A DNA stretch of 56,861 nt from Dehalococcoidia bacterium. GTDB lineage: Bacteria; Chloroflexota; Dehalococcoidia; DSTF01; JACRBR01. The position numbers and the translations under genes were made by a program. Positions within the stretch are counted from its first letter, which is position 1. Each line of letters starts with the position of its first letter. The stretch spans positions 1-56,861 of the forward strand of contig JADMII010000006.1 in NCBI GenBank assembly GCA_015478665.1, written 5' to 3'. Shown piece after piece: positions 1-56,861 of this stretch. The notes under the pieces were generated by a model. That model did not search any database. It was not told the DNA's origin and was given only the letters and a program-made list of their open reading frames with translations.

Positions 1-52
1 CAACCGGCTCATAATCGGTAGGTCGTTGGTTCGAATCCAACCGCTGCTACCA
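1..52 (+). tRNA. tRNA-Met (CAT), 3' part only
   Basis: The window opens inside a tRNA. The anticodon arm pairs ACCGG with TCGGT around the loop CTCATAA, giving anticodon CAT. The T arm GTTGG-TTCGAAT-CCAAC follows, then the acceptor 3' strand CGCTGCT, discriminator A and an encoded CCA at 50-52. The anticodon stem lacks the three G-C pairs of an initiator tRNA, so this is an elongator tRNA-Met, or less likely a CAT-anticodon tRNA-Ile. The 5' half, including the D arm, lies outside the window. Confidence 0.93.
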
Positions 53-65
53 GCAGACAACGAAG

Positions 66-92
66 AGAGCGGCCCCGCATGCGGGCCGCTCT
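66..92 (+). terminator. Strong GC hairpin after tRNA-Met
   Basis: AGAGCGGCCC (66-75) pairs perfectly with GGGCCGCTCT (83-92) around a 7-base loop, starting 13 bases after the tRNA CCA end. There is no T-run after it, so it may be a U-poor terminator or a processing boundary. Its position fits the end of the tRNA transcript. Confidence 0.6.
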
Positions 93-148
93 GCTCGTCT
101 GCGAGGACGTGGGCCGCCGTCCTCACACACCGCCGATCGTCCGGGGCC

Positions 149-364
149 TCAGGCGACGGGCGGCAACGCCCGCGCCGCGCGTGCTTCGCGCAGGCGCTGG
201 ACGTGGGCGTCGAAGCGGACGGCGCACGCCGACAATCGTCCGTGCCGCGCATCATCGACGAGCGGCAGGGCATCCGTCGCGTCGCGCAGACCCGCCTCGA
301 TGACCTCGAGCTGCAACGAAGAAGCCTCGCGCGCGGACGGGCGCTCGCGCCGCGCGTTGATCAT
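149..364 (-). CDS. Small soluble protein of unknown function (71 aa)
   Basis: No family is recognised. The start is set by a strong Shine-Dalgarno site, GGGGAGG, about five bases before the ATG at 364. A longer in-frame extension to 502 exists but has no comparable ribosome site. The product is charged and probably helical, with an Arg-rich start, a middle rich in Leu, Asp and Ala, and no membrane segment or cysteine pair. It lies 16 bases downstream of a 35-residue membrane peptide gene on the same strand, so the two may form a mini-operon. Existence is supported by the ribosome site and context only. Confidence 0.5.
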   Translation of the reverse strand: MINARRERPSAREASSLQLEVIEAGLRDATDALPLVDDARHGRLSACAVRFDAHVQRLREARAARALPPVA

Positions 365-380
365 CGTCGCCTCCCCGCCG

Positions 381-488
381 TCAGAATCCAATCGAGATGA
401 TCCGCGCGCCCTCCGGATCGGCGAGCGCGGCCAGTACGGCGTACGTGAGCATGCCGGCGATGATGCCGGTCCCGACGAGTGCGAGCAT
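381..488 (-). CDS. Single-pass membrane micropeptide (35 aa)
   Basis: ATG at 488 is preceded by GGAGGT three bases upstream, and TGA is at 381-383. The peptide begins MLALVGTGIIAGMLTYAVLA, which makes one hydrophobic helix, followed by a short tail with ALADPEG. The pattern of a hydrophobic helix ending in Ala-Leu-x-x-Pro-Glu resembles KdpF, the small Kdp potassium-ATPase subunit, but no kdpA, kdpB or kdpC lies next to it here. A TATGAT hexamer at 536-541 (minus strand) could be its -10 element. Function is unknown and the KdpF resemblance is only suggestive. Confidence 0.5.
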   Translation of the reverse strand: MLALVGTGIIAGMLTYAVLAALADPEGARIISIGF

Positions 489-649
489 GTGACCTCCGTC
501 ATCCGTGCGAAGGCATGAGGCGTGAAGGGGAGGCGATCATATGACGGCGCTCGCGAACGAGGCGTAACAGCCGACGCCCGGACGTTGCAGGATCATCGCA
601 ATGGTATGCGGCGGTCAGGCCGCCAGGCGCGCCTGCAACGCGAGCGGCA

Positions 650-1111
650 TCACGCCGGCTCCGCCGGCGCGGCGTCCGCCGCCGGCTCATCGAGCTGCTC
701 GAAGAGCTGGAAGAGCACGCCGCCGGACGACTTCGGGTGCACGAAGAGCTCCTTCCAGTCCCACGACACGCGCGGTCCGCCGAACGGCTCGATGCTGTGG
801 GCGCGCAGCGCGTCGGCCGCGCGGTCGGCGTCGTCCACCTGCAGCGTCACATGATGGAGGCCCGGGCCGCGCTCTCGCAGGAATTTGGCGATGAAGCTCT
901 CCTCGCCGATCGGCTCGAGGATCTCCCACTGCATCTGGCGCTGGCCATCGGCGCCGGGGACATCGAGCACGACGCCGGCGAAGCCCGCCTCTTCGTTCCG
1001 GAAGCGCCCGGCTTCCTTCCAGCCGAAGATCTCGGTGAAGAACGACAACTGGTCATCGATCTTCCAGACGGCCATGCTGACGTGGTCGACGCGCTGAATT
1101 CCAACCGGCAC
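650..1111 (-). CDS. mce: Methylmalonyl-CoA epimerase-like VOC protein
   Basis: A 153-residue vicinal-oxygen-chelate protein. It has the paired beta-alpha-beta modules of methylmalonyl-CoA epimerases: VDHVSMAVWKIDD near the start (first His ligand), EILEPIGEESFIAKFLRERG in the middle, GLHHVTLQVDD (second His) and HPKSSGGVLFQLFE at the end (Glu ligand). Family members interconvert (R)- and (S)-methylmalonyl-CoA in propionyl-CoA metabolism. The start is taken as GTG at 1111, six bases after AGGGG; a GTG at 1117 is the alternative. No mutase or propionyl-CoA carboxylase lies nearby, so another VOC substrate cannot be excluded. The C-terminal tail is Ala/Pro-rich. Confidence 0.85.
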   Translation of the reverse strand: MPVGIQRVDHVSMAVWKIDDQLSFFTEIFGWKEAGRFRNEEAGFAGVVLDVPGADGQRQMQWEILEPIGEESFIAKFLRERGPGLHHVTLQVDDADRAADALRAHSIEPFGGPRVSWDWKELFVHPKSSGGVLFQLFEQLDEPAADAAPAEPA

Positions 1112-1335
1112 TGGCACCCCCTCGTGTTGTGGTCGCCGGGAACACCCGCGATGGGTAAGCAAGCTCCTCGGCGCTGCTGGCATTGAAGCAAGGGTGCCCG
1201 GCTGTGGGAAGCGCGTCCGGCGCAGCGCCGCGGACGCATGTGATGCCGGCCGGGATGCGTCGCCGTCATCGGCCTGTGCGTGGACGGGCGCGATGGGCGT
1301 CGAAGCGAACGCGTCCGCCGCGGTGCTGTCCGGAT

Positions 1336-1935
1336 CTACGGCCGCGCGAGCCACCGCTCGGAGATCCAGCCCTCGGCGCCGCCCGCCGCGCGGACGCGCT
1401 GCCACGTCTCGCCGTCGACGCTCGCCCGCTGGCCGAGCACGGCGACGCCTGTGCCGTCGGGAAGCGCCGCCGCCGCCGGCGCAGCGGCATATCCCGGTGC
1501 GACGCGCAGGTACGCGCCCTCGCCGTTCGTCCGGCCGACGAGCAGGAAGCGGGCGCCGGGAGTCGGCGTGGCGAACCGCGTGCGAAGCCAGTCGACCGCC
1601 TGCGCGCCGACATCCTGCGCCCGTGCCGTGCCGCCGGCGCCGGCGTCGGCGACGACGTCGCGGTAGATGCTGGCGCCGACGGCGACGCCGAGCACGCAGA
1701 GCGCGACGAGCGCCGCCTTCCAGTAGCGGCGTCGCGGCAGGCGCGCCGAGCGCGGCGGCCGCCGCGCGAGCTCCCGCGTGTACGTCTGGTAGGCGGCGTT
1801 GAGGTCGTCGAGCTCTGCGAGCGCGCCCGTCTCGTCGGCGGCGCGAAGGACGCGGGCGCGCGACCAGTAGGCGGCGCTGATGTCGTCGCCCGAGGCGTCG
1901 GGGGCGAGGCCGAGGAGCGAGAAGATCCGCTGCAT
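1336..1935 (-). CDS. J-like domain, membrane helix and SH3-like domain protein
   Basis: A 199-residue protein starting at the ATG at 1935 (MQRIFSLLGLAPDASGDDIS), with GGAG about ten bases upstream. Residues 1-55 resemble a J domain (helix II DDISAAYWSRARVLR, helix III LAELDDLNAAYQTYT) but lack the HPD tripeptide needed to stimulate Hsp70. A basic stretch and one membrane helix (WKAALVALCVLGVAVGASIY) follow. The C-terminal third, with YLRVAPGYAA, GTGVAVLGQ and GWISERWL, looks like a bacterial SH3 domain facing outward. It is probably an envelope sensor or scaffold; the role is unknown. Confidence 0.75.
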   Translation of the reverse strand: MQRIFSLLGLAPDASGDDISAAYWSRARVLRAADETGALAELDDLNAAYQTYTRELARRPPRSARLPRRRYWKAALVALCVLGVAVGASIYRDVVADAGAGGTARAQDVGAQAVDWLRTRFATPTPGARFLLVGRTNGEGAYLRVAPGYAAAPAAAALPDGTGVAVLGQRASVDGETWQRVRAAGGAEGWISERWLARP

Positions 1936-2238
1936 CCGATACGTCTCCGCGATCAGTATCGACGGGCAATCGTCGGTCTGCACTCACACACCGCGGCGCC
2001 GGACGGCGAGACGCCGGCCCACCGTGACGCGGAGGCCGGCCGAGGCACGCGGGCGGCTGCTGGAGCGAACGGTGGGGAGCGGACGAGCGCGATCCGGCGG
2101 CGCGACGATGCAGCGCGCCGCGGCGGAGGGCTACGGCTCAAGACGCCGGGCGAACCCGGCGGTGGGGTGCCGAGGAGGCGAAGCCGGCGCTGCGGCTGAG
2201 TTCGGAAAGGCGACGCCGGACGCCTGGCGGCACGACGA

Positions 2239-3726
2239 TCAGGTCGCCACGCCGCGCCGCAGCATCTTCCCCGCGCGCGCCCCGGTCTGGCGGCCGTGCT
2301 CGGCGGCGACCTCGCCGTTGACGATGACGTAGTCGATGCCGCGGGAATACTGCCGCGGCTCCGCGTACGTGGCGACGTCGGCGACGGTCGCCGGGTCGAA
2401 GATCACAAGATCCGCCTGCCAGCCCTCGCGCAGGATGCCGCGCCCGGCGATGCGATGCTTCCCCGCCGGCAGCGACGTCATCTTGCGTACCGCCTCTTCG
2501 AGCGCCAGCAGCGGCTCCTCGCGAACATACTTCTCCAGCACGGCGGCCATCGTGCCGTAGAGGCGAGGGTGCGGCTTGCCCTCCGACGGCAGGCCGTCGG
2601 AGCCGATCATCGCGTGGTCGTCGGCGATGACGCGGCGGACGTCGGCCTCATCCATGATGAACATGATCACGCTCGGCGTATTCTCTTCGTCCTGCAGCAC
2701 CTTTCGGATCGCCTCGCCGATCGGCAGGTCGAGCTCGGCGGCGATCTCGCGCACGTACTTGCCTTCGTAGCGCTCCTTGTTGTACTTGACGCTGGCGATG
2801 ATCGCCGGCGCCGTCTCGAACGCGGCGCCGCGGCCGAGCCGGAACATCGCCGCCAGCGACGAGCTCGACGCCACGTACGGGTAGACATCGATGGTCACGT
2901 CGACGCCGCGGGCGCGCGCCTCGGCGATCAATGGCAGCGACTGCTTCGTCATGCCGAAGTACTGCGCGCCGGCCGCCTTGTGGTGCGAGATCTGCACGCC
3001 GCATCCGGCCTGCTCGCCGATGCTGATCGCCTCGCCGACAGCCTCGAGCAGGCGCGCGCTCTCGTCGCGGATGTGGCTGCCGTAGATGCCGCCGTAGGAC
3101 GCGGCGACCTTCGCCAGCGCCACGAGCTCGTCCGTGCGGGCGAAGGCGCCGGGGGCGTAGACCAGGCCCGTGCTCAGGCCGATGGCGCCGGCACGCATCC
3201 CCTCGTCGAGCTGCTCGCGCATGCGCTGCAGCTCGGCGTCGCCAGGCGGCCGGCGCTCGCCGCCCATCGCGTTGTAGCGCAGGACGCCGTGCGGGACGTA
3301 GGCGGCGACGTTGCACGCAGGGCGCGCCGCCTCGACCGCGGCAAAGTACTCGGCCGTCGTACTCCATGGAAGGTCGCTCTCACCGAGGATCGGGCCCATG
3401 CCGGCGGCGTAGTAGGCGCGGAAGGCATCGTTCGCCGGCGCGACGCCGGCGCCGCAGTTGCCGACGACGTCCGTCGTAACACCCTGCATGATCTTGAAGT
3501 CGACTCGGGGATCGCGGATCACGGCCGCGTCGTCGTGCGTGTGGACATCGATGAACCCGGGCGCAACGGCATGGCCCTCCGCGTCGAGCTCGGTCTCGCC
3601 GCGGCCGTCGATCGCGCCGACAGCGACGATGCGCCCGTCGCTCACGGCGAGCGCGCCCTGCCGCGCCGGCGCGCCGGTGCCGTCGACGATGAGGCCGTGA
3701 CGGATGACGAGGTCGTAGTCGGCCAC
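2239..3726 (-). CDS. D-aminoacylase / N-acyl-D-amino-acid deacylase family amidohydrolase
   Basis: A 495-residue metal-dependent amidohydrolase. The urease-like beta domain (DLVIRHGLIVDGTG) is followed by PGFIDVHTHDD at about 60-66 with the HxH pair, GNCGAG with the bridging Cys at about 91, SHIRDES (His about 217), ISHHKAAG (His about 247) and MIGSDGLPSEGKPHPR with the catalytic Asp. All expected D-aminoacylase metal ligands are present. The start is GTG at 3726, seven bases after GGAGG, placed 13 bases after the oxidoreductase stop, so the two genes form one operon. Family members hydrolyse N-acyl-D-amino acids; the true substrate is unknown. A degenerate paralogue lies at 22424-24061. Confidence 0.9.
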   Translation of the reverse strand: MADYDLVIRHGLIVDGTGAPARQGALAVSDGRIVAVGAIDGRGETELDAEGHAVAPGFIDVHTHDDAAVIRDPRVDFKIMQGVTTDVVGNCGAGVAPANDAFRAYYAAGMGPILGESDLPWSTTAEYFAAVEAARPACNVAAYVPHGVLRYNAMGGERRPPGDAELQRMREQLDEGMRAGAIGLSTGLVYAPGAFARTDELVALAKVAASYGGIYGSHIRDESARLLEAVGEAISIGEQAGCGVQISHHKAAGAQYFGMTKQSLPLIAEARARGVDVTIDVYPYVASSSSLAAMFRLGRGAAFETAPAIIASVKYNKERYEGKYVREIAAELDLPIGEAIRKVLQDEENTPSVIMFIMDEADVRRVIADDHAMIGSDGLPSEGKPHPRLYGTMAAVLEKYVREEPLLALEEAVRKMTSLPAGKHRIAGRGILREGWQADLVIFDPATVADVATYAEPRQYSRGIDYVIVNGEVAAEHGRQTGARAGKMLRRGVAT

Positions 3727-3739
3727 GCGCGCCTCCAGC

Positions 3740-4846
3740 CTAGGCCATCTCGACGGCGCGGCCCTCGCGAGCCGAGCGGTAGATGGCATCGACCACCTCG
3801 TGCGCGTAGACGGCGACGTCGAACCCCGGCCAGGCCTCGCGGCCATCGCTGACGGCGCGCAGGAAGGCGTAGTCCTCCAGCAGGTAGTCCTGTCCGGCGT
3901 ACTCCGCGCGCACGCTCGCCCGCAGCCGCTCGTCGCCCAGGCCGGCGAGCTCGATGTGGCGCTCGATGACGTCGGCGGAGCTGATCTCCTGCTTCTCCGC
4001 GGCGGCGTTCGCGTCGATGTCGATCGGCGCCGCCCAGTCGTTGTCCTGCCACTGCAGCTGGCCGTCCTCGCAGACGACCAGCATGCGCCGGCTGCTGCCG
4101 CGATGCAGCAGGTTGTGCCAGATCGACGTGTGGCTGACGACGGCGCCGGAGGCGAACTCGAGCGTGGCGCTGCTCAGGTCCTCGACGCCCTCCTTCCCGA
4201 AGAAGTGGCGCGTGACGCCGTAGACGCGCCGCAGGCGCCCGAAATACGACACGAGGATATCGACGTCGTGGATCGCGTGCTCGAGCAGCGTGCCTGCGCC
4301 GACGAGATTCACGTCGCCGCGCCAGGTGCTGCGATAGTGGCCCTGGATCGGGAAGTACTGGTCGTCCACCATCACCGCCGTCATCGGCCGGCCCATCGAC
4401 GCGTCGCGAAGCAGCTCGCGCGTGACCGTGACAACGGGCGAGAAGCGCATCACCAGGCCGACCTGATGGGTGATGCCCGCCGCGGCCGCCGCGTCGCGCA
4501 TGCTGGAGGCGTCGCCGGCGTTGAAGGCGAGCGGCTTCTCGCAGAAGAGCGCCTTGCCGGCGGCGCAGACCGCCAGCGCCAACTCTCGATGGTAGGCGGT
4601 TGGCGTGCAGATGTAGACCGTGTTGATCCCGGGATGGGCGATGAGCTCGTAAGGGTCGTCGGTGACGAACGAGAGCCCGGCGGCGGCGGCGTAGCTGTCG
4701 CGACGCTCCGGGTCCGCCTCGGCCAAGCCGATCAGCTCGCCGTCGACGAGGCCATGCTTCAGGCAGAAGTGGATCGATTTGCCATGCGTCGTGCCCATGA
4801 CGCCGGCGCCGATGATGCCGATCCGCGGTCGCATGCCCGCTCCCAT
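3740..4846 (-). CDS. Gfo/Idh/MocA family NAD(P)-dependent oxidoreductase
   Basis: A 368-residue protein with a classic Rossmann start (RIGIIGAGVMGTTHG), the ICTPTAYHRELALAVCAAGK segment and the CEKPLAFNAGD motif carrying the family Lys. The C-terminal half has the alpha/beta substrate domain with LEHAIHDVDIL, where the His would act in catalysis. Members oxidise sugars, inositols or related polyols with NAD(P). The first ATG at 4846 follows AGGGAG by five bases; an ATG at 4834 also has GGGAG and is an alternative. A TATGAT -10 candidate lies at 4871-4876 on the minus strand. It is the upstream gene of a two-gene operon with the amidohydrolase. Confidence 0.9.
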   Translation of the reverse strand: MGAGMRPRIGIIGAGVMGTTHGKSIHFCLKHGLVDGELIGLAEADPERRDSYAAAAGLSFVTDDPYELIAHPGINTVYICTPTAYHRELALAVCAAGKALFCEKPLAFNAGDASSMRDAAAAAGITHQVGLVMRFSPVVTVTRELLRDASMGRPMTAVMVDDQYFPIQGHYRSTWRGDVNLVGAGTLLEHAIHDVDILVSYFGRLRRVYGVTRHFFGKEGVEDLSSATLEFASGAVVSHTSIWHNLLHRGSSRRMLVVCEDGQLQWQDNDWAAPIDIDANAAAEKQEISSADVIERHIELAGLGDERLRASVRAEYAGQDYLLEDYAFLRAVSDGREAWPGFDVAVYAHEVVDAIYRSAREGRAVEMA

Positions 4847-5345
4847 CGATGCTCCCTGCGTTCGCGCGGCATCATAGCCGACGCAGCGTGCGCGGGCACG
4901 ACGGCGGTCGCCGCTGCGCTCACGTTCGACGCCTCCAGCCGTTCATCCTTCTGTCTGCATCTACGTGCATCTCCGCTTCCCCTCGTCTCCCCGCGACACT
5001 TCGCCCTCCTCGCCCTCCTTCGCCCCTCCGGCCTCAGTCACCCCTCATCTGCGTCCATCCGTGCGCATCTGTCGCTCTCCCGTCGCGCGCATCGTCCTGC
5101 GCCGGAACGGTTCCTCGCTTCGCTCACCCGCCCTCCGTCATCTGATCTGCGACCGGCGGCACCGCTCATCCTGGGTCTCCCGTTCGCGGCCGGCGCGCGA
5201 TCGGCGAAGTTCGCCGGCAAGCCGTCACTGGCGCCCGTCTGCGGAAGTTAAGCAGATGAGCAGCGGTTTGGTTCCGGACCACCCCCATCGACCGGAGCCT
5301 GCCGCTGCTCATTGCGATCTGCCAGGTCAGAGATCCGGCGTACGC
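4847..5345. other. Intergenic region with pyrimidine-rich, repeat-like segment
   Basis: About 500 bases separate two divergent genes. From roughly 4920 to 5170 the plus strand is strongly pyrimidine-biased (tracts of CCCTCC, CTTCGCCC and similar). It contains two related degenerate segments, around 4949-4976 (CTGCATCTACGTGCATCTCC) and 5043-5070 (CATCTGCGTCCATCCGTGCG). No convincing coding sequence was found: the short frames here are Ser/Arg/Pro-rich and lack ribosome sites. The right edge contains the -10 element of the LCP gene and the left edge that of the oxidoreductase. Confidence 0.6.
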
Positions 5346-5351
5346 TAGAAT
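5346..5351 (+). promoter_or_regulatory. -10 element (TAGAAT) of LCP gene
   Basis: TAGAAT lies ten bases before the ATG at 5362. There is no Shine-Dalgarno sequence between them and no clear -35 box. The expected transcript would start within about three bases of the ATG, so it may be leaderless. Confidence 0.5.
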
Positions 5352-5361
5352 GACGCCGGTC

Positions 5362-6462
5362 ATGGACGACATCGAAGCCTACGGGCAGTTGCAGGAACGC
5401 ACGCTCCCGGGCCGCCCGCCGGCGGCGCCGCCCCTCCCGCTCCCGGCCGCACCGCGGCGACGCAAGCGCCGGCACTGGCTGCGCAACTTCATCCTGCTGG
5501 CCGTGGCCTACATCGTCGCCGGCGTCGTCACGGCCGTGCAGCCGATCCCGATCGCGTCGGCGCGGCTCTCGGTGCCGCTTCCCGGAGGCGCGCCGCTGAT
5601 CTTCGGCCTGCCGGACCGGCCGTTCACCGTGCTCGTCATCGGCCTCGACCGCCGGCCCTCCGAGACGGGCCCGAGCCGGACGGACACCGTGCTCCTCGTC
5701 CGCATCGACCCGCGCTCGCATCGCGCGGCGTTCCTCAGCATCCCGCGCGATTCGATGATGTCCGTGCCGCAGCCGGGCGGCGGCTGGACGCAGGACCGCA
5801 TCAACACCGCCTACGTCTACAACTGGTCGGCGAAGGACGCAACGGCGGCGCCGAAGGCGGTGATGGCGACGATCGAGCGGAACCTCGGGATCAAGGTCGA
5901 TCACTACGTCACCTTCGACCAGTACGACTCCGAGAAGCTGATCGACGCGATGGGCGGCGTCACCATCGACAATCCGAAGGCGTTCGGTCAGGCGGACTAC
6001 TCCGACGACGACGTGAACGTGAAGCCGCAGCAGTTCCCCGTCGGCAAGCAGCACCTCAACGGCTACCAGGCGGTCGCCTACGGCCGCATCCGCCAGGGCT
6101 CGTCGGACTTCGACCGCATCCTCCGCCAGCAGCGCATCGCCGCCGGCCTGCTCGACGAGGCGGCGTCGCCGTCGTCGCTGCTGCGCGTGCCGGCCGTCTG
6201 GCGCGCCTACGGGAAGGCGATCGGCACGGACATGAGCCTTCGCCAGTCGGCGGGCGTGCTGGCGATGCTGAAGCGCGTGCCGGACAGCCAGTTGAAGACG
6301 AAGTCGCTGGGCGATGCGGCGACGCCCTGCAACTCCTGCACGGCAGCGATCCAGCTGCTGGTGCCGGCGAAGGTGCAGCAGATCATCGCCGAAGCGTTCG
6401 GCGACCCGGCGGCGGGCCAACGGGCGGCGGCGCTGCTTCAGTCCAACGGCGTCGCCGGGTAA
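5362..6462 (+). CDS. LytR-CpsA-Psr (LCP) family cell-wall ligase
   Basis: A 366-residue membrane-anchored protein. A Pro-rich, basic cytoplasmic start is followed by one membrane helix (NFILLAVAYIVAGVVTAV), then the extracellular LCP domain with FTVLVIGLDRR, SRTDTVLLVRID, SIPRDS, DRINTAYVY and RIRQGSSDFDRILRQQ. These Arg and Asp residues bind polyprenyl pyrophosphate in the family. LCP enzymes transfer polyprenyl-linked glycopolymers to the cell wall or to other acceptors. The ATG at 5362 is preferred over the one at 5350, because the latter lies inside the -10 hexamer. The 3' end overlaps the convergent hydrolase gene by 25 bases. Confidence 0.92.
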   Translation: MDDIEAYGQLQERTLPGRPPAAPPLPLPAAPRRRKRRHWLRNFILLAVAYIVAGVVTAVQPIPIASARLSVPLPGGAPLIFGLPDRPFTVLVIGLDRRPSETGPSRTDTVLLVRIDPRSHRAAFLSIPRDSMMSVPQPGGGWTQDRINTAYVYNWSAKDATAAPKAVMATIERNLGIKVDHYVTFDQYDSEKLIDAMGGVTIDNPKAFGQADYSDDDVNVKPQQFPVGKQHLNGYQAVAYGRIRQGSSDFDRILRQQRIAAGLLDEAASPSSLLRVPAVWRAYGKAIGTDMSLRQSAGVLAMLKRVPDSQLKTKSLGDAATPCNSCTAAIQLLVPAKVQQIIAEAFGDPAAGQRAAALLQSNGVAG

Positions 6463-7226
6463 GACGCCGACCGGCCCTCCGCCGCGGCGGCGGCCTCCCG
6501 GACGAACGCATCGAACAGCCGCCGCATGCGCGGAGCGAAGTCCCGCTGCTGCACTTCCGGTCGCTCGGGATGCCACTGGACGCCGACGAGCCAGCGCTGC
6601 TCGACTCCCTCGACGCCCTCGATCAGCTCAACGCCGTGCTCGTCGGCGAAGGCGACGGGCCGCAGCCCGGGCGCCAGGTCCGTCGCCCGGACGGCCTGGT
6701 GATGCCGCGAGTTCGTGCGGAACTGCGTCTCGCCGAGGATGCCGGCAAGCCGCGACGCCGGGTCGATGCGCACCTCGTGCCAGCGCGACGGCATGCCGCC
6801 GGCGCGCAGGTCGGCGCGATGCTCGCCGCTGTCGATGTGCTGCAGGAGGGTGCCGCCAAGCGCGACGTTCAGCAACTGGTGCCCGCGGCAGATGGCCAGT
6901 ACGGGGATCTCGCGGGCGATGGCGACGTCGATGCAGGCCGTCTCCATCGCGTCGCGTTCGGGATGTGTCGTGCGGACCTTCTCGTGGCGGATGGCGCCGT
7001 ACCGCGCCGGATCCACGTCGACGCCGCCGGTGATCATCAGCCCGTCGAGCGTGCGCGCGACCACAGCGTGCTCGCCGGCGTTCGCCTCCGAGAGGTCGAC
7101 CACGAGGCCGCCCGATTGGCGCACGGCCGACCAGTATCGCTCGACCGACTCGCCGGCGACGTCCTCCCAGCGCGTGACGCCGATCCTCGGCGCCGGAGAT
7201 GCGATCGGCTCACCGCTGCGGCGCAT
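6438..7226 (-). CDS. Class I glutamine amidotransferase-like hydrolase (peptidase C26, PuuD-like)
   Basis: A 262-residue protein of the gamma-glutamyl-gamma-aminobutyrate hydrolase type. The nucleophile Cys sits in LAICRGHQLLNVALGG (Cys about 113). The His-Glu pair is in VGVQWHPERPE, with NSRHHQAV and MITGGVDVDP also typical. Family enzymes cleave gamma-glutamyl amides, for example in putrescine degradation. The start at 7226 has GAGGAGG eight bases upstream. No other polyamine genes are adjacent, so the substrate is unassigned. About 240 bases upstream (7227-7469) hold no gene that I can see. Confidence 0.9.
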   Translation of the reverse strand: MRRSGEPIASPAPRIGVTRWEDVAGESVERYWSAVRQSGGLVVDLSEANAGEHAVVARTLDGLMITGGVDVDPARYGAIRHEKVRTTHPERDAMETACIDVAIAREIPVLAICRGHQLLNVALGGTLLQHIDSGEHRADLRAGGMPSRWHEVRIDPASRLAGILGETQFRTNSRHHQAVRATDLAPGLRPVAFADEHGVELIEGVEGVEQRWLVGVQWHPERPEVQQRDFAPRMRRLFDAFVREAAAAAEGRSASYPATPLD

Positions 7227-7469
7227 CTGCGACGCCTCCTCACTGAAGTCCGCACATCCGGCACGGGCGGCCGGCCCGCGCCTCCACGATACGCCGCTGC
7301 TACCTGGAAGCCCGACGGGCAGCCGACCGTGCGCGAGCGCCGGACTGCGCCGGGGACGGGCAGCGACCGGCGGCGGCGAATGGCGGACGGCCGCGGGGCA
7401 CCCTCACGGACACCAGCGGACGTGCGGACGGCGGCCGGGCGCAGGCGCTCGCGGGCCGGCGACTCCGGC

Positions 7470-8306
7470 CTACTCGTCGAAGTCGCTGTCCTCGTGCTCC
7501 TCCGCGCGCGCGGCGTCGAAGAGCCCCATCTCACGCGGCTCCGCCTCGGACTCCGGCTCGCTCTCCGCGTCCTCCCACTCATCCGTCTCGTCCGTCAGAT
7601 CCTCATCTTCATCGAGATCCGAGCGGACAAGGCTCTCGCGGGTGTACGGACGGATGCCATCGCCCGCCTTGCCGGCCGGGAACGAGAGGCGGCCGACCTG
7701 CGTCGGATGCTGGAACGTCTCCTTGATGATCACGCGCACGCTGCGCTCGCGGATGCCGGCGATGGCGGCGGCGTACTTGTTGCCGCCGTCCATGAGCTTC
7801 GACAGGCGCATTGCCAGCTTCGGCTCGATGTCGCTGATGTGATCGCCGGCCATCGTCTCGATCGACAGGCGGCTGCCGAGCGGCTTCAGCGCCACCTCGT
7901 CGCCGGCGGACAGGGTCGCCAGCATCTTCATGTTCACCTGCTGGAGTGTCGTCACACCCGTCTTCCCCATCTCCTCGATGAAGAGGCTGGCGCCGACCTG
8001 ATGCGCCTTGTCGGGCTCGACCTTCGCCCGCGCCGATGCCAGTCGCTCGAGGTTCTTGCGGGCGATGCCGTTCGAGGGGTTGAGCTCGAGCGACTTCTGG
8101 TAGGCCTCGCGCGCCTCCTTGATCTTGCCGACTTCGCTGAGCGCCTTGCCCAGCCGGTTGTAGGCTTCGGCGTCGTCCGGGAAGACAGCGATGATCGCGC
8201 GGTTCGCCGAGACGGCATCGTCCCAGCGGCTCTGCATGGCGAACTGGATCGCCTGCTCCGTCCGAACCCGCTTCATGCGTGACTCGTCCTGTGTCTGGTA
8301 CGTCAT
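7470..8306 (-). CDS. TPR protein with acidic C-terminal tail
   Basis: A 278-residue protein. Residues about 15-100 form tetratricopeptide repeats (WDDAVSANRAIIAVFPDDAE, AYNRLGKALSEVGKIKEARE, AYQKSLELNPSN). The middle is a conserved-looking domain with no family I can name. The last 60 residues are strongly acidic (DLDEDEDLTDETDEWEDAES). It is cytoplasmic, with no signal peptide. The ATG follows GAGGAACC, and the gene has one of the clearest sigma-70 promoters in the window just upstream. The TPR fold suggests protein-protein interaction; the partner is unknown. Confidence 0.8.
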   Translation of the reverse strand: MTYQTQDESRMKRVRTEQAIQFAMQSRWDDAVSANRAIIAVFPDDAEAYNRLGKALSEVGKIKEAREAYQKSLELNPSNGIARKNLERLASARAKVEPDKAHQVGASLFIEEMGKTGVTTLQQVNMKMLATLSAGDEVALKPLGSRLSIETMAGDHISDIEPKLAMRLSKLMDGGNKYAAAIAGIRERSVRVIIKETFQHPTQVGRLSFPAGKAGDGIRPYTRESLVRSDLDEDEDLTDETDEWEDAESEPESEAEPREMGLFDAARAEEHEDSDFDE

Positions 8307-8339
8307 GGTTCCTCGTCGTTACCCGCCAAATTTCGCGTG

Positions 8340-8368
8340 ATTGTAGAGCCTCGATCCGGCCGAAACAA
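8340..8368 (-). promoter_or_regulatory. Sigma-70-type promoter of TPR gene
   Basis: On the minus strand TTGTTT (8363-8368) is separated by exactly 17 bases from TACAAT (8340-8345), about 33 bases before the ATG at 8306. Confidence 0.75.
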
Positions 8369-8484
8369 GGCGTCGATCGGCCCGTTCAAATATCGTCCGT
8401 CCACGCCGTGTCAGCAGGGGGGAATGGTACGATCAGTACGCTCACTGGCGCGGTACAGATCTCGCCCCTCGCGTGACGACTCCG

Positions 8485-8490
8485 TAGACT
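8485..8490 (+). promoter_or_regulatory. -10 element TAGACT, six bases before ATG
   Basis: TAGACT is followed by CTCGGC and then the ATG at 8497. No Shine-Dalgarno site fits in this space, so the mRNA is probably leaderless. Confidence 0.6.
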
Positions 8491-8496
8491 CTCGGC

Positions 8497-9174
8497 ATGA
8501 CGAGCCAGCCTTCGGTCGAGGAAGTGATGATCCGGGGCATCGTCGTCGGCGCCTTCCAGGAGAACTGCTGGGTGATCGGCAACCGCCGTACGGGCGAGGG
8601 CATCTGCATCGACCCCGGCGACGAGGCCCGCGAGATCCTCGCGATGGCGCGCGAGATGGGCGTGCGGGTGAAGTTCATCGCCAACTCCCACGGCCACATC
8701 GACCACGTCCTCGGCGTGGGCGCCGTCCGCGAGGCGACCGGCGCCCGCTTCCTCCTGCATCCCGGCGACGCCTACCTCGTCCGGACGACGTCCGAGTCCG
8801 CCCGCCGCTGGATGGGCGCCGAGATCGAGAATCCGCCACCGCCGGACGGCCTGCTCGCCGACGGCGACGAGATCGACGTCGACGGGCTGAAGCTGCACGT
8901 CATCCACACGCCCGGGCATACGCCCGGCAGTGTGAGCTTTTATGTCAATGGTGTGCTCTTCGCCGGCGACACCCTCTTCGCCGGCTCCATCGGCCGCACC
9001 GACTTGCCCGGCGGCGACTACGACCAAGAGATGGGCAGCATCATCGAGCGCCTGCTGGCGCTCCCCGACGACACCGTCGTGCTCCCCGGGCACATGGACC
9101 AGACGACGGTCGGCCAGGAGCGGCAGCGTAATCCGTTCGTCCGAGTGGAGCTCGAACGCCGCGCGAGCCGCTGA
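8497..9174 (+). CDS. Metallo-beta-lactamase-fold hydrolase (glyoxalase II-like)
   Basis: A 225-residue protein with the dinuclear metal motif NSHGHIDH (HxHxDH, about 65-70), HTPGHTPGSVSF (third His), FAGDTLFAGSIGRTDL (bridging Asp) and LPGHMDQTT (last His). The layout is that of the glyoxalase II-like / hydroxyacylglutathione hydrolase-related group, which cleave thioesters or related substrates. The ATG is six bases from a -10 hexamer, so translation is probably leaderless. It is transcribed divergently from the TPR gene. Confidence 0.9.
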   Translation: MTSQPSVEEVMIRGIVVGAFQENCWVIGNRRTGEGICIDPGDEAREILAMAREMGVRVKFIANSHGHIDHVLGVGAVREATGARFLLHPGDAYLVRTTSESARRWMGAEIENPPPPDGLLADGDEIDVDGLKLHVIHTPGHTPGSVSFYVNGVLFAGDTLFAGSIGRTDLPGGDYDQEMGSIIERLLALPDDTVVLPGHMDQTTVGQERQRNPFVRVELERRASR

Positions 9175-9179
9175 CCGGC

Positions 9180-9204
9180 GGGGCGGGCCGAAGTCAGCCG
9201 CCCC
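9180..9204 (+). terminator. Hairpin between convergent genes
   Basis: GGGGCGG (9180-9186) pairs with CCGCCCC (9198-9204) just after the hydrolase stop codon and before the end of the convergent SRPBCC gene. It lacks a T-run; it is a plausible terminator. Confidence 0.4.
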
Positions 9205-9232
9205 GGCCCATCGCCCATCGTCTATCGCAAGC

Positions 9233-9631
9233 CTACGGCTCGTCCCGTCCGGCGTCGTCCGCCGGCGGTGATGCAGCCGGCGCCGCGCCTTCGACGGACT
9301 CCTTGAGGTTCGCCAGCCCCTGGACCAGCGCCACCTCGAAGCCGTGGTCGTGCATGCCCAGCGTCATGATGCGAAACAGCGCGTACCTGAAGCCGAACGG
9401 CGTCAGCAGCGCGACGACCTCCGTATAGCCCTCTTTCGGCTCCAGCCGGTACGTCAGCCAGCAGGGGATGCCGCCCATCGTCACCTGCAGCTCGAGCTCG
9501 CGGTCACGCTCGCGGCGCAGCACGTCGAAGCCGGCTTCTTCGCCCCGAGGCGCCGAGGCCACGTCGCGCTCAAGCGCGGCGTAGATCTCGTGCGGGCTGG
9601 CGTGAATGGCGAAGGCCTTCTCGATCGGCAT
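9233..9631 (-). CDS. SRPBCC-fold (START-like) protein
   Basis: A 132-residue protein beginning MPIEKAFAIHASPHEIYAAL, the usual opening strand and helix of polyketide-cyclase/START-like proteins, followed by alternating strands and a long C-terminal helix (HGFEVALVQGLANLKESVEG). Such proteins bind hydrophobic ligands in a cavity; no catalytic residue can be assigned. The start at 9631 has GGGAAG upstream, and TATTAT at 9676-9681 (minus strand) is a -10 candidate. The longer open frame extending to 10174 runs antisense into the neighbouring transporter gene and is not coding. Confidence 0.75.
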   Translation of the reverse strand: MPIEKAFAIHASPHEIYAALERDVASAPRGEEAGFDVLRRERDRELELQVTMGGIPCWLTYRLEPKEGYTEVVALLTPFGFRYALFRIMTLGMHDHGFEVALVQGLANLKESVEGAAPAASPPADDAGRDEP

Positions 9632-9731
9632 CTGTCTTCCCAGCGAGCGGGTTGGCGGAAGCGCCCGCCACCCCGATAATACCCCCGGATCACGATAGGG
9701 CGCGTGCCGGGCGCTCTCGAAGGATGGGTGC

Positions 9732-10937
9732 ATGCGTTCGCGGCTCGCCGCGCTGTCTCTCTGCCTGATGCTGATGCTGACCGCCTGCGGGAAGGCGGCC
9801 GGTCGGACGGCCGTCCCCGCGTTGACGTCGGCGCCCACGCCCACGGCCGAGATCGTCATCCCGCCGAACGCGCCGCTGACGGTCGGCGTCTCGGTTGCTC
9901 TCAGCGGCGACCAGCAGGGCATCGGCCGCGACATCGCCGACGCGGCCGAGCTTGCGGTGAACGACCGCGGAGCCACCGTCAAGGGGCACAAGATCGTCGT
10001 CTCGCGCAAAGACGACGGCTGCACCGAAGCGCAGAAGGCCGCCAGCGCCGCCCGCGCCTTGATCGCCGATGCCAGCGTCGCCGGCGTCATCGGCCCGATG
10101 TGCACAACCGGCGCCCAGGCGGCCGACCCGCTGTATGAGGCAGCGCGCGTCGTCCACGTCTCTGCCTCGGCCACGCGGGTCGAGTTGTCGCAGCAGGGCG
10201 AGCGCTACTTCTTCCGCACGGCCTGGCGCGATGACCTGCAGGCCGCGGTGCAGGCGTCGTACCTGCGAAAGACGGCGAACGCGGCGACGGCGATCGTCAT
10301 CGACGACGGCGAGCCGTACGGCAAGGGACTTGCCGATGCCTTCGCCCCGCGCTTCGCCGCTCTCGGCGGCAGCGTCGTCTCGCGCGAGCGCATCGAGCGC
10401 GGCACCACGGACTTCAGCGCCTTCGTGAAGGGGGTGCTGAGCGCGAATCCGAACGCCGTCGTCTTCGAGGGGCTCAACCCGGAGGCGGCGCTGCTGGTGA
10501 AGGAGCTGCGGAACCAGCAGTACAGCGGCGTCTTCATGGCGCCCGATGGCGTCTTCAGCGTCCGTGACTACCTGCAGCCAGCAGGCCCGGCGGCCGAAGG
10601 CTCGATCATCTCAGGCGGCCCACAACCCAGCCTGGCGTTCGTCGCACGGTTTCAGGCGGCGTACCAGCGGCCGCCGGATACGGCGTTCGTGCTGCAGGCG
10701 TATGATGCCGCCAGCGCGCTCATCGGCGCCCTCGACGCGGCGGCGACCGCGGCTCCGGACGGCTCGCTGCGCATCAATCGGGAGCGGCTCGCGCAGGCGA
10801 TGCGCGGGCAGAAGCTGCTCGGGCTGACCGGCGCGATCAGCTTCGATGCGCAGGGCGACCGCGTCGGCGAAACGCCGGCGCAGGCGGGACTGGTGCTGTA
10901 CCGGGTGACGGACGGCCGCTTCGCAGCGGTGCCGTGA
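9732..10937 (+). CDS. Branched-chain amino acid-type ABC substrate-binding lipoprotein
   Basis: A 401-residue type I periplasmic binding protein (LivK/Peripla_BP_6 group). It has a lipoprotein signal with lipobox LTAC (Cys about 19) and a Thr/Pro linker. The binding lobes start at LTVGVSVALSGDQQGIGRDI and include GVIGPMCTTGAQAADPLYEA, YFFRTAWRDD and VFEGLNPEAALLVKELRNQ. It would deliver a small polar ligand, or act as a sensor. No permease or ATPase genes are adjacent, so it is an orphan. The start follows AAGGA by seven bases. The 3' end abuts the convergent small gene. Confidence 0.88.
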   Translation: MRSRLAALSLCLMLMLTACGKAAGRTAVPALTSAPTPTAEIVIPPNAPLTVGVSVALSGDQQGIGRDIADAAELAVNDRGATVKGHKIVVSRKDDGCTEAQKAASAARALIADASVAGVIGPMCTTGAQAADPLYEAARVVHVSASATRVELSQQGERYFFRTAWRDDLQAAVQASYLRKTANAATAIVIDDGEPYGKGLADAFAPRFAALGGSVVSRERIERGTTDFSAFVKGVLSANPNAVVFEGLNPEAALLVKELRNQQYSGVFMAPDGVFSVRDYLQPAGPAAEGSIISGGPQPSLAFVARFQAAYQRPPDTAFVLQAYDAASALIGALDAAATAAPDGSLRINRERLAQAMRGQKLLGLTGAISFDAQGDRVGETPAQAGLVLYRVTDGRFAAVP

Positions 10938-10939
10938 GG

Positions 10940-11107
10940 TCAGGCGGCGAGCCGGCCGCCACGCTCGAGCTCGTCGAGCGCGCGCGACAGCGCTTCGTTC
11001 AGCAGCCGGATCGTCTCGTCACGGTCGTCGATCCCGGCGCGCAACTCGCTGATCGTCGGGCGCTTCCGCGGCGGCTCGGGCGAGGGGGTGAATGTTTGCT
11101 CGATCAT
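10940..11107 (-). CDS. Small coiled-coil protein (55 aa)
   Basis: No family is recognised. The peptide starts MIEQTFTPSPEPPRKRPTIS and continues as an amphipathic helix with heptad-like Leu spacing (ELRAGIDDRDETIRLLNEAL). The start at 11107 has no ribosome site, but CATCAT lies exactly six bases upstream, matching the leaderless layout seen at other genes here. An extension to 11143 is possible in frame. It is convergent with the binding-protein gene and divergent from cofD. Confidence 0.55.
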   Translation of the reverse strand: MIEQTFTPSPEPPRKRPTISELRAGIDDRDETIRLLNEALSRALDELERGGRLAA

Positions 11108-11148
11108 GCAGCTATGATGCGCCTCGCGGCGGCCGCACGCCATCAGCG

Positions 11149-11185
11149 AACACCCGCGCTTCGTTGCAAAACGATTGCGGGTGTT
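11149..11185 (+). other. Nested hairpin with GNRA tetraloop upstream of cofD
   Basis: AACACCCGC (11149-11157) pairs with GCGGGTGTT (11177-11185). Inside, TCGTT (11161-11165) pairs with AACGA (11170-11174) around a GCAA tetraloop, leaving a small internal loop (GCT opposite TT). This 14-pair structure sits about 125 bases before cofD and 40 bases upstream of the divergent small gene. It may be an RNA element of either transcript or a terminator; it matches no riboswitch I recognise. Confidence 0.5.
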
Positions 11186-11309
11186 TATGTGTAGTGGGAC
11201 AGGCGGCGTCCGCGGCTGACCCGCCTGCGCTCGTCAGACGGGCGACGAAGCGCCGTCGCCCTGGCGGCTCGTGCCTGGGACATCGGATCGTGGAAGGAGC
11301 GGAAGCCAC

Positions 11310-12236
11310 ATGGACGTGACGGTACTCGCCGGCGGCGTCGGCGCCGCACGCTTTCTCGAAGGCCTCGTGCAGGTGATGCCCGCCGAGCGCCTGACGGTGA
11401 TCTCCAACGTCGGCGACGACGAGGAGTTCTTCGGGCTGCATGTCTCGCCGGACATCGACACCGTCATCTACACGCTCGCCGGCGTCATCGACCCGGAGCG
11501 CGCATGGGGACTGGCGGGCGAATCGTACGCGCTGCTGGATGCGATCCGCCGCTTCGGCTACGAGACGTGGTTCACGCTCGGCGACCGCGATCTCGCGACG
11601 CACGTCTTCCGCACACAATTGCTGCGTGACGGCGCGACGATCAGCGAGGCGACGCGTCACATCGCCGAAGCCTTCGGCATCGGCTGCACACTCCTGCCCG
11701 TTACCGACGACCGCCTGCGGACGATCGTAGAGACGGACGCCGGCGTGCTGGCGTTCCAGGAGTACTTCGTGAAGCGGCGCACCGAGGACGACGTGCGCGG
11801 CGTGCGCTTCGCCGGCGTCGACGCTGCCGCGCCGGCGCCCGGCGTGCTCGACGCGCTCGCTTCGACCGATGTCGTCATCGTTGCGCCGAGCAATCCCGTC
11901 GTCAGTATCGGCCCGATCCTCGCGGTCCGGGGCGTGCGCGCGGCGCTGCGGGCTACGGGCGCGCGCGTGGCCGCCGTCAGCCCGATCATCGCCGGCAAGA
12001 CCGTGAAGGGGCCGGCGGACCGCATGATGGCGGCGCTCGGTATGGTGCCGAGCGCCGTGGGCGTCGCGGAGGCGTACCAAGACTTCCTCGATGTGCTGGT
12101 GATCGACGTGGAGGACGCGGCGCTGGCGCCGGCGATCGAGGCGGCCGGCGTGCGCGCCGTCGTCGCGCAGACGGTGATGCGCGGCCGGCCGGAGAAGCGG
12201 GCGCTGGCCGAAGCGGTGCTCGCCGCGGTTCAATGA
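11310..12236 (+). CDS. cofD: 2-phospho-L-lactate/phosphoenolpyruvate transferase CofD (FbiA)
   Basis: A 308-residue protein that joins the phosphoenolpyruvyl- or lactyl-guanosine intermediate to the deazaflavin Fo, making (dehydro-)F420-0. The start MDVTVLAGGVGAARFLEGL is the CofD phosphate-binding loop. Other hallmarks are SNVGDDEEFFGLHVSPDIDT, WFTLGDRDLATHVFRT, PSNPVVSIGPIL and SPIIAGKTVKGPADRMM. The length is typical. The ATG at 11310 lies downstream of AAGGAG. It heads an operon with cofC and a nitroreductase, spaced by four bases and then a one-base overlap. cofG, cofH and cofE are not in the window. Confidence 0.95.
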   Translation: MDVTVLAGGVGAARFLEGLVQVMPAERLTVISNVGDDEEFFGLHVSPDIDTVIYTLAGVIDPERAWGLAGESYALLDAIRRFGYETWFTLGDRDLATHVFRTQLLRDGATISEATRHIAEAFGIGCTLLPVTDDRLRTIVETDAGVLAFQEYFVKRRTEDDVRGVRFAGVDAAAPAPGVLDALASTDVVIVAPSNPVVSIGPILAVRGVRAALRATGARVAAVSPIIAGKTVKGPADRMMAALGMVPSAVGVAEAYQDFLDVLVIDVEDAALAPAIEAAGVRAVVAQTVMRGRPEKRALAEAVLAAVQ

Positions 12237-12240
12237 CCGT

Positions 12241-12936
12241 ATGCGCGCCGCACTGATCCCGATGAAAGGGCTGGCGCAGGCGAAGATGCGTCTCGCCGAC
12301 CTGCTCGACGGGCGCGAGCGCCGTGAGCTCGTCCTGGCGATGCTCACCGACGTGATCGTCGCCTGCAGCGAGAGCCGGTGCTTCGACTTGGTGGCCGTCG
12401 TCACGAACGACAACGACGTCTGCTCGCGGGCGCGCGACCTTGGCGCCCGGCCGATCGTCGAGCCGGACACGCTGCGGCCGCCGTCGGGCATCGCAGCGCT
12501 GAACAACGGCCTCACCTTCGGCCGGCGCTATCTGGCGCGGCGCGTCCACATTGACGAGCTCGTCATCCTGCCGGCGGACCTCCCGCTCGCGCGGGCGGAC
12601 GACGTCCGCGCCGTGGTCGATGCGCTGGGCGCAGGCGCCGGCGCGCGCGCTGTGCTCGTGCGTTCGGCGGACGGCGGGACGAACGCGCTGGCGCTCCGGC
12701 CGCCGGAGGCGATCGCCATGCGCTTCGGCCGCGGGAGCGCCGACGCCCACCGCGCCGAAGCCGAAGCCGCCGGCATCGAGCCGGTCGAGATCGAGCTCGA
12801 GCGCTTGCGCTTCGACGTCGATGCGCCAGCGGACGTCGCCGCGCTGTCCAAGCTGCCGCTCGGGGCGGCGACGCGCGGCTGGCTTGACGCCTGCGAAGGC
12901 GCGCGAGCCGCCGGCCGGCAGCAGGCGGACCGCTGA
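12241..12936 (+). CDS. cofC: 2-phospho-L-lactate/phosphoenolpyruvate guanylyltransferase CofC (FbiD)
   Basis: A 231-residue nucleotidyltransferase that activates 2-phospholactate or phosphoenolpyruvate with GTP for F420 assembly. It starts MRAALIPMKGLAQAKMRLAD, with the Lys-rich loop of the family, then VVTNDNDVCSRARDLGARPI, LPADLPLARADDV (metal-binding Asp) and GTNALALRPP. The ATG is four bases after the cofD stop, so it is probably read by translational coupling. Which donor it uses cannot be told from sequence; in characterised bacteria it is phosphoenolpyruvate (FbiD), and an adjacent reductase such as the one here fits that route. Confidence 0.92.
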   Translation: MRAALIPMKGLAQAKMRLADLLDGRERRELVLAMLTDVIVACSESRCFDLVAVVTNDNDVCSRARDLGARPIVEPDTLRPPSGIAALNNGLTFGRRYLARRVHIDELVILPADLPLARADDVRAVVDALGAGAGARAVLVRSADGGTNALALRPPEAIAMRFGRGSADAHRAEAEAAGIEPVEIELERLRFDVDAPADVAALSKLPLGAATRGWLDACEGARAAGRQQADR

Positions 12937-13538
12937 TGGACGCGATCGAGGCGATCGCCTCGCGCCGATCACTGCGGCAGCTCAGCGGCCGCGCCGTGCC
13001 GGATGAGCTGGTCGAGCGCGTGGTGGCGAACGCGCTCCTGGCGCCGGCGCCGCATCACACGAAGCCTTGGCGGTACGGGATCCTCGGTCCAGAGCGACGC
13101 CACCTGCTGGCGACGCGCATGGGCGACGCATGGCGAGCCGACCTCGAGCGCGACGGCCAGCCGGCGCCGCTGATCGAGCGGCTGCTGCGCAAGTCGCGGC
13201 GGCAGATCGTGGCGGCGCCTGCGCTCGTGCTGGCGTGCCTGACGCACGAGGGGCTGCGCGACTGGCCGGACGAGCGACGGGCGCGGCACGAATGGGCGAT
13301 GGCGCAGCAATCGGTCGGCGCCGGCATGCAGAATCTGATGCTGGCGGCGCACGCGATGGGCCTGGCCTCGTACTGGATCTCGGCGCCGCTCTTCGCGCCG
13401 GACGCCGTCCGCGCCGCGCTGGAGTTGCCGCCGGAGTTCGTCGCGCAGGCGTTCGTCGTGCTCGGCTACGCCTCGTCGGGCGCGACGCCGAAGCCGCGAG
13501 CGGCGCCGGACGCCAGCGCGCTCGTTGTCAGACGATAG
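12936..13538 (+). CDS. FMN nitroreductase-family protein, FbiB C-terminal-like (putative dehydro-F420-0 reductase)
   Basis: A 200-residue flavin nitroreductase (MDAIEAIASRRSLRQLSGRA, APAPHHTKPWRYGIL, SVGAGMQNLMLAAHAMGLAS, FVVLGYA). The APxPHHTxPWRF-like motif is typical of the C-terminal domain of mycobacterial FbiB, which reduces dehydro-F420-0. Its start overlaps the cofC stop by one base (TGATG), tying it to the F420 pathway. Here it stands alone, without the F420:glutamate ligase domain that is fused to it in FbiB. The function is inferred from motif and context. Confidence 0.85.
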   Translation: MDAIEAIASRRSLRQLSGRAVPDELVERVVANALLAPAPHHTKPWRYGILGPERRHLLATRMGDAWRADLERDGQPAPLIERLLRKSRRQIVAAPALVLACLTHEGLRDWPDERRARHEWAMAQQSVGAGMQNLMLAAHAMGLASYWISAPLFAPDAVRAALELPPEFVAQAFVVLGYASSGATPKPRAAPDASALVVRR

Positions 13539-13550
13539 GAGGCGCGCACG

Positions 13551-13569
13551 CCCACGCACGCAGCGTGGG
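13551..13569 (+). terminator. Hairpin after F420 operon
   Basis: CCCACGC (13551-13557) pairs with GCGTGGG (13563-13569) around ACGCA, 13 bases after the nitroreductase stop codon. No T-run is present. Confidence 0.5.
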
Positions 13570-13661
13570 GACTGCCCGCCCGCGTCGAAGTCCGGCGCCG
13601 CTCCCACGGCGCGCCCGGCCCGTTCGGCCTGAGCGGAAACCGGGCGAGGCCGTCGCCGGCC

Positions 13662-14225
13662 TCAGGCGGAGCGCATGCGCTCGCGGTCCCGCTCCTTGTC
13701 GACGAGCAGCTGGACGTCGCGCGGCCGGGGGATGCCGGGGAGCCGGAACTCCTGTACGTCGGCGGCCGTCTGGCAGATGATGTCGCCGTAGTCGAGCATC
13801 GTCCGCAGCACGCCGTCGCGCTCGACCGTCATGTCCTGGATGTTCACGAGGTCGGCCGTCGACATCGTCAGCCTGAACGGACTCGTCTTCGTGCTGTCGA
13901 TCAGCCGCTGGTTCGTGATCACCCAGATATCGTTATGGTAGCGATACCAGTGGAGCAGGATGCGCACGGCCCAAAAGACGAGCCAGATGAGCGAGGCCAC
14001 GCCGTAGACCTTCACGGCGATGCCATCGAACTGGCCCGCCTTGGCGAGCAGGACGCCGGCGGCGGCCACCGGCGCCAGCGCGAACGCCGCCATCAGTACG
14101 CTGCGCGGCCAGAGGTAGATCCAGTGGCGGCGGCAGATCAGCAGGACGCCTTCGTTCTCCTGCAGGGGGAAGTGCAGCGCGCGGTCTCGACGCTGCCTGG
14201 GCGATGCGGTCGCTTCCGTCGTCAT
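13662..14225 (-). CDS. PH-domain (bPH, YdbS-like) membrane protein
   Basis: A 187-residue protein. After an Arg-rich start come two membrane helices (SVLMAAFALAPVAAAGVLLA and VYGVASLIWLVFWAVRILLH), then a bacterial PH-like domain with YHNDIWVITNQRLIDSTKTS, LVNIQDMTVERDGV and GDIICQTAADVQEFRLPGIP. These features match the YdbS/DUF304 family of membrane proteins of unknown role. The start at 14225 is the ATG nearest the first conserved segment; only a weak G-rich ribosome site is visible. Confidence 0.82.
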   Translation of the reverse strand: MTTEATASPRQRRDRALHFPLQENEGVLLICRRHWIYLWPRSVLMAAFALAPVAAAGVLLAKAGQFDGIAVKVYGVASLIWLVFWAVRILLHWYRYHNDIWVITNQRLIDSTKTSPFRLTMSTADLVNIQDMTVERDGVLRTMLDYGDIICQTAADVQEFRLPGIPRPRDVQLLVDKERDRERMRSA

Positions 14226-14373
14226 GATCCGGCCCCCCGTGTCTGCTGGCGCCATCGTGCCATCGCCGGGGAGAAATGACAAGCCTCCGGCCCGAGGGTG
14301 CGCCGCCCTCTTCGGTTCCGGCGCGGTCATCGAGCGCGGGCGCGTACCGCGTCCCCGCGCGAACACACACCCT

Positions 14374-15213
14374 CTACCGCCGGTCGACACCGAGGGCGGC
14401 CTTCGGACGGCGGTGGACGAAGCGCAACCAGAGCAGGTCGCGCATGACCTCGTACGCCTGCTGCGGCCGCACGCGGACGCGGGAGCCCTCGATGTGCCGC
14501 CAGGCGACGGGCACCTCGACGATCGGATACCCGAGGATCCGGGCAAGGTGCAGCACCTCGGCATCGAAGATCCAGCCGCGCAGGCGCTGGCGGGCGAAGA
14601 TCGCCTGGGCAGCGTCGCGCCGGAAGCCCTTCAGCGGGCACTGGGTGTCGTCAATGTCCGGCAGGACGCGGAGCGCCTTGCGCATCGCCGTGAACATGGA
14701 GCCGACGAGGCGGCGGCGCGGCGGCTGGCTGGCGCGCATGTCTGTTCCGTCGGGCTGGATGCGGCTGCCGATGACGACCGGCCCGCCCCCGCGCAGCACT
14801 TCGAGCACCTTCAGCGACTCCTCCGGCGGCGTCGCCAGGTCCGCGTCGACGAAGAAGACGTAGTCTCCTCGCGCCGCCAGACAACCGGTACGGATCGCCG
14901 CGCCCTTCCCCTGCTGTGCGTCATGCTGCAGCAGCCGCACCTCGACCGCCGCCGGCAGGTCGGCGCGGCGCCGGCTCGCCGAGGCGACGAGCTCCGCCGT
15001 CCGGTCGCGGCTCCCATCGTCGACGACGATGAGTTCGCTCGCGCCCGGCTGCGCGGCGAGGAAGTCGATCATGCGGGCGAGACTTCCGGGAAGGCGCGCC
15101 TCTTCGTTGAACGCGGGGATGACCACGCTCACGACCGGCGTTGTGGATGCGCCGTCGCTGTCGCCGGCCCGCCCGGGCGCCGGGTTGCCGGTGGCGGTAT
15201 CGCTGACCGTCAA
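14374..15213 (-). CDS. GT2 family glycosyltransferase (dolichyl-phosphate glucosyltransferase-like)
   Basis: A 279-residue GT-A enzyme: PVVSVVIPAFNEEARLPGSL, LIVVDDGSRDRT, QHDAQQGKGAAIRTG, FVDADLATPPEE (DxD-type metal site), DTQCPLKGFRRDAA and VPVAWRHIEGSRVR. This set is closest to polyprenyl/dolichyl-phosphate beta-glucosyltransferases, which transfer a sugar to a lipid phosphate at the membrane. No C-terminal membrane helices are present. The start codon overlaps the stop of the upstream membrane-protein gene (ATGA), so the two are translationally coupled. Confidence 0.88.
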   Translation of the reverse strand: MTVSDTATGNPAPGRAGDSDGASTTPVVSVVIPAFNEEARLPGSLARMIDFLAAQPGASELIVVDDGSRDRTAELVASASRRRADLPAAVEVRLLQHDAQQGKGAAIRTGCLAARGDYVFFVDADLATPPEESLKVLEVLRGGGPVVIGSRIQPDGTDMRASQPPRRRLVGSMFTAMRKALRVLPDIDDTQCPLKGFRRDAAQAIFARQRLRGWIFDAEVLHLARILGYPIVEVPVAWRHIEGSRVRVRPQQAYEVMRDLLWLRFVHRRPKAALGVDRR

Positions 15214-15914
15214 CGCGGCTCAGCCTGGATCTGACGCCTGGCGTCGGCGTTGCCGTTCGCGGCGGCGCCGGTCGCCTCGCCGATCAGCCGGTCGCTGACG
15301 ACGCGCGTGCGCCGGCGCACCTCCGGCGCCACGAGCGGCCTGGACGTCATCTCGGCGATCGCCGAGGCGACGATGCGCGCGTCTTCGAGTCCCTGCCGCA
15401 CCATGGACCGCGCGACGACGACATCGCCGATCTTCAGACGCTTGCCGCTCACCTTGATCAGCACGATCTCGAACTGGGCGAGGTCCTGCACGGCGCCCTG
15501 CTGCCGCTGCCGCGTCGTCTCTTCGATGCGGATCTCGTCGATCTTCCAGAACGGCACCAGTTCGGTGGTGCCGACGCCCATGCCGAGGAAGCCCTGCTGC
15601 CAGACGCCGGACTGCTTCCTTCGCTCGAACACGACATTGGCGCCGGCGACGGCGTAGACGAAGCCGATCCCCGCGAGCGGGATGGCGATGATCGCGATGA
15701 GCAGGAGCACGAGCACGAGGGCGAACGGGATGCGGTCCAGCCAGAGGACGATCGCGGCGAAGGCGGCGATGCCCAGGAGCAGGCCGAAGAGGGGGAAGAG
15801 CGCCGCCGCCAGCGCCGGCCGGACGTTGATGCGATCCGGCTCGATGAACGCCACGCGGCGGTCGAGATAGATGATGCGCTTCGCCGGTCGTGGTGCGTCG
15901 GCCGCGGTGGTCAT
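15210..15914 (-). CDS. Membrane protein of unknown function with two helices
   Basis: No family is recognised. The 234-residue product has a polar start (KRIIYLDRRVAFIEPDRINV) and two adjacent membrane helices (about 38-60 and 65-92). A soluble domain follows with VVFERRKQSGVWQQGFLGMG and FEIVLIKVSGKRLKIGDVVV, which looks beta-rich. It is coupled by an ATGA overlap to the glycosyltransferase, suggesting a shared envelope role. TATACT (15923-15928, minus strand) lies eight bases before the ATG and no ribosome site is seen, so the mRNA may be leaderless. Confidence 0.75.
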   Translation of the reverse strand: MTTAADAPRPAKRIIYLDRRVAFIEPDRINVRPALAAALFPLFGLLLGIAAFAAIVLWLDRIPFALVLVLLLIAIIAIPLAGIGFVYAVAGANVVFERRKQSGVWQQGFLGMGVGTTELVPFWKIDEIRIEETTRQRQQGAVQDLAQFEIVLIKVSGKRLKIGDVVVARSMVRQGLEDARIVASAIAEMTSRPLVAPEVRRRTRVVSDRLIGEATGAAANGNADARRQIQAEPR

Positions 15915-15922
15915 GGCGGTTC

Positions 15923-15928
15923 AGTATA
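15923..15928 (-). promoter_or_regulatory. -10 element TATACT
   Basis: TATACT on the minus strand sits eight bases before the ATG at 15914. No good -35 box is visible at 16-18 bases. Confidence 0.55.
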
Positions 15929-16085
15929 GAAGCGCGAGGCGGGCTGGGGCTATGACGGCCGGGGCTCCGGGCGGTGACAACGGAGAGTTGGCGCCCGGCG
16001 TATTGGACTTCCGGAGCTGCGGGAAGCGAGAAGCGAGCGAGCGCATCGGGACGAGGCGGCGGTGCATCACGCGTCGTCGCCGCCC

Positions 16086-16652
16086 TCACCTGGGCGTCGC
16101 GCCGATCCGGTCGAGCTGCAGCACGCGCAGGCGGCGCGCCGTCTCGCCGATGACGCCGACCAGGAGCACGCCGGCGACGATGGACAGCGTATCCGTCGCC
16201 GTCAGCCGGTAGCCGCCCAGGATGATCACCAGCGCCATCGCGCCGCCGGGCGGGTGCGAGGCGTTCAGCAGCACTTCGAGCAGCTCCGTGAGTAGCACCG
16301 CCACGACGACCGATGCCACCGTGGCGGCCGTGATATGCACGGAGGGACCGTCGAGCATCGGCCGGCGCGCCAGCTCGAAGAGGTAGATCGCCGCCACCGC
16401 GGACCCGAACCCCAGAAACTGCCCGACGACCACATTGTAGAAGCCGGATTCGCGGCGGCGCGGCGCCTTCACCTGCATGAACGCGCTCGGCGCCAGGCTG
16501 GGAAACAGCCACGGCCGCCCCGACAGCGCGCCCGCCAGCCCGACGAGACCGAGGACGACGGCGACGCCGACGGGCGCCCAGAGGACGGCCGCTGCCTCCA
16601 TGCCGCCGCGAAAGGCCTGCTGCAGATACGATCGCGGCGCCGGCTGACTCAT
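16086..16652 (-). CDS. HPP family integral membrane protein
   Basis: A 188-residue protein with four or five predicted membrane helices and the family signature NASHPPGGAMALVIILGG. LFPSLAPSAFMQVKAPRRRE near the N-terminus is also typical. HPP proteins have been linked to nitrite transport in chloroplasts and cyanobacteria, but the role of bacterial stand-alone forms is not settled. No CBS domains are fused. The gene stands alone. Confidence 0.85.
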   Translation of the reverse strand: MSQPAPRSYLQQAFRGGMEAAAVLWAPVGVAVVLGLVGLAGALSGRPWLFPSLAPSAFMQVKAPRRRESGFYNVVVGQFLGFGSAVAAIYLFELARRPMLDGPSVHITAATVASVVVAVLLTELLEVLLNASHPPGGAMALVIILGGYRLTATDTLSIVAGVLLVGVIGETARRLRVLQLDRIGATPR

Positions 16653-17104
16653 CGCTCACAGGCCTTCGCTCCATCCCGGCATCCGCAGCCTCGCGTCTTG
16701 AGCATTCCGCGGTGGCCTTCCGCGCCGCGCTGCGTCAGGGTCTGGCAGGCGCGCCGGGCCGTGCGGCTCGTTCACTCTGCATCGCGGCGCGGCGCAGCGA
16801 GCATTCCCCGTTCGGGTGAACCGCCTCTCCCCGAGGGAGCGCCAGCCATGCGCCCGCTCAATCGACGGACGACGTGGGTGCGCCGCCGCGATGGATCTGA
16901 CACACCCGCTGCCAGCACCGTTCGCGTCGCGCGCCGGCGCCGCTGGTAGCATCGAAGGGTGCGGCGCGGCGCTCCATGCGCTTGCTGGCAAGCCTTCGCT
17001 GGTCGCGTGTCTGGTCGTCGTTGTCTCGCTGATCTTCGCGTTCGACCTCAGACGCCACCAGTTGCCGCCGCCGGCGCCGCACGTTGACTGGAAGGAGCAC
17101 GATC
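16653..17104. other. Intergenic region with no gene seen
   Basis: About 450 bases between divergent genes. The open frames on both strands are Arg/Ala/Pro-rich without ribosome sites, and I see no RNA gene or repeat. TAGCAT near 16947 is a weak -10 candidate for the downstream plus-strand gene. Confidence 0.5.
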
Positions 17105-17770
17105 ATGCCCATCGGAGAAGTCGAGAAGACGATCGAGGTCGATCTGCCGCTGCGCACCGTCTACAACGAGTGGACGATGTTCGAGGAGTTCCCACGCTTC
17201 ATGGAGGGCGTCGAGCGCGTCGAGCAGCTGACGCCCGACCGCGTGCGCTGGCACGCCCGCGTCGGTCGTCAGCGCCGCGCGTGGGATGCACGGATCATCG
17301 ACCAGATCCCCGACCGCCACATCGTCTGGAAGGCCGAGCGCGGCGAGCCGAACTCGGGCGCCGTCGCCTTCCGCCAGGTCGATGGCCACACGCGCGTCGC
17401 GCTGCACATCGAGTACGACCCGGAGGGCATCGCCGAGACCGCCGCAGATGCGCTCGGCATCGTCTCCCGGCGCGTGGAAGGCGACCTGCGGCGGTTCAAG
17501 GAGTACATCGAGGAGATCGGCCACGAGGCCGGCGGCTGGCGTGGCACGACGCGCCCCCAGGCAGAGGACCGAAGCGACGCCCGTCGCATGACGGCGCGGG
17601 CGGAGCGCGCGCTCGGCGAGGGGCCGGACAGCCGCATCGGCATGGCCGTCATCATCGGCGTCGCGCTCGCCCTGGCCGGGCTCGCCATGGCGTCCGCGCT
17701 GCGCACGCGGCGTCAACGCGTGCTGCGCTCGCGGCTTCCGTCACTCCGCGAGTTCTTCGGCTTCGACTAG
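17105..17770 (+). CDS. SRPBCC (polyketide cyclase/COQ10-type) protein with C-terminal membrane anchor
   Basis: A 221-residue protein starting MPIGEVEKTIEVDLPLRTVY after GGAAGGAG with a seven-base gap. Residues 1-140 are a COQ10/cyclase-dehydrase-like domain (WTMFEEFPRFMEGVERVEQL, WDARIIDQIPDRHIVWKAE, GHTRVALHIEYDPEG). A linker follows, then one membrane helix (IGMAVIIGVALALAGLAMAS) and a basic tail. The family binds lipophilic ligands. Similar proteins are often found beside stress genes, but the role is unknown. The 3' end overlaps the convergent ABC transporter gene by 30 bases. Confidence 0.85.
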   Translation: MPIGEVEKTIEVDLPLRTVYNEWTMFEEFPRFMEGVERVEQLTPDRVRWHARVGRQRRAWDARIIDQIPDRHIVWKAERGEPNSGAVAFRQVDGHTRVALHIEYDPEGIAETAADALGIVSRRVEGDLRRFKEYIEEIGHEAGGWRGTTRPQAEDRSDARRMTARAERALGEGPDSRIGMAVIIGVALALAGLAMASALRTRRQRVLRSRLPSLREFFGFD

Positions 17771-19702
17771 CGGCGCGCGCACGGACCAGCGGGCTTCCTC
17801 GTCGACCGGCGCGCCTCCGCCGTCCGCGACCTCTGCGGCGCCGGCGTTGGCGTCCTCGCGGCGCGCGCGACCCGGCCCAAACTGTTGGTGGTACAACGAC
17901 GCGTAGAGCCCGCCGAGCGCCAGCAGTTCGGCGTGCTTCCCCTGCTCGACGATGTGGCCGCCGTCCACGACGAAGATCACGTCCGCCGCCAGCACCGTGC
18001 TCAGCCGGTGCGCGATGATCAGCGTCGTGCGGCCCCGCGAGAGATCTTCGAGCGCCAGCTGAATGATCCGCTCCGAATGCGAGTCGAGCGATGACGTCGC
18101 CTCATCGAGGATCAGGATCGGCGGGTCCTTGAGCACCGCCCGGGCGATCGCTACCCGCTGCTTCTCGCCGCCGGACAGCCGGTAGCCACGCTCGCCGACG
18201 ATCGTCTCATAGCCGTACGGCAGGCCGTCGACGAACTCGTCGATGTACGCCGCGTGCGCGGCCCGCCGCACGTCGTCGTCCGAAGCGTCCGGGCGCGCGT
18301 AGCGGATGTTGTCGCGGATCGTCGCGTGGAAGAGGTACGGCTCCTGCGTCACGACGCCGATCGCCTGGCTCAGCGAATCCAGCGTCACGCTGCGGATGTC
18401 GCGGCCGTCGATCATGACGCGCCCGGCGTTGACGTCGTACAGCCGTGGCAGCAGGTACGTGAGCGTCGTCTTCCCCGCTCCCGAAGGCCCGACGAGCGCC
18501 GCCACGCGGCCGGGCGCGATCTCCAGCGACACGTCGGTCAGCGCCGGGATCTCCTTCGTGTAGGAGAACGACACGTGGTCGTACGTCACCCGGCCGGCGA
18601 CGTGCTCGAGCGGCGTCGCGTCAGCCGCGTCGTCGATCTCGCGCGGCAAGTCGCCGTAATCGAAGACGCGCTCGAACAGCGCCAGCGAGCTCTGCACCGT
18701 CACCCACACCGAGAGCAGCTGCGTCACCGGTGAGAAGATGCGGCCGATGAGCAGCGCGAAGCCGACCACCTCACCGGCGCTGATGTTCCCCGAGATCACC
18801 TCGTGGCCGCCATACCAGTACACGAGCGCTGGCGCGACGCTACCGAACAGCCCCAGAAACATGAAGAACCAGCGCCCGGTCATCAGGCGGCTGAACGTCA
18901 GGGTGCGCACGTCGCGATTCGTCTCGTCGAAGCGCCCGTACTCGTACGCCTGGCGCCCGAAGATCTTCGTCAGCAGCGCGCCGTTCACCGACAGCGTCTC
19001 CTGCAGCTGCGCGTTCATGTCGCCGAGGCGCTCCTGCGTCCGCGCCAGCAGCGCCCGCTGCCGCGCGCCGACGACGCGCGTCGGGATGATGAACAGCGGC
19101 AGCGGCAGCACCGCGATCAGCGTCAGCCACCAGTCCAGCACGACCATCGCCGCCACCGTGGTGATCACGACGATCAGGTTCGAGATGACGTTCGTGAAGC
19201 TCGTCGTCACCGCGTCCTGGACGCCGCCGACGTCGTTGTTCAGCCGGGAGAGGATCTCGCCGCTGCGCGTCGAGGTGAAGAAGCGCAGCGACATCGCCTG
19301 CAGATGCCGGTACAGCCGGTTCCGCATGTCGTACATCACGCCCTGGCCGACGCCGTTGTTGAGGTAGGATTGCAGCACGCTGAGCAGTGCCGCCACGATC
19401 ACCGAGACGAAGATCAGCAGCGCGTCGAGGTCGAGCGCACGCGCGCGCGGCGGGCCGCCGCCGGCGCCGCCGATGTTATCGACGATCCGCGCGATGAGCA
19501 GCGGCGGCGCCAGCCCGATGACCGCCGACGCGGTGACCGTGACCAGCAGCGCCGCCACCGCGAGCCGGTACGGCCGGAAGACGCCGGCGACGCGCCGCAG
19601 GATCGCCCAGGAGCTGCGCTGCGGGCGTTGCCGGTTGGAGAAGAACGTGTGCCCGAGGCCGCCGCCACCGCCGCCGCGGCCAGCGCCGCCCTGAACTTGC
19701 AT
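17741..19702 (-). CDS. ABC transporter, fused permease and ATPase (MsbA/multidrug type)
   Basis: A 653-residue half-transporter. The N-terminus is Gly-rich. Six membrane helices (ABC type 1) span about 40-340, including GEILSRLNNDVGGVQD. The nucleotide-binding domain has GPSGAGKTT (Walker A), RLSGGEKQR (signature), ILILDEATSSLD (Walker B) and IIAHRLST (switch His). It would act as a dimer exporting lipids or drugs with ATP. The C-terminal 50 residues are an acidic, low-complexity tail. No partner half-transporter is adjacent, so a homodimer is likely. Confidence 0.93.
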   Translation of the reverse strand: MQVQGGAGRGGGGGGLGHTFFSNRQRPQRSSWAILRRVAGVFRPYRLAVAALLVTVTASAVIGLAPPLLIARIVDNIGGAGGGPPRARALDLDALLIFVSVIVAALLSVLQSYLNNGVGQGVMYDMRNRLYRHLQAMSLRFFTSTRSGEILSRLNNDVGGVQDAVTTSFTNVISNLIVVITTVAAMVVLDWWLTLIAVLPLPLFIIPTRVVGARQRALLARTQERLGDMNAQLQETLSVNGALLTKIFGRQAYEYGRFDETNRDVRTLTFSRLMTGRWFFMFLGLFGSVAPALVYWYGGHEVISGNISAGEVVGFALLIGRIFSPVTQLLSVWVTVQSSLALFERVFDYGDLPREIDDAADATPLEHVAGRVTYDHVSFSYTKEIPALTDVSLEIAPGRVAALVGPSGAGKTTLTYLLPRLYDVNAGRVMIDGRDIRSVTLDSLSQAIGVVTQEPYLFHATIRDNIRYARPDASDDDVRRAAHAAYIDEFVDGLPYGYETIVGERGYRLSGGEKQRVAIARAVLKDPPILILDEATSSLDSHSERIIQLALEDLSRGRTTLIIAHRLSTVLAADVIFVVDGGHIVEQGKHAELLALGGLYASLYHQQFGPGRARREDANAGAAEVADGGGAPVDEEARWSVRAPLVEAEELAE

Positions 19703-19851
19703 CCTTCATCGTCGCACACCGGCGCCACCGCGCGCGATGTTCCCGGCGCCTGCGTCCCGAACGACGCCCCGCGCGCCGTCGTCTGCTACGATCGCACGAC
19801 GGCCGTCTGCACCGGCAAGCGGGCTACGTGGGACATGCGGGACGAGCATCG

Positions 19852-21072
19852 ATGAACAGCCACCATGACGGCACGGCGAGGGGGCCGCTCGCGCATCTGC
19901 GCGTCCTCGACCTCACGTCGGACGTCGCCGGCCCCTGGTGCACGAAGCTGCTCGCCGACTACGGCGCCGACGTGATCAAGGTCGAGCGCCCGCGTACCGG
20001 CGACCCGTCGCGCGCGCACGGCGCCTTCCCGGGCGGGGTGCCGCATCGCGAGAAGAGCGCGCTCTACCTCTGGCTCAACACGAGCAAGCGCAGCGTCACG
20101 CTCGACGTCGCCACGGCAACCGGCCGCGCGATGCTCCTCGCGCTCGCGGTGCGCTGCGACGCCGTCGTCCACGACTGGCGTCCGTCGGAGGCGGCGCGGC
20201 TGCGGCTGAGGTACGGCGACTTCGCACCCGGGCATGAGGCCGTCGTCGTCACCTCGGTGACGGCGTTCGGGCAGGGTGGCCCGTACGCAGAGTGGCAGGC
20301 GCCGCCGATCGTCGCGCTGGCGGCGGGCGGGCAGCACTACATGGCCGGCGACCCTGACCGAGAGCCGCTGCAGTCGGCGGGCTACCAGGCGCTGTACCAG
20401 GCCGGCGCGAACGCCTTCGGCGCGACGCTCGCCGCGCTCTGGGCCGTGGCGGCGACGGGCGCGGGCCAAGCGGTCGAAGTCGCGGCCATGGAGGCGCAGG
20501 CGGCGGTGCTCGAACTCTTCCTGCCGGATTACGCGTACCGGAAGTCGCAGGCGCTGTCGAAGCGGCGCGGCAACTTCGCCTCGGCGGCCGTAGGCATCTA
20601 TCCGGCGGCCGACGGCTACATCGGCATCCACGCCATGCCGAAGAACTGGCCGCAACTGCTCGAGGCGATGGACGCGGGCTGGATGGCCGACGACGAGCGG
20701 TTCGTCGACAACCGCGCGCGCCTGCGGCACGACGACGAGCTGTCGGCCGAGCTCTACAACTGGGCCGCGAGCGTCACCAAGCGCGAGGCCTACGAGCGAG
20801 CCGGCGAGACGCGGGCGCCGATCGCGCCGGTGAACACGATCGGCGACCTGCTGCAGTCGGAGCACCTGCGCGCTCGCGGTTTCTTCCGCGAGCTCGATCA
20901 TCCCTTCGCGGGCCGGCTGACGTATCCCGGGGCGCCGGCGCGGATGCCGGCGACGCCCGCTGCGCCGAGTCGCGCGCCGATGCTCGGCGAGCACAACGTC
21001 GAGGTGTACGGCGAGCTGCTGGGGCTGGCGCCGGCCGACCTCGTCAGGCTCGCGGCGGCGGGGGTGGTGTGA
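19852..21072 (+). CDS. CaiB/BaiF family CoA-transferase homologue lacking the catalytic Asp
   Basis: A 406-residue class III CoA-transferase fold protein (LRVLDLTSDVAGPWCTKLLA, GADVIKVERPRTGDPSRAHG, MPKNWPQLLEAM, APIAPVNTIGDLLQSEHLRA). The family's catalytic Asp, present in the neighbour as AYGDPNAG, falls in a stretch without any Asp here (SAGYQALYQAGANAFGATL, about 175-193). It may therefore be a non-catalytic subunit. The start at 19852 lacks a good ribosome site; TACGAT at 19787-19792 is a -10 candidate. The stop overlaps the next gene's ATG by one base, so heteromer formation with it is plausible. Confidence 0.88.
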   Translation: MNSHHDGTARGPLAHLRVLDLTSDVAGPWCTKLLADYGADVIKVERPRTGDPSRAHGAFPGGVPHREKSALYLWLNTSKRSVTLDVATATGRAMLLALAVRCDAVVHDWRPSEAARLRLRYGDFAPGHEAVVVTSVTAFGQGGPYAEWQAPPIVALAAGGQHYMAGDPDREPLQSAGYQALYQAGANAFGATLAALWAVAATGAGQAVEVAAMEAQAAVLELFLPDYAYRKSQALSKRRGNFASAAVGIYPAADGYIGIHAMPKNWPQLLEAMDAGWMADDERFVDNRARLRHDDELSAELYNWAASVTKREAYERAGETRAPIAPVNTIGDLLQSEHLRARGFFRELDHPFAGRLTYPGAPARMPATPAAPSRAPMLGEHNVEVYGELLGLAPADLVRLAAAGVV

Positions 21073-22406
21073 TGCCGGACCCTTCACCGCCGACACCGCT
21101 CCCACACGGGGACGCGGGCGCGATGGCGTCCGGCGCACCGGAGTTGTCGGCGGACGCGCGGCTGCCGCTCGCCGGCGTGCGGGTGCTCGACCTGACGATG
21201 GTCTGGGCGGGGCCCGTCGGCACGCGATTTCTCGCCGACATGGGTGCCGAGGTGATCAAGGTCGAGTGCGCGCGCGCGTGGGACCAGCTGCGGTCGCTGC
21301 ACTTCCTCGGCGGCGACACGGAGCGCTGGTGGGACAAGTCCGCGTACTTCAACCACAACAACCGCAACAAGTACGCCTGCACGCTGAACCTGAAGACGGC
21401 GCGCGGCCGCGAGCTGGCGCTGCGCCTCGTCGCAGGGTCGGACCTCGTGTTCGAGAACTACCGCGCCGACGTCATCGGCACGTTCGGGCTGGACTACGAC
21501 GACCTGCGCGCGGTGAAGCCGGACATCATCCTCGTCTCGATGCCCAGCCACGGCAAGAGCGGCCCGGAGGCGGACCACGTCGCCTACGGCACGAACGTCG
21601 AGCAGCTGTCGGGCCTGGCCTCGCTGTCCGGCTATCCGGGCCTCGGCCCGCACAAGTCGGCGATCGCCTACGGCGATCCGAATGCCGGCACGCTCGCCGC
21701 GGCCGCGGCGCTCGCCGCGCTCCACCATCGACGGCGCACCGGCGAGGGCCAGCACATCGAGGTGGCGCAGTGGGAGGCGATGATCCCGAACATCGGCGAG
21801 TTCGTGCTGGGGTACGGCATGACCGGCGGGCAACCGGAGAGCATCGCCAACCGGCACATCTCGCGCGCGCAGGGCGTGTATGCGTGCGCGCCAGAGGGCG
21901 ATGCCGCCGATGCGTGGGTGGCGGTCAGCGTCGGCTCCGACGATGCATTTGCGGCGCTTTGCCGGACGATCGGCCGGCCGGAGCTCGCGCGCGACGAGCG
22001 CTTCGCCGACGTCGTCTCGCGACATCACCATCACGATGCGCTCGATGAGATCATCGGCGCCTGGACGGCAGGACGCACGCATCGCGATGCGGCGGCGGCA
22101 CTGCAGGCGGCGGGCGTCGCGGCCGCGCCGGTGCTGCGGATCCCCGAGCTGATGGCGGACGAGCATCTGCAGGCGCGTGGGTTCTGGGAGAGCGTCACCC
22201 ACGCCATCGCCGGCACGTGGGAGATGGAGGGCGTTGTCTGGCGCCTGGGGCGCACGCCGGGGCACGTGCGGGTGCCGCCGCCTTGCTACGCCGAGCACAA
22301 CGGCTGGGTGCTGCACGACCTCCTCGGCCTCGACGATGCGGCGGTCGCCGCGCTCGAGCGCGACGGCATCATCTCATCGGCCCCGGATCTGCGCATCCAC
22401 GCGTGA
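21072..22406 (+). CDS. CaiB/BaiF family (class III) CoA-transferase
   Basis: A 444-residue enzyme transferring CoA between acids through an aspartyl-CoA intermediate. It has LAGVRVLDLTMVWAGPVGTR, MGAEVIKVECARAWDQLRSL, the segment AYGDPNAGTLAAAAALAALH with the probable catalytic Asp at about 202, and TGEGQHIEVAQWEA. The ATG shares one base with the upstream paralogue's stop (TGATG). The substrate cannot be deduced. Heteromeric class III enzymes are known, for example succinyl-CoA:benzylsuccinate (BbsEF) and succinyl-CoA:malate (SmtAB) CoA-transferases. Confidence 0.92.
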   Translation: MPDPSPPTPLPHGDAGAMASGAPELSADARLPLAGVRVLDLTMVWAGPVGTRFLADMGAEVIKVECARAWDQLRSLHFLGGDTERWWDKSAYFNHNNRNKYACTLNLKTARGRELALRLVAGSDLVFENYRADVIGTFGLDYDDLRAVKPDIILVSMPSHGKSGPEADHVAYGTNVEQLSGLASLSGYPGLGPHKSAIAYGDPNAGTLAAAAALAALHHRRRTGEGQHIEVAQWEAMIPNIGEFVLGYGMTGGQPESIANRHISRAQGVYACAPEGDAADAWVAVSVGSDDAFAALCRTIGRPELARDERFADVVSRHHHHDALDEIIGAWTAGRTHRDAAAALQAAGVAAAPVLRIPELMADEHLQARGFWESVTHAIAGTWEMEGVVWRLGRTPGHVRVPPPCYAEHNGWVLHDLLGLDDAAVAALERDGIISSAPDLRIHA

Positions 22407-22423
22407 GATCGCGGACATCGCTG

Positions 22424-24061
22424 CTATCGCCGGCCCGGGCCGTAGACGGCACGCCCGGCGAGCGGGCCGGCGAAGTCGCCGTCGCGCAGGGTGACGGCGC
22501 CGTTCACGACGACGTCGCGGACGCCGACGGCGTACTGGTGCGGCTGCTCGTAGGTGGCGCGGTCGGCGATCGTCGCCGGGTCGAAGACCACGATGTCGGC
22601 GTAACAGCCGGCGGCGAGACGACCGCGTTCGCCGATCCCCAGGTTGTCGCAGGGGAGGCTGGTGAGCCGGCGCACCGCCTCCGGCAGCGAGAGCACGTCC
22701 TCGTCGCGCACGTAGCGCCCGAGCAGGCGGGCGAAGTTGCCGTAGGCGCGCGGATGCGTCGCTTCGCGCAGGAAGCCGCCTTCGGCCGCCGTCGAGCTGG
22801 CATCCGACCCGAAGGAGACCCACGGCAGCTGCAGCTGCCGGCGCACGTTCTCCTCTGACATCATGAAGTAGACCGTCGAGATGCGTGAGCGGTCGCTGCG
22901 GATCAGCTCGAAGGCGGCGTCGATGGGGTGCAGGCCGAGCGCGTCGCCGATCGCGCGCAGCGTCTTCCCCTGGAACTGCCGGTTCTCATCCTTCCGGACG
23001 CCGACGATGAGGATCTCGTCGGGCCCCGGCGACTGCGCGTACAGGTTCTCCCAGCCATCGTGCGACGTCTCGATCGTGCGGCGGATCTCGGCGCGCATCG
23101 CCGCGTCTGCGAGCCGCTCGAGCAGCTTGCGCGGGCCGCCGTCGTGGAACCACGGCGGGATGATGTTCGCGAGGCCGGTGCCGCCCGCCGTGTACGTGTA
23201 CATGTCCGCCGTGATCCACTCGCCCTGGGCGCGCAGCCCCTCGACCTTCTCGATCACCGCATCGAGCTTGTACCAGTTGGCCTTGCCCGCCGCCTTCAGA
23301 TGCCAGATCTCCGCCGGCACGCCGGCTTCGCGGCCGATGCGCGCCAGCTCGTCGACCGCCTCCAGCAGGCGGTTGCCCTCGTCGCGCATGTGGGAGATGT
23401 ATTTGCCTTCGTACGGCGCCGCGGCGTCGCACAGCGCGATCAGCTCTTCTGTCGAAGCGAAGAACGCCGGCGGATAGATCAGCGACGAGCCGATGCCGAG
23501 CGCGCCGGCCGACATCTCGTCGCGCACGAGGCCGCACATGACGTCGAGCTCGGCGCCCGTCGCCGGCCGGTCATCCTGCCCGACGGCATACTCGCGCAGC
23601 GTCGTCGCGCCGATGTACGACGCGACGTTCTGCGCGATGCCCTTCGACTCGGCGTGGCTCAGGTACTCCGCGAGCGAGGTCCAGGCGATATCGACCGGCA
23701 GCGGCTGCTCCCGCGCGCGTTTCTGCGCGCGCTCGCGCATCGCCGGCGTCTGCGGGCCCATCGAGTAGCCCTCGCCGAAGATCTGCAGCGTCACCCCCTG
23801 CTTGAGCTCGCCGAGCGACCGCCCGTCCTGGAGCAGCGTCAGGTACGAGTGCGAGAGCATGTTCACGAAGCCCGGCGCTACCGCCATGCCGGCCGCGTCG
23901 ATCTCGCTCGCCGCGCGCGCGCCCTCGAGCCCGCCGATGCGGGCGATGCGGTCGCCGCTGACGGCGATGTCGGCGACGTACGGCGCGCCGCCGTTGCCAT
24001 CGTACAGGACACCGCCGCGCACGATGAGGTCGAAGGCCATCGCGGGTTCGCCGGCGTGCAT
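22424..24061 (-). CDS. D-aminoacylase-family amidohydrolase with altered metal site
   Basis: A 545-residue paralogue of the enzyme at 2239-3726. The start at 24061 (MHAGEPAMAFDLIVRGG) follows AGGAGGT by five bases; the ATG at 24040 has no ribosome site. ISHMRDEG, IWHLKAAG and SFGSDASS retain the later His and Asp ligands. However, the HxH pair is replaced by NMLSHS (about 67-72) and the Cys segment by FGEGYSMGP. This MLS-type variant resembles a known divergent subfamily of unknown substrate. The gene is convergent with the CoA-transferase pair, with 17 bases between stops. Confidence 0.88.
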   Translation of the reverse strand: MHAGEPAMAFDLIVRGGVLYDGNGGAPYVADIAVSGDRIARIGGLEGARAASEIDAAGMAVAPGFVNMLSHSYLTLLQDGRSLGELKQGVTLQIFGEGYSMGPQTPAMRERAQKRAREQPLPVDIAWTSLAEYLSHAESKGIAQNVASYIGATTLREYAVGQDDRPATGAELDVMCGLVRDEMSAGALGIGSSLIYPPAFFASTEELIALCDAAAPYEGKYISHMRDEGNRLLEAVDELARIGREAGVPAEIWHLKAAGKANWYKLDAVIEKVEGLRAQGEWITADMYTYTAGGTGLANIIPPWFHDGGPRKLLERLADAAMRAEIRRTIETSHDGWENLYAQSPGPDEILIVGVRKDENRQFQGKTLRAIGDALGLHPIDAAFELIRSDRSRISTVYFMMSEENVRRQLQLPWVSFGSDASSTAAEGGFLREATHPRAYGNFARLLGRYVRDEDVLSLPEAVRRLTSLPCDNLGIGERGRLAAGCYADIVVFDPATIADRATYEQPHQYAVGVRDVVVNGAVTLRDGDFAGPLAGRAVYGPGRR

Positions 24062-24364
24062 GCGCCACCTCCTCGCTTCCATTGCGTGCCCCGCACGGAC
24101 GACAGGGTGCCACGGCGGACGGGATGCGTACAGCGCGGCTCGGCCCAGATCGTCATCGCCGCGAACATCCTGCTTCCGCGGCGGGCTCGGCCCGCGCCGC
24201 GGGCAGGCGCCGATTCCCTTAGGCACGCCTGGCGATGGCAATACGTGCCGGCGCCGGTGCGCACGCGGGCGCCGCCGCATGGGAGCACGGCAACCAGTGC
24301 CCAATACTCCACCACATCACCAATCAGCCCGCGGCGGCGCGGCGTCAGCTCTGGTGGAGGATCG
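24062..24364. other. Divergent intergenic region with no gene seen
   Basis: About 300 bases between the amidohydrolase and the sigma-factor gene. It should carry both promoters, but I find no convincing -35/-10 pair; CAATAC around 24301-24306 is a weak plus-strand candidate. No open frame with a ribosome site is visible. Confidence 0.4.
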
Positions 24365-25189
24365 ATGCCGAAAGCACGCGCGGCCGTGGTGCAGGAACCG
24401 GCGCTCGATGAGGCGGAAGAAGACGCGCCGGAGCTTCCCCTGCCGGAAGAGGACGACCTCTTCTCCGACGCCAACCTCACCAGGGTGATCAAGGAGTACA
24501 TGCCGCTCGTCCGCCATGCGGTCAACCGCATCGCCGTCGGCAGCACGAGCGCCGGCATCCTGCAGTACGAGGACATGGTGTCGTGCGGCGTCCAGGGCCT
24601 GATCGAGGCCTATCACTCCTTCGACCCGAACAAGGGCGCCAAGTTCTCCACCTACGCCCTGCCCCGGATCCGCGGCTCGATCCTCGACTCCATCCGCGCA
24701 ACGCATCCGCTGCCACGCTCGCTGCAGAAGTTCGGCAGCGACCTCGAAAAGGCGACGGCGGCGCTCCACGTCAAGCTCAACCGGGCGCCGACGCGCGTCG
24801 AGCTCGCGGAGCACATGGGGATCCCGGCGGAAGACTTCCTGCATTCGCTCCGCACGAGCAACCTCAAGGTGATCTCGCTCGACAGCCTCGCCGATACGGC
24901 CGCAAGCGGCAGCACGGAGAAGCTGTGGGAGATGGCGGACGAAGACCCGAACATCGACCCCGACAGCGTCGCCGAGGAGACGATGGTCCGCGTCAAGCTC
25001 GCGGAAGCGGTCGAGCTGCTTCCCGACCGCGAGCGGACGATCGTGCAGCTGTACTACATGAAGGCGCAGTCCCTGAAGAGCATTGGCGCCGCGCTCGGCA
25101 TCTCGGAGTCGCGCGCCTCCCAGCTGCGACACCGCGCGATCCGCCGGCTGCGCACGGTGATGACGCACGAGATGCAGGACGCCGCGTGA
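24365..25189 (+). CDS. RNA polymerase sigma factor, FliA/WhiG family
   Basis: A 274-residue sigma factor. After a 35-residue acidic leader come region 2 (LVRHAVNRIA, YEDMVSCGVQGLIEAYHSFD, GAKFSTYALPRIRGSILDSI), region 3 (LPRSLQKFGSDLEKA, RAPTRVELAEHMGIPAED) and region 4 (LLPDRERTIVQLYYMKAQ, GISESRASQLRHRAIRRLR). The RIRGSILDSIR segment is diagnostic of FliA/WhiG/SigD types rather than housekeeping factors. GGAGG is five bases before the ATG. No flagellar genes are nearby. Its stop overlaps the next gene's start (TGATG), and no anti-sigma factor is adjacent. Confidence 0.93.
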   Translation: MPKARAAVVQEPALDEAEEDAPELPLPEEDDLFSDANLTRVIKEYMPLVRHAVNRIAVGSTSAGILQYEDMVSCGVQGLIEAYHSFDPNKGAKFSTYALPRIRGSILDSIRATHPLPRSLQKFGSDLEKATAALHVKLNRAPTRVELAEHMGIPAEDFLHSLRTSNLKVISLDSLADTAASGSTEKLWEMADEDPNIDPDSVAEETMVRVKLAEAVELLPDRERTIVQLYYMKAQSLKSIGAALGISESRASQLRHRAIRRLRTVMTHEMQDAA

Positions 25190-26247
25190 TGGCAGAGCTC
25201 CGTCCAACCAGGATCGCGCTCGCCGGCGACCACGACGAGACCGCCCGCTGGGCGACGGCGCTGCGCGGCATCGAAGACGTCGAGCTGGTGCGCATGCCCG
25301 CGGGCGAAGACGCCCTGCTGGCGAGCCTCTCTGATCCGGCGGTCGATGGCATGGCCTTCATCGCGCCGCTGCCCGACCTCGCTCGCTCGATGAAGCGGGC
25401 GATGCTCGCCGGGCGCCACGTGCTGGCGGCGGGGCCGGTCGCCCTGTCGGCGGGACAGCTGCACGCGCTGGCGGAACTGGCGACCCGGCGCGGGCGCGCC
25501 GTCCTCGTCGATGCCGGCGTCATCGGCGACGAGCACCTCGCCTTCGTGCGAAAGATGACCGCCGGCAGCACGCCGCTCTGGCGCCCGCGCTACCTGCGGT
25601 CGCTGCGTACCGGCTTCCACGCTGATGTCTCGCTCGACGCGGTCGTCGTCACGGAGATCGCGCGGGTGCTCGCCGTTGCCGGCATGATGCCCGCGACGGT
25701 GAGCGCGTGGAGTCCGCGCATCGACGACGAGAGCGGCTGCGCCGACGTCGCCATGCTCGCGCTGACCTTCGACGGCGGGCCGGTCGCGCGCATCGATGTC
25801 AGCCGCGTCGAGCCGGCGCTGCGCCAGGAGCTCGTCGTCGCCTGCGACGCCCGCACCGTCGTGCTGCGGCCGCTCGACCGCGAGGCGCCGCTGCGCATCG
25901 ACGCGCGCGGCCGCCACGACGGCCCGAAGCGCTCCTCCGGCTGGGCCGAGACCGTGACCGAGCACCCCGTCGGCGAGCATCGCGAGCGTACGGATGCGGC
26001 AGCGCAGCTGTTCGTCGGTGCGGTACGGCGGCGCGAAGCCGATGCGACGAGCGCGGCGGATGCCGCCAGCGCGGCGCTCGTGTGGGAGCGCGCCCGCGCG
26101 TCCATGGCGCACGACGGCCAGCCCGTCGTGGTCGTGGAGTCGGCGCGCGATCTGCCGACGCGCCGGGCGTTCGAGGTCATCGAGGGCGGCGGTCAGGGCG
26201 GTCACAGGCACGCCGCCCCGCACCTGACGCTCGTCGCGCCGCGGTGA
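25189..26247 (+). CDS. Degenerate Gfo/Idh/MocA-like oxidoreductase coupled to a sigma factor
   Basis: A 352-residue protein with the overall layout of Gfo/Idh/MocA enzymes: a Rossmann-like N-domain (RIALAGDHDETARWATALRG, AVDGMAFIAPLPDLARSMKR) and a C-domain with MLALTFDGGPVARIDVSRVE. The nucleotide-binding GxGxxG is replaced by AGDHDET, and the usual EKP Lys motif by AAGPVALS, so catalysis is doubtful. Its ATG overlaps the sigma-factor stop by one base, so it is made together with the sigma factor. A sensing or regulatory role is possible but unproven. Confidence 0.75.
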   Translation: MAELRPTRIALAGDHDETARWATALRGIEDVELVRMPAGEDALLASLSDPAVDGMAFIAPLPDLARSMKRAMLAGRHVLAAGPVALSAGQLHALAELATRRGRAVLVDAGVIGDEHLAFVRKMTAGSTPLWRPRYLRSLRTGFHADVSLDAVVVTEIARVLAVAGMMPATVSAWSPRIDDESGCADVAMLALTFDGGPVARIDVSRVEPALRQELVVACDARTVVLRPLDREAPLRIDARGRHDGPKRSSGWAETVTEHPVGEHRERTDAAAQLFVGAVRRREADATSAADAASAALVWERARASMAHDGQPVVVVESARDLPTRRAFEVIEGGGQGGHRHAAPHLTLVAPR

Positions 26248-26249
26248 TT

Positions 26250-26266
26250 CCTCGCTCGCGGCGAGG
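26250..26266 (+). terminator. Hairpin after sigma-factor operon
   Basis: CCTCGC (26250-26255) pairs with GCGAGG (26261-26266) around TCGCG, extendable by two T-G pairs, three bases after the stop codon at 26247. No T-run follows. Confidence 0.45.
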
Positions 26267-26576
26267 GGCCGATGGAACCCGTGGCCGCGCGACATGACCC
26301 CGGCGGAGTACGTCCGTAGGGATCGTTGGACGCATCACTCTGCGCGAGGCCAAGACCGTCTGCGGAGAGGACGACGGTCAGCGAGCTTTCGTGCCCCGAC
26401 GCGATCCTGCGCTCGGGACGACAGGATCATCGCGTGCGCGGAATGAGAACATCGCATCGCGACCGGCATCACGTCCCTTCCGCTTCTGCATGAGACACGC
26501 GGCCCGCGCGGCCGTTGCACACGACTCGCGTTGGAGTAGGATACACGCATTACGCGCCAGCGCACGGGGGAGACAG
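26267..26576. other. Intergenic region upstream of PEP-utilising operon
   Basis: About 310 bases. The only supported element is the promoter near its right end (26515-26542). Open frames here lack ribosome sites and typical composition. Confidence 0.5.
26515..26542 (+). promoter_or_regulatory. Sigma-70-type promoter of PEP-utilising operon
   Basis: TTGCAC (26515-26520) and TAGGAT (26537-26542) are 16 bases apart, 35 bases before the ATG at 26577. Confidence 0.6.
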
Positions 26577-28247
26577 ATGACCATCGAGGCCGCCGAACAG
26601 CCCTTCCCGATCACCTGGGAGGATCCCGCCGACGAGCAGCAGCCGTGGTTCCAGGACGTGATGCACTGCCCGCTGCCGATCTCGCCGCTGAATGCGACGT
26701 TCTACCAGCGCGCGTTCGCCGAAGGCGCCAGCCGGGCCATCGCGCGACTCTCGATGCCGATCGTCGGGCTCGCTGTTACCGTGCAAAACGGCTACGTCTA
26801 CCTCAGCCGCATCCCGTTCGTCGCGCCGCCGGAAGCGATGGAACAGCGCATGGCAGAGATGCAGCGCATCACCATGGAGCTCTGTCCAACGGTCCTCAAG
26901 GACTGGCGTGAGACGTTCGAGCCCGACATGCTGCGCCGCATCGACAAGATCCTCTCCTTCGACTACGGGCAGGCATCGGCGCAGGAGCGCGCCCGCTTCC
27001 TCGTCGCGCTTCGCGACGATGCCGTCGACGCCTGGGACATCCATATGCGCGTCAACGTCCCGGTCATGAGCGCTGTCTTCGGCCTCGAAGAGATGCTGAC
27101 ATCCGTCCTCGGGCCGGAGATCCTCGGCGAGTCACGCAAGGCGCTGCAGGGCTACGAGAACAAGTCGACCGAGACCGGCCGGGCGCTCTGGAAGCTCAGC
27201 CGCTGGGTGCGCGAAGACGCGGCGCTCAAGTCCGCCGTGCTCGGCGCGCGCGTGCGCGCCGGCGCCGTCGAGATGGACCAGACGCCTGCGACGGCGGAAT
27301 TCCAGCGGCGCTGGCACCAATTCCTCGAGACGTACGGCTGGCGCTCGGACATGTTCCTGGAGATCGGGCACAAGACGTGGCGCGAAGAGCCGTCGACGCC
27401 GCTCATCCAGCTCAAGGGTTACATCGCCGCGGAGGACGCCGACGACCCGTTCGCCGTCTTCGCCCGCCACGCCGAGGAGCGCGACCGCGTCGCGCAGGAG
27501 ATCGAGGCGCGGTTACCCGAACCGGCGCGCCCGCAGTTCCGTGGCATGCTGATGATGGCGCAGCAGTTCCTGCCGATTTCCGAAGACCACAACTTCACGA
27601 TCGACCAGAAGTTCACGTCGATGTTGCGCTTCGCCGCGCTCCGGCTCGGTCAGGCGCTCGCCGCCGATGGCACGCTCGGTGACCCTGAGGACGTGTTCTA
27701 TCTCGTCTTCGACGAGATCCGCGAGATCGCCGCCGGCGGGAAGGGCGGCGACCTCGACGCGCGCGTACGCCAGCGGCGCCGCGAACGGGCGCGCCAGGCG
27801 ACGCTCCAGGCGCCCACCATGATCGGCACGCCGCCATCGCCTGATGAGCCGGAAGACCCGCTCGTGACGAAGTTCTTCGGCGTCGGCCTCGTGCCGTCGG
27901 ACGATACGAACGTCATCACCGGGCACGCCTGCTCCGGCGGCGTCGTCACCGGCATCGCGAAGGTCGTGCCGACGCTCGAGGACGCCGGCAAGCTCGAGGC
28001 GGGCGAGATCCTCGTCTGCCGCATGACGATGCCGGCCTGGACGCCGCTCTTCGGCGTCGCCGGCGCCGTCGTCGCCGATAGCGGCGGCCCGCTCTCGCAC
28101 TGCGCCATCGTCGCCCGCGAGTACGGCATCCCCTGCGTCGCCGGCACGGTGAACGGCACCGCCGTCCTCCGCGACGGCATGCGCATCCGCGTCGATGGCG
28201 ATGCCGGCATCGTGACGGTGCTCAGCGACAAGCCGCGGCGCGGCTGA
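26577..28247 (+). CDS. PEP-utilising mobile (phosphohistidine) domain protein, subunit of a split PEP-synthase-like phosphotransferase
   Basis: A 556-residue protein. Residues about 1-430 are a helical substrate-type domain with no simple motif. The C-terminal swivel domain is clear: GHACSGGVVTGIAKVV, ILVCRMTMPAWTPLFGVAGA and DSGGPLSHCAIVAREYGIPC, where the His of SHCAIVAREYGIP is phosphorylated in the family. There is no PEP-binding TIM barrel. This matches the middle and His parts of rifampicin phosphotransferase or the PpsA subunit of phenylphosphate synthase. GGGAG precedes the ATG by five bases. The next gene supplies the ATP-binding domain. Confidence 0.88.
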   Translation: MTIEAAEQPFPITWEDPADEQQPWFQDVMHCPLPISPLNATFYQRAFAEGASRAIARLSMPIVGLAVTVQNGYVYLSRIPFVAPPEAMEQRMAEMQRITMELCPTVLKDWRETFEPDMLRRIDKILSFDYGQASAQERARFLVALRDDAVDAWDIHMRVNVPVMSAVFGLEEMLTSVLGPEILGESRKALQGYENKSTETGRALWKLSRWVREDAALKSAVLGARVRAGAVEMDQTPATAEFQRRWHQFLETYGWRSDMFLEIGHKTWREEPSTPLIQLKGYIAAEDADDPFAVFARHAEERDRVAQEIEARLPEPARPQFRGMLMMAQQFLPISEDHNFTIDQKFTSMLRFAALRLGQALAADGTLGDPEDVFYLVFDEIREIAAGGKGGDLDARVRQRRRERARQATLQAPTMIGTPPSPDEPEDPLVTKFFGVGLVPSDDTNVITGHACSGGVVTGIAKVVPTLEDAGKLEAGEILVCRMTMPAWTPLFGVAGAVVADSGGPLSHCAIVAREYGIPCVAGTVNGTAVLRDGMRIRVDGDAGIVTVLSDKPRRG

Positions 28248-28258
28248 CGAGACGCACG

Positions 28259-29101
28259 ATGCCGGAAATCCACTGGCTCGGCGCCGAGCAGTGTCACGAC
28301 GCCGGACTCGTCGGCGGCAAAGCGGCGGCGCTCAGCCGGCTCGCCGCGCTGCACCGCATCCCGCCGGGCTTCGCCCTCTCCGCCGTGCCCGGCTACTCCC
28401 TCGCCATGCCGCCGTCCGTCCGGGACGCCGTCTGCGAGGCCTACATCGAACTCGCCGCACGCACCGCCGTCGCCGATACCGCCGTCGCCGTGCGCTCGTC
28501 GGCCCTCGATGAGGACGGCGCCGATGCCTCCTTCGCCGGGCAGCACGACACCTACCTCAACATCCGCGGCCACAACCAGCTGCTCGACGCGATCGAGCGC
28601 TGCATTGGCTCCGCATCGTCGCCGGTCGCGCTCGACTATCGCGCCCGACGCGGCCTGCCGGTCGATGACGTGCGCATCGGCGTGCTCGTGCAGGAGCTGG
28701 TGCCCTCCGATGTCTCGGCCGTCGTCTTCAGCGCCAATCCCGTCACCGGCCGCCGCGACGAGATCATGATCAACGCCAGCTGGGGACTCGGCGAGAGCAT
28801 CGTCGGCGGCAGCGTGACGCCGGATACGTTCGTCGTCGACAAAGCGGGCATGCAGGTCGCCTGGCGCGACCTCGCGTGCAAGGAGCGCATGACCGTCCTC
28901 AGCGACGTCGGCACGACGGAGGTCCCGGTGCCCGCCGAGATGCAGATGCGCAGCAGCCTCGACGACGCCCAGGTGCTCGAGATGGCACAGCTCGCGTGGC
29001 AGCTCGAAACCGTGCTCGGCTATCCGGTCGACGTCGAGTGCGCGATCGCTCGCGGCACCCTCTATCTGCTCCAGTGCCGCCCGGTCACGACGCTCCGGTG
29101 A
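28259..29101 (+). CDS. PEP/pyruvate-binding (PPDK_N, ATP-grasp) subunit of split phosphotransferase
   Basis: A 280-residue stand-alone PPDK N-terminal domain: GLVGGKAAALSRLAAL, VAVRSSALDEDGADASFAGQ, VLVQELVPSDVSAVVFSANP, EIMINASWGLGES and YLLQCRPVTTL at the end. In PEP synthase, rifampicin phosphotransferase and phenylphosphate synthase (PpsB) this domain binds ATP and passes phosphate to the swivel His. It starts 11 bases after the swivel-domain gene, and the order (His subunit first, ATP subunit second) is that of ppsA-ppsB. The acceptor substrate is unknown. Confidence 0.9.
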   Translation: MPEIHWLGAEQCHDAGLVGGKAAALSRLAALHRIPPGFALSAVPGYSLAMPPSVRDAVCEAYIELAARTAVADTAVAVRSSALDEDGADASFAGQHDTYLNIRGHNQLLDAIERCIGSASSPVALDYRARRGLPVDDVRIGVLVQELVPSDVSAVVFSANPVTGRRDEIMINASWGLGESIVGGSVTPDTFVVDKAGMQVAWRDLACKERMTVLSDVGTTEVPVPAEMQMRSSLDDAQVLEMAQLAWQLETVLGYPVDVECAIARGTLYLLQCRPVTTLR

Positions 29102-30567
29102 GTCGCCCGGTCGCCGCCACGACACCGGCTGCTGTCGCGCCGTCGGGCGTCGCACTGCTGCTCGCGCTCTCCGCGCTCGGCGCCGTCATCGCGCCGCTCA
29201 ACTCGACGATGATCGCGGTCGCCCTCCCGGAGATCCGGCGCGAGTTCGGCCTCAGCCACGCGCTCGCCGGCTGGCTGATCTCCGGCTACCTCATCGCCAT
29301 GGCCGTCACGCAGCCGGTCGGTGGCAGTCTCGGCGACCAGGTGGGACGCGAGCGTGTGCTGCGCTGGGGGCTCGTCGGCTGCCTGGTCTTCTCGCTCGGC
29401 GCGATGGCGGCGCCGACGTTCGCGGTGCTCGTCAGCTTTCGCATCGCGCAGGCCGTGGCCGCCGCCGTCCTCATCCCGAACGGCATCGCGCTGCTGCGGA
29501 CGGCGGCGCCCCCGGAACAGCTCGGCCGCCTCTACGGCATCAACGGCTCGATCCTCTCGGCCGCCGCCGCGGGCGGCCCGCTGCTCGGCGCCGGCGCGCT
29601 GGCGCTCGGCTCGTGGCGGCTGATCTTCCTGCTCAACGTGCCGCTCGTGCTCCTGACGCTGCTGCTGCTCGCGCGGCTTCGCCTTCCCGATATGCCACGC
29701 ACGACCGGCGCCACGCTCGACGGCATCGGCAGCCTGCTCTTCGTCGCGCTGCTTACCGCCGTCACCCTGCAACTCTCGAGCTTGCGCGATGGCGCGAGCG
29801 TCGCCACCGTGGCCGGCTGGATCGTGACGCTCGCTATCGGCGTGCTCTTCGTCCTGCGCCAGCGCACCACCACGCGCCCGGCCGTGGAGTGGGCGCTCTT
29901 CCGCTCGCGTTCGTACGGCGCGGCGACGGGCTGGATCCTGCTGACGAACCTGACGATGTACACCGTGCTGTTGATGGTGCCGTTCTTCATTCGCGATGTG
30001 CAGGGCAAGAGCACGCAGCTCTCCGGGCTGCTGCTCGGGGCGATGTCCGTCCTCGTCGCCCTCGCGTCGCCGCTGGGCGGCCGCCTCTCCGATGTCCTCG
30101 GACGCCGCCCGCTGATGCTCGCTGGCGCCGCCGTGGCGCTCGCCGGGTCGCTGGCGCTGCTCGCGTCGCTTCGCACCGATACGCCGGCGCCGCTGCTCGC
30201 GGCCTGCCTCGGCGTGCTCGGCGTCGGCCTCGGCCTCGGCACCGGCCCGGCGATCTCCGCCGCGCTCGAAGCGGCGCCCGTCGCAGCCGCCGGCGCGGCC
30301 TCTGGCACCAGCTCGATGATGCGCTACACGGGCAGCATCGTCGGCGCCGGCCTGCTGGCGGGCGTCCTCAGCAATGGCGGCGGCGCCGCGGGCGAGATCA
30401 TCACGTTTCGCGTCGTCACCGTCGCCGTCGTCGTCACCGCCGGAGCCGCGGTCGTCGCGGCGCTCTTCGTGCACCGCTTCGCCGAAGACAGCACGCAGCA
30501 GGGTATCGGCATCGCCCGCCGCGACCGCTGGTCCGGCGCGGTCATCGAGGCAGCCGACGAGCCCTGA
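29098..30567 (+). CDS. MFS transporter, DHA2-type drug/proton antiporter
   Basis: A 489-residue membrane protein with 12-14 helices. It has NSTMIAVALPEIRREFGLSH at the first helix, LISGYLIAMAVTQPVGGSLGDQVGRER (motif A) and GGPLLGAGALALGSWRLIFLLNVP, typical of DHA2 exporters. The GTG start overlaps the ATP-grasp gene's stop (GTGA), so it belongs to the same operon. The trio of a split phosphotransferase and an exporter would fit detoxification of a hydroxylated compound, but this is inference. A strong terminator hairpin follows at 30649-30690. Confidence 0.9.
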   Translation: MSRPVAATTPAAVAPSGVALLLALSALGAVIAPLNSTMIAVALPEIRREFGLSHALAGWLISGYLIAMAVTQPVGGSLGDQVGRERVLRWGLVGCLVFSLGAMAAPTFAVLVSFRIAQAVAAAVLIPNGIALLRTAAPPEQLGRLYGINGSILSAAAAGGPLLGAGALALGSWRLIFLLNVPLVLLTLLLLARLRLPDMPRTTGATLDGIGSLLFVALLTAVTLQLSSLRDGASVATVAGWIVTLAIGVLFVLRQRTTTRPAVEWALFRSRSYGAATGWILLTNLTMYTVLLMVPFFIRDVQGKSTQLSGLLLGAMSVLVALASPLGGRLSDVLGRRPLMLAGAAVALAGSLALLASLRTDTPAPLLAACLGVLGVGLGLGTGPAISAALEAAPVAAAGAASGTSSMMRYTGSIVGAGLLAGVLSNGGGAAGEIITFRVVTVAVVVTAGAAVVAALFVHRFAEDSTQQGIGIARRDRWSGAVIEAADEP

Positions 30568-30648
30568 TCGGCACACGACCACCCGATCGTACGGCGCCGC
30601 ATGAACCGGGCGTGGCGCATCGCCCCGTCCGGCGCGCCGCGACGCCGG

Positions 30649-30690
30649 GCGGGCGGGACATCGACCTCAGGCCATCGATATCCCGCCCGC
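30649..30690. terminator. Strong bidirectional hairpin
   Basis: GCGGGCGGGACATCGA (30649-30664) pairs with TCGATATCCCGCCCGC (30675-30690) at 15 of 16 positions around a 10-base loop. It lies between the MFS gene and convergent small minus-strand genes, so it probably ends both transcripts. Confidence 0.7.
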
Positions 30691-30888
30691 GCGCGTGGCG
30701 GCGGCGGCGGCGGCCGCGCTCACGTCTGGCGACGCGCTCGCCCGAGGACGCGCGCGTCGCTCGAACGCCGCCACCGCCTGCCTGCGCCGACGATGCGCGG
30801 CTGCGGGCACGTCCGCAGCATCGGCCGGGTGCTGCGCCGTCAGCGCGACCATGTGCTCGACGGCCTTCTGCTTATCGAGGATCAGCAT
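30667..30888 (-). CDS. Possible small protein downstream of HTH gene (73 aa)
   Basis: An open frame starting MLILDKQKAVEHMVALTAQH. The first 40 residues look protein-like and the rest is Arg/Ala-rich. It overlaps the end of the HTH gene by 17 bases, has only a distant AGGA, and its stop codon lies in the loop of the terminator hairpin. It may be a coupled partner of the HTH gene or a chance frame. Confidence 0.3.
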   Translation of the reverse strand: MLILDKQKAVEHMVALTAQHPADAADVPAAAHRRRRQAVAAFERRARPRASASPDVSAAAAAAATRAGGISMA

Positions 30889-31090
30889 CGGCGGCGTGCA
30901 GTTCCTGGCGCACGATCTGGCTGACGCGCTGCCGCGTCACCCCGAAGTGTTCCGCCAGCCGCGACTGTAGGCCACAGCGACCGCCGTTGCCCGCCACGCC
31001 GCGCTTGATCAGCACCCGCGCCGCGATCCGCATCTTCTCCGTCCTCGTCAGCTCCGTTTCCGCTGCAGCGACATCCATGTCGGTCGACAT
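30872..31090 (-). CDS. Small helix-turn-helix DNA-binding protein (72 aa)
   Basis: The start at 31090 (MSTDMDVAAAETELTRTEKM) is seven bases after AGGAGG. Residues about 45-65 (SRLAEHFGVTRQRVSQIVRQ) form a clear helix-turn-helix with the VTRQRVSQI recognition helix also seen in sigma region 4 and small repressors. The preceding MRIAARVLIKRG helix would be the first helix of the domain. No ligand domain is present. It is probably a small regulator; targets are unknown. It is transcribed divergently from the L,D-transpeptidase gene. Confidence 0.7.
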   Translation of the reverse strand: MSTDMDVAAAETELTRTEKMRIAARVLIKRGVAGNGGRCGLQSRLAEHFGVTRQRVSQIVRQELHAADADPR

Positions 31091-31351
31091 TCCCTGCCCT
31101 CCTGTGAACGCCCGCTCCCGGGCTCGTGTCAGATCCCGCGTCGTCCCGCGGATAGCGCCGAATGTACGACCTCCGTTCTGACGGACGGCGTTCGCGCTTC
31201 TGACCGCGTTTTCAAAGGGCAACCCAGACCCTAACCACACCGTCAATTCCAGCCGGTTCAGCGCACGCAGGAAGCCTCGAGACTGCCGGCGGGGCGCCCA
31301 CCTTACGGGCGGCGACTGCCGTACCGACGGCAATCGGCGCGGCGCTCGTGC

Positions 31352-31357
31352 TACGAT
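31352..31357 (+). promoter_or_regulatory. -10 element TACGAT, six bases before GTG
   Basis: TACGAT, then CGTCGC, then the GTG at 31364. No ribosome site fits, so the transcript is probably leaderless. Confidence 0.6.
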
Positions 31358-31363
31358 CGTCGC

Positions 31364-32212
31364 GTGGACCGCCGCTCACGCTTCGTCGTCGCGATGGTGC
31401 CGCTGGTGACCTTCGCCGCCGCGTGCGCCGGCCGCGCAGCCCCGCCGACGCCGCCGCCGCCAACCGCGACCGAGACGCCGCTCTTCATCCCCTCGCCGAC
31501 GCCGCGACCCACCGCCACGCCGACGCCACTGATCTCGGCCGGCAACGCCATCGTCGTCGGCGGCGACCTCCGCACCCGGCGCGCGCCGACGACGCAGAGC
31601 GCCGTCGTCGGCACGCTCAAGGACTTACAGCCGGTGCAGATCGTCGCGACGGTGCGAGGGGAGAACTGGCTCGTCGGCTCGCAGACGTGGGTCTCGACGT
31701 CCCCGGACTGGGCGAGCCTCTGGTACAGGCTCAGCGACGGCTCCTACGTCTACGCGCCGTTCATCTTCATCCTCCAGCCCGGCGAACCCTCACCGCTCAG
31801 CGACCCGCAGGGCAAGGAGAAGTGGGTCGACGTCAACGTCACGACACAGACCGCGCGCGCGATGATCGGTGACACCGCGATCTTCACCGCCGGCGTTTCG
31901 ACGGGGCAGCCCGGCTTTCCGACGCCGCTCGGCACCCGCGCCATCGAACCCGACGGCCGGCTGCCCGTCGAGCGGATGACTGCAGCCCAGGCCGGCTACT
32001 CGCCGGCGCAGGCGTCCTACAACGTCGAGCGCGTGCTGTTCACGCAGTACTTCGACCGCTCGGGAGACGCGCTCCACCTCAACTACTGGCGCCCGTCCAG
32101 CGTCTTCGGCCGCGAGCCGACGAGCCACGGCTGCGTCGGCATGGAAGCCCACGCCGCGCAGTACTTCTGGCTCTTCGCTTCGGCGGGGACGCGCGTCGAG
32201 ATCCACCGCTAG
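31364..32212 (+). CDS. L,D-transpeptidase (YkuD) lipoprotein with SH3-like domain
   Basis: A 282-residue exported protein. The signal peptide ends in a lipobox-like FAAAC (Cys about 21), followed by a Pro/Thr-rich linker. An SH3-like segment (GGDLRTRRAPTTQSAVVGTL) precedes the YkuD domain with VNVTTQTARAMIGDTAIFTA, STGQPGFPTPLGTRAI, LHLNYW and the active-site SHGCVGM (nucleophile Cys). The enzyme would crosslink or attach proteins to peptidoglycan, which implies a peptidoglycan-type wall. It starts with GTG and has a leaderless-type promoter. Confidence 0.88.
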   Translation: MDRRSRFVVAMVPLVTFAAACAGRAAPPTPPPPTATETPLFIPSPTPRPTATPTPLISAGNAIVVGGDLRTRRAPTTQSAVVGTLKDLQPVQIVATVRGENWLVGSQTWVSTSPDWASLWYRLSDGSYVYAPFIFILQPGEPSPLSDPQGKEKWVDVNVTTQTARAMIGDTAIFTAGVSTGQPGFPTPLGTRAIEPDGRLPVERMTAAQAGYSPAQASYNVERVLFTQYFDRSGDALHLNYWRPSSVFGREPTSHGCVGMEAHAAQYFWLFASAGTRVEIHR

Positions 32213-32235
32213 GTGAGCCGGTCATCGAGCGCGGT

Positions 32236-32253
32236 GCAGGACGGTGATCCTGC
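32236..32253. terminator. Weak hairpin between convergent genes
   Basis: GCAGGA (32236-32241) pairs with TCCTGC (32248-32253), between the L,D-transpeptidase end and the end of nuoN. It is a modest six-pair stem. The rest of 32213-32404 shows nothing else. Confidence 0.3.
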
Positions 32254-32404
32254 CGACGAACGCGACGCGGCGCCGCTGGGCGAGCCGCAGATGCGGCAGC
32301 AGACGCGATCATCCGGCCAAACCGGAACGCGTCACATCGGCGCAGCGTCGGCGCGAGCTGTTGAGCAGCGCCGTGCAGAGGACGCCACGACGCCGGCGCG
32401 GCGC

Positions 32405-33841
32405 TTACACGAAGAGGAAGCGCGTGGCATTGTCGATGACGCTGAAGAGGTTCGCCGGGTAGAGCCCGACGTAGAAGACGCCCGCCATCAGCGCCACCGT
32501 CAGCCCCTGCATTACGTACGGGACCTGCAGCTTGCGCTCGCCCTCCGCCGGCTGGCTGACGAACGCCTCGCGCATCACCTGCAGGTAGTAGTACAGCGAG
32601 ATCACGCTCGTCACGACGCCGATGCCGGCGAGCCAGTAGTACCCCTGGTCGGTCGCGGCCTGGAACAGGATGAACTTCGTCACGAAGCCGGCGAACAGCG
32701 GCAGGCCGGCGAGCGAGAACAGCGCGCCTGCCAGCGCGCCCGCCAGCAGCGGCGCCCGCTCGCGCATGCCGCGGAAATCGACGATCTCCTCTTTCCCCGT
32801 CAGGTTGTACCAGGCGATGATGACGACGAAGAGCGCCAGGTTCGTCACCATGTATCCCGTCAGGTGCAGCACCAGCGCTGAAGCGGTGTTGTGCGACAGC
32901 CCCGCGACACCCATCAGCAGGTAGCCGATCTGGCCGATCGATGAGTACGCCATCAGCCGCTTGATGTTGTGCTGCTGCAGCGCGACGAGGTTCCCGAGGA
33001 TCATCGATGCCGCCGCGACGCCGGCGATCATCCAGCTCCAGTCGTCGTGGACCACCTGGAAGGCGCCGCCGAAGAGCCGCAGCAGCAGCGCAAAACCCGC
33101 CGCCTTCGATGTCGTCGAGAGGTACGCGGTAATCGCGATCGGCGCGCCCTCGTAGGCGTCCGGCGTCCACATGTGGAACGGCACCGCCGCCACCTTGAAT
33201 CCCAGGCCGGCGATGATCAGCACGAGCGCCATCAGCAGGGCGAACGAGAAGTCATGCGTGCCACGGCTGAGCGCCGAGGCGATGTCGCCGTAGTACGTCG
33301 AGCCGGTGACGCCGTAGATCAGGCTCAGCCCGTAGAGGAACATCGCCGATGAGAAGGCGCCCAGCAGCAGGTACTTCAGCCCCGCCTCGTTCGAGCGTGC
33401 GTCGAACTTCGCGAACGACACGAGGATGTACAGGCTGAAGCTCAAGAGCTCGAGCGAGAGGTACGCCGTCATCAGCTCGCGCGCCGCCGCCATGCCGATG
33501 GCGCCGATCGTCGAGAGGATGATGATGCCGAAGTACTCGCCCGGGTGCCGCAGCTGGTCCTCGACCAGCCGGCCCGACGCCAGGCAGACGACTGCGGCGA
33601 TCAGCATGAAGAACACGCGGAAGTACGTCGTGTAGTTGTCGATCGAGACGATGCCGGCGAAGTTCGTCTGCTTGTTCACCCACGCCAGCGACACGCCGGC
33701 GGTGATCGCCAAGCCCGTGGCGGCGACGTACGGCAGCCACGACTTCCGTAGCTGCGGCATGAAGAGATCCAGCGCCACGACGAGCGCCGCCAGGCCTCCG
33801 AGCATGAACTCCGGGATGAACAGCGTGTAGTCGAAGTTCAA
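32405..33841 (-). CDS. nuoN: NADH-quinone oxidoreductase subunit N
   Basis: A 478-residue antiporter-like proton-pumping subunit with about 14 helices. Hallmarks are LMTAYLSLELLSFSLYILVS (Glu in helix 5), GLGFKVAAVPFHMWTPDAYE (Lys-bearing helix), STTSKAAGFALLLRLFGGAF and RLMAYSSIGQIGYLLMG. The start is inferred as TTG at 33841, one base after the nuoM stop region; no ATG lies upstream of the conserved start NFDYTLFIPEFMLGG. It is the last gene of the complex I operon. Confidence 0.95.
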   Translation of the reverse strand: MNFDYTLFIPEFMLGGLAALVVALDLFMPQLRKSWLPYVAATGLAITAGVSLAWVNKQTNFAGIVSIDNYTTYFRVFFMLIAAVVCLASGRLVEDQLRHPGEYFGIIILSTIGAIGMAAARELMTAYLSLELLSFSLYILVSFAKFDARSNEAGLKYLLLGAFSSAMFLYGLSLIYGVTGSTYYGDIASALSRGTHDFSFALLMALVLIIAGLGFKVAAVPFHMWTPDAYEGAPIAITAYLSTTSKAAGFALLLRLFGGAFQVVHDDWSWMIAGVAAASMILGNLVALQQHNIKRLMAYSSIGQIGYLLMGVAGLSHNTASALVLHLTGYMVTNLALFVVIIAWYNLTGKEEIVDFRGMRERAPLLAGALAGALFSLAGLPLFAGFVTKFILFQAATDQGYYWLAGIGVVTSVISLYYYLQVMREAFVSQPAEGERKLQVPYVMQGLTVALMAGVFYVGLYPANLFSVIDNATRFLFV

Positions 33842-33842
33842 A

Positions 33843-35348
33843 TCACGACACCCCCGGCAGCAGGCGGACGGTCTCGCTGATGCGGTCGACGAACGGCGCC
33901 GGCCAGAGCCCCATGAAGAGGATGAAGCCGAGCAGCAGCGACGCCGTGCCGCGCTCCAGGTAGGTCATCTCCTTCAGGCTCGCCCAGCGCTCGTTGAACG
34001 GACCGAAGAGCGCCATCGACATCATCCGCAGGATGTACACCGCGGTGATCGCCGCCGCGAAGATGCCCAGCGCGGCCGCCCACGGGTACGTCTGGAACGT
34101 GCCGACGAAGACGTTGAACTCGGCGACGAAGCCCGAGAGCCCCGGCAGCCCCAGCGACGCCAGCCCGGCGATGCCAAAGAAGAAGACGAAGAACGGCATC
34201 TTCTGCACCAGCCCGCCGAAGAGCGTCATGTCACGCGTGTGCGCCTGGTCGTAGACCGAGCCGACCATCGCGAAGAAGGTCGCCGTCATCACGCCATGCG
34301 AGAACATCTGCAGCACCGCGCCGTCGATGCCGATCGTGTTCATCGTCGCCAGCCCCATCAGCACGAGTCCCATGTGGCTGACCGACGAGTAGCCGATCAT
34401 GTACTTGAAGTCGCGCTGCGCCGTCGCAGCGAAGGCGCCGTAGACGACGTTCACCGTCGCCAGCACCATCAGCCCCGGCATCCAGAACGTCGCGCCCGCC
34501 GGCAGCAGCTGAATGCCCAGGCGGATGATCCCGAAGGCGCCGAGCTTCATCAGCACACCCGCGTGGAGCATCGAGACGGCCGTCGGCGCCGAGACGTGCC
34601 CGTCCGGCGACCAGGTGTGGAACGGCCACAGCCCGGCCAGCACGCCGCAACCGATGACGAACAGCGGGAACACCGCCTTCTGGAAGTTCTCGTCGAACTG
34701 CACCGCGTAGAGCGTCTGCAGGTCGAACGTGCCGGCGCCCGCCTTCTGGAACACCGCGAAGATGCCCAGGAAGATCAGGATCGAAGCCGAGACGAGCATG
34801 ATCGTCAGCTTCATCGCGCTGTATTCCTTCGTGCGCGTGAAGGTCGGGAAGGTGCTGCTCGACCCCCAGACGGCGATCAGCAGGTACATCGGCAGCACGG
34901 CCACTTCGTAGAAGAAGAAAAAGAAGAACAGGTCCAGCGACTCGAACGTTCCGTAGACCCCGGCAACCAGCACCCAGAAGAGGATGAAGAAGTCCTTGTT
35001 GTGGTGCTCGATCTTCCACGAGATCAGCGCCCCACCGAAGCAGACGATCCCCGTCAGCAGCACCATCGGCGCCGCGATGCCGTCGACCCCGAAGGCGAGA
35101 GAGATGCCGTGCGCCCGCAGAAACGCCGTGTTCTGCAGCCAGTCCCAGCGGATGAAGAACTGGAAACCGCCGCCGCGATCCAGCTCGTACGCGAAGAAGA
35201 CGAAGACCGAGATCGCGAACAGCGCCGCGCCGACCCCGGCGCTCAGCCAGCGCACAATGTCGTGCCGCTCGTCCGGCACGAACAGCAGCACCGCCGCCGC
35301 GATCAACGGCAGCCCGATGGATGCGATGAGCCAGTAGCCCGAGTGCAT
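33843..35348 (-). CDS. nuoM: NADH-quinone oxidoreductase subunit M
   Basis: A 501-residue proton-pumping subunit. Diagnostic segments are LFFFFFFYEVAVLPMYLLIA (helix 5 Glu), WPFHTWSPDGHVSAPTAVSM (Lys and loop region), LKLGAFGIIR-like MKLGAFGIIRLG and YMIGYSSVSHMGLVLMGLA. The ATG is four bases after GGAG, seven bases past the nuoL stop. The length matches bacterial NuoM. Confidence 0.96.
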   Translation of the reverse strand: MHSGYWLIASIGLPLIAAAVLLFVPDERHDIVRWLSAGVGAALFAISVFVFFAYELDRGGGFQFFIRWDWLQNTAFLRAHGISLAFGVDGIAAPMVLLTGIVCFGGALISWKIEHHNKDFFILFWVLVAGVYGTFESLDLFFFFFFYEVAVLPMYLLIAVWGSSSTFPTFTRTKEYSAMKLTIMLVSASILIFLGIFAVFQKAGAGTFDLQTLYAVQFDENFQKAVFPLFVIGCGVLAGLWPFHTWSPDGHVSAPTAVSMLHAGVLMKLGAFGIIRLGIQLLPAGATFWMPGLMVLATVNVVYGAFAATAQRDFKYMIGYSSVSHMGLVLMGLATMNTIGIDGAVLQMFSHGVMTATFFAMVGSVYDQAHTRDMTLFGGLVQKMPFFVFFFGIAGLASLGLPGLSGFVAEFNVFVGTFQTYPWAAALGIFAAAITAVYILRMMSMALFGPFNERWASLKEMTYLERGTASLLLGFILFMGLWPAPFVDRISETVRLLPGVS

Positions 35349-35355
35349 GGCGCTC

Positions 35356-37257
35356 CTACGTCCTGTAGCCGAATGCGACGGCGAAGATGACGACGATGCC
35401 GATGACGATCGCCAGCGCGTAGTTCGGGATCTTCCCCGTCTGCTGGTACTTTCCCAGCCAGCCGAGGAACGACGCCGTCTCGCCGGCGCCGTTCACCCCG
35501 GAGTCGTTCACGACCGCCCGGTCGAACACCGCCACCACGCGGCCTGTGGCGAGCACGATCTTGTCGATCGCGAACTGGTAGACCTCGTCGATGTAGAAGC
35601 GGTTGTAGAACAACCTGTAGAGCAGCGGAGAGAACGCCGCCGCCCGCTTCGACGGCTCCGCGTCGCCCCACCACATCCACGTCCCCAGCCCGAGGCCCGT
35701 AACGACGAGCGCCACCGAGCCGACGGCCAGCCCCCAGTTCACCGAGAACGTCTCCGGGCCCTCGGCCGCATTGAAGATGAATCCCAGGAAGCCGGAGTGG
35801 AAGCCGAGCGCCTTCCCCACCCCCTCGAACACGACGAAGCCGCTGACGACCGCGAGCGCGCCCAGCAGCAGCAGCGGCCAGCTCATCGCCGGCTCGGACT
35901 CGTGCGCGTGCCCGTGCACGTGCGCGTCCTTCACTGTGCCGAAGAACGTCAGCATCACCAGCCGCGCCATGTAGATCGCCGTGATCGGCAGGCTGATCAT
36001 CGTGACGATGAGCGCGATGGAATTGAGGTTGCCGTTGTAGAGGCCGACGAGGATCTCGTCCTTCGCCCAGTACCCGGAGAACGGCACGAGGCCCGCCATT
36101 GCCAGCGCGCCGACGACGAACATCGGCGCCGTGATCGGCAGCTTGCCCCAGAGTCCGCCGAGCTTGTCGACCTCCTGCTCCTCGGTCGCATGGATCACCG
36201 AGCCGCAGCCGAGGAAGAGCAGCGCCTTGAAGAACGCGTGCGTAAGCAGGTACAGCATCGCCGCGCCGACCGCGCCCGAGCCGAGCGCGACGAACATCAG
36301 CCCGAGGCTGTTGAGCGTCGAGTAGGCGACGACGCGCTTGATGTCGCGCTGCGCCAGCCCGCAGAAGACGGCGATCGTCGTCGTCGTCAGTCCGAGCGCG
36401 GTGATCAGCTCCGGCATGCCCCGCACGACCTCGAACAGCGGCAGCAGGCGCGCGACGAGGTAGACGCCGGCGACGACCATCGTCGCCGCATGGATCAGCG
36501 CCGAGACCGGCGTCGGGCCTTCCATCGCGTCCGGCAGCCAGACGTGGAGCGGGAATTGCGCCGACTTGCCGCAGGCGCCGGCGAGGATCAGCACCGCCGA
36601 CGCCGTCAGCCACTGGCGCGAGATCTCGCCCGCCTCCGCCATGCGCAAGATGTCCTGGATGTTGAAGGTGTGCGTTTGCGTGAAGAGGATGATGATGCCG
36701 ATGAGCAGGCCGACGTCCCCCACGCGCGTCGTGATGAACGCCTTCTTCGAAGCCTCCGCCGCCGTCTGCTTGTCGTAGTAGTAGCCGATGAGCAACATCG
36801 AGCAGAGGCCGACGAGCTCCCATGAGAAATAGAGCAGGAGCAGGTTGTCGGCCAGCACCAGCGACAGCATCGACGCAACGAACAACGAGACGATGGCGTA
36901 GAACCAGCCGTACCGCTTGTCGCCCCGCATGTACCCGGTCGAGTAGATCATCACGATCAGCGCGATGAGCGTGACGCAGAACAGCATCACGAGCGTGATC
37001 TGGTCGACGAACGTCCCCATGCGAATTTCGATGTAGCCCGGGATGTTCAACCACTCGCGGCTCCGCTCGACGCCCTGGAAATTGCCGTTGCCGATCGACA
37101 GCGCCACGTCGCGCGCGATGGGGAAGACGAGCGCGAACGACGCCGCCATCAGCGCGATGGCGATCCAGTCGCCCTTGCGCGGCAGCCACGTGCTGAACAG
37201 CAGCAGCACGATGAAGCCGGCGACCGGCAGCGCCGGCAGCACCCAGGCGTCCGTCAT
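35356..37257 (-). CDS. nuoL: NADH-quinone oxidoreductase subunit L
   Basis: A 633-residue subunit, the largest proton pump, with the C-terminal lateral helix region (LYRLFYNRFYIDEVYQFAID). It has LLLLYFSWELVGLCSMLLIG (Glu), KSAQFPLHVWLPDAMEGPTPVSALIHAATMV with the helix 7-8 Lys, and RDIKRVVAYSTLNSLGLMF. A His-rich loop, KDAHVHGHAHESEP, faces one side of the membrane. The 54-base gap after nuoK is the widest in the operon. Confidence 0.96.
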   Translation of the reverse strand: MTDAWVLPALPVAGFIVLLLFSTWLPRKGDWIAIALMAASFALVFPIARDVALSIGNGNFQGVERSREWLNIPGYIEIRMGTFVDQITLVMLFCVTLIALIVMIYSTGYMRGDKRYGWFYAIVSLFVASMLSLVLADNLLLLYFSWELVGLCSMLLIGYYYDKQTAAEASKKAFITTRVGDVGLLIGIIILFTQTHTFNIQDILRMAEAGEISRQWLTASAVLILAGACGKSAQFPLHVWLPDAMEGPTPVSALIHAATMVVAGVYLVARLLPLFEVVRGMPELITALGLTTTTIAVFCGLAQRDIKRVVAYSTLNSLGLMFVALGSGAVGAAMLYLLTHAFFKALLFLGCGSVIHATEEQEVDKLGGLWGKLPITAPMFVVGALAMAGLVPFSGYWAKDEILVGLYNGNLNSIALIVTMISLPITAIYMARLVMLTFFGTVKDAHVHGHAHESEPAMSWPLLLLGALAVVSGFVVFEGVGKALGFHSGFLGFIFNAAEGPETFSVNWGLAVGSVALVVTGLGLGTWMWWGDAEPSKRAAAFSPLLYRLFYNRFYIDEVYQFAIDKIVLATGRVVAVFDRAVVNDSGVNGAGETASFLGWLGKYQQTGKIPNYALAIVIGIVVIFAVAFGYRT

Positions 37258-37311
37258 CCCGAAGCTAATGGCCGCCCTCCTCGCCCGCCCGCGCCGGCTC
37301 CCTCACCTCGA

Positions 37312-37638
37312 TCACCACTTGAGTGTGTCGATCTCGTCGATGTTCGCCGTGCCGCGGTTCCGGAACACGCGCAGGATCACCGCCAGCGCCAGGCCGACTT
37401 CTGCCGCCGCGATGGTGATGATGAAGATCGCGAAGATGATGCCGACGAACAGCGTCGGCGCCGTATACACCGCGAACGCAACCATGTTGATGCTCACCGC
37501 GTTCAGCATCAGCTCGACCGACATCACCACCAGCACGGCGTTCCGCCGCGACAGCACGCCGTAGACGCCGATCGAGAACAGAATCGCGCTGAGCACGATG
37601 AACTGCTCGAGCGGGATCTCCTGCGGGACGCTCGTCAC
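37312..37638 (-). CDS. nuoK: NADH-quinone oxidoreductase subunit K
   Basis: A 108-residue membrane subunit: [40 protein letters not shown] (conserved Glu) and [20 protein letters not shown] (second Glu). The GTG start overlaps the nuoJ stop (GTGA). The length and three helices are typical. Confidence 0.95.
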
Positions 37639-38135
37639 AGGTGCTCCCCCTCTTCCTGCATGGCGATGACGACCGCGCCGACCAGCGCCACCAGCAGCAC
37701 GCCGGAGGCGATCTCGAACGGCACCGCCCAGCGGTTGAACAGCGCGTTGCCGATGGTGTTGAAATCGATGCTCGTGATCGTGCCGTTGTCCCGCGGCCAC
37801 CTCGTCCGGTAGACCATCGTGATGAACCCGGCCAGCAGGCCGCCGCCGGCGAGCAGCGCGCCCAGCCGTTGCGCCGGCTCCGGCGCCCGCTCCCGCAGGT
37901 CGCGCACGTGCGTCAGCATCAGCGCGAACAGCAGCAGCACCGTCACGGCGCCGCCGTAGATCAGCAGCTGCACCAGCGCCAGGAACTCGGTCGCGAGCAG
38001 CACGTACACGCCGGCGACGCCCAGCAGCGATGCGATGAGGAAGAGCGCGGCGTACACCGTGCTCCGCGCCATGACGACGCCCAGCGCGCCGACGATCACC
38101 ACCGCTGCCACCAGGTCGAAGAATGCCTGTGTCAT
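37635..38135 (-). CDS. nuoJ: NADH-quinone oxidoreductase subunit J
   Basis: A 166-residue membrane subunit with five helices: [61 protein letters not shown] (the helix 3 pi-bulge region) and [17 protein letters not shown]. It starts in an ATGA overlap with the end of nuoI. Confidence 0.94.
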
Positions 38136-38596
38136 GCCCGCAGGCCAGGCTCTACGAGATGCTTTTTCGATTGCGACAGCAGCTGGTCGAGATCCATCAC
38201 CAGCTCCGAGCGGTCGTAGCGCGACAGCTCGTGGCCGGCCCACGTGTTGTTCATGCCGATCGCCTCGAAGTTGCACACCTCGACGCAGATGTTGCAGCGC
38301 ATGCAACGGCCGTAGTCGATCCAGAACTCGTCGATGATCTTGCGGCGCTTGCTCTCGCCGGCCGCGTGCTTTGGGTTGTCCTTCATCACCACCGTCATGC
38401 ACTCGACGGGGCAGGCGCGCTCGCACGCGTGGCAGCCGGTGCAGAACGGCTCGTCGTGCTCGTCGTCCCAGATCAGGATCGGGAAGGCGCGGTCGCGGTT
38501 CGGGATCTCACGGTGCGTCGTCGGGTATTCGATCGTCACCGGCTTGCGAAAGCAGGCGCGCGCCGTCATGCCCATGCTCTTGAGGATGCCCAGCAT
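38132..38596 (-). CDS. nuoI: NADH-quinone oxidoreductase subunit I (two 4Fe-4S clusters)
   Basis: A 154-residue ferredoxin-like subunit carrying clusters N6a and N6b: [17 protein letters not shown] and [20 protein letters not shown]. The Cys pattern CxxCxxCxxxCP is complete in both motifs. It connects the input module to NuoB. The ATG follows the nuoH stop directly with no gap. Confidence 0.95.
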
Positions 38597-39742
38597 CTAG
38601 ACCACACTCCTCGCCGGCATCGTGTTGCTGACCATCTTCAGCGGCACACGCGGCGTCACCCGCACCGCCCGGTACACGAGCGCGACCATCGCGAGCGCTG
38701 CCGCGCCGGACGTGATCAGCAGCACGATATCCGGCAAATCATAGACGAGCACGAGGCCGTTGAGGAAGATTTGCAGCAGCGCGAACGGGATCAGCACCTT
38801 CCACGCGTACGACATCAGCTGGTCGACGCGCAGCCGCGGGAACGACGTCCGCGACCAGAGGTAGAACACGATGAACAGGCTCATCTTGGCCAGCGTCAGG
38901 AAGAGCTGGTACCCCCAGCCGATGTCGCGCCCGAACGGCCACTCCCAGCCGCCGAGGAACACGAACGCCCCCAGCAGCGCGAAGACATACATGTTCACGT
39001 ACGAGGTCAGCTGGAACATCGACCAGCGGATGCCGCTGTACTCGATGAACACGCCGCCCGCCACTTCCGACTCGCCCGTCGGGATGTCGAACGGCTGCCG
39101 CTCCAGTTCCGCCACCGACGCCGTCAGGAAAATCAGGAAGCCCAGCGGCTGCCAGACGATCAGCGGCACCTTGTCCTGGAAGATGATGATGTCGCCGACG
39201 TTCACGCTCGACGTCACCATGACGATGCCGATCATCGCCAGGATCAGCGGGATCTCGTACGAGATCAACTGTGCCGCCGCGCGCATGCCGCCGAGCAGCG
39301 CGTACTTGCTGTCGGAGCCCCAGCCGGCCATCAGGAAGCCAATGAACGACAGCCCGGAGACCGCCAGCAGGAAGAGCAGGCTCAGCGGCATCGGGCTGAT
39401 GATCCAGTCCTCCGTGAACGGCACCGCCACCAGCGCGATGAACGCCGGCACGAAGATCGCAAAGACCGCAAGCTCGAACGCCACCGGGTCCGCCGTCGCC
39501 GGCCGCAAGTCTTCCTTGGCGACGAGCTTCACCGTGTCCGCGAACGCCTGCATGATGCCGTACGGCCCGGTGCGCATCGGCCCCAGCCGCTGCTGCATGC
39601 GCGCGACGACCTTCCGCTCGTAGTAGGTCGCGAACATCACCGCGAACGTCATCACCAGCGTCAGCGCGATGATCGCGAGCAACGCCGCCATCCAGCGCTG
39701 CGGCAGGTCGATGAGCGGCGCGGCGAGCAGCTCGATGCTCAT
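38597..39742 (-). CDS. nuoH: NADH-quinone oxidoreductase subunit H
   Basis: A 381-residue membrane subunit forming the quinone chamber: YYERKVVARMQQRLGPMRTG, DTVKLVAKEDLRPATADP, GWGSDSKYALLGGMRAAAQLISYE and ELERQPFDIPTGESEVAGGV with the conserved Glu residues, and SRTSFPRLRVDQLMSYAWKV. The ATG is three bases after the nuoD stop. Confidence 0.96.
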   Translation of the reverse strand: MSIELLAAPLIDLPQRWMAALLAIIALTLVMTFAVMFATYYERKVVARMQQRLGPMRTGPYGIMQAFADTVKLVAKEDLRPATADPVAFELAVFAIFVPAFIALVAVPFTEDWIISPMPLSLLFLLAVSGLSFIGFLMAGWGSDSKYALLGGMRAAAQLISYEIPLILAMIGIVMVTSSVNVGDIIIFQDKVPLIVWQPLGFLIFLTASVAELERQPFDIPTGESEVAGGVFIEYSGIRWSMFQLTSYVNMYVFALLGAFVFLGGWEWPFGRDIGWGYQLFLTLAKMSLFIVFYLWSRTSFPRLRVDQLMSYAWKVLIPFALLQIFLNGLVLVYDLPDIVLLITSGAAALAMVALVYRAVRVTPRVPLKMVSNTMPARSVV

Positions 39743-39745
39743 CTC

Positions 39746-40867
39746 CTAGCGGTCCACGTCGCAGAGCACGATGTCCATCGAGCCGAGGATCATCACCGCG
39801 TCCGCCAGGTACTGGCCGATCGTCATCTCGCGTAGCGCCGAGAGGTTACAGAACGATGGCGAGCGCATCTTCATCCGGTACGGCTTGTCGCCGCCCTTCG
39901 ACACCAGATACACACCCCACTCGCCCCGCGGCGACTCGACCTTCGCGTACACCTCGCCCGGCGGCGTCCGCAGCCGGCGCGGCATCTTGTCCGGCACGAT
40001 CGGCCCCTCCGGCAAGCCTTCGAGCGCCTGCTCGATGATCGCCAGCGACTGCCGCATCTCCTCGAGCCGCACCAGGTAGCGGTCGTACACGTCGCCATAG
40101 TGGCCGACGGGCACCTCGAACCGGAAGCGCTCGTAGATGCTGTACGGCTCGTCCTTGCGCAGGTCCCACGGCACGCCGGACGCCCGCAGGATCGGGCCGC
40201 TGAGCCCGTTCGCGATCGCCTGCTGCGCGCTGAAGCTGCCGATGTTCTGACAGCGCGCCATGAAGATCTCGTTCCGCGTCAGAAGGTCGTCGAGGTCCTG
40301 GATGCCCTTCGCCGATGTCTTCATCACATCGTGCACCCGTTCGACGAAGTTGTCCGTGACTTCCCACGCCAGCCCTCCGACGCGGAAGTAGGCGTACATC
40401 AGCCGGTCGCCCGACACCTCCTCGAAGACGTCCTGGAGGTACTCGCGCTCGCGGAAGGCGTAGGTGAAGCTCGTTCCGAAGAGCCCGGAGTCGATGCCGA
40501 ACGCGCCCATGAACATGAAGTGGCTGCTGAGCCGGTTCAACTCGGTCAGGATCACGCGGACGTACTGCGCCCGCTCCGGCACCTCGATCTCCATCAGCCG
40601 CTCGACCGCGAGCACGTAGCCCAGCTCGGCGCTGAACTGCGCCAGATACTCCGTCCGGTCGGCGTAGCCGATGCCCTGCCGGAAGTCCATCGCCTCCATC
40701 AGCTTCTCGCCCCCACGGTGCATGTAGCCGATGTGCGGCGTCACATCGAGCACCTTCTCGCCGGAGACGACGAGCACCATGCGGAAGACGCCGTGCGTGC
40801 TCGGATGCTGCGGCCCCATGTTGATCGGGATGTCGACGATCTCGGGCGCGTCCTGCTCCACCACCAC
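39746..40867 (-). CDS. nuoD: NADH-quinone oxidoreductase subunit D (49 kDa)
   Basis: A 373-residue quinone-site subunit: INMGPQHPSTHGVFRMVLVV (the conserved His in the quinone pocket), YMHRGGEKLMEAMDFRQGI, LNRLSSHFMFMGAFGIDSGL and the C-terminal SMDIVLCDVDR. The first start with fair support is GTG at 40867, right after the nuoC stop, with GGGGA upstream; a GTG at 40897 in frame would overlap nuoC by 29 bases. NuoC and NuoD are separate, not fused. Confidence 0.94.
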   Translation of the reverse strand: MVVEQDAPEIVDIPINMGPQHPSTHGVFRMVLVVSGEKVLDVTPHIGYMHRGGEKLMEAMDFRQGIGYADRTEYLAQFSAELGYVLAVERLMEIEVPERAQYVRVILTELNRLSSHFMFMGAFGIDSGLFGTSFTYAFREREYLQDVFEEVSGDRLMYAYFRVGGLAWEVTDNFVERVHDVMKTSAKGIQDLDDLLTRNEIFMARCQNIGSFSAQQAIANGLSGPILRASGVPWDLRKDEPYSIYERFRFEVPVGHYGDVYDRYLVRLEEMRQSLAIIEQALEGLPEGPIVPDKMPRRLRTPPGEVYAKVESPRGEWGVYLVSKGGDKPYRMKMRSPSFCNLSALREMTIGQYLADAVMILGSMDIVLCDVDR

Positions 40868-40868
40868 G

Positions 40869-41684
40869 CTACTCGTCCCCTTCGCCCGCGCCGTCACGCA
40901 GGTTCTCGCCCTGCCACTCGTCGATCTCCTGCAGCGGGTTGTCCTTCCGCAGCGGGAAGTGGTCCGTCATGTCCTCGGGCAGCAGCAGCGGCACGAGGTT
41001 CAGATGGCCATCGAACACGATGCCGAACATATCGCGCGTCTCCCGCTCGTGCCAGTCGGCCGCCGGGAAGATCGACGTCGCGCTCGGCACGACCGGGTCG
41101 TCGTAGGTCACGCGCGTCTTCACCGTCAGCTGGTGGCCGTGGTTCATCGAGAGCAGGTGGTACACGACTTCGAGCCCGCCCTCCTGCCAGTCGATGCCGC
41201 TCAGGCAGCGCAGGTACGTCAGCTCGAGCCGCGGGTCGTCGCGCGCCGCCGTGAGCACGGCGGGGATGTCGTCGCGGCCCACTTCGACTGCCACCTCCTC
41301 GCCGCGCAGCGCCGGCACCAGGTACGCCTGCATCGCCACGCCAGGCAGCGCCGCCGCGAGCAGCTCGTTGACGCTGCCGGCGGGCGGCGCGATCCGCGGC
41401 GCTTCCTTCGCTTCAGCTTCCTTCGCCGGTCGAGCCGGCTTTGGCGCCGCGGCTTTGGCGGCCGCTGCTGCCTCGGGCGCGACCGTCGGCGGACCGGTCG
41501 AATCGCTCTTGCGGCCGCCGCCGCCGGCCGCCGTATCGAAGGCCGGCGAGGGCTCCCCGGCAGCCGTCGACTTCCCGGCGTCCTGCGCCTGCTCGGCCTG
41601 GGCCTCCTCGGGCGTCGGTGGCGGTGCGGAAGCACCGCTGGCGTGCGGCGTTGGCGTCGGCTGCTCGTCCTCGCCTTCAGCCAT
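40869..41684 (-). CDS. nuoC: NADH-quinone oxidoreductase subunit C with long low-complexity N-terminus
   Basis: A 271-residue protein. Residues about 105-271 are the 30-kDa subunit (DPRLELTYLRCLSGIDWQEG, VVYHLLSMNHGHQLTVKTRV, PAADWHERETRDMFGIVFDG, PLLLPEDMTDHFPLRKD). The first 100 residues are Pro/Ala/Glu/Lys-rich, ending in a run of KPARPAKEAEAKEAPR, and look disordered; this is unusual for NuoC. The ATG overlaps the nuoB stop by one base (TGATG). The tail is acidic. Confidence 0.93.
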   Translation of the reverse strand: MAEGEDEQPTPTPHASGASAPPPTPEEAQAEQAQDAGKSTAAGEPSPAFDTAAGGGGRKSDSTGPPTVAPEAAAAAKAAAPKPARPAKEAEAKEAPRIAPPAGSVNELLAAALPGVAMQAYLVPALRGEEVAVEVGRDDIPAVLTAARDDPRLELTYLRCLSGIDWQEGGLEVVYHLLSMNHGHQLTVKTRVTYDDPVVPSATSIFPAADWHERETRDMFGIVFDGHLNLVPLLLPEDMTDHFPLRKDNPLQEIDEWQGENLRDGAGEGDE

Positions 41685-42319
41685 CAACTGCTGCGCTCCT
41701 CCATGATCTTGTGCTGGAGTGCGATGAAGCCGTCCATCAGCGCCTCCGGGCGCGGCGGGCAGCCGGGGACGTAGACATCGACCGGGACGATCTTGTCGAC
41801 GCCCTGAAGCACGCGGTCGTACCGCGTGTAGGGGCCGCCGTTGGTCGCGCAGGCGCCCATGGCGATCACCCACTTCGGGTTCGGCATCTGCTCGTAGAGC
41901 AGCTTCACTGCCGGCGCCATTTTCTTCGTCACCGTGCCCGATACGATCATCACGTCGGACTGCCGCGGCGACGGCCACGGCACGATGCCGAAGCGATCCA
42001 GATCATGCCGCGGCATGAACGTCGCGATCATCTCGATGGCGCAGCACGCCAGGCCGAACGTCATCGGCCAGAGCGACGACTTGCGCGCGATGGCGAGCAG
42101 CGCGTCCGCCGGCACCTGCATAATGCCCGGCAGCAACTGCCGGTACATCGCCACGCCCGGCTCGTACGGCACCGGCGTCAGCAGCCGCCGCTCACGCTCG
42201 ACGCTGGTCTCCTCGCGCTTCGGAACGACGAGCGGCGCTCCCTCGACGGTCTTCGGGCCGGTCTCCGGCGTCGCCGTCGAGACTTCCCGCACCTCCGTCG
42301 CGTCGGCTACTTGTTCCAT
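41684..42319 (-). CDS. nuoB: NADH-quinone oxidoreductase subunit B (cluster N2)
   Basis: A 211-residue subunit carrying the terminal 4Fe-4S cluster N2. Ligands are the tandem Cys in [14 protein letters not shown] (about 92-93), GACATNGG (about 157) and [14 protein letters not shown] (about 187). The first 45 residues are a polar extension rich in Glu, Thr and Pro that precedes the core. The ATG overlaps the end of nuoA by 13 bases. Confidence 0.96.
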
Positions 42320-42681
42320 TGCAGGACTCCCTTCTTCCAGGCGTAGCCGAGCCCCGCGCCGAGGATGCCGATGAACAGCACCATCTCCCAGAACGCGGCC
42401 TTGCCGGCGGCGGCGAACGTCGCTGCCCACGGGAAGAGGAACACGGCCTCGACATCGAAGATCAGAAAGAGGATCGCGAAGAGGTAGTAGCGGATGTGAA
42501 TCTGCGCCCGCGCGCGACCGATCGGCAGCATGCCGCACTCGTACGAGATCCCCTTGCCGCGCTCCTTCGAATACGGGGCGAGGACGCGCGCCGCGATCAG
42601 TGCCGTCGCTACGAGGATGAACCCGACGATCGCCGCCAGGAAGACGGCGAGCCAATTATCGAGCAGAGTCTGGAACGGCAA
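42307..42681 (-). CDS. nuoA: NADH-quinone oxidoreductase subunit A
   Basis: A 124-residue membrane subunit with three helices: [40 protein letters not shown] (the Cys-containing quinone loop) and [20 protein letters not shown] (conserved Asp/Glu). The start is inferred as TTG at 42681, five bases after AGAGG; the longer frame to 42753 runs into the promoter region. It is the first gene of nuoABCDHIJKLMN. Confidence 0.93.
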
Positions 42682-42758
42682 CCGATCCTCTCCCGCCCGG
42701 ACGGCGCAGCAGTCGTGCTCAAACCTGCACAAAACGCCGCTGCCCGAGTCCATCGGGA

Positions 42759-42787
42759 CTGTAACAATTCGCCGCCTTGTAGGTCAA
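42759..42787 (-). promoter_or_regulatory. Sigma-70-type promoter of the nuo operon
   Basis: TTGACC (42782-42787) and TTACAG (42759-42764) on the minus strand are exactly 17 bases apart. The leader to the TTG start is about 70 bases. Confidence 0.75.
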
Positions 42788-43050
42788 TTCACAAGCGCAT
42801 GCCATCGCCGCGCGTCGCGCGTCGTCGCCTGCATCGCCCCGGGCGCTGACGCTCGCCCGCCCGGCAGCGAGACCGACATGCGCACGCCGGAGACTGATCA
42901 CCGTGAGATCATCATCCTCCGTCGAAGCGGCCTTCGTCGTGTCGCCCGCACCTGTCATCCACGCGGCGAGGTGTCTACCCGGGCATGCTGACCGCGAGCC
43001 GCGCGCCGTGCTACTCTTCGCTCCGGCGGGGCACTGGAATCGGGGATGTG
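42788..43050. other. Divergent intergenic region
   Basis: About 260 bases beyond the nuo promoter, up to the secreted-protein start at 43051. I see no supported gene or RNA structure here. Confidence 0.4.
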
Positions 43051-43593
43051 GTGAAGCGGATCGCTTGGGTGGCCGCCTTGGCGTGCGCGCTCGCGTACGT
43101 CGTCTCCTCCGGCACGGCATGGGCACAGCAGCCGAGGGATCCGCTGATCGTGCCGCAGGAGGGTGGGAACGGCTCGCGCTTTCAGATCGTCGGGCAGTCG
43201 GGCTGGACGCCAGGCGACACCGTCACCATCGAGCTTGGCTACACCGCTGCCGACCCGCTGCAATACCCCGGCCCCTTCTATCGCCCGCGGCAGGCGACGG
43301 TGCTGCGCGACGGCACCTGGAGCTTCCCGATTAACGTCAACGACGAGCTCTTCCCCTTCCCGCTCGGCCCGGACCCTCGCTACATCGTCGTGCGGGCGAC
43401 GACCGCCACGCACAGCGCCCTCAACGCCTTCATCTACGCCCCAAACGGCCGCCAGCCGCAGGGCGCCGAAGCGATCGCGCGTCTCGGCTTCGGACCCGGA
43501 CCGGCGAGCGTCGTCGGCCTGTTCACGGCGGCGCTCTTCCTGACGGGTACGGGTGTCCTGCTCATCGTGAGCGGCGCCGGCGCCCGAAGGTAG
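43051..43593 (+). CDS. Secreted protein of unknown function with C-terminal membrane helix
   Basis: A 180-residue protein. A signal peptide (VKRIAWVAALACALAYVVSS, cleavage likely after GTAWA) precedes a beta-rich extracellular domain with FQIVGQSGWTPGDTVTIELG, a segment resembling bacterial Ig-like or intracellular-proteinase-inhibitor-like folds. A C-terminal membrane helix (VVGLFTAALFLTGTGVLLIV) and a short basic end follow. The start is GTG at 43051 with GGGGA four bases upstream; the GTG at 43048 is the alternative. No family is assigned. It is divergent from the nuo operon. Confidence 0.72.
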   Translation: MKRIAWVAALACALAYVVSSGTAWAQQPRDPLIVPQEGGNGSRFQIVGQSGWTPGDTVTIELGYTAADPLQYPGPFYRPRQATVLRDGTWSFPINVNDELFPFPLGPDPRYIVVRATTATHSALNAFIYAPNGRQPQGAEAIARLGFGPGPASVVGLFTAALFLTGTGVLLIVSGAGARR

Positions 43594-43784
43594 CGCCCCG
43601 CGTCAGCCGTTATGTCTGGCGCGTTCGTGCGCGCGATGACTTGCGGCTGGTGAACGGTGCGTGGTGACTGGTTACGGCGCCACGACTCGAAACTGGTGAC
43701 GGCGCGCTTGCGCTGGTCAGGGGCGACCCGCGGGTTGGTGGTTGCTCGCCGGCTGGCGGCGATTCCCGGTCGGCTCCCCCGGAT

Positions 43785-44660
43785 CTATGTTCTCCGCCCG
43801 GAGACGTATGGCGGCGCATCGTATTCGCAGCGGCCCCGCCCCGCCGACCAGGCCCCGAGCACCTTGGCCAGCACCACCATCACGGCGCCGAGTGCGACGA
43901 AGGCCGCGCCATCGCGGATCGGGATCCACGCCAGACCGGCGCCGATCTGCGCGAACTGGCGCCGGATGTACTCGCTGCCGGCGCCGTCGTTCGCCCGGCA
44001 GTACAGCCAGACACCTGCGCCGGCGACCAGCACCGGCAGCGCCGCCAGCATCGTCACCAGGCCGGCGGCCCCCAGCCGCCCGAAGCCTCGGCACTGCAAC
44101 GCGAGCGCCACGGCAAGCAGGGCCGCGACCACGGCGAGGACGACCGTGAGCAAGCGGAGGACAGTGTTGTTGCGCGACCTGAGGAAGCCCAGGCCCTGGC
44201 TGCTGATGCCGGCGATCGAGAAGACGCCGACGCTGCCCGCCTTCGTCGCCGGATCCCGCAGCGGCGCCGTGCCGCGGGCGTACATCTCGTCGGCGCTGCG
44301 GTCGAGGAGGAGCGCACGGAGATCGGCCTTCGAGATCGTCCGCGCCTGTGACGGCGTCAGCGGCACCGGCACGGGATAGTTCTGCAGATACAGCCGGTCG
44401 CCGGGCGCGGCGACGGCGGCGCGCTGCTGCAGATCCGCGTAGTTACGGTCGAGCAGCGGGTCGATCTCGGTCAGCGCGGCGACGGAACGGCTCAGGCTTC
44501 GCTTCGCGAGGCCTTCCGACGTCAGCTGGAAGAGCACAAGGCTGCTGAACAGCCCCACCAGGCTGACAAAGAGCAGCACGCCAAGCCCGAGCTTCGCGGC
44601 GCTGCGGTCCGCCGTCTCCTCGGGCGCACGGAAGCGCGGCGGACGGCCGGAGCGAACCAC
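43785..44660 (-). CDS. Membrane protein of unknown function (four helices)
   Basis: A 291-residue protein starting at a GTG three bases after the RDD gene's stop. A first helix (LGLGVLLFVSLVGLFSSLVL) leads to an extracytoplasmic region of about 110 residues (NYADLQQRAAVAAPGDRLYL, LDRSADEMYARGTAPLRDPA). Three further helices follow (VLRLLTVVLAVVAALLAVAL and two more). No family is recognised. The topology suggests an exported sensor-like or gate-like loop. It shares a transcript with the RDD gene. Confidence 0.7.
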   Translation of the reverse strand: MVRSGRPPRFRAPEETADRSAAKLGLGVLLFVSLVGLFSSLVLFQLTSEGLAKRSLSRSVAALTEIDPLLDRNYADLQQRAAVAAPGDRLYLQNYPVPVPLTPSQARTISKADLRALLLDRSADEMYARGTAPLRDPATKAGSVGVFSIAGISSQGLGFLRSRNNTVLRLLTVVLAVVAALLAVALALQCRGFGRLGAAGLVTMLAALPVLVAGAGVWLYCRANDGAGSEYIRRQFAQIGAGLAWIPIRDGAAFVALGAVMVVLAKVLGAWSAGRGRCEYDAPPYVSGRRT

Positions 44661-44663
44661 GCG

Positions 44664-45212
44664 TCAGCGGCCGGCGGGGACGACGACCGTGCCGACGATG
44701 CGATCCTGCAGCGCCCGGCTCTGCCCGTCGAGCAGCGCCGACACGAGCGCGATCAGCGGCGCCAGCACGCACAGCACGAGCACGACGCCGAAGACGACGA
44801 CGGTCGCGCGGTTCAGCGCGACGGCGATCACGCCGGCGAGCGGGACCGTAGCGACGGCCCCCAGCGGCCAGCTGAAGAGCAGCGGGTTGAGCAGGAACCA
44901 CCACGCCAGGCGGTTCATGAACGTCAACGGTGCGTCGTCCTCGCGCACCAGCCGGATGCCGGCGACGTACTGACCGCCGGTCTGCCCGCGCAGCGCCAGC
45001 AGCAGCAGGTTCATCAGAGTCCAGACGACCGGCGTGCCGAAGCCGACCGTCGCCAGCGCGCCGTAGAGCGCCGGGTCAGGCAGGTTGGTCACGCCCCAGT
45101 CAGTCGAAACGAGCATGATCACGCCCGCGATCACGAACATCACCAGCGCCACCGCGGCGAAGATCACCATGTCGACGATGTAGCCGCCGATGCGCGCGCG
45201 CAGGCTCGCCAC
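44664..45212 (-). CDS. RDD family membrane protein
   Basis: A membrane protein of about 182 residues. The RDD signature is present: Arg in LRARIGGYIVDMVIFAAVAL, Asp in the first helix, then GQTGGQYVAGIRLVREDDAP and ALLDGQSRALQDRIVGTVVV with the later Asp. Some members have been linked to sodium transport. The 5' end is uncertain: GTG at 45212 is the only usual start codon in frame before the signature. A TATAAT lies about 115 bases upstream, so an unusual start nearer it is possible. Confidence 0.75.
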   Translation of the reverse strand: MASLRARIGGYIVDMVIFAAVALVMFVIAGVIMLVSTDWGVTNLPDPALYGALATVGFGTPVVWTLMNLLLLALRGQTGGQYVAGIRLVREDDAPLTFMNRLAWWFLLNPLLFSWPLGAVATVPLAGVIAVALNRATVVVFGVVLVLCVLAPLIALVSALLDGQSRALQDRIVGTVVVPAGR

Positions 45213-45327
45213 GGCGGCGCGCGGTTCCGCGGTGCGGGCGATGGCGATCTCGTTGGTGGCGATAGCGGCCCATCCTGTCGGCGGCCGGCCGGCGGGCGAT
45301 GCGTCCGGCCGGGTGCTGTGACGCGCG

Positions 45328-45333
45328 ATTATA
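45328..45333 (-). promoter_or_regulatory. -10 element TATAAT overlapping the nitrilase stop codon
   Basis: TATAAT on the minus strand includes the TAA stop of the upstream nitrilase gene and would drive the RDD-membrane protein pair. The -35 region is weak. Confidence 0.55.
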
Positions 45334-46978
45334 CCACGCGTGCCGGCGCCGCAGCCGTCACCCGGAGCAGCGCGCCGTACGTCCCCGGCTGCCGCGCCAG
45401 CACGACGTCGCTGCCGGGGGCGCGCTCCTTGAGATGCGCCCACGCGCGGTTGACGGTAGCGCCGACGGCGAGATCGCACCCTTCCAATGCTTCTGCCAGC
45501 ACCGCCCCGGAGGGGGCCACGATCATCGTCGCACCGGTGGCGCTCGGCGCGGCGGCGCAGGCGACGAACACGCGATTCTCGTCGGCGCGCGTGCGGACGA
45601 CCGGCGCCATCGCCAGCGCCGGGTCGTCGCCGCACCAGAGGATGATCTCCGCGCCGCGCAGCATCAGCGAGCGCGCCACCTCCGGCACGAAGCCTTCGGC
45701 CCCGACCATCAGGCCGACGCGGCCGAGCGGCGTCTCGATCACCGGGCACGGCTCGTCGCCGAGCGGCACTGTCTCGAAGCGCGCTCCCGGCCGCGTGTGC
45801 GTCTGCCGGTGCCGCGCCAGCACGCCGTCCGCGCCGACGAGGTACATCGCCCGCGGCCCGGCGCCATCGGGCTCCGGCGCGGTGAACGCCACGATGACGC
45901 CGCTGTCTGCGGCGATGCGCCGTACGCCGGCGAGCAGCTCGTCGTGCCGGTAGGCCGCGCGGAGGCGGACGGGTGTCGCCGGGAACAAGACCAGCCGCGC
46001 GTCGTGCAGCGCCAGCCGCTCGACGTGGCGTCGCGCGAGGTCGAGGAACGCCGCGCCGTCGTCAGGAACACGCATCTGCACGGCGGCGATGTAGCGCTCC
46101 CAGTCGCCGACGACCAGCGGCTCGCCGCGCTGCGCCTCGACCGGCAGCCTCTCCGTCGGCCAGCCGAGGGCGTCGTAGAGCTCCGGGCGCCGCCTGATCG
46201 GGGTCGCCGTCTCGTCGAGGGGGACGTCGAAGCGGAGGATGCCTTCATCCGTCGAGTTGAGCTGGGCAACGTACTGGCCGCGCGGGTCGACGACACAGGA
46301 ACCGCCACAGTACACGATGCTCCGGGCTTCGACACCCACCTTATCCGCGGCGGCGACCCAGACGCCGTTCTCCGCCGCCCGCGTCGGCATCAGGTACGTG
46401 CGCTGGCTGCTGGTGAGCGCGCGCGCGTCGCGGCCGCTGCTCACCCAGGCGGTGAGGTCGAGGATGATCTCGGCGCCGCCGAGCACCAGCGAACGGGCGA
46501 TCTCCGGCACCCGGCCATCGGCGCAGACGAGCATGCCGATGCGGCCGGCGTCCGTCTCGAACACGGGGTACGCCGCGCCGGCCGTGAACCAGCGCCGGTC
46601 GAAGTGCCAGAGGAACGACTTCGCCGTCCGGCCGATGACGTCGCCGTCGCGGCCGAAGAGCACCGCCCCGTTGCAGTAGCGCGCGGAGGCGCCCGCCGGC
46701 GCTTCGGACGCCATGCCGGCGGCGATGTGCGTACGATGCTGGCGCGCCTTCTCCGCGAATCGCGCCTCGGCTGCGGCCGGCGCCAGCACAGCGGGCTGGT
46801 CGAGCTGCGCGCGGCCGAGGAAGTACGCCGGATACGTGACCTCCGGCAGCGCGATGATGTCCGGCCGCTGCTCCGCCGCCTCGTCGACCATCGCCAGCGT
46901 GTGCTCGAGCGACCGCGCGGCGTCTTCGACGTCGAACGCGCGGAGCTGCAGGAGCGCGATGCGGGCGGTGCGGGTCAT
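45329..46978 (-). CDS. Tandem nitrilase-superfamily protein with inactive second domain
   Basis: A 549-residue protein made of two carbon-nitrogen hydrolase domains. Domain 1 has the full triad: Glu in IIALPEVTYPAYFLG (about 46), Lys in GRTAKSFLWHFDRRWF (about 120) and Cys in GMLVCADGRVPEIARS (about 152). Domain 2 repeats the fold (ARLVLFPATPVRL, RHRQTHTRPGARFETV, VGLMVGAEGFVPEVARS) but has lost the Glu, Lys and Cys. The substrate is unknown; members hydrolyse amides, nitriles or carbamoyl groups. TACCCT lies exactly six bases before the ATG and no ribosome site is seen. Confidence 0.9.
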   Translation of the reverse strand: MTRTARIALLQLRAFDVEDAARSLEHTLAMVDEAAEQRPDIIALPEVTYPAYFLGRAQLDQPAVLAPAAAEARFAEKARQHRTHIAAGMASEAPAGASARYCNGAVLFGRDGDVIGRTAKSFLWHFDRRWFTAGAAYPVFETDAGRIGMLVCADGRVPEIARSLVLGGAEIILDLTAWVSSGRDARALTSSQRTYLMPTRAAENGVWVAAADKVGVEARSIVYCGGSCVVDPRGQYVAQLNSTDEGILRFDVPLDETATPIRRRPELYDALGWPTERLPVEAQRGEPLVVGDWERYIAAVQMRVPDDGAAFLDLARRHVERLALHDARLVLFPATPVRLRAAYRHDELLAGVRRIAADSGVIVAFTAPEPDGAGPRAMYLVGADGVLARHRQTHTRPGARFETVPLGDEPCPVIETPLGRVGLMVGAEGFVPEVARSLMLRGAEIILWCGDDPALAMAPVVRTRADENRVFVACAAAPSATGATMIVAPSGAVLAEALEGCDLAVGATVNRAWAHLKERAPGSDVVLARQPGTYGALLRVTAAAPARVV

Positions 46979-46984
46979 GCAGAG

Positions 46985-46990
46985 AGGGTA
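46985..46990 (-). promoter_or_regulatory. -10 element TACCCT, six bases before ATG
   Basis: On the minus strand TACCCT, CTCTGC, then the ATG at 46978. This matches the leaderless layout. Confidence 0.5.
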
Positions 46991-47080
46991 GCACCGCAGC
47001 CCGCCTGGGCATGCGCCGAAGGGCGTGCCGGCGACCCAGCAGCGTGTGTCCGGGCGCCATGCGAGCAGCCGGCTCCCACG

Positions 47081-48067
47081 CTATCCCGTCGGCTCGCCGA
47101 TGGCGGCGCGCACGGTCGTTTCCTTCCTCGGCGCTTCGCGTTCAACGCCGGGAGCGCCCGTCCTCGGCGCCGCGGCGGCAGCGGGCACCGTTGCGCCGGC
47201 CGGTGCTGCCGTCGTCGCCGTCGCTTCCGGCGGCGCCGGGCGCCGCATCTCGATGCGCTTGAACGACTCGGCGAATCGGTAGCCGGTGCGCTTGCGGCGG
47301 CCCTTGTCGCGCTTCGCCGCCTCGCGCCAGGCCTTCAGCATCTCCTCCCGCGAGCGGCCGTCGATCTGGCTCGAATGGCAGAGGATCGCATCGACCTTCG
47401 TCTCCAGATACGGCTCGATGTCGACGTGGAAGTCCGGTTCGTCCGTCCCGGCGAGCAGCAGCTCCGCCGTGCGATGCGCCAGCATGCCCTCGCCGCGATG
47501 CTCCGGGAAGTAGAGCGGGTCGTGCGCCGCCGGGTACAACGCGTCGCGCACGATGCGGCCGATGACCCGATGGTCGTGGTGGTTGAAGCCCGGCCGGTAG
47601 CCATCCCAGCTGACGATCACATCGGGCTTGAGGCGGCGGATCAGCGCGACGACCTGACCGCGCAGCTCCGGCGTCTCGAGCAGGAAGCCGTCGGGATAGC
47701 CGAGGAAGATGCACTCCCTGAGGCCGAGCACGGCCGCCGCCGCCCGTTGCTCCGCCTCGCGGATCGCGGCGAGCTCCTGCGGCCGCATCTCAGGGTCCCG
47801 CGTACCCTTGTCGCCGCTCGTGGCGACGCAGATCGTCACCTCCCAGCCCAGCGCGCACATCCTGGCGATCGTACCGCCTGCGAGAAACTCCGCGTCGTCG
47901 GGATGCGCGGTGAGGATCAGCGCGCGCTCATACGTCGCCCACTTCTGCTCGATGGTCAGCAGCTTCGGAGGGCGGGCGCCGTTGCGTCGCGGCGCTCGCG
48001 CGGCGGCGGCAGCGCCCGAGCGAGCAGGCGGCTTCTGGCGGGAGGGTGTGCGGGCGGCTGGGGGCAT
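47081..48067 (-). CDS. PIG-L family deacetylase (LmbE-like)
   Basis: A 328-residue zinc-dependent deacetylase. ALILTAHPDDAEFLAGGTIA has the HxDD metal and catalytic pair, then CVATSGDKGT and GYRPGFNHHDHRVIGRIVRD with the third ligand. Family members deacetylate N-acetylglucosaminyl groups, as in mycothiol or bacillithiol synthesis, or sugar natural products. The start at 48067 gives a basic Ala/Pro-rich N-terminus; the C-terminal 70 residues are also Ala/Pro/Thr-rich and look disordered. The leader contains a perfect 15-base tandem repeat. Confidence 0.88.
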   Translation of the reverse strand: MPPAARTPSRQKPPARSGAAAAARAPRRNGARPPKLLTIEQKWATYERALILTAHPDDAEFLAGGTIARMCALGWEVTICVATSGDKGTRDPEMRPQELAAIREAEQRAAAAVLGLRECIFLGYPDGFLLETPELRGQVVALIRRLKPDVIVSWDGYRPGFNHHDHRVIGRIVRDALYPAAHDPLYFPEHRGEGMLAHRTAELLLAGTDEPDFHVDIEPYLETKVDAILCHSSQIDGRSREEMLKAWREAAKRDKGRRKRTGYRFAESFKRIEMRRPAPPEATATTAAPAGATVPAAAAAPRTGAPGVEREAPRKETTVRAAIGEPTG

Positions 48068-48082
48068 GCGCACTCCATTGCA

Positions 48083-48112
48083 CAGTCTGCCATCGCGCAG
48101 TCTGCCATCGCG
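48083..48112. repeat. Perfect 15-bp tandem repeat, two copies
   Basis: CAGTCTGCCATCGCG occurs twice head to tail at 48083-48097 and 48098-48112. It lies between the -10 element and the start codon of the PIG-L gene, so it is transcribed in the 5' leader. Confidence 0.9.
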
Positions 48113-48123
48113 GCGGCCGCGAA

Positions 48124-48129
48124 ATTGTA
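48124..48129 (-). promoter_or_regulatory. -10 element TACAAT of PIG-L gene
   Basis: TACAAT on the minus strand lies 56 bases before the ATG at 48067. The tandem repeat is in the resulting leader. Confidence 0.5.
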
Positions 48130-48269
48130 CCGCCGGCCTCCGGGCGCGAGAAACGCGGCGACGGCGGGCGCGGCGTGGGCATCCCGCTGCTGCAGAAGCC
48201 ACGAGGGATGGCCGATGCCCGGCCGGACCTCACGAGTGCACACCCTCTTCCCTTTCCCCCCTTGGCCGA

Positions 48270-48275
48270 TATAAT
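48270..48275 (+). promoter_or_regulatory. -10 element TATAAT of P450 operon
   Basis: TATAAT 72 bases before the P450 ATG. It is followed by CTAGTGAGCGCTAAGG, which contains a short AGCGCT palindrome that could be an operator core. The -35 region (CTTCCC) is poor. Confidence 0.55.
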
Positions 48276-48347
48276 CTAGTGAGCGCTAAGGTAACCGTTT
48301 CGGCCCCCGACGCGCGCTGGCTGCGCCCAAGGAGAGGAAGTGTGTCC

Positions 48348-49589
48348 ATGGCTGAGCCCGTGAAGGACTGGACGACCGACTACGACATCTTCGACCCGGC
48401 GTACAAGCGCGACCCGTTCCCCATCTGGGACGAGATCCGCGAGGAGTGCCCGATCGCCCACACGGAGCGCTGGGGCGGCTCGTTCATGCCGACGCGCTAC
48501 GAGGACCTCTTCAACATCGCCCGCAACATCCAGACGTACTCGTCGCGTAACGTGCTCGTCGCCGACTTCGAGCCGAGCGCCTACGGCGAGGACCCCGAGG
48601 GCGTGCCCGCAGAGGTGCAGACGGCGTCGCAGACCGCGGGCGGCGCGCCGCCGATTACGGCCGACCCGCCGGTGCATACCTGGGCGCGCAAGCTGCTGCT
48701 GCCGCCGTTCTCGGCGACGCAGGTCGCGCGCTACGAGCCGGAGACGCGGGAGCTGTGCGCCGAGCTGATCGCCGGCTTCATCGCCAACGGCCGCGCGGAC
48801 GGTGCGGCGGACTACGCGCAGCAGATCCCGCCGCGGGTCATCGCCAGCATGCTGGGCATCCCGAAGGACAAGGCCGAGACGTTCACCGGCTGGGTGCGCG
48901 GGTTTCTCGAGCTGGGGTTGACGGATCCGGAGATGCGGCAGTCGTCAGCGATCAGCATCTTCAGTTACATGAACGAGGTGATCCAGGAGCGCAAGCAGAA
49001 CCTCCGCGAGGGCGACCTCCCCAGCTATCTGCTGACATCGCAGGTCGACGGCGAGCCGGTGCCCGAAGCCCACGTGCTCGGCACCTGCTTCCTGCTGATG
49101 GTCGCCGGCATCGACACGACCTGGAGCTCGATCGGCTCCGCCATCTGGCACCTGGCGCAGCACCCGGCGGACCGGGCGCGGCTCATCGCCGAGCCGGAGC
49201 TGATCGACAGCGCCGTCGAGGAGTTGCTGCGCGCCTACTCGCCGGTCACGATGGCGCGCTATGTCGCCGAGGAGACGGAGTACGCCGGCTGCCCGATGCA
49301 CGAGGGCGACAAGGTGCTGATGAACTTCCCCGCCGCCAACCGCGACCCGCGCGTGTTCGAGAACCCGGACCAGGTGATCATCGACCGCGAGAAGAACCCG
49401 CACATCGCCTTCGGAGTCGGCATCCACCGCTGCGCGGGCTCGAACCTCGCGCGGATGGAGATGAAGGTGGCGATCCAGGAATGGCTGAAGCACATCCCGG
49501 AGTTCCGGCTGGAGGCGCCCGACGAGGTAACATGGGCGGGCGGCCAGGTGCGCGGCCCGCGGAAGATGGCATTGGTGTGGGGGTCATGA
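48348..49589 (+). CDS. Cytochrome P450
   Basis: A 413-residue soluble bacterial P450. Motifs in order: AGIDTT in the I helix (about 253-258, the O2-activating Thr pair), EELLR (ExxR, about 291-295), NRDPRVFENPDQ and the heme-binding FGVGIHRCAGSNLAR with the proximal Cys at about 362. It would hydroxylate a hydrophobic substrate using electrons from the ferredoxin encoded next, whose start overlaps its stop (ATGA). The ATG follows AGGAAG by seven bases; an in-frame GTG six bases earlier is possible. Confidence 0.95.
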   Translation: MAEPVKDWTTDYDIFDPAYKRDPFPIWDEIREECPIAHTERWGGSFMPTRYEDLFNIARNIQTYSSRNVLVADFEPSAYGEDPEGVPAEVQTASQTAGGAPPITADPPVHTWARKLLLPPFSATQVARYEPETRELCAELIAGFIANGRADGAADYAQQIPPRVIASMLGIPKDKAETFTGWVRGFLELGLTDPEMRQSSAISIFSYMNEVIQERKQNLREGDLPSYLLTSQVDGEPVPEAHVLGTCFLLMVAGIDTTWSSIGSAIWHLAQHPADRARLIAEPELIDSAVEELLRAYSPVTMARYVAEETEYAGCPMHEGDKVLMNFPAANRDPRVFENPDQVIIDREKNPHIAFGVGIHRCAGSNLARMEMKVAIQEWLKHIPEFRLEAPDEVTWAGGQVRGPRKMALVWGS

Positions 49590-49795
49590 AGGTCCACGTA
49601 GACAGCGAAAAGTGTCAGGGGCACAACCGGTGCTACGCGCTCGCGCCCGGCCTGTTCAAGGTCGACGAGTTCGGCTACGCCACCGAGCGCAACGACGGCG
49701 TCGTGCCGGAGAACATGCGCGACAAGGCGCGGCTCGCGGTCGAGAACTGCCCGGAGCGCGCGATCAGCATCGTCGAAGACGACGCCTCGGCCTGA
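49586..49795 (+). CDS. P450-type 3Fe-4S ferredoxin
   Basis: A 69-residue ferredoxin: VHVDSEKCQGHNRCYALAPG (Cys about 10 and 16), LFKVDEFGYA and AVENCPERAISIVED (third Cys about 55). With CxxxxxC and a single CP it has three cluster ligands, typical of 3Fe-4S ferredoxins serving P450s. It overlaps the P450 stop by four bases. No ferredoxin reductase is in the window. Confidence 0.93.
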   Translation: MKVHVDSEKCQGHNRCYALAPGLFKVDEFGYATERNDGVVPENMRDKARLAVENCPERAISIVEDDASA

Positions 49796-49859
49796 GCGGC
49801 GCCTCCGCGCCCACGGCCACAAAGCGCTGCGGACGCGTAGTGACGAGCACGAGGAGCAC

Positions 49860-50666
49860 ATGGAATACCGGGATCTGCTGTTCGATGTCAGCGACCACAT
49901 CGCCACGATCACCCTCAACCGGCCGGAACGCCTGAACGCCATCTCCGGCGGCATGCTGGCGTCGTTCTCCGACGCGCTGCGCGAGTCCGACCACGACCGC
50001 GACGTGCGGGCGATCATCATCACGGGCGCGGGCCGCGGCTTCTGCTCGGGGCTCGACCTCAAGGAGCAGGGCGAGCGCTCCTCGCGCGACGGCGTCAACG
50101 GCGCCGAGGCGGCGTCGAGCGCCGCGCGCTTCGACCTCGCGTCGAGCCCGCCGATCGTCCTGCACCAGACCGACAAGCCGGTGATCTGCGCGCTCAATGG
50201 CGCCGCCGCCGGCTACGGCATGGACCTCGCGCTCGGCTGCGACATCCGCATCGCGTCGGACCAGGCGAAGCTCGCGGCGGTGTTCACGAAGCGCGGCGTG
50301 CTGCCGGAGAGCGGCGGCGCCTGGCTGCTGCCGCGTCTCATCGGCTGGTCGAAGGCCGCCGAGATCGCGTTCCTCGGCAAGGTGCTCGGCGCGCAGGAAT
50401 GCCTCGAGCTCGGGCTCGTCAGCCGCGTCGTCCCGGCGGAGTCGCTGATCGATGAGGCGCGCGCGATGGCGGCCGAGATCGCCCGCAACGCGCCGCTGGC
50501 GGTGCAGGCGACGAAGCGGATGATGCGCCTGGCGCTCGAAGAGACGTTCGAGGCGAGCGTGCATCACGTCTACCTGCAACTGCTGCCGCTGTTCGGCTCG
50601 CGCGACTTCCACGAGGGCGTGCAGGCATTCATCGAGCGCCGCGAGCCGCACTTCGAAGGACGCTGA
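49860..50666 (+). CDS. Enoyl-CoA hydratase/isomerase family protein
   Basis: A 268-residue crotonase-fold protein. Oxyanion-hole segments are ITGAGRGFCSGLDLKEQGE and LNGAAAGYGMDLALGCDIRI; RGVLPESGGAWLLPRLIGW carries a Glu at a typical catalytic position. It would hydrate or isomerise an acyl-CoA double bond. GAGGAG precedes the ATG. It follows the ferredoxin by 64 bases and probably shares the P450 transcript, suggesting combined hydroxylation and CoA-dependent breakdown. Confidence 0.9.
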   Translation: MEYRDLLFDVSDHIATITLNRPERLNAISGGMLASFSDALRESDHDRDVRAIIITGAGRGFCSGLDLKEQGERSSRDGVNGAEAASSAARFDLASSPPIVLHQTDKPVICALNGAAAGYGMDLALGCDIRIASDQAKLAAVFTKRGVLPESGGAWLLPRLIGWSKAAEIAFLGKVLGAQECLELGLVSRVVPAESLIDEARAMAAEIARNAPLAVQATKRMMRLALEETFEASVHHVYLQLLPLFGSRDFHEGVQAFIERREPHFEGR

Positions 50667-50710
50667 TCGGAGGCGTTCAGCAGGCGGCGGTCAGGCGGCT
50701 GCGCCGGCGC

Positions 50711-51880
50711 CTATGGTCGCGCGATGATCAGCGAGGCATTGGCGCCGAGGCCGAACGCGTTCACCATCGCCTTCGAACCGAGCAGCCGGCGGACGTCGCC
50801 GGCGACGAGTTCGAGGCCGCCGCACGCCGGGTCCTGCTGCTCGAGGTTCAGCGTCGGCGGGATAAGGCCGGACTGCAGGCAGAAGATCGCTGCAAGCACG
50901 CCGAACGCGCCCGAAGCGCCGAGCGCATGACCGAGGGCGCCCTTGATCGACGTCACCCAGAGCCGGTCCTTGTTCGGGCCCCAGACGCGGTTGATCGCCT
51001 GACCCTCGAGCGCGTCGAGCGTGGGGCCGATGCCGCCGCCGCTGCCGAAGATCACGTCGATCTCACCCTGCAGCGTGATCTCCCACGAGCGCAACGCCGC
51101 CTGCATCGCCCGCGCGATATCGGTCGGGTTCGCGGCGGCATGCGCGACCGGCGCGCGGTTGAACGTCGCGCCGTAGCCTTCGATGTAGCCGAGGATGTGG
51201 GCGCCGCGGCGCACCGCCAGTTCCTCATCCTCCAGCACGACCATCGCCGCGCCCTCGCTCAGCGCGAATCCGTCGGCGCTCGCGTCGTACGGTCGGACAG
51301 CGTGCGCCGGGTCGTCGTTGCGATGCGTGAGCAGGCCGTGGCCGTCGAAGTGCGCCACCCATTGCGGCGAGAGCGGCGACTCGGCGCCGCCGGCGACGGC
51401 GGCGGCGCAGTGCTCGCCACGGATCCACTCCGCCGCCTGGCCGATGGCCATCAGCCCCGAAGGCGCGGCGTTCTGGAGCTGGCTCACCGGCCCGCCGGCG
51501 CTTACGGTCCGCGCGATCGTCATCGCCGTCGAGACGGAGCCTTCGCCGGGCAGCTCGCAGCCGACGGCGACGCCGATCGCCGCCGTGCTCTCGCTCGTGA
51601 TCGGCAGCGTGCTCTGGATCAGCGCCTGGATCGCCGCATCGGCGGCGAAGAGCGCGCGCCGATCCATCCACGCGGCGGCCTCCGGGTCGATGTCCTCGCG
51701 CGCGGCGTACCCGGGCACCTCGCCGCCCACGCGGCAACCGAGCGACGAGGCGTCGAACGAGGTGATGGCGCGCAGGCCGCTGCGGCCTTCGCTCAGGCCC
51801 GCCCAGAGCGACGCGGCGTCGCGCCCGAACGGCGAGACGGCGCCGACACCCGTGATGCAGACGCGCTTCGAGTCCGCCAT
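50711..51880 (-). CDS. FabF-like ketosynthase lacking catalytic Cys
   Basis: A 389-residue thiolase-fold protein aligned over its length with beta-ketoacyl-ACP synthase II (MADSKRVCITGVGAVSPFGR, EGAAMVVLEDEELAVRRGAH, SIKGALGHALGASGAFGV). The active-site Cys is replaced by Ala (LQNAAPSGLMAIGQAAEW, about 139), and the first active-site His region NAHGT by FGSGGG (about 278-283); the Lys and second His (about 313 and 318) are kept. It therefore cannot be a normal condensing enzyme and resembles chain-length-factor-type partners. The promoter is leaderless-type (TACCTT, six bases). It is convergent with the enoyl-CoA hydratase gene. Confidence 0.88.
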   Translation of the reverse strand: MADSKRVCITGVGAVSPFGRDAASLWAGLSEGRSGLRAITSFDASSLGCRVGGEVPGYAAREDIDPEAAAWMDRRALFAADAAIQALIQSTLPITSESTAAIGVAVGCELPGEGSVSTAMTIARTVSAGGPVSQLQNAAPSGLMAIGQAAEWIRGEHCAAAVAGGAESPLSPQWVAHFDGHGLLTHRNDDPAHAVRPYDASADGFALSEGAAMVVLEDEELAVRRGAHILGYIEGYGATFNRAPVAHAAANPTDIARAMQAALRSWEITLQGEIDVIFGSGGGIGPTLDALEGQAINRVWGPNKDRLWVTSIKGALGHALGASGAFGVLAAIFCLQSGLIPPTLNLEQQDPACGGLELVAGDVRRLLGSKAMVNAFGLGANASLIIARP

Positions 51881-51886
51881 GCGGTG

Positions 51887-51892
51887 AAGGTA
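51887..51892 (-). promoter_or_regulatory. -10 element TACCTT, six bases before ATG
   Basis: On the minus strand TACCTT, CACCGC, then the ATG at 51880. Confidence 0.5.
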
Positions 51893-51912
51893 GCCTCTGG
51901 TCGCGCGGCGCG

Positions 51913-53397
51913 CTACCGGCGCACCCCCTCGGCCGCTGGCGTGCCGCCGTGCTCCTGCTGCGCCGCCAGATGCGCGATGTAGCGCGCCATCGCCCGCGCG
52001 GCGCGGTCGACGCTCGGGTACACGGCGAGGCGCGCGTCCGTGAGGCGCTGACGGCCGCCTTCGACCGCGCGCCACTTCGTCTCGTCCGGCGAGTCGGCGA
52101 CGCCGAGCACGAAGGCGATCGGCTTCTCCGCGCGCTCGCCGATCTCGGCGAAGCGCCCGACCAGGTGCGCCATGCGGTCGACGGCGTCGGGCCGTCCGAG
52201 CACCCAGTCCTCGCCGACGTTGGCGATGAGCCCGTCGAGCTCCGGACTGGCCAGCATCATCTCGAGCACGCGGGCGCCGGAGACGGCGCTGCCGGCGAGG
52301 ATCGACTGGTCGACGGGATTATCGACCCAGTCCGCGAGCTCCGGCGCGCGCTCGCGCAGCATGACGCGGATCGCCGCGGGGAGCTTCGGGACGCGCAGGC
52401 CGGCCTCTTCGCAGACGTCGGCGGACTGCACGGCGCGGCCGCCGCCACCGCCGACCACGCCGACCGCCGGGGCGGCGCCGAGCGCGTGCGCTTCGACGCG
52501 CAGGAAGGCGAAGGCGACGAGCATGTCGATCAGATCGTCGAAGGTGGAGACCTCGACGGCGCCCGCCTGCCGGAGCATGGCGCTCCACACCTGGCGCCGG
52601 CCCGCCAGCGCTGCCGTGTGCGAGGCCGCCGTGCGCGACCCGGCGCCCGTGCGTCCGCCCTTGAGCACGACGACGGGCTTGGCGCCGGCGCAGCGCCGCA
52701 GCGCCTCAAACAGCCGCCGGCCGTCGCCGGTGCCCTCGATGTAGGCGCCGACGACGCGCGTATCGTCGTCATCGGCGAGATAGTCGAGGAAGTCGGCCTC
52801 GCTGAGGTCGAGCGCGTTGCCGTAGCTCACGACCTTGCTGAAGCGCAGGCCGCGCGCCGCGCCGTGCAGCATCAGCTCGACGGAGTTGTTGCCGCTCTGC
52901 GAGAGGAAGGCGACGTCGCCGGGCTCGCGCGGCAAGTCCGGCCGGAAGGCCATGCCGCCCACCGCGTCGTACACGCCCATGCAGTTCGGCCCGATAACGC
53001 GGATGCCGGCGTCGGATGCGCGTCGCGCGACGTCGCGCTCGAGCGCCGCGGCGCCGGCGTCGCCGGTCTCGGCGAAGCGGCCGGTGAAGAGGTGCAGCGT
53101 GCGCACGCCCTTCGCGCGGCACTCGTCGATGAGCGGCAGCACCGCGGGCGCCGGCACGCACGAGATCGCGTAGTCGACGTCGCCCGGCACCGCCGCGAGC
53201 GTCGGGTAGGCCGGCAGGCCGGCGATCTCCGTCGCGCGCGGGTTGATCGGGTAGATCGGCCCCCGGAAGCCGAAGTCGATCAGCGAGCGGACGTAATCGT
53301 GCCCGGGCGAGTCGGCGTTCGACGAGGCGCCGACGACGGCGACGCTCGCCGGCCGGAAGACCGCGTCGGTGACGCCCGACGTCGCGGCAGATCCCAT
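51913..53397 (-). CDS. NDP-forming acyl-CoA synthetase, alpha-type (CoA-binding and ligase domains only)
   Basis: A 494-residue protein. The N-terminal CoA-binding Rossmann domain (VAVVGASSNADSPGHDYVRS, PIYPINPRATEIAGLPAYPT, GIRVIGPNCMGVYDAVGG) is followed by succinyl-CoA-ligase-like domains with FLSQSGNNSVELMLHGAARG and ASHTAALAGRRQVW, where the His is phosphorylated in the family. The C-terminal ATP-grasp domain or beta subunit is absent and not encoded nearby. It would make an acyl-CoA with an ADP-forming mechanism if a beta partner exists. TAGACT is exactly six bases before the ATG. Confidence 0.88.
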   Translation of the reverse strand: MGSAATSGVTDAVFRPASVAVVGASSNADSPGHDYVRSLIDFGFRGPIYPINPRATEIAGLPAYPTLAAVPGDVDYAISCVPAPAVLPLIDECRAKGVRTLHLFTGRFAETGDAGAAALERDVARRASDAGIRVIGPNCMGVYDAVGGMAFRPDLPREPGDVAFLSQSGNNSVELMLHGAARGLRFSKVVSYGNALDLSEADFLDYLADDDDTRVVGAYIEGTGDGRRLFEALRRCAGAKPVVVLKGGRTGAGSRTAASHTAALAGRRQVWSAMLRQAGAVEVSTFDDLIDMLVAFAFLRVEAHALGAAPAVGVVGGGGGRAVQSADVCEEAGLRVPKLPAAIRVMLRERAPELADWVDNPVDQSILAGSAVSGARVLEMMLASPELDGLIANVGEDWVLGRPDAVDRMAHLVGRFAEIGERAEKPIAFVLGVADSPDETKWRAVEGGRQRLTDARLAVYPSVDRAARAMARYIAHLAAQQEHGGTPAAEGVRR

Positions 53398-53403
53398 GCC
53401 GCG

Positions 53404-53409
53404 AGTCTA
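53404..53409 (-). promoter_or_regulatory. -10 element TAGACT, six bases before ATG
   Basis: On the minus strand TAGACT, CGCGGC, then the ATG at 53397. The same hexamer and spacing occur at 8485-8490. Confidence 0.6.
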
Positions 53410-53675
53410 TGCGATCGCGATGCCGAGCGCGAAGCCGCTCGCGATCGTCGCCGCGGCCGGCGCACGGCTCGCGCGCGCATCGGCCTCCACGGCCTCGCCG
53501 GCGCCTGACAACAGAACACGTGGGGAAACGAAATGACATTCAGGTTTCGAAACTCCCGCGCCGGCCGGCCACGCGCCACCATCTCCCCTCACCCGCAAGC
53601 CGGGGAAGATGACGGCAGATCCGCCATACTGGGATCGGCCGCCGGCACCCGAGCCGCCGCCTCTGGAGATGCCCT

Positions 53676-54053
53676 ATGACCACCGCGCCGCACAACCAAC
53701 TCACGCCCGAAGAACGCTACATCATCGAGCAGAAGGGCACCGAGCGCCCCTTCACCGGCGAGTACGACGACTTCTACGAGCCCGGCACCTACATCTGTCG
53801 CCGCTGCAACGCGGAGCTCTACCGCTCCAGCGACAAGTTCGATGCCGGCTGCGGCTGGCCGGCCTTCGACGACGAGATCCCCGGCGCCGTCACCCGCCTA
53901 CCCGACCCCGACGGCCGCCGCACCGAGATCGCGTGCGCCCGCTGCCGCGCCCACCTCGGCCACGTCTTCGTCGGCGAGCGCCTCACCGGCAAGGACACGC
54001 GCCACTGCGTCAACTCGCTCTCGATGCGCTTCGTCGCGGCCGGCGCGCGCTGA
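53676..54053 (+). CDS. msrB: Peptide-methionine (R)-S-oxide reductase MsrB
   Basis: A 125-residue repair enzyme reducing methionine-R-sulfoxide in proteins. The zinc site is CRRC (about 41-44) and CARC (about 87-90). The catalytic Cys is in [12 protein letters not shown] (about 111), and [13 protein letters not shown] carries the possible resolving Cys. [20 protein letters not shown] is a family signature. GGAG lies seven bases before the ATG. No msrA is nearby. Confidence 0.96.
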
Positions 54054-54060
54054 ACGCATC

Positions 54061-54099
54061 GTGCTGCGGATCGGCGTGCGGACCGCGCCGATCGAGCAC
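54061..54099. terminator. Hairpin between convergent msrB and HAD genes
   Basis: GATCGGCG (54069-54076) pairs with CGCCGATC (54086-54093), with an outer stem GTGCT (54061-54065) and AGCAC (54095-54099). It is probably a shared terminator. Confidence 0.6.
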
Positions 54100-54176
54100 C
54101 GGCGCCACAAGCGGGTACCCAGGCGCCGCCACGGCAGCCCGCCGCGGGTAGCCGTCCGCCCGACGATGCATCGATT

Positions 54177-54905
54177 TCACACCGCCCGCGCGTCGATCGC
54201 ATCGACGACCGTCAGCACGTCGGTCAGCGCCCGCACCACGGGTGCGTCGATCGCCGGCGCCGCGCCCTCGCGGTCGATGAGCACCGGGTGCATCCCCGCC
54301 GCGCGCGACCCCAGCACGTCCGCCAGATAGGAGTCGCCGACGTAGACCGTCTCGTCGGCGGCCACGTCGGCCCGGCTCAGCGCGTACAGGAAGATCTCCC
54401 GATGCGGCTTCGAAGCCCCGACCACCGCCGACGCCACCACGAAGTCCATCAGCCGCGTGATCTCGTGCGCATGCAGGATCGGCAGCAGATCCGTCCCCCA
54501 GTCCGAGACGACGCCCTGCACCAGCCCCCGCGCGCGCGCCGCCCGCAGCGCGTCGAGCACTTCCGGGAACGGGTACCACTGCGCCGGGTCGTTGTACCAG
54601 TCGAACATCGCGCTCCCCGCCGAAAGCAACTGCGCCCGCGCCGCGCCCGGCGCCGCATCGCGCAGCGCGTACGCGTAGTACTCCGACCAGAAGGTGCGCG
54701 CGGCGGCGTCCGACGTGTACGCGCCCAGGCCATCTTCGCCGAGCCGGCTGTAGAAAAACGTCGCCACGTCCGGGAACGCCCCTCGATGCTGCGCCTCGAT
54801 ATCAATCCCCAGCTGGTGCGCGAGGAAGTCCCACAGCTCCTCGACGCCCGGTCGCGGCCGCACCAGCGTGTGCCCGGCGTCGTAGGAGATCGCACGGATC
54901 GTCAT
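54177..54905 (-). CDS. HAD superfamily hydrolase (REG-2/HDHD3-like)
   Basis: A 242-residue phosphatase-like protein with a helical cap. Motif I is AISYDAGHTLV, where the first Asp is present but the second position is Gly rather than Asp. Then come GVVSDWGTDLLP (motif II), a Lys in VGASKPHREIFLYAL and VYVGDSYLADVLGSRAAGM (motif IV). Loss of the second motif-I Asp may change the reaction, but similar DAGxT variants exist. AGGAG is four bases before the ATG. It follows the esterase gene by 33 bases on the same strand. Confidence 0.85.
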   Translation of the reverse strand: MTIRAISYDAGHTLVRPRPGVEELWDFLAHQLGIDIEAQHRGAFPDVATFFYSRLGEDGLGAYTSDAAARTFWSEYYAYALRDAAPGAARAQLLSAGSAMFDWYNDPAQWYPFPEVLDALRAARARGLVQGVVSDWGTDLLPILHAHEITRLMDFVVASAVVGASKPHREIFLYALSRADVAADETVYVGDSYLADVLGSRAAGMHPVLIDREGAAPAIDAPVVRALTDVLTVVDAIDARAV

Positions 54906-54938
54906 CGTGCTCCTGCGGCGGGACGGCTGGCCTGGCCG

Positions 54939-56009
54939 TCACCGCGCCACTGCGTATCGTGTGAAGAACGACCAGATCGCCTTCGTCGCGTCGATCTGGT
55001 CCGTCGTATACCCGAAAATCGCCGCGCCGGCCTTCGTCTTGCTCACCGCTTCCAGCACCGCGCTGCCCGGCCACGTGTGCCCGCCGTCGGCGACGACGTA
55101 GAAGCGCACCATCGCGCCATCACGGCAGCCAGCGAAGGTGCGCTCCTCGACGTCACTGCCGGCCTGCGCCACGGCCGGCTTCGCGTCGCACCCCTCCGCC
55201 TTCGTCCATAGCGCGACGGCGTCTTCGACCGGCGGGAAGCCGGCCTGGTTCACCGGCGGGCACGCCGGCGTCGCGCTGCCCACCGGCGTGCCGGAGAGGA
55301 GCGCCGTGAGCGCCGGCCCCAGGCCGCCGCAGAACGGCAAGATCACGTCCTGCTTCCCCCAGAACACGATGATCGGCATCGCGCGCTGCGGACTGCATCC
55401 AGCCGGCCGCTGGATCCCCGAGACCAGCCCGATCGCCGCGATGCGGCCGCTCATCGCGCACGCCAGCAGCGACGACATGAGGCCGCCGTCCGAGAGGCCC
55501 GTCGAGTACACGCGCGCCTCGTCGACGCATGCCGCCGCCTCGACCGCGTCGAGCATCGCGCCGATGAACTGCAGGTCCACGTTGCCGGGCCGCTGCTCCG
55601 TGTCCCAGCGCGACGGCGCCCCCAGCGCCTGCGGCGTCAGCACGATGAGCTTCTGCTGCTCGGCCAGCGGCTCGAACGCCGTCAATGCCACTTGCTGGTC
55701 AATGTTGCTGCCGAGGCCGTGGATGTTGATGACGATCGGCAGCGGCTTCCCCGCAGCCGCCGCCGGCAGATAGCGCCGATAGCTCCGCTGCACGCCGGCG
55801 ATGCTGATCTGCTGCGTCGTCGCGCCCCCGGCCGGCGCCGCCGCCGCGCAGCCTGCGGACGCGCGCGGCGCCACGGCGGCGAGCGGCGTCGGCGACGCGA
55901 TCCCGGCTGGCAGCGTCGTCTTCGCCGCCTTGCCGCCGGAACTGCAAGCGGCCGCGAGCAGGAGGATGAGAAGACTGCCGATGAGCCAGAGCACGCTTCG
56001 CGCTGTCAT
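54939..56009 (-). CDS. Polyhydroxybutyrate depolymerase/LpqC-type esterase lipoprotein
   Basis: A 356-residue exported alpha/beta hydrolase. The lipoprotein signal has a lipobox at LLAAAC (Cys about 22). The catalytic domain shows VINIHGLGSNIDQQ (oxyanion loop), STGLSDGGLMSSLLAC (nucleophile Ser about 173 in GxSxG) and ADGGHTWPGS (catalytic His). It is close to PHB depolymerase/feruloyl-esterase-like proteins. The ATG at 56009 is seven bases after AGGTGG; an upstream ATG at 56024 is less likely. TAGACT at 56064-56069 is the -10 candidate. Confidence 0.88.
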   Translation of the reverse strand: MTARSVLWLIGSLLILLLAAACSSGGKAAKTTLPAGIASPTPLAAVAPRASAGCAAAAPAGGATTQQISIAGVQRSYRRYLPAAAAGKPLPIVINIHGLGSNIDQQVALTAFEPLAEQQKLIVLTPQALGAPSRWDTEQRPGNVDLQFIGAMLDAVEAAACVDEARVYSTGLSDGGLMSSLLACAMSGRIAAIGLVSGIQRPAGCSPQRAMPIIVFWGKQDVILPFCGGLGPALTALLSGTPVGSATPACPPVNQAGFPPVEDAVALWTKAEGCDAKPAVAQAGSDVEERTFAGCRDGAMVRFYVVADGGHTWPGSAVLEAVSKTKAGAAIFGYTTDQIDATKAIWSFFTRYAVAR

Positions 56010-56317
56010 GTCGCCACCTGCCATCGTGCAGCCGCCGTCCGATCGGGGATCCTGTCTGCGACGAGTCTAGGGCGTGCCGCGCGTGGAGGCGAGGCTTCCT
56101 TCGTACCGCTGATCGTCGCACTCGCCAGCGCGCGGCCCGCGGCGCCGGATGCGCCTACGGCCGCGCGACGTGAACCATCGCCATCCCCGCGCGCAGCGAC
56201 AACGGAGCGCGCGCTGGCGATGCCCCGTACCCGCGCTGTCGCCTGCGCGGCCCCGTGGTATCATGCGGCGTCGGGCCGGGGCGGGCAACGCTGCCCATCG
56301 GCGCCACGGACACCACC
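56010..56317. other. Divergent intergenic region with two -10 candidates
   Basis: About 300 bases between the esterase and prs. TAGACT (56064-56069, minus strand) and TATCAT (56259-56264, plus strand) are probable -10 elements for the two genes. I see no supported gene in it. Confidence 0.5.

Positions 56318-56861
<544 letters not shown>

Follow-up and report, generated by a model that had tools for sequence, protein, structure and literature searches.

The ketosynthase locus and the neighboring synthetase

The window, by which we mean the whole 56,861-nucleotide stretch of DNA that was analyzed, lies on contig C9 of a genome assembly of 2.67 Mb that is 98.9% complete. It carries a minus-strand gene for a FabF-like ketosynthase, P0001, with the Pfam domains PF00109 and PF02801, and, upstream on the same strand after a gap of 32 nt, the gene for an acyl-CoA synthetase subunit, P0002 (Table 1). 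The mechanically predicted ketosynthase reading frame spans positions 50711 to 52075; the ATG at 51880 is the likely start, since the longer frame enters the synthetase gene and the orthologues start at this point.

Table 1. Positions of the ketosynthase gene, its altered sites, and nearby features in the window
Feature	Position	Strand	Basis or remark
FabF-like pseudo-ketosynthase P0001, Cys-less, 389 aa	50711..51880	-	Pfam PF00109/PF02801, orthologues, AF2 model
Codon of Ala139, nucleophile position (Cys163 of E. coli FabF)	51464..51466	-	Alignments
SGGGIG, residues 280-285, in place of HGTxT (first active-site His and pantetheine Thr)	51026..51043	-	Alignments
K-G-A-L-G-H, residues 313-318, Lys and second active-site His, retained in 8/9 sequences	50927..50944	-	
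P-E-A-A-A-W, residues 66-71, in place of the basic ACP-docking patch (E. coli FabF K65, R68, K69)	51668..51685	-	
Site of deletion of the FabF alpha4-alpha5 dimer/pocket segment (~27 aa), ~residues 109-118	51527..51556	-	Alignments
TACCTT, -10-like box at -12 from the ketosynthase ATG	51887..51892	-	Leaderless-type promoter
NDP-forming acyl-CoA synthetase alpha subunit P0002, 494 aa	51913..53397	-	Neighbor, outside the ketosynthase system
TAGACT, -10-like box at -12 from the synthetase ATG	53404..53409	-	
Enoyl-CoA hydratase/isomerase, final member of the convergent P450-ferredoxin run	49860..50666	+	Pfam PF00378

A TANNNT box is found exactly 12 nt before the ATG of both genes, which fits leaderless transcription and agrees with the promoter type assigned in a preliminary description of this DNA. 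None of four other gene starts checked in the window has TANNNT within 20 nt. The ketosynthase box, TACCTT, is conserved in three relatives (G002, G007, and G004) despite their differing gene neighbors. As also described earlier, the two genes converge on a plus-strand run (positions 48348 to 50666) of P450, 4Fe-4S ferredoxin, and enoyl-CoA hydratase genes. The ferredoxin of this run is of the single-cluster 4Fe-4S type, and the P450 scores far below every NCBIfam cutoff. Positions 32405 to 40897 of the minus strand carry genes for the membrane arm of complex I (Pfam Proton_antipo_M and NADHdh); the G+C content of this stretch is ~65%, compared with 71 to 73% elsewhere in the window.

P0002 contains CoA_binding and Succ_CoA_lig domains only and has no ATP-grasp domain (Pfam), so that its earlier recognition as an alpha-only NDP-forming synthetase stands. 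It shares both domains with solved alpha subunits (e.g., 4xyl), with which its S-H-T motif aligns. Only one protein of the genome is a strong ATP-grasp_5 match: a stand-alone beta subunit of 256 amino acids, encoded next to another alpha subunit on contig C26. A third alpha subunit is encoded on contig C1. Pyrococcus furiosus, where alpha subunits likewise occur without a beta of their own alongside, has five alphas and two betas, and each of the ten possible pairings is active (PMC3942289). Because a stand-alone beta is present elsewhere in the genome and beta-sharing alphas are known, an alpha-only synthetase without an adjacent beta is ordinary. A functional pair of ketosynthase and synthetase, which the preliminary description set side by side, would suit their short spacing and common strand in this genome. 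However, P0002 orthologues (57 to 85% identity) are widespread in the order, including genomes that have no Cys-less ketosynthase; neither the ketosynthase nor a P450 run is beside them in any of the eight loci read; and a beta subunit is at hand in the genome. Comparative gene context thus leads us to reject the two genes as a unit, and a functional pairing is highly improbable.

Loss of catalytic and carrier-docking residues in nine orthologous ketosynthases

In alignments, the nucleophile position of P0001 is Ala139, within N-A-A-P-S-G, and the HGT site reads S280-G281-G282 with an additional two-residue insert, which confirms the two substitutions first noticed in this protein. K313, H318, D289, and E292 are retained. 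Eight further genomes of one Dehalococcoidia order each contain an orthologue with 37 to 76% identity to P0001: five from the same family (family 1; G002, G003, G004, G006, and G007) at 64 to 76% and three from two sister families (G009, G012, and G015) at 37 to 42%. The relatives are apparently mostly draft metagenome-assembled genomes whose genes were called by a simple codon-bias script, and the G004 orthologue is incomplete, being truncated where its contig ends. At the nucleophile position, six of the nine sequences have Ala, two have Gly, one has Pro, and none has Cys; at the first-His position, four have Ser, two have Thr, two have Tyr, one has Gly, and none has His. Among 62 other ketosynthases in one alignment, excluding CLF (KS-beta) proteins, the Cys is present in 60 and the first His in 61. 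The Lys and second His are kept in eight of the nine Cys-less ketosynthases, and Asp289 and Glu292 are kept in all of them. The exception is the most divergent orthologue (G009, L048:5934-7010), which has lost the Lys and second His and is still located between fabH and folC. Residues that are new to the Cys-less ketosynthases and invariant in the clade are Y58, A70, L77, D81, P93, and Q271 (9/9), with R242 in 7/9.

Two trivial explanations had been raised for Ala139, namely, that the catalytic Cys is present in a shifted loop or that Ala is unique to this sequence and an error. The only invariant Cys residues of the family 1 orthologues are C8, C158, and C353, none of which is near the active-site motifs in sequence, and C353 is generally conserved. 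Because no newly conserved Cys is plausibly placed, we reject a shifted nucleophile. Sequencing error is likewise excluded, because the change is common to nine genomes.

A profile search covering 393 genomes from the class separated the nine clearly (lowest score, 461 bits) from the next sequence (373 bits). All 21 of the next-best ketosynthases of the class have the Cys, the first His (HGT-type motif), and K..GH, and the best extra match among 400 genomes of the phylum also retains all three. Because no more than four candidates per genome were scored in either search, a more divergent Cys-less ketosynthase elsewhere could have escaped. A scan of genome contigs with P0001 as a single protein found no relative, and an alignment-based contig scan returned two same-family records and one sister-family record of the orthologue, below which were mostly Actinomycetota KS-alpha/CLF loci. 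The nine Cys-less ketosynthases form one clade in the tree, with support of 100/99. We conclude that the Cys-less ketosynthase is a FabF paralogue with a single origin within the order.

The substitutions extend well beyond the nucleophile. In FabF, the first and second His together bind the substrate carbonyl (PMC7138838), and the Cys-less proteins differ from FabF/KASII in lacking the ACP-docking patch as well as the nucleophile, the first His, and the pantetheine Thr of the HGT motif, the last of which is gone in 9/9. The K65 position is basic in none of the nine, compared with 58 of the 62 other ketosynthases; the R68 position is basic in none, compared with 56 of 62; and the K69 position is basic in three, compared with 51 of 62. 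At K65 the replacement is Glu in five of the nine, and both K65E and K65A/K69A weaken AcpP-FabF cross-linking (PMC7138838). Gating loop 2 has a changed Asp, most of the nine also have a changed Phe in gating loop 1, and the I108 gate region is deleted in most. The alpha4-alpha5 stretch, which is part of the dimer interface in Listeria FabF (PMC5206705), is mostly deleted in seven of the nine (family 1, where ~27 residues are missing, and G009), while the family 4 proteins (G012 and G015) still have it. Judging from its residues, P0001 cannot condense by the normal mechanism. Taken together, the losses and the new invariant residues argue for a different surface under selection.

These losses bear on two roles offered in the preliminary description. 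Gln at the nucleophile position and the first His are characteristic of the KS-Q decarboxylating loading domains. A malonyl-ACP decarboxylase that primes synthesis as these domains do would explain why the nucleophile is replaced while the Lys and second His, which KS-Q domains also keep, are retained, and it would suit a gene adjacent to fabH in relatives. Yet the Cys-less ketosynthases have Ala or Gly instead of Gln, the first His and the pantetheine Thr are absent, and the docking residues are lost, in five cases by the very K65 change that impairs AcpP cross-linking in FabF. A protein that binds acyl carrier protein or serves as an acyl-ACP reservoir, for which the ketosynthase fold of the AlphaFold2 model offers a possible acyl pocket, faces the same absence of basic docking positions, and its gating loops are altered and its I108 gate region is mostly gone. 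Because all nine lack the first His, the K65/R68 docking residues, and the pantetheine Thr, both roles are disfavored: a decarboxylase is very unlikely, and a carrier-binding role has just as poor a prospect.

Fold, selective constraint, and association with fabH

An AlphaFold2 model of P0001, a monomer built on the nine-sequence alignment, has a mean pLDDT of 86.7 and a pTM of 0.91. Foldseek matches the model to FabF over its full length with a TM score of 0.92 to 0.94, and VIA-align superimposes it on FabF with a Z score of 61.2 and an rmsd of 1.6 over 383 residues at ~34% identity. The prediction is thus of a full FabF fold, in which both thiolase halves, the Lys-x4-His segment, and the D and E after the His loop are shared with FabF/KASII. 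The earlier statement that the rest of the fold is kept therefore holds for the overall fold but not for the alpha4-alpha5 dimer segment, which is deleted in P0001 and in most of its orthologues, a further difference from FabF/KASII. The NCBIfam fabF score of P0001, 267.1 bits, is below the curated threshold of 493.75.

Pairwise dN/dS values within family 1 are 0.22 to 0.50 for the Cys-less ketosynthase and 0.19 to 0.42 for fabH from the same genome pairs. The ketosynthase values are close to those of fabH, and the gene is therefore constrained. For distant pairs, where dS is near saturation, the values are 0.61 to 0.66, compared with 0.44 for fabH, which suggests that the divergent members evolve faster. 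The Cys-less ketosynthase is a maintained protein, kept by selection. It is present in 9 of 18 genomes of the order. Several genomes that do have fabH and ketosynthases, among them G005 (96% complete), G011 (93%), and G014 (87%), gave no match to it, which indicates that it is dispensable, and it was not found in the three genomes of the order without a fabH match either. This patchy distribution, the long branch of the G009 protein with its lost Lys and His, and the disappearance of several functional elements would be expected of a FabF paralogue that is drifting to loss with no defined role. We consider such drift unlikely, however, since the reading frames are intact (apart from the one cut by a contig end), dN/dS is near that of fabH, the promoter box is conserved, and the clade has invariant residues of its own.

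In five genomes from three families (G006, G004, G012, G015, and G009), the Cys-less ketosynthase gene immediately follows fabH on the same strand, and in four of these five loci hrcA is divergent from fabH. The gene order in G009 is fabH, Cys-less ketosynthase, folC; in G011, which has no Cys-less ketosynthase, it is fabH, folC, fabF. In the genome of the window this set is dispersed, with fabH on contig C66, folC-fabF on C27, and the Cys-less ketosynthase on C9, so that the linkage to fabH is seen in relatives only. In each of the nine genomes with the Cys-less ketosynthase, FabH retains its Cys-His-Asn residues (Cys, HQAN, and GNTS motifs). The neighbors of the Cys-less gene are fabH or unrelated genes, without sign of a type II PKS cluster, and the earlier view of a noncondensing ketosynthase outside such a cluster is upheld. 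In G002, an enoyl-CoA hydratase/isomerase gene (L042:6750-7517) directly precedes the Cys-less ketosynthase on the same strand; its product is 35% identical to the hydratase of the window. Because it lies directly 3' of fabH in five genomes, the Cys-less ketosynthase belongs with fatty acid synthesis.

A possible noncatalytic partner in fatty acid synthesis

Since P0001 is without its reactive residue and docking patch, yet is under selection and, in relatives, encoded adjacent to fabH, it probably serves as a helper subunit and not as an enzyme. The best surviving option of those in the preliminary description is a hetero-partner, and by analogy with known ketosynthase pairs we propose, with a probability of about 45%, that P0001 is a noncatalytic partner, similar to a CLF or CYF, of a Cys-bearing ketosynthase in type II FAS. 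Besides P0001, the genome encodes three FabF-type ketosynthases, two of them complete and with the Cys and the third cut at a contig end before the Cys position, so that candidate partners exist. P0001 would pair with one of these three; FabH is a less likely partner. It would shape or regulate its partner, as CLF (KS-beta) and AmcG do in type II PKS systems, with possible effects on chain length, starter use, or activity. A co-occurrence search for a single partner group gave no pattern among the genomes of the order; it is uninformative because Cys-bearing ketosynthase groups and fabH occur both with and without the Cys-less gene. A more specific version, in which P0001 is a dedicated CLF-like subunit working with FabH/FabF in ordinary membrane-lipid synthesis and not in secondary metabolism, is conceivable but doubtful.

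The resemblance to CLF is partial. Both are FabF-like proteins without the nucleophile, and in both the first-His site has become a similar small-residue loop, with CLFs showing an F-A-x-A-A-G type of change. In contrast, all six CLFs of our alignment have Gln at the nucleophile position, where the Cys-less ketosynthases have Ala, Gly, or Pro, and the Cys-less gene has no KS-alpha alongside and is linked to fabH rather than to a PKS cluster. The retention of the Lys and second His in 8/9, unlike in CLF, speaks against a CLF-like reading. The unconstrained tree separates the Cys-less ketosynthases from the CLFs, although a constrained grouping is not rejected (p-AU, 0.29). Two records from Acidobacteria and Omnitrophota (L087 and L114) contain KS-like proteins without the Cys (SGAGG and SSTGG) next to Cys-bearing ketosynthases, and these proteins group with the CLFs in the tree.

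There are precedents for such partners besides CLF. The cyclization factor (CYF) AmcG of the cispentacin type II PKS-like system lacks the functional motifs and some secondary structure and is soluble only as a heterodimer (PMC10698177). It differs from P0001, with which we compared it by description only, in belonging to secondary metabolism and in being encoded beside its ketosynthase, AmcF; P0001 scores 123.8 with the NCBIfam model of AmcF, the Cys-bearing partner, for which the cutoff is 325. The half-size ketosynthase partner ApeC likewise has no catalytic motifs and has lost secondary structure (PMC8358021). The deletion of alpha4-alpha5 in P0001 could equally mean that the protein no longer pairs. 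Also counting against a partner role are its dispensability and the separation, in the genome of the window, of fabH, the other ketosynthases, and the P0001 gene onto different contigs.

The leading alternative is that P0001 has become an enzyme of altered chemistry and acts on CoA esters rather than on ACP. Its new site would be made up of Lys313, His318, Glu292, and Arg242, the last of which is clade specific and sits in the former gating loop. For comparison, the steroid retro-aldolase Ltp2 is a Cys-less thiolase-like protein. The near-universal Lys and second His, the invariant Asp289 and Glu292, the new clade residues (Y58, L77, D81, P93, and Q271 throughout; R242 in 7/9), the loss of the ACP patch, and the acyl-CoA genes near P0001, together with the hydratase gene in G002, are consistent with such an enzyme. 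But the G009 protein has neither the Lys nor the His and is nevertheless encoded beside fabH, the acyl-CoA neighbors are not conserved, and the Lys and Glu may be retained for structure. We therefore regard a CoA-based enzyme as rather unlikely, and we favor the noncatalytic partner.

Noncatalytic ketosynthase partners are already known from polyketide pathways. In a literature search that had most subscription journals outside its reach, we found no FabF pseudoenzyme of fatty acid synthesis. If P0001 is a noncatalytic partner, ordinary fatty acid synthesis can also carry a noncatalytic ketosynthase subunit, one that is conserved at the fabH locus and whose carrier-docking surface has been removed. 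This would resemble the way in which KS/CLF pairs evolved from homodimeric ketosynthases, and the graded loss across the order, in which the family 4 proteins have the dimer segment while family 1 and G009 are without it, makes this evolutionary parallel testable.
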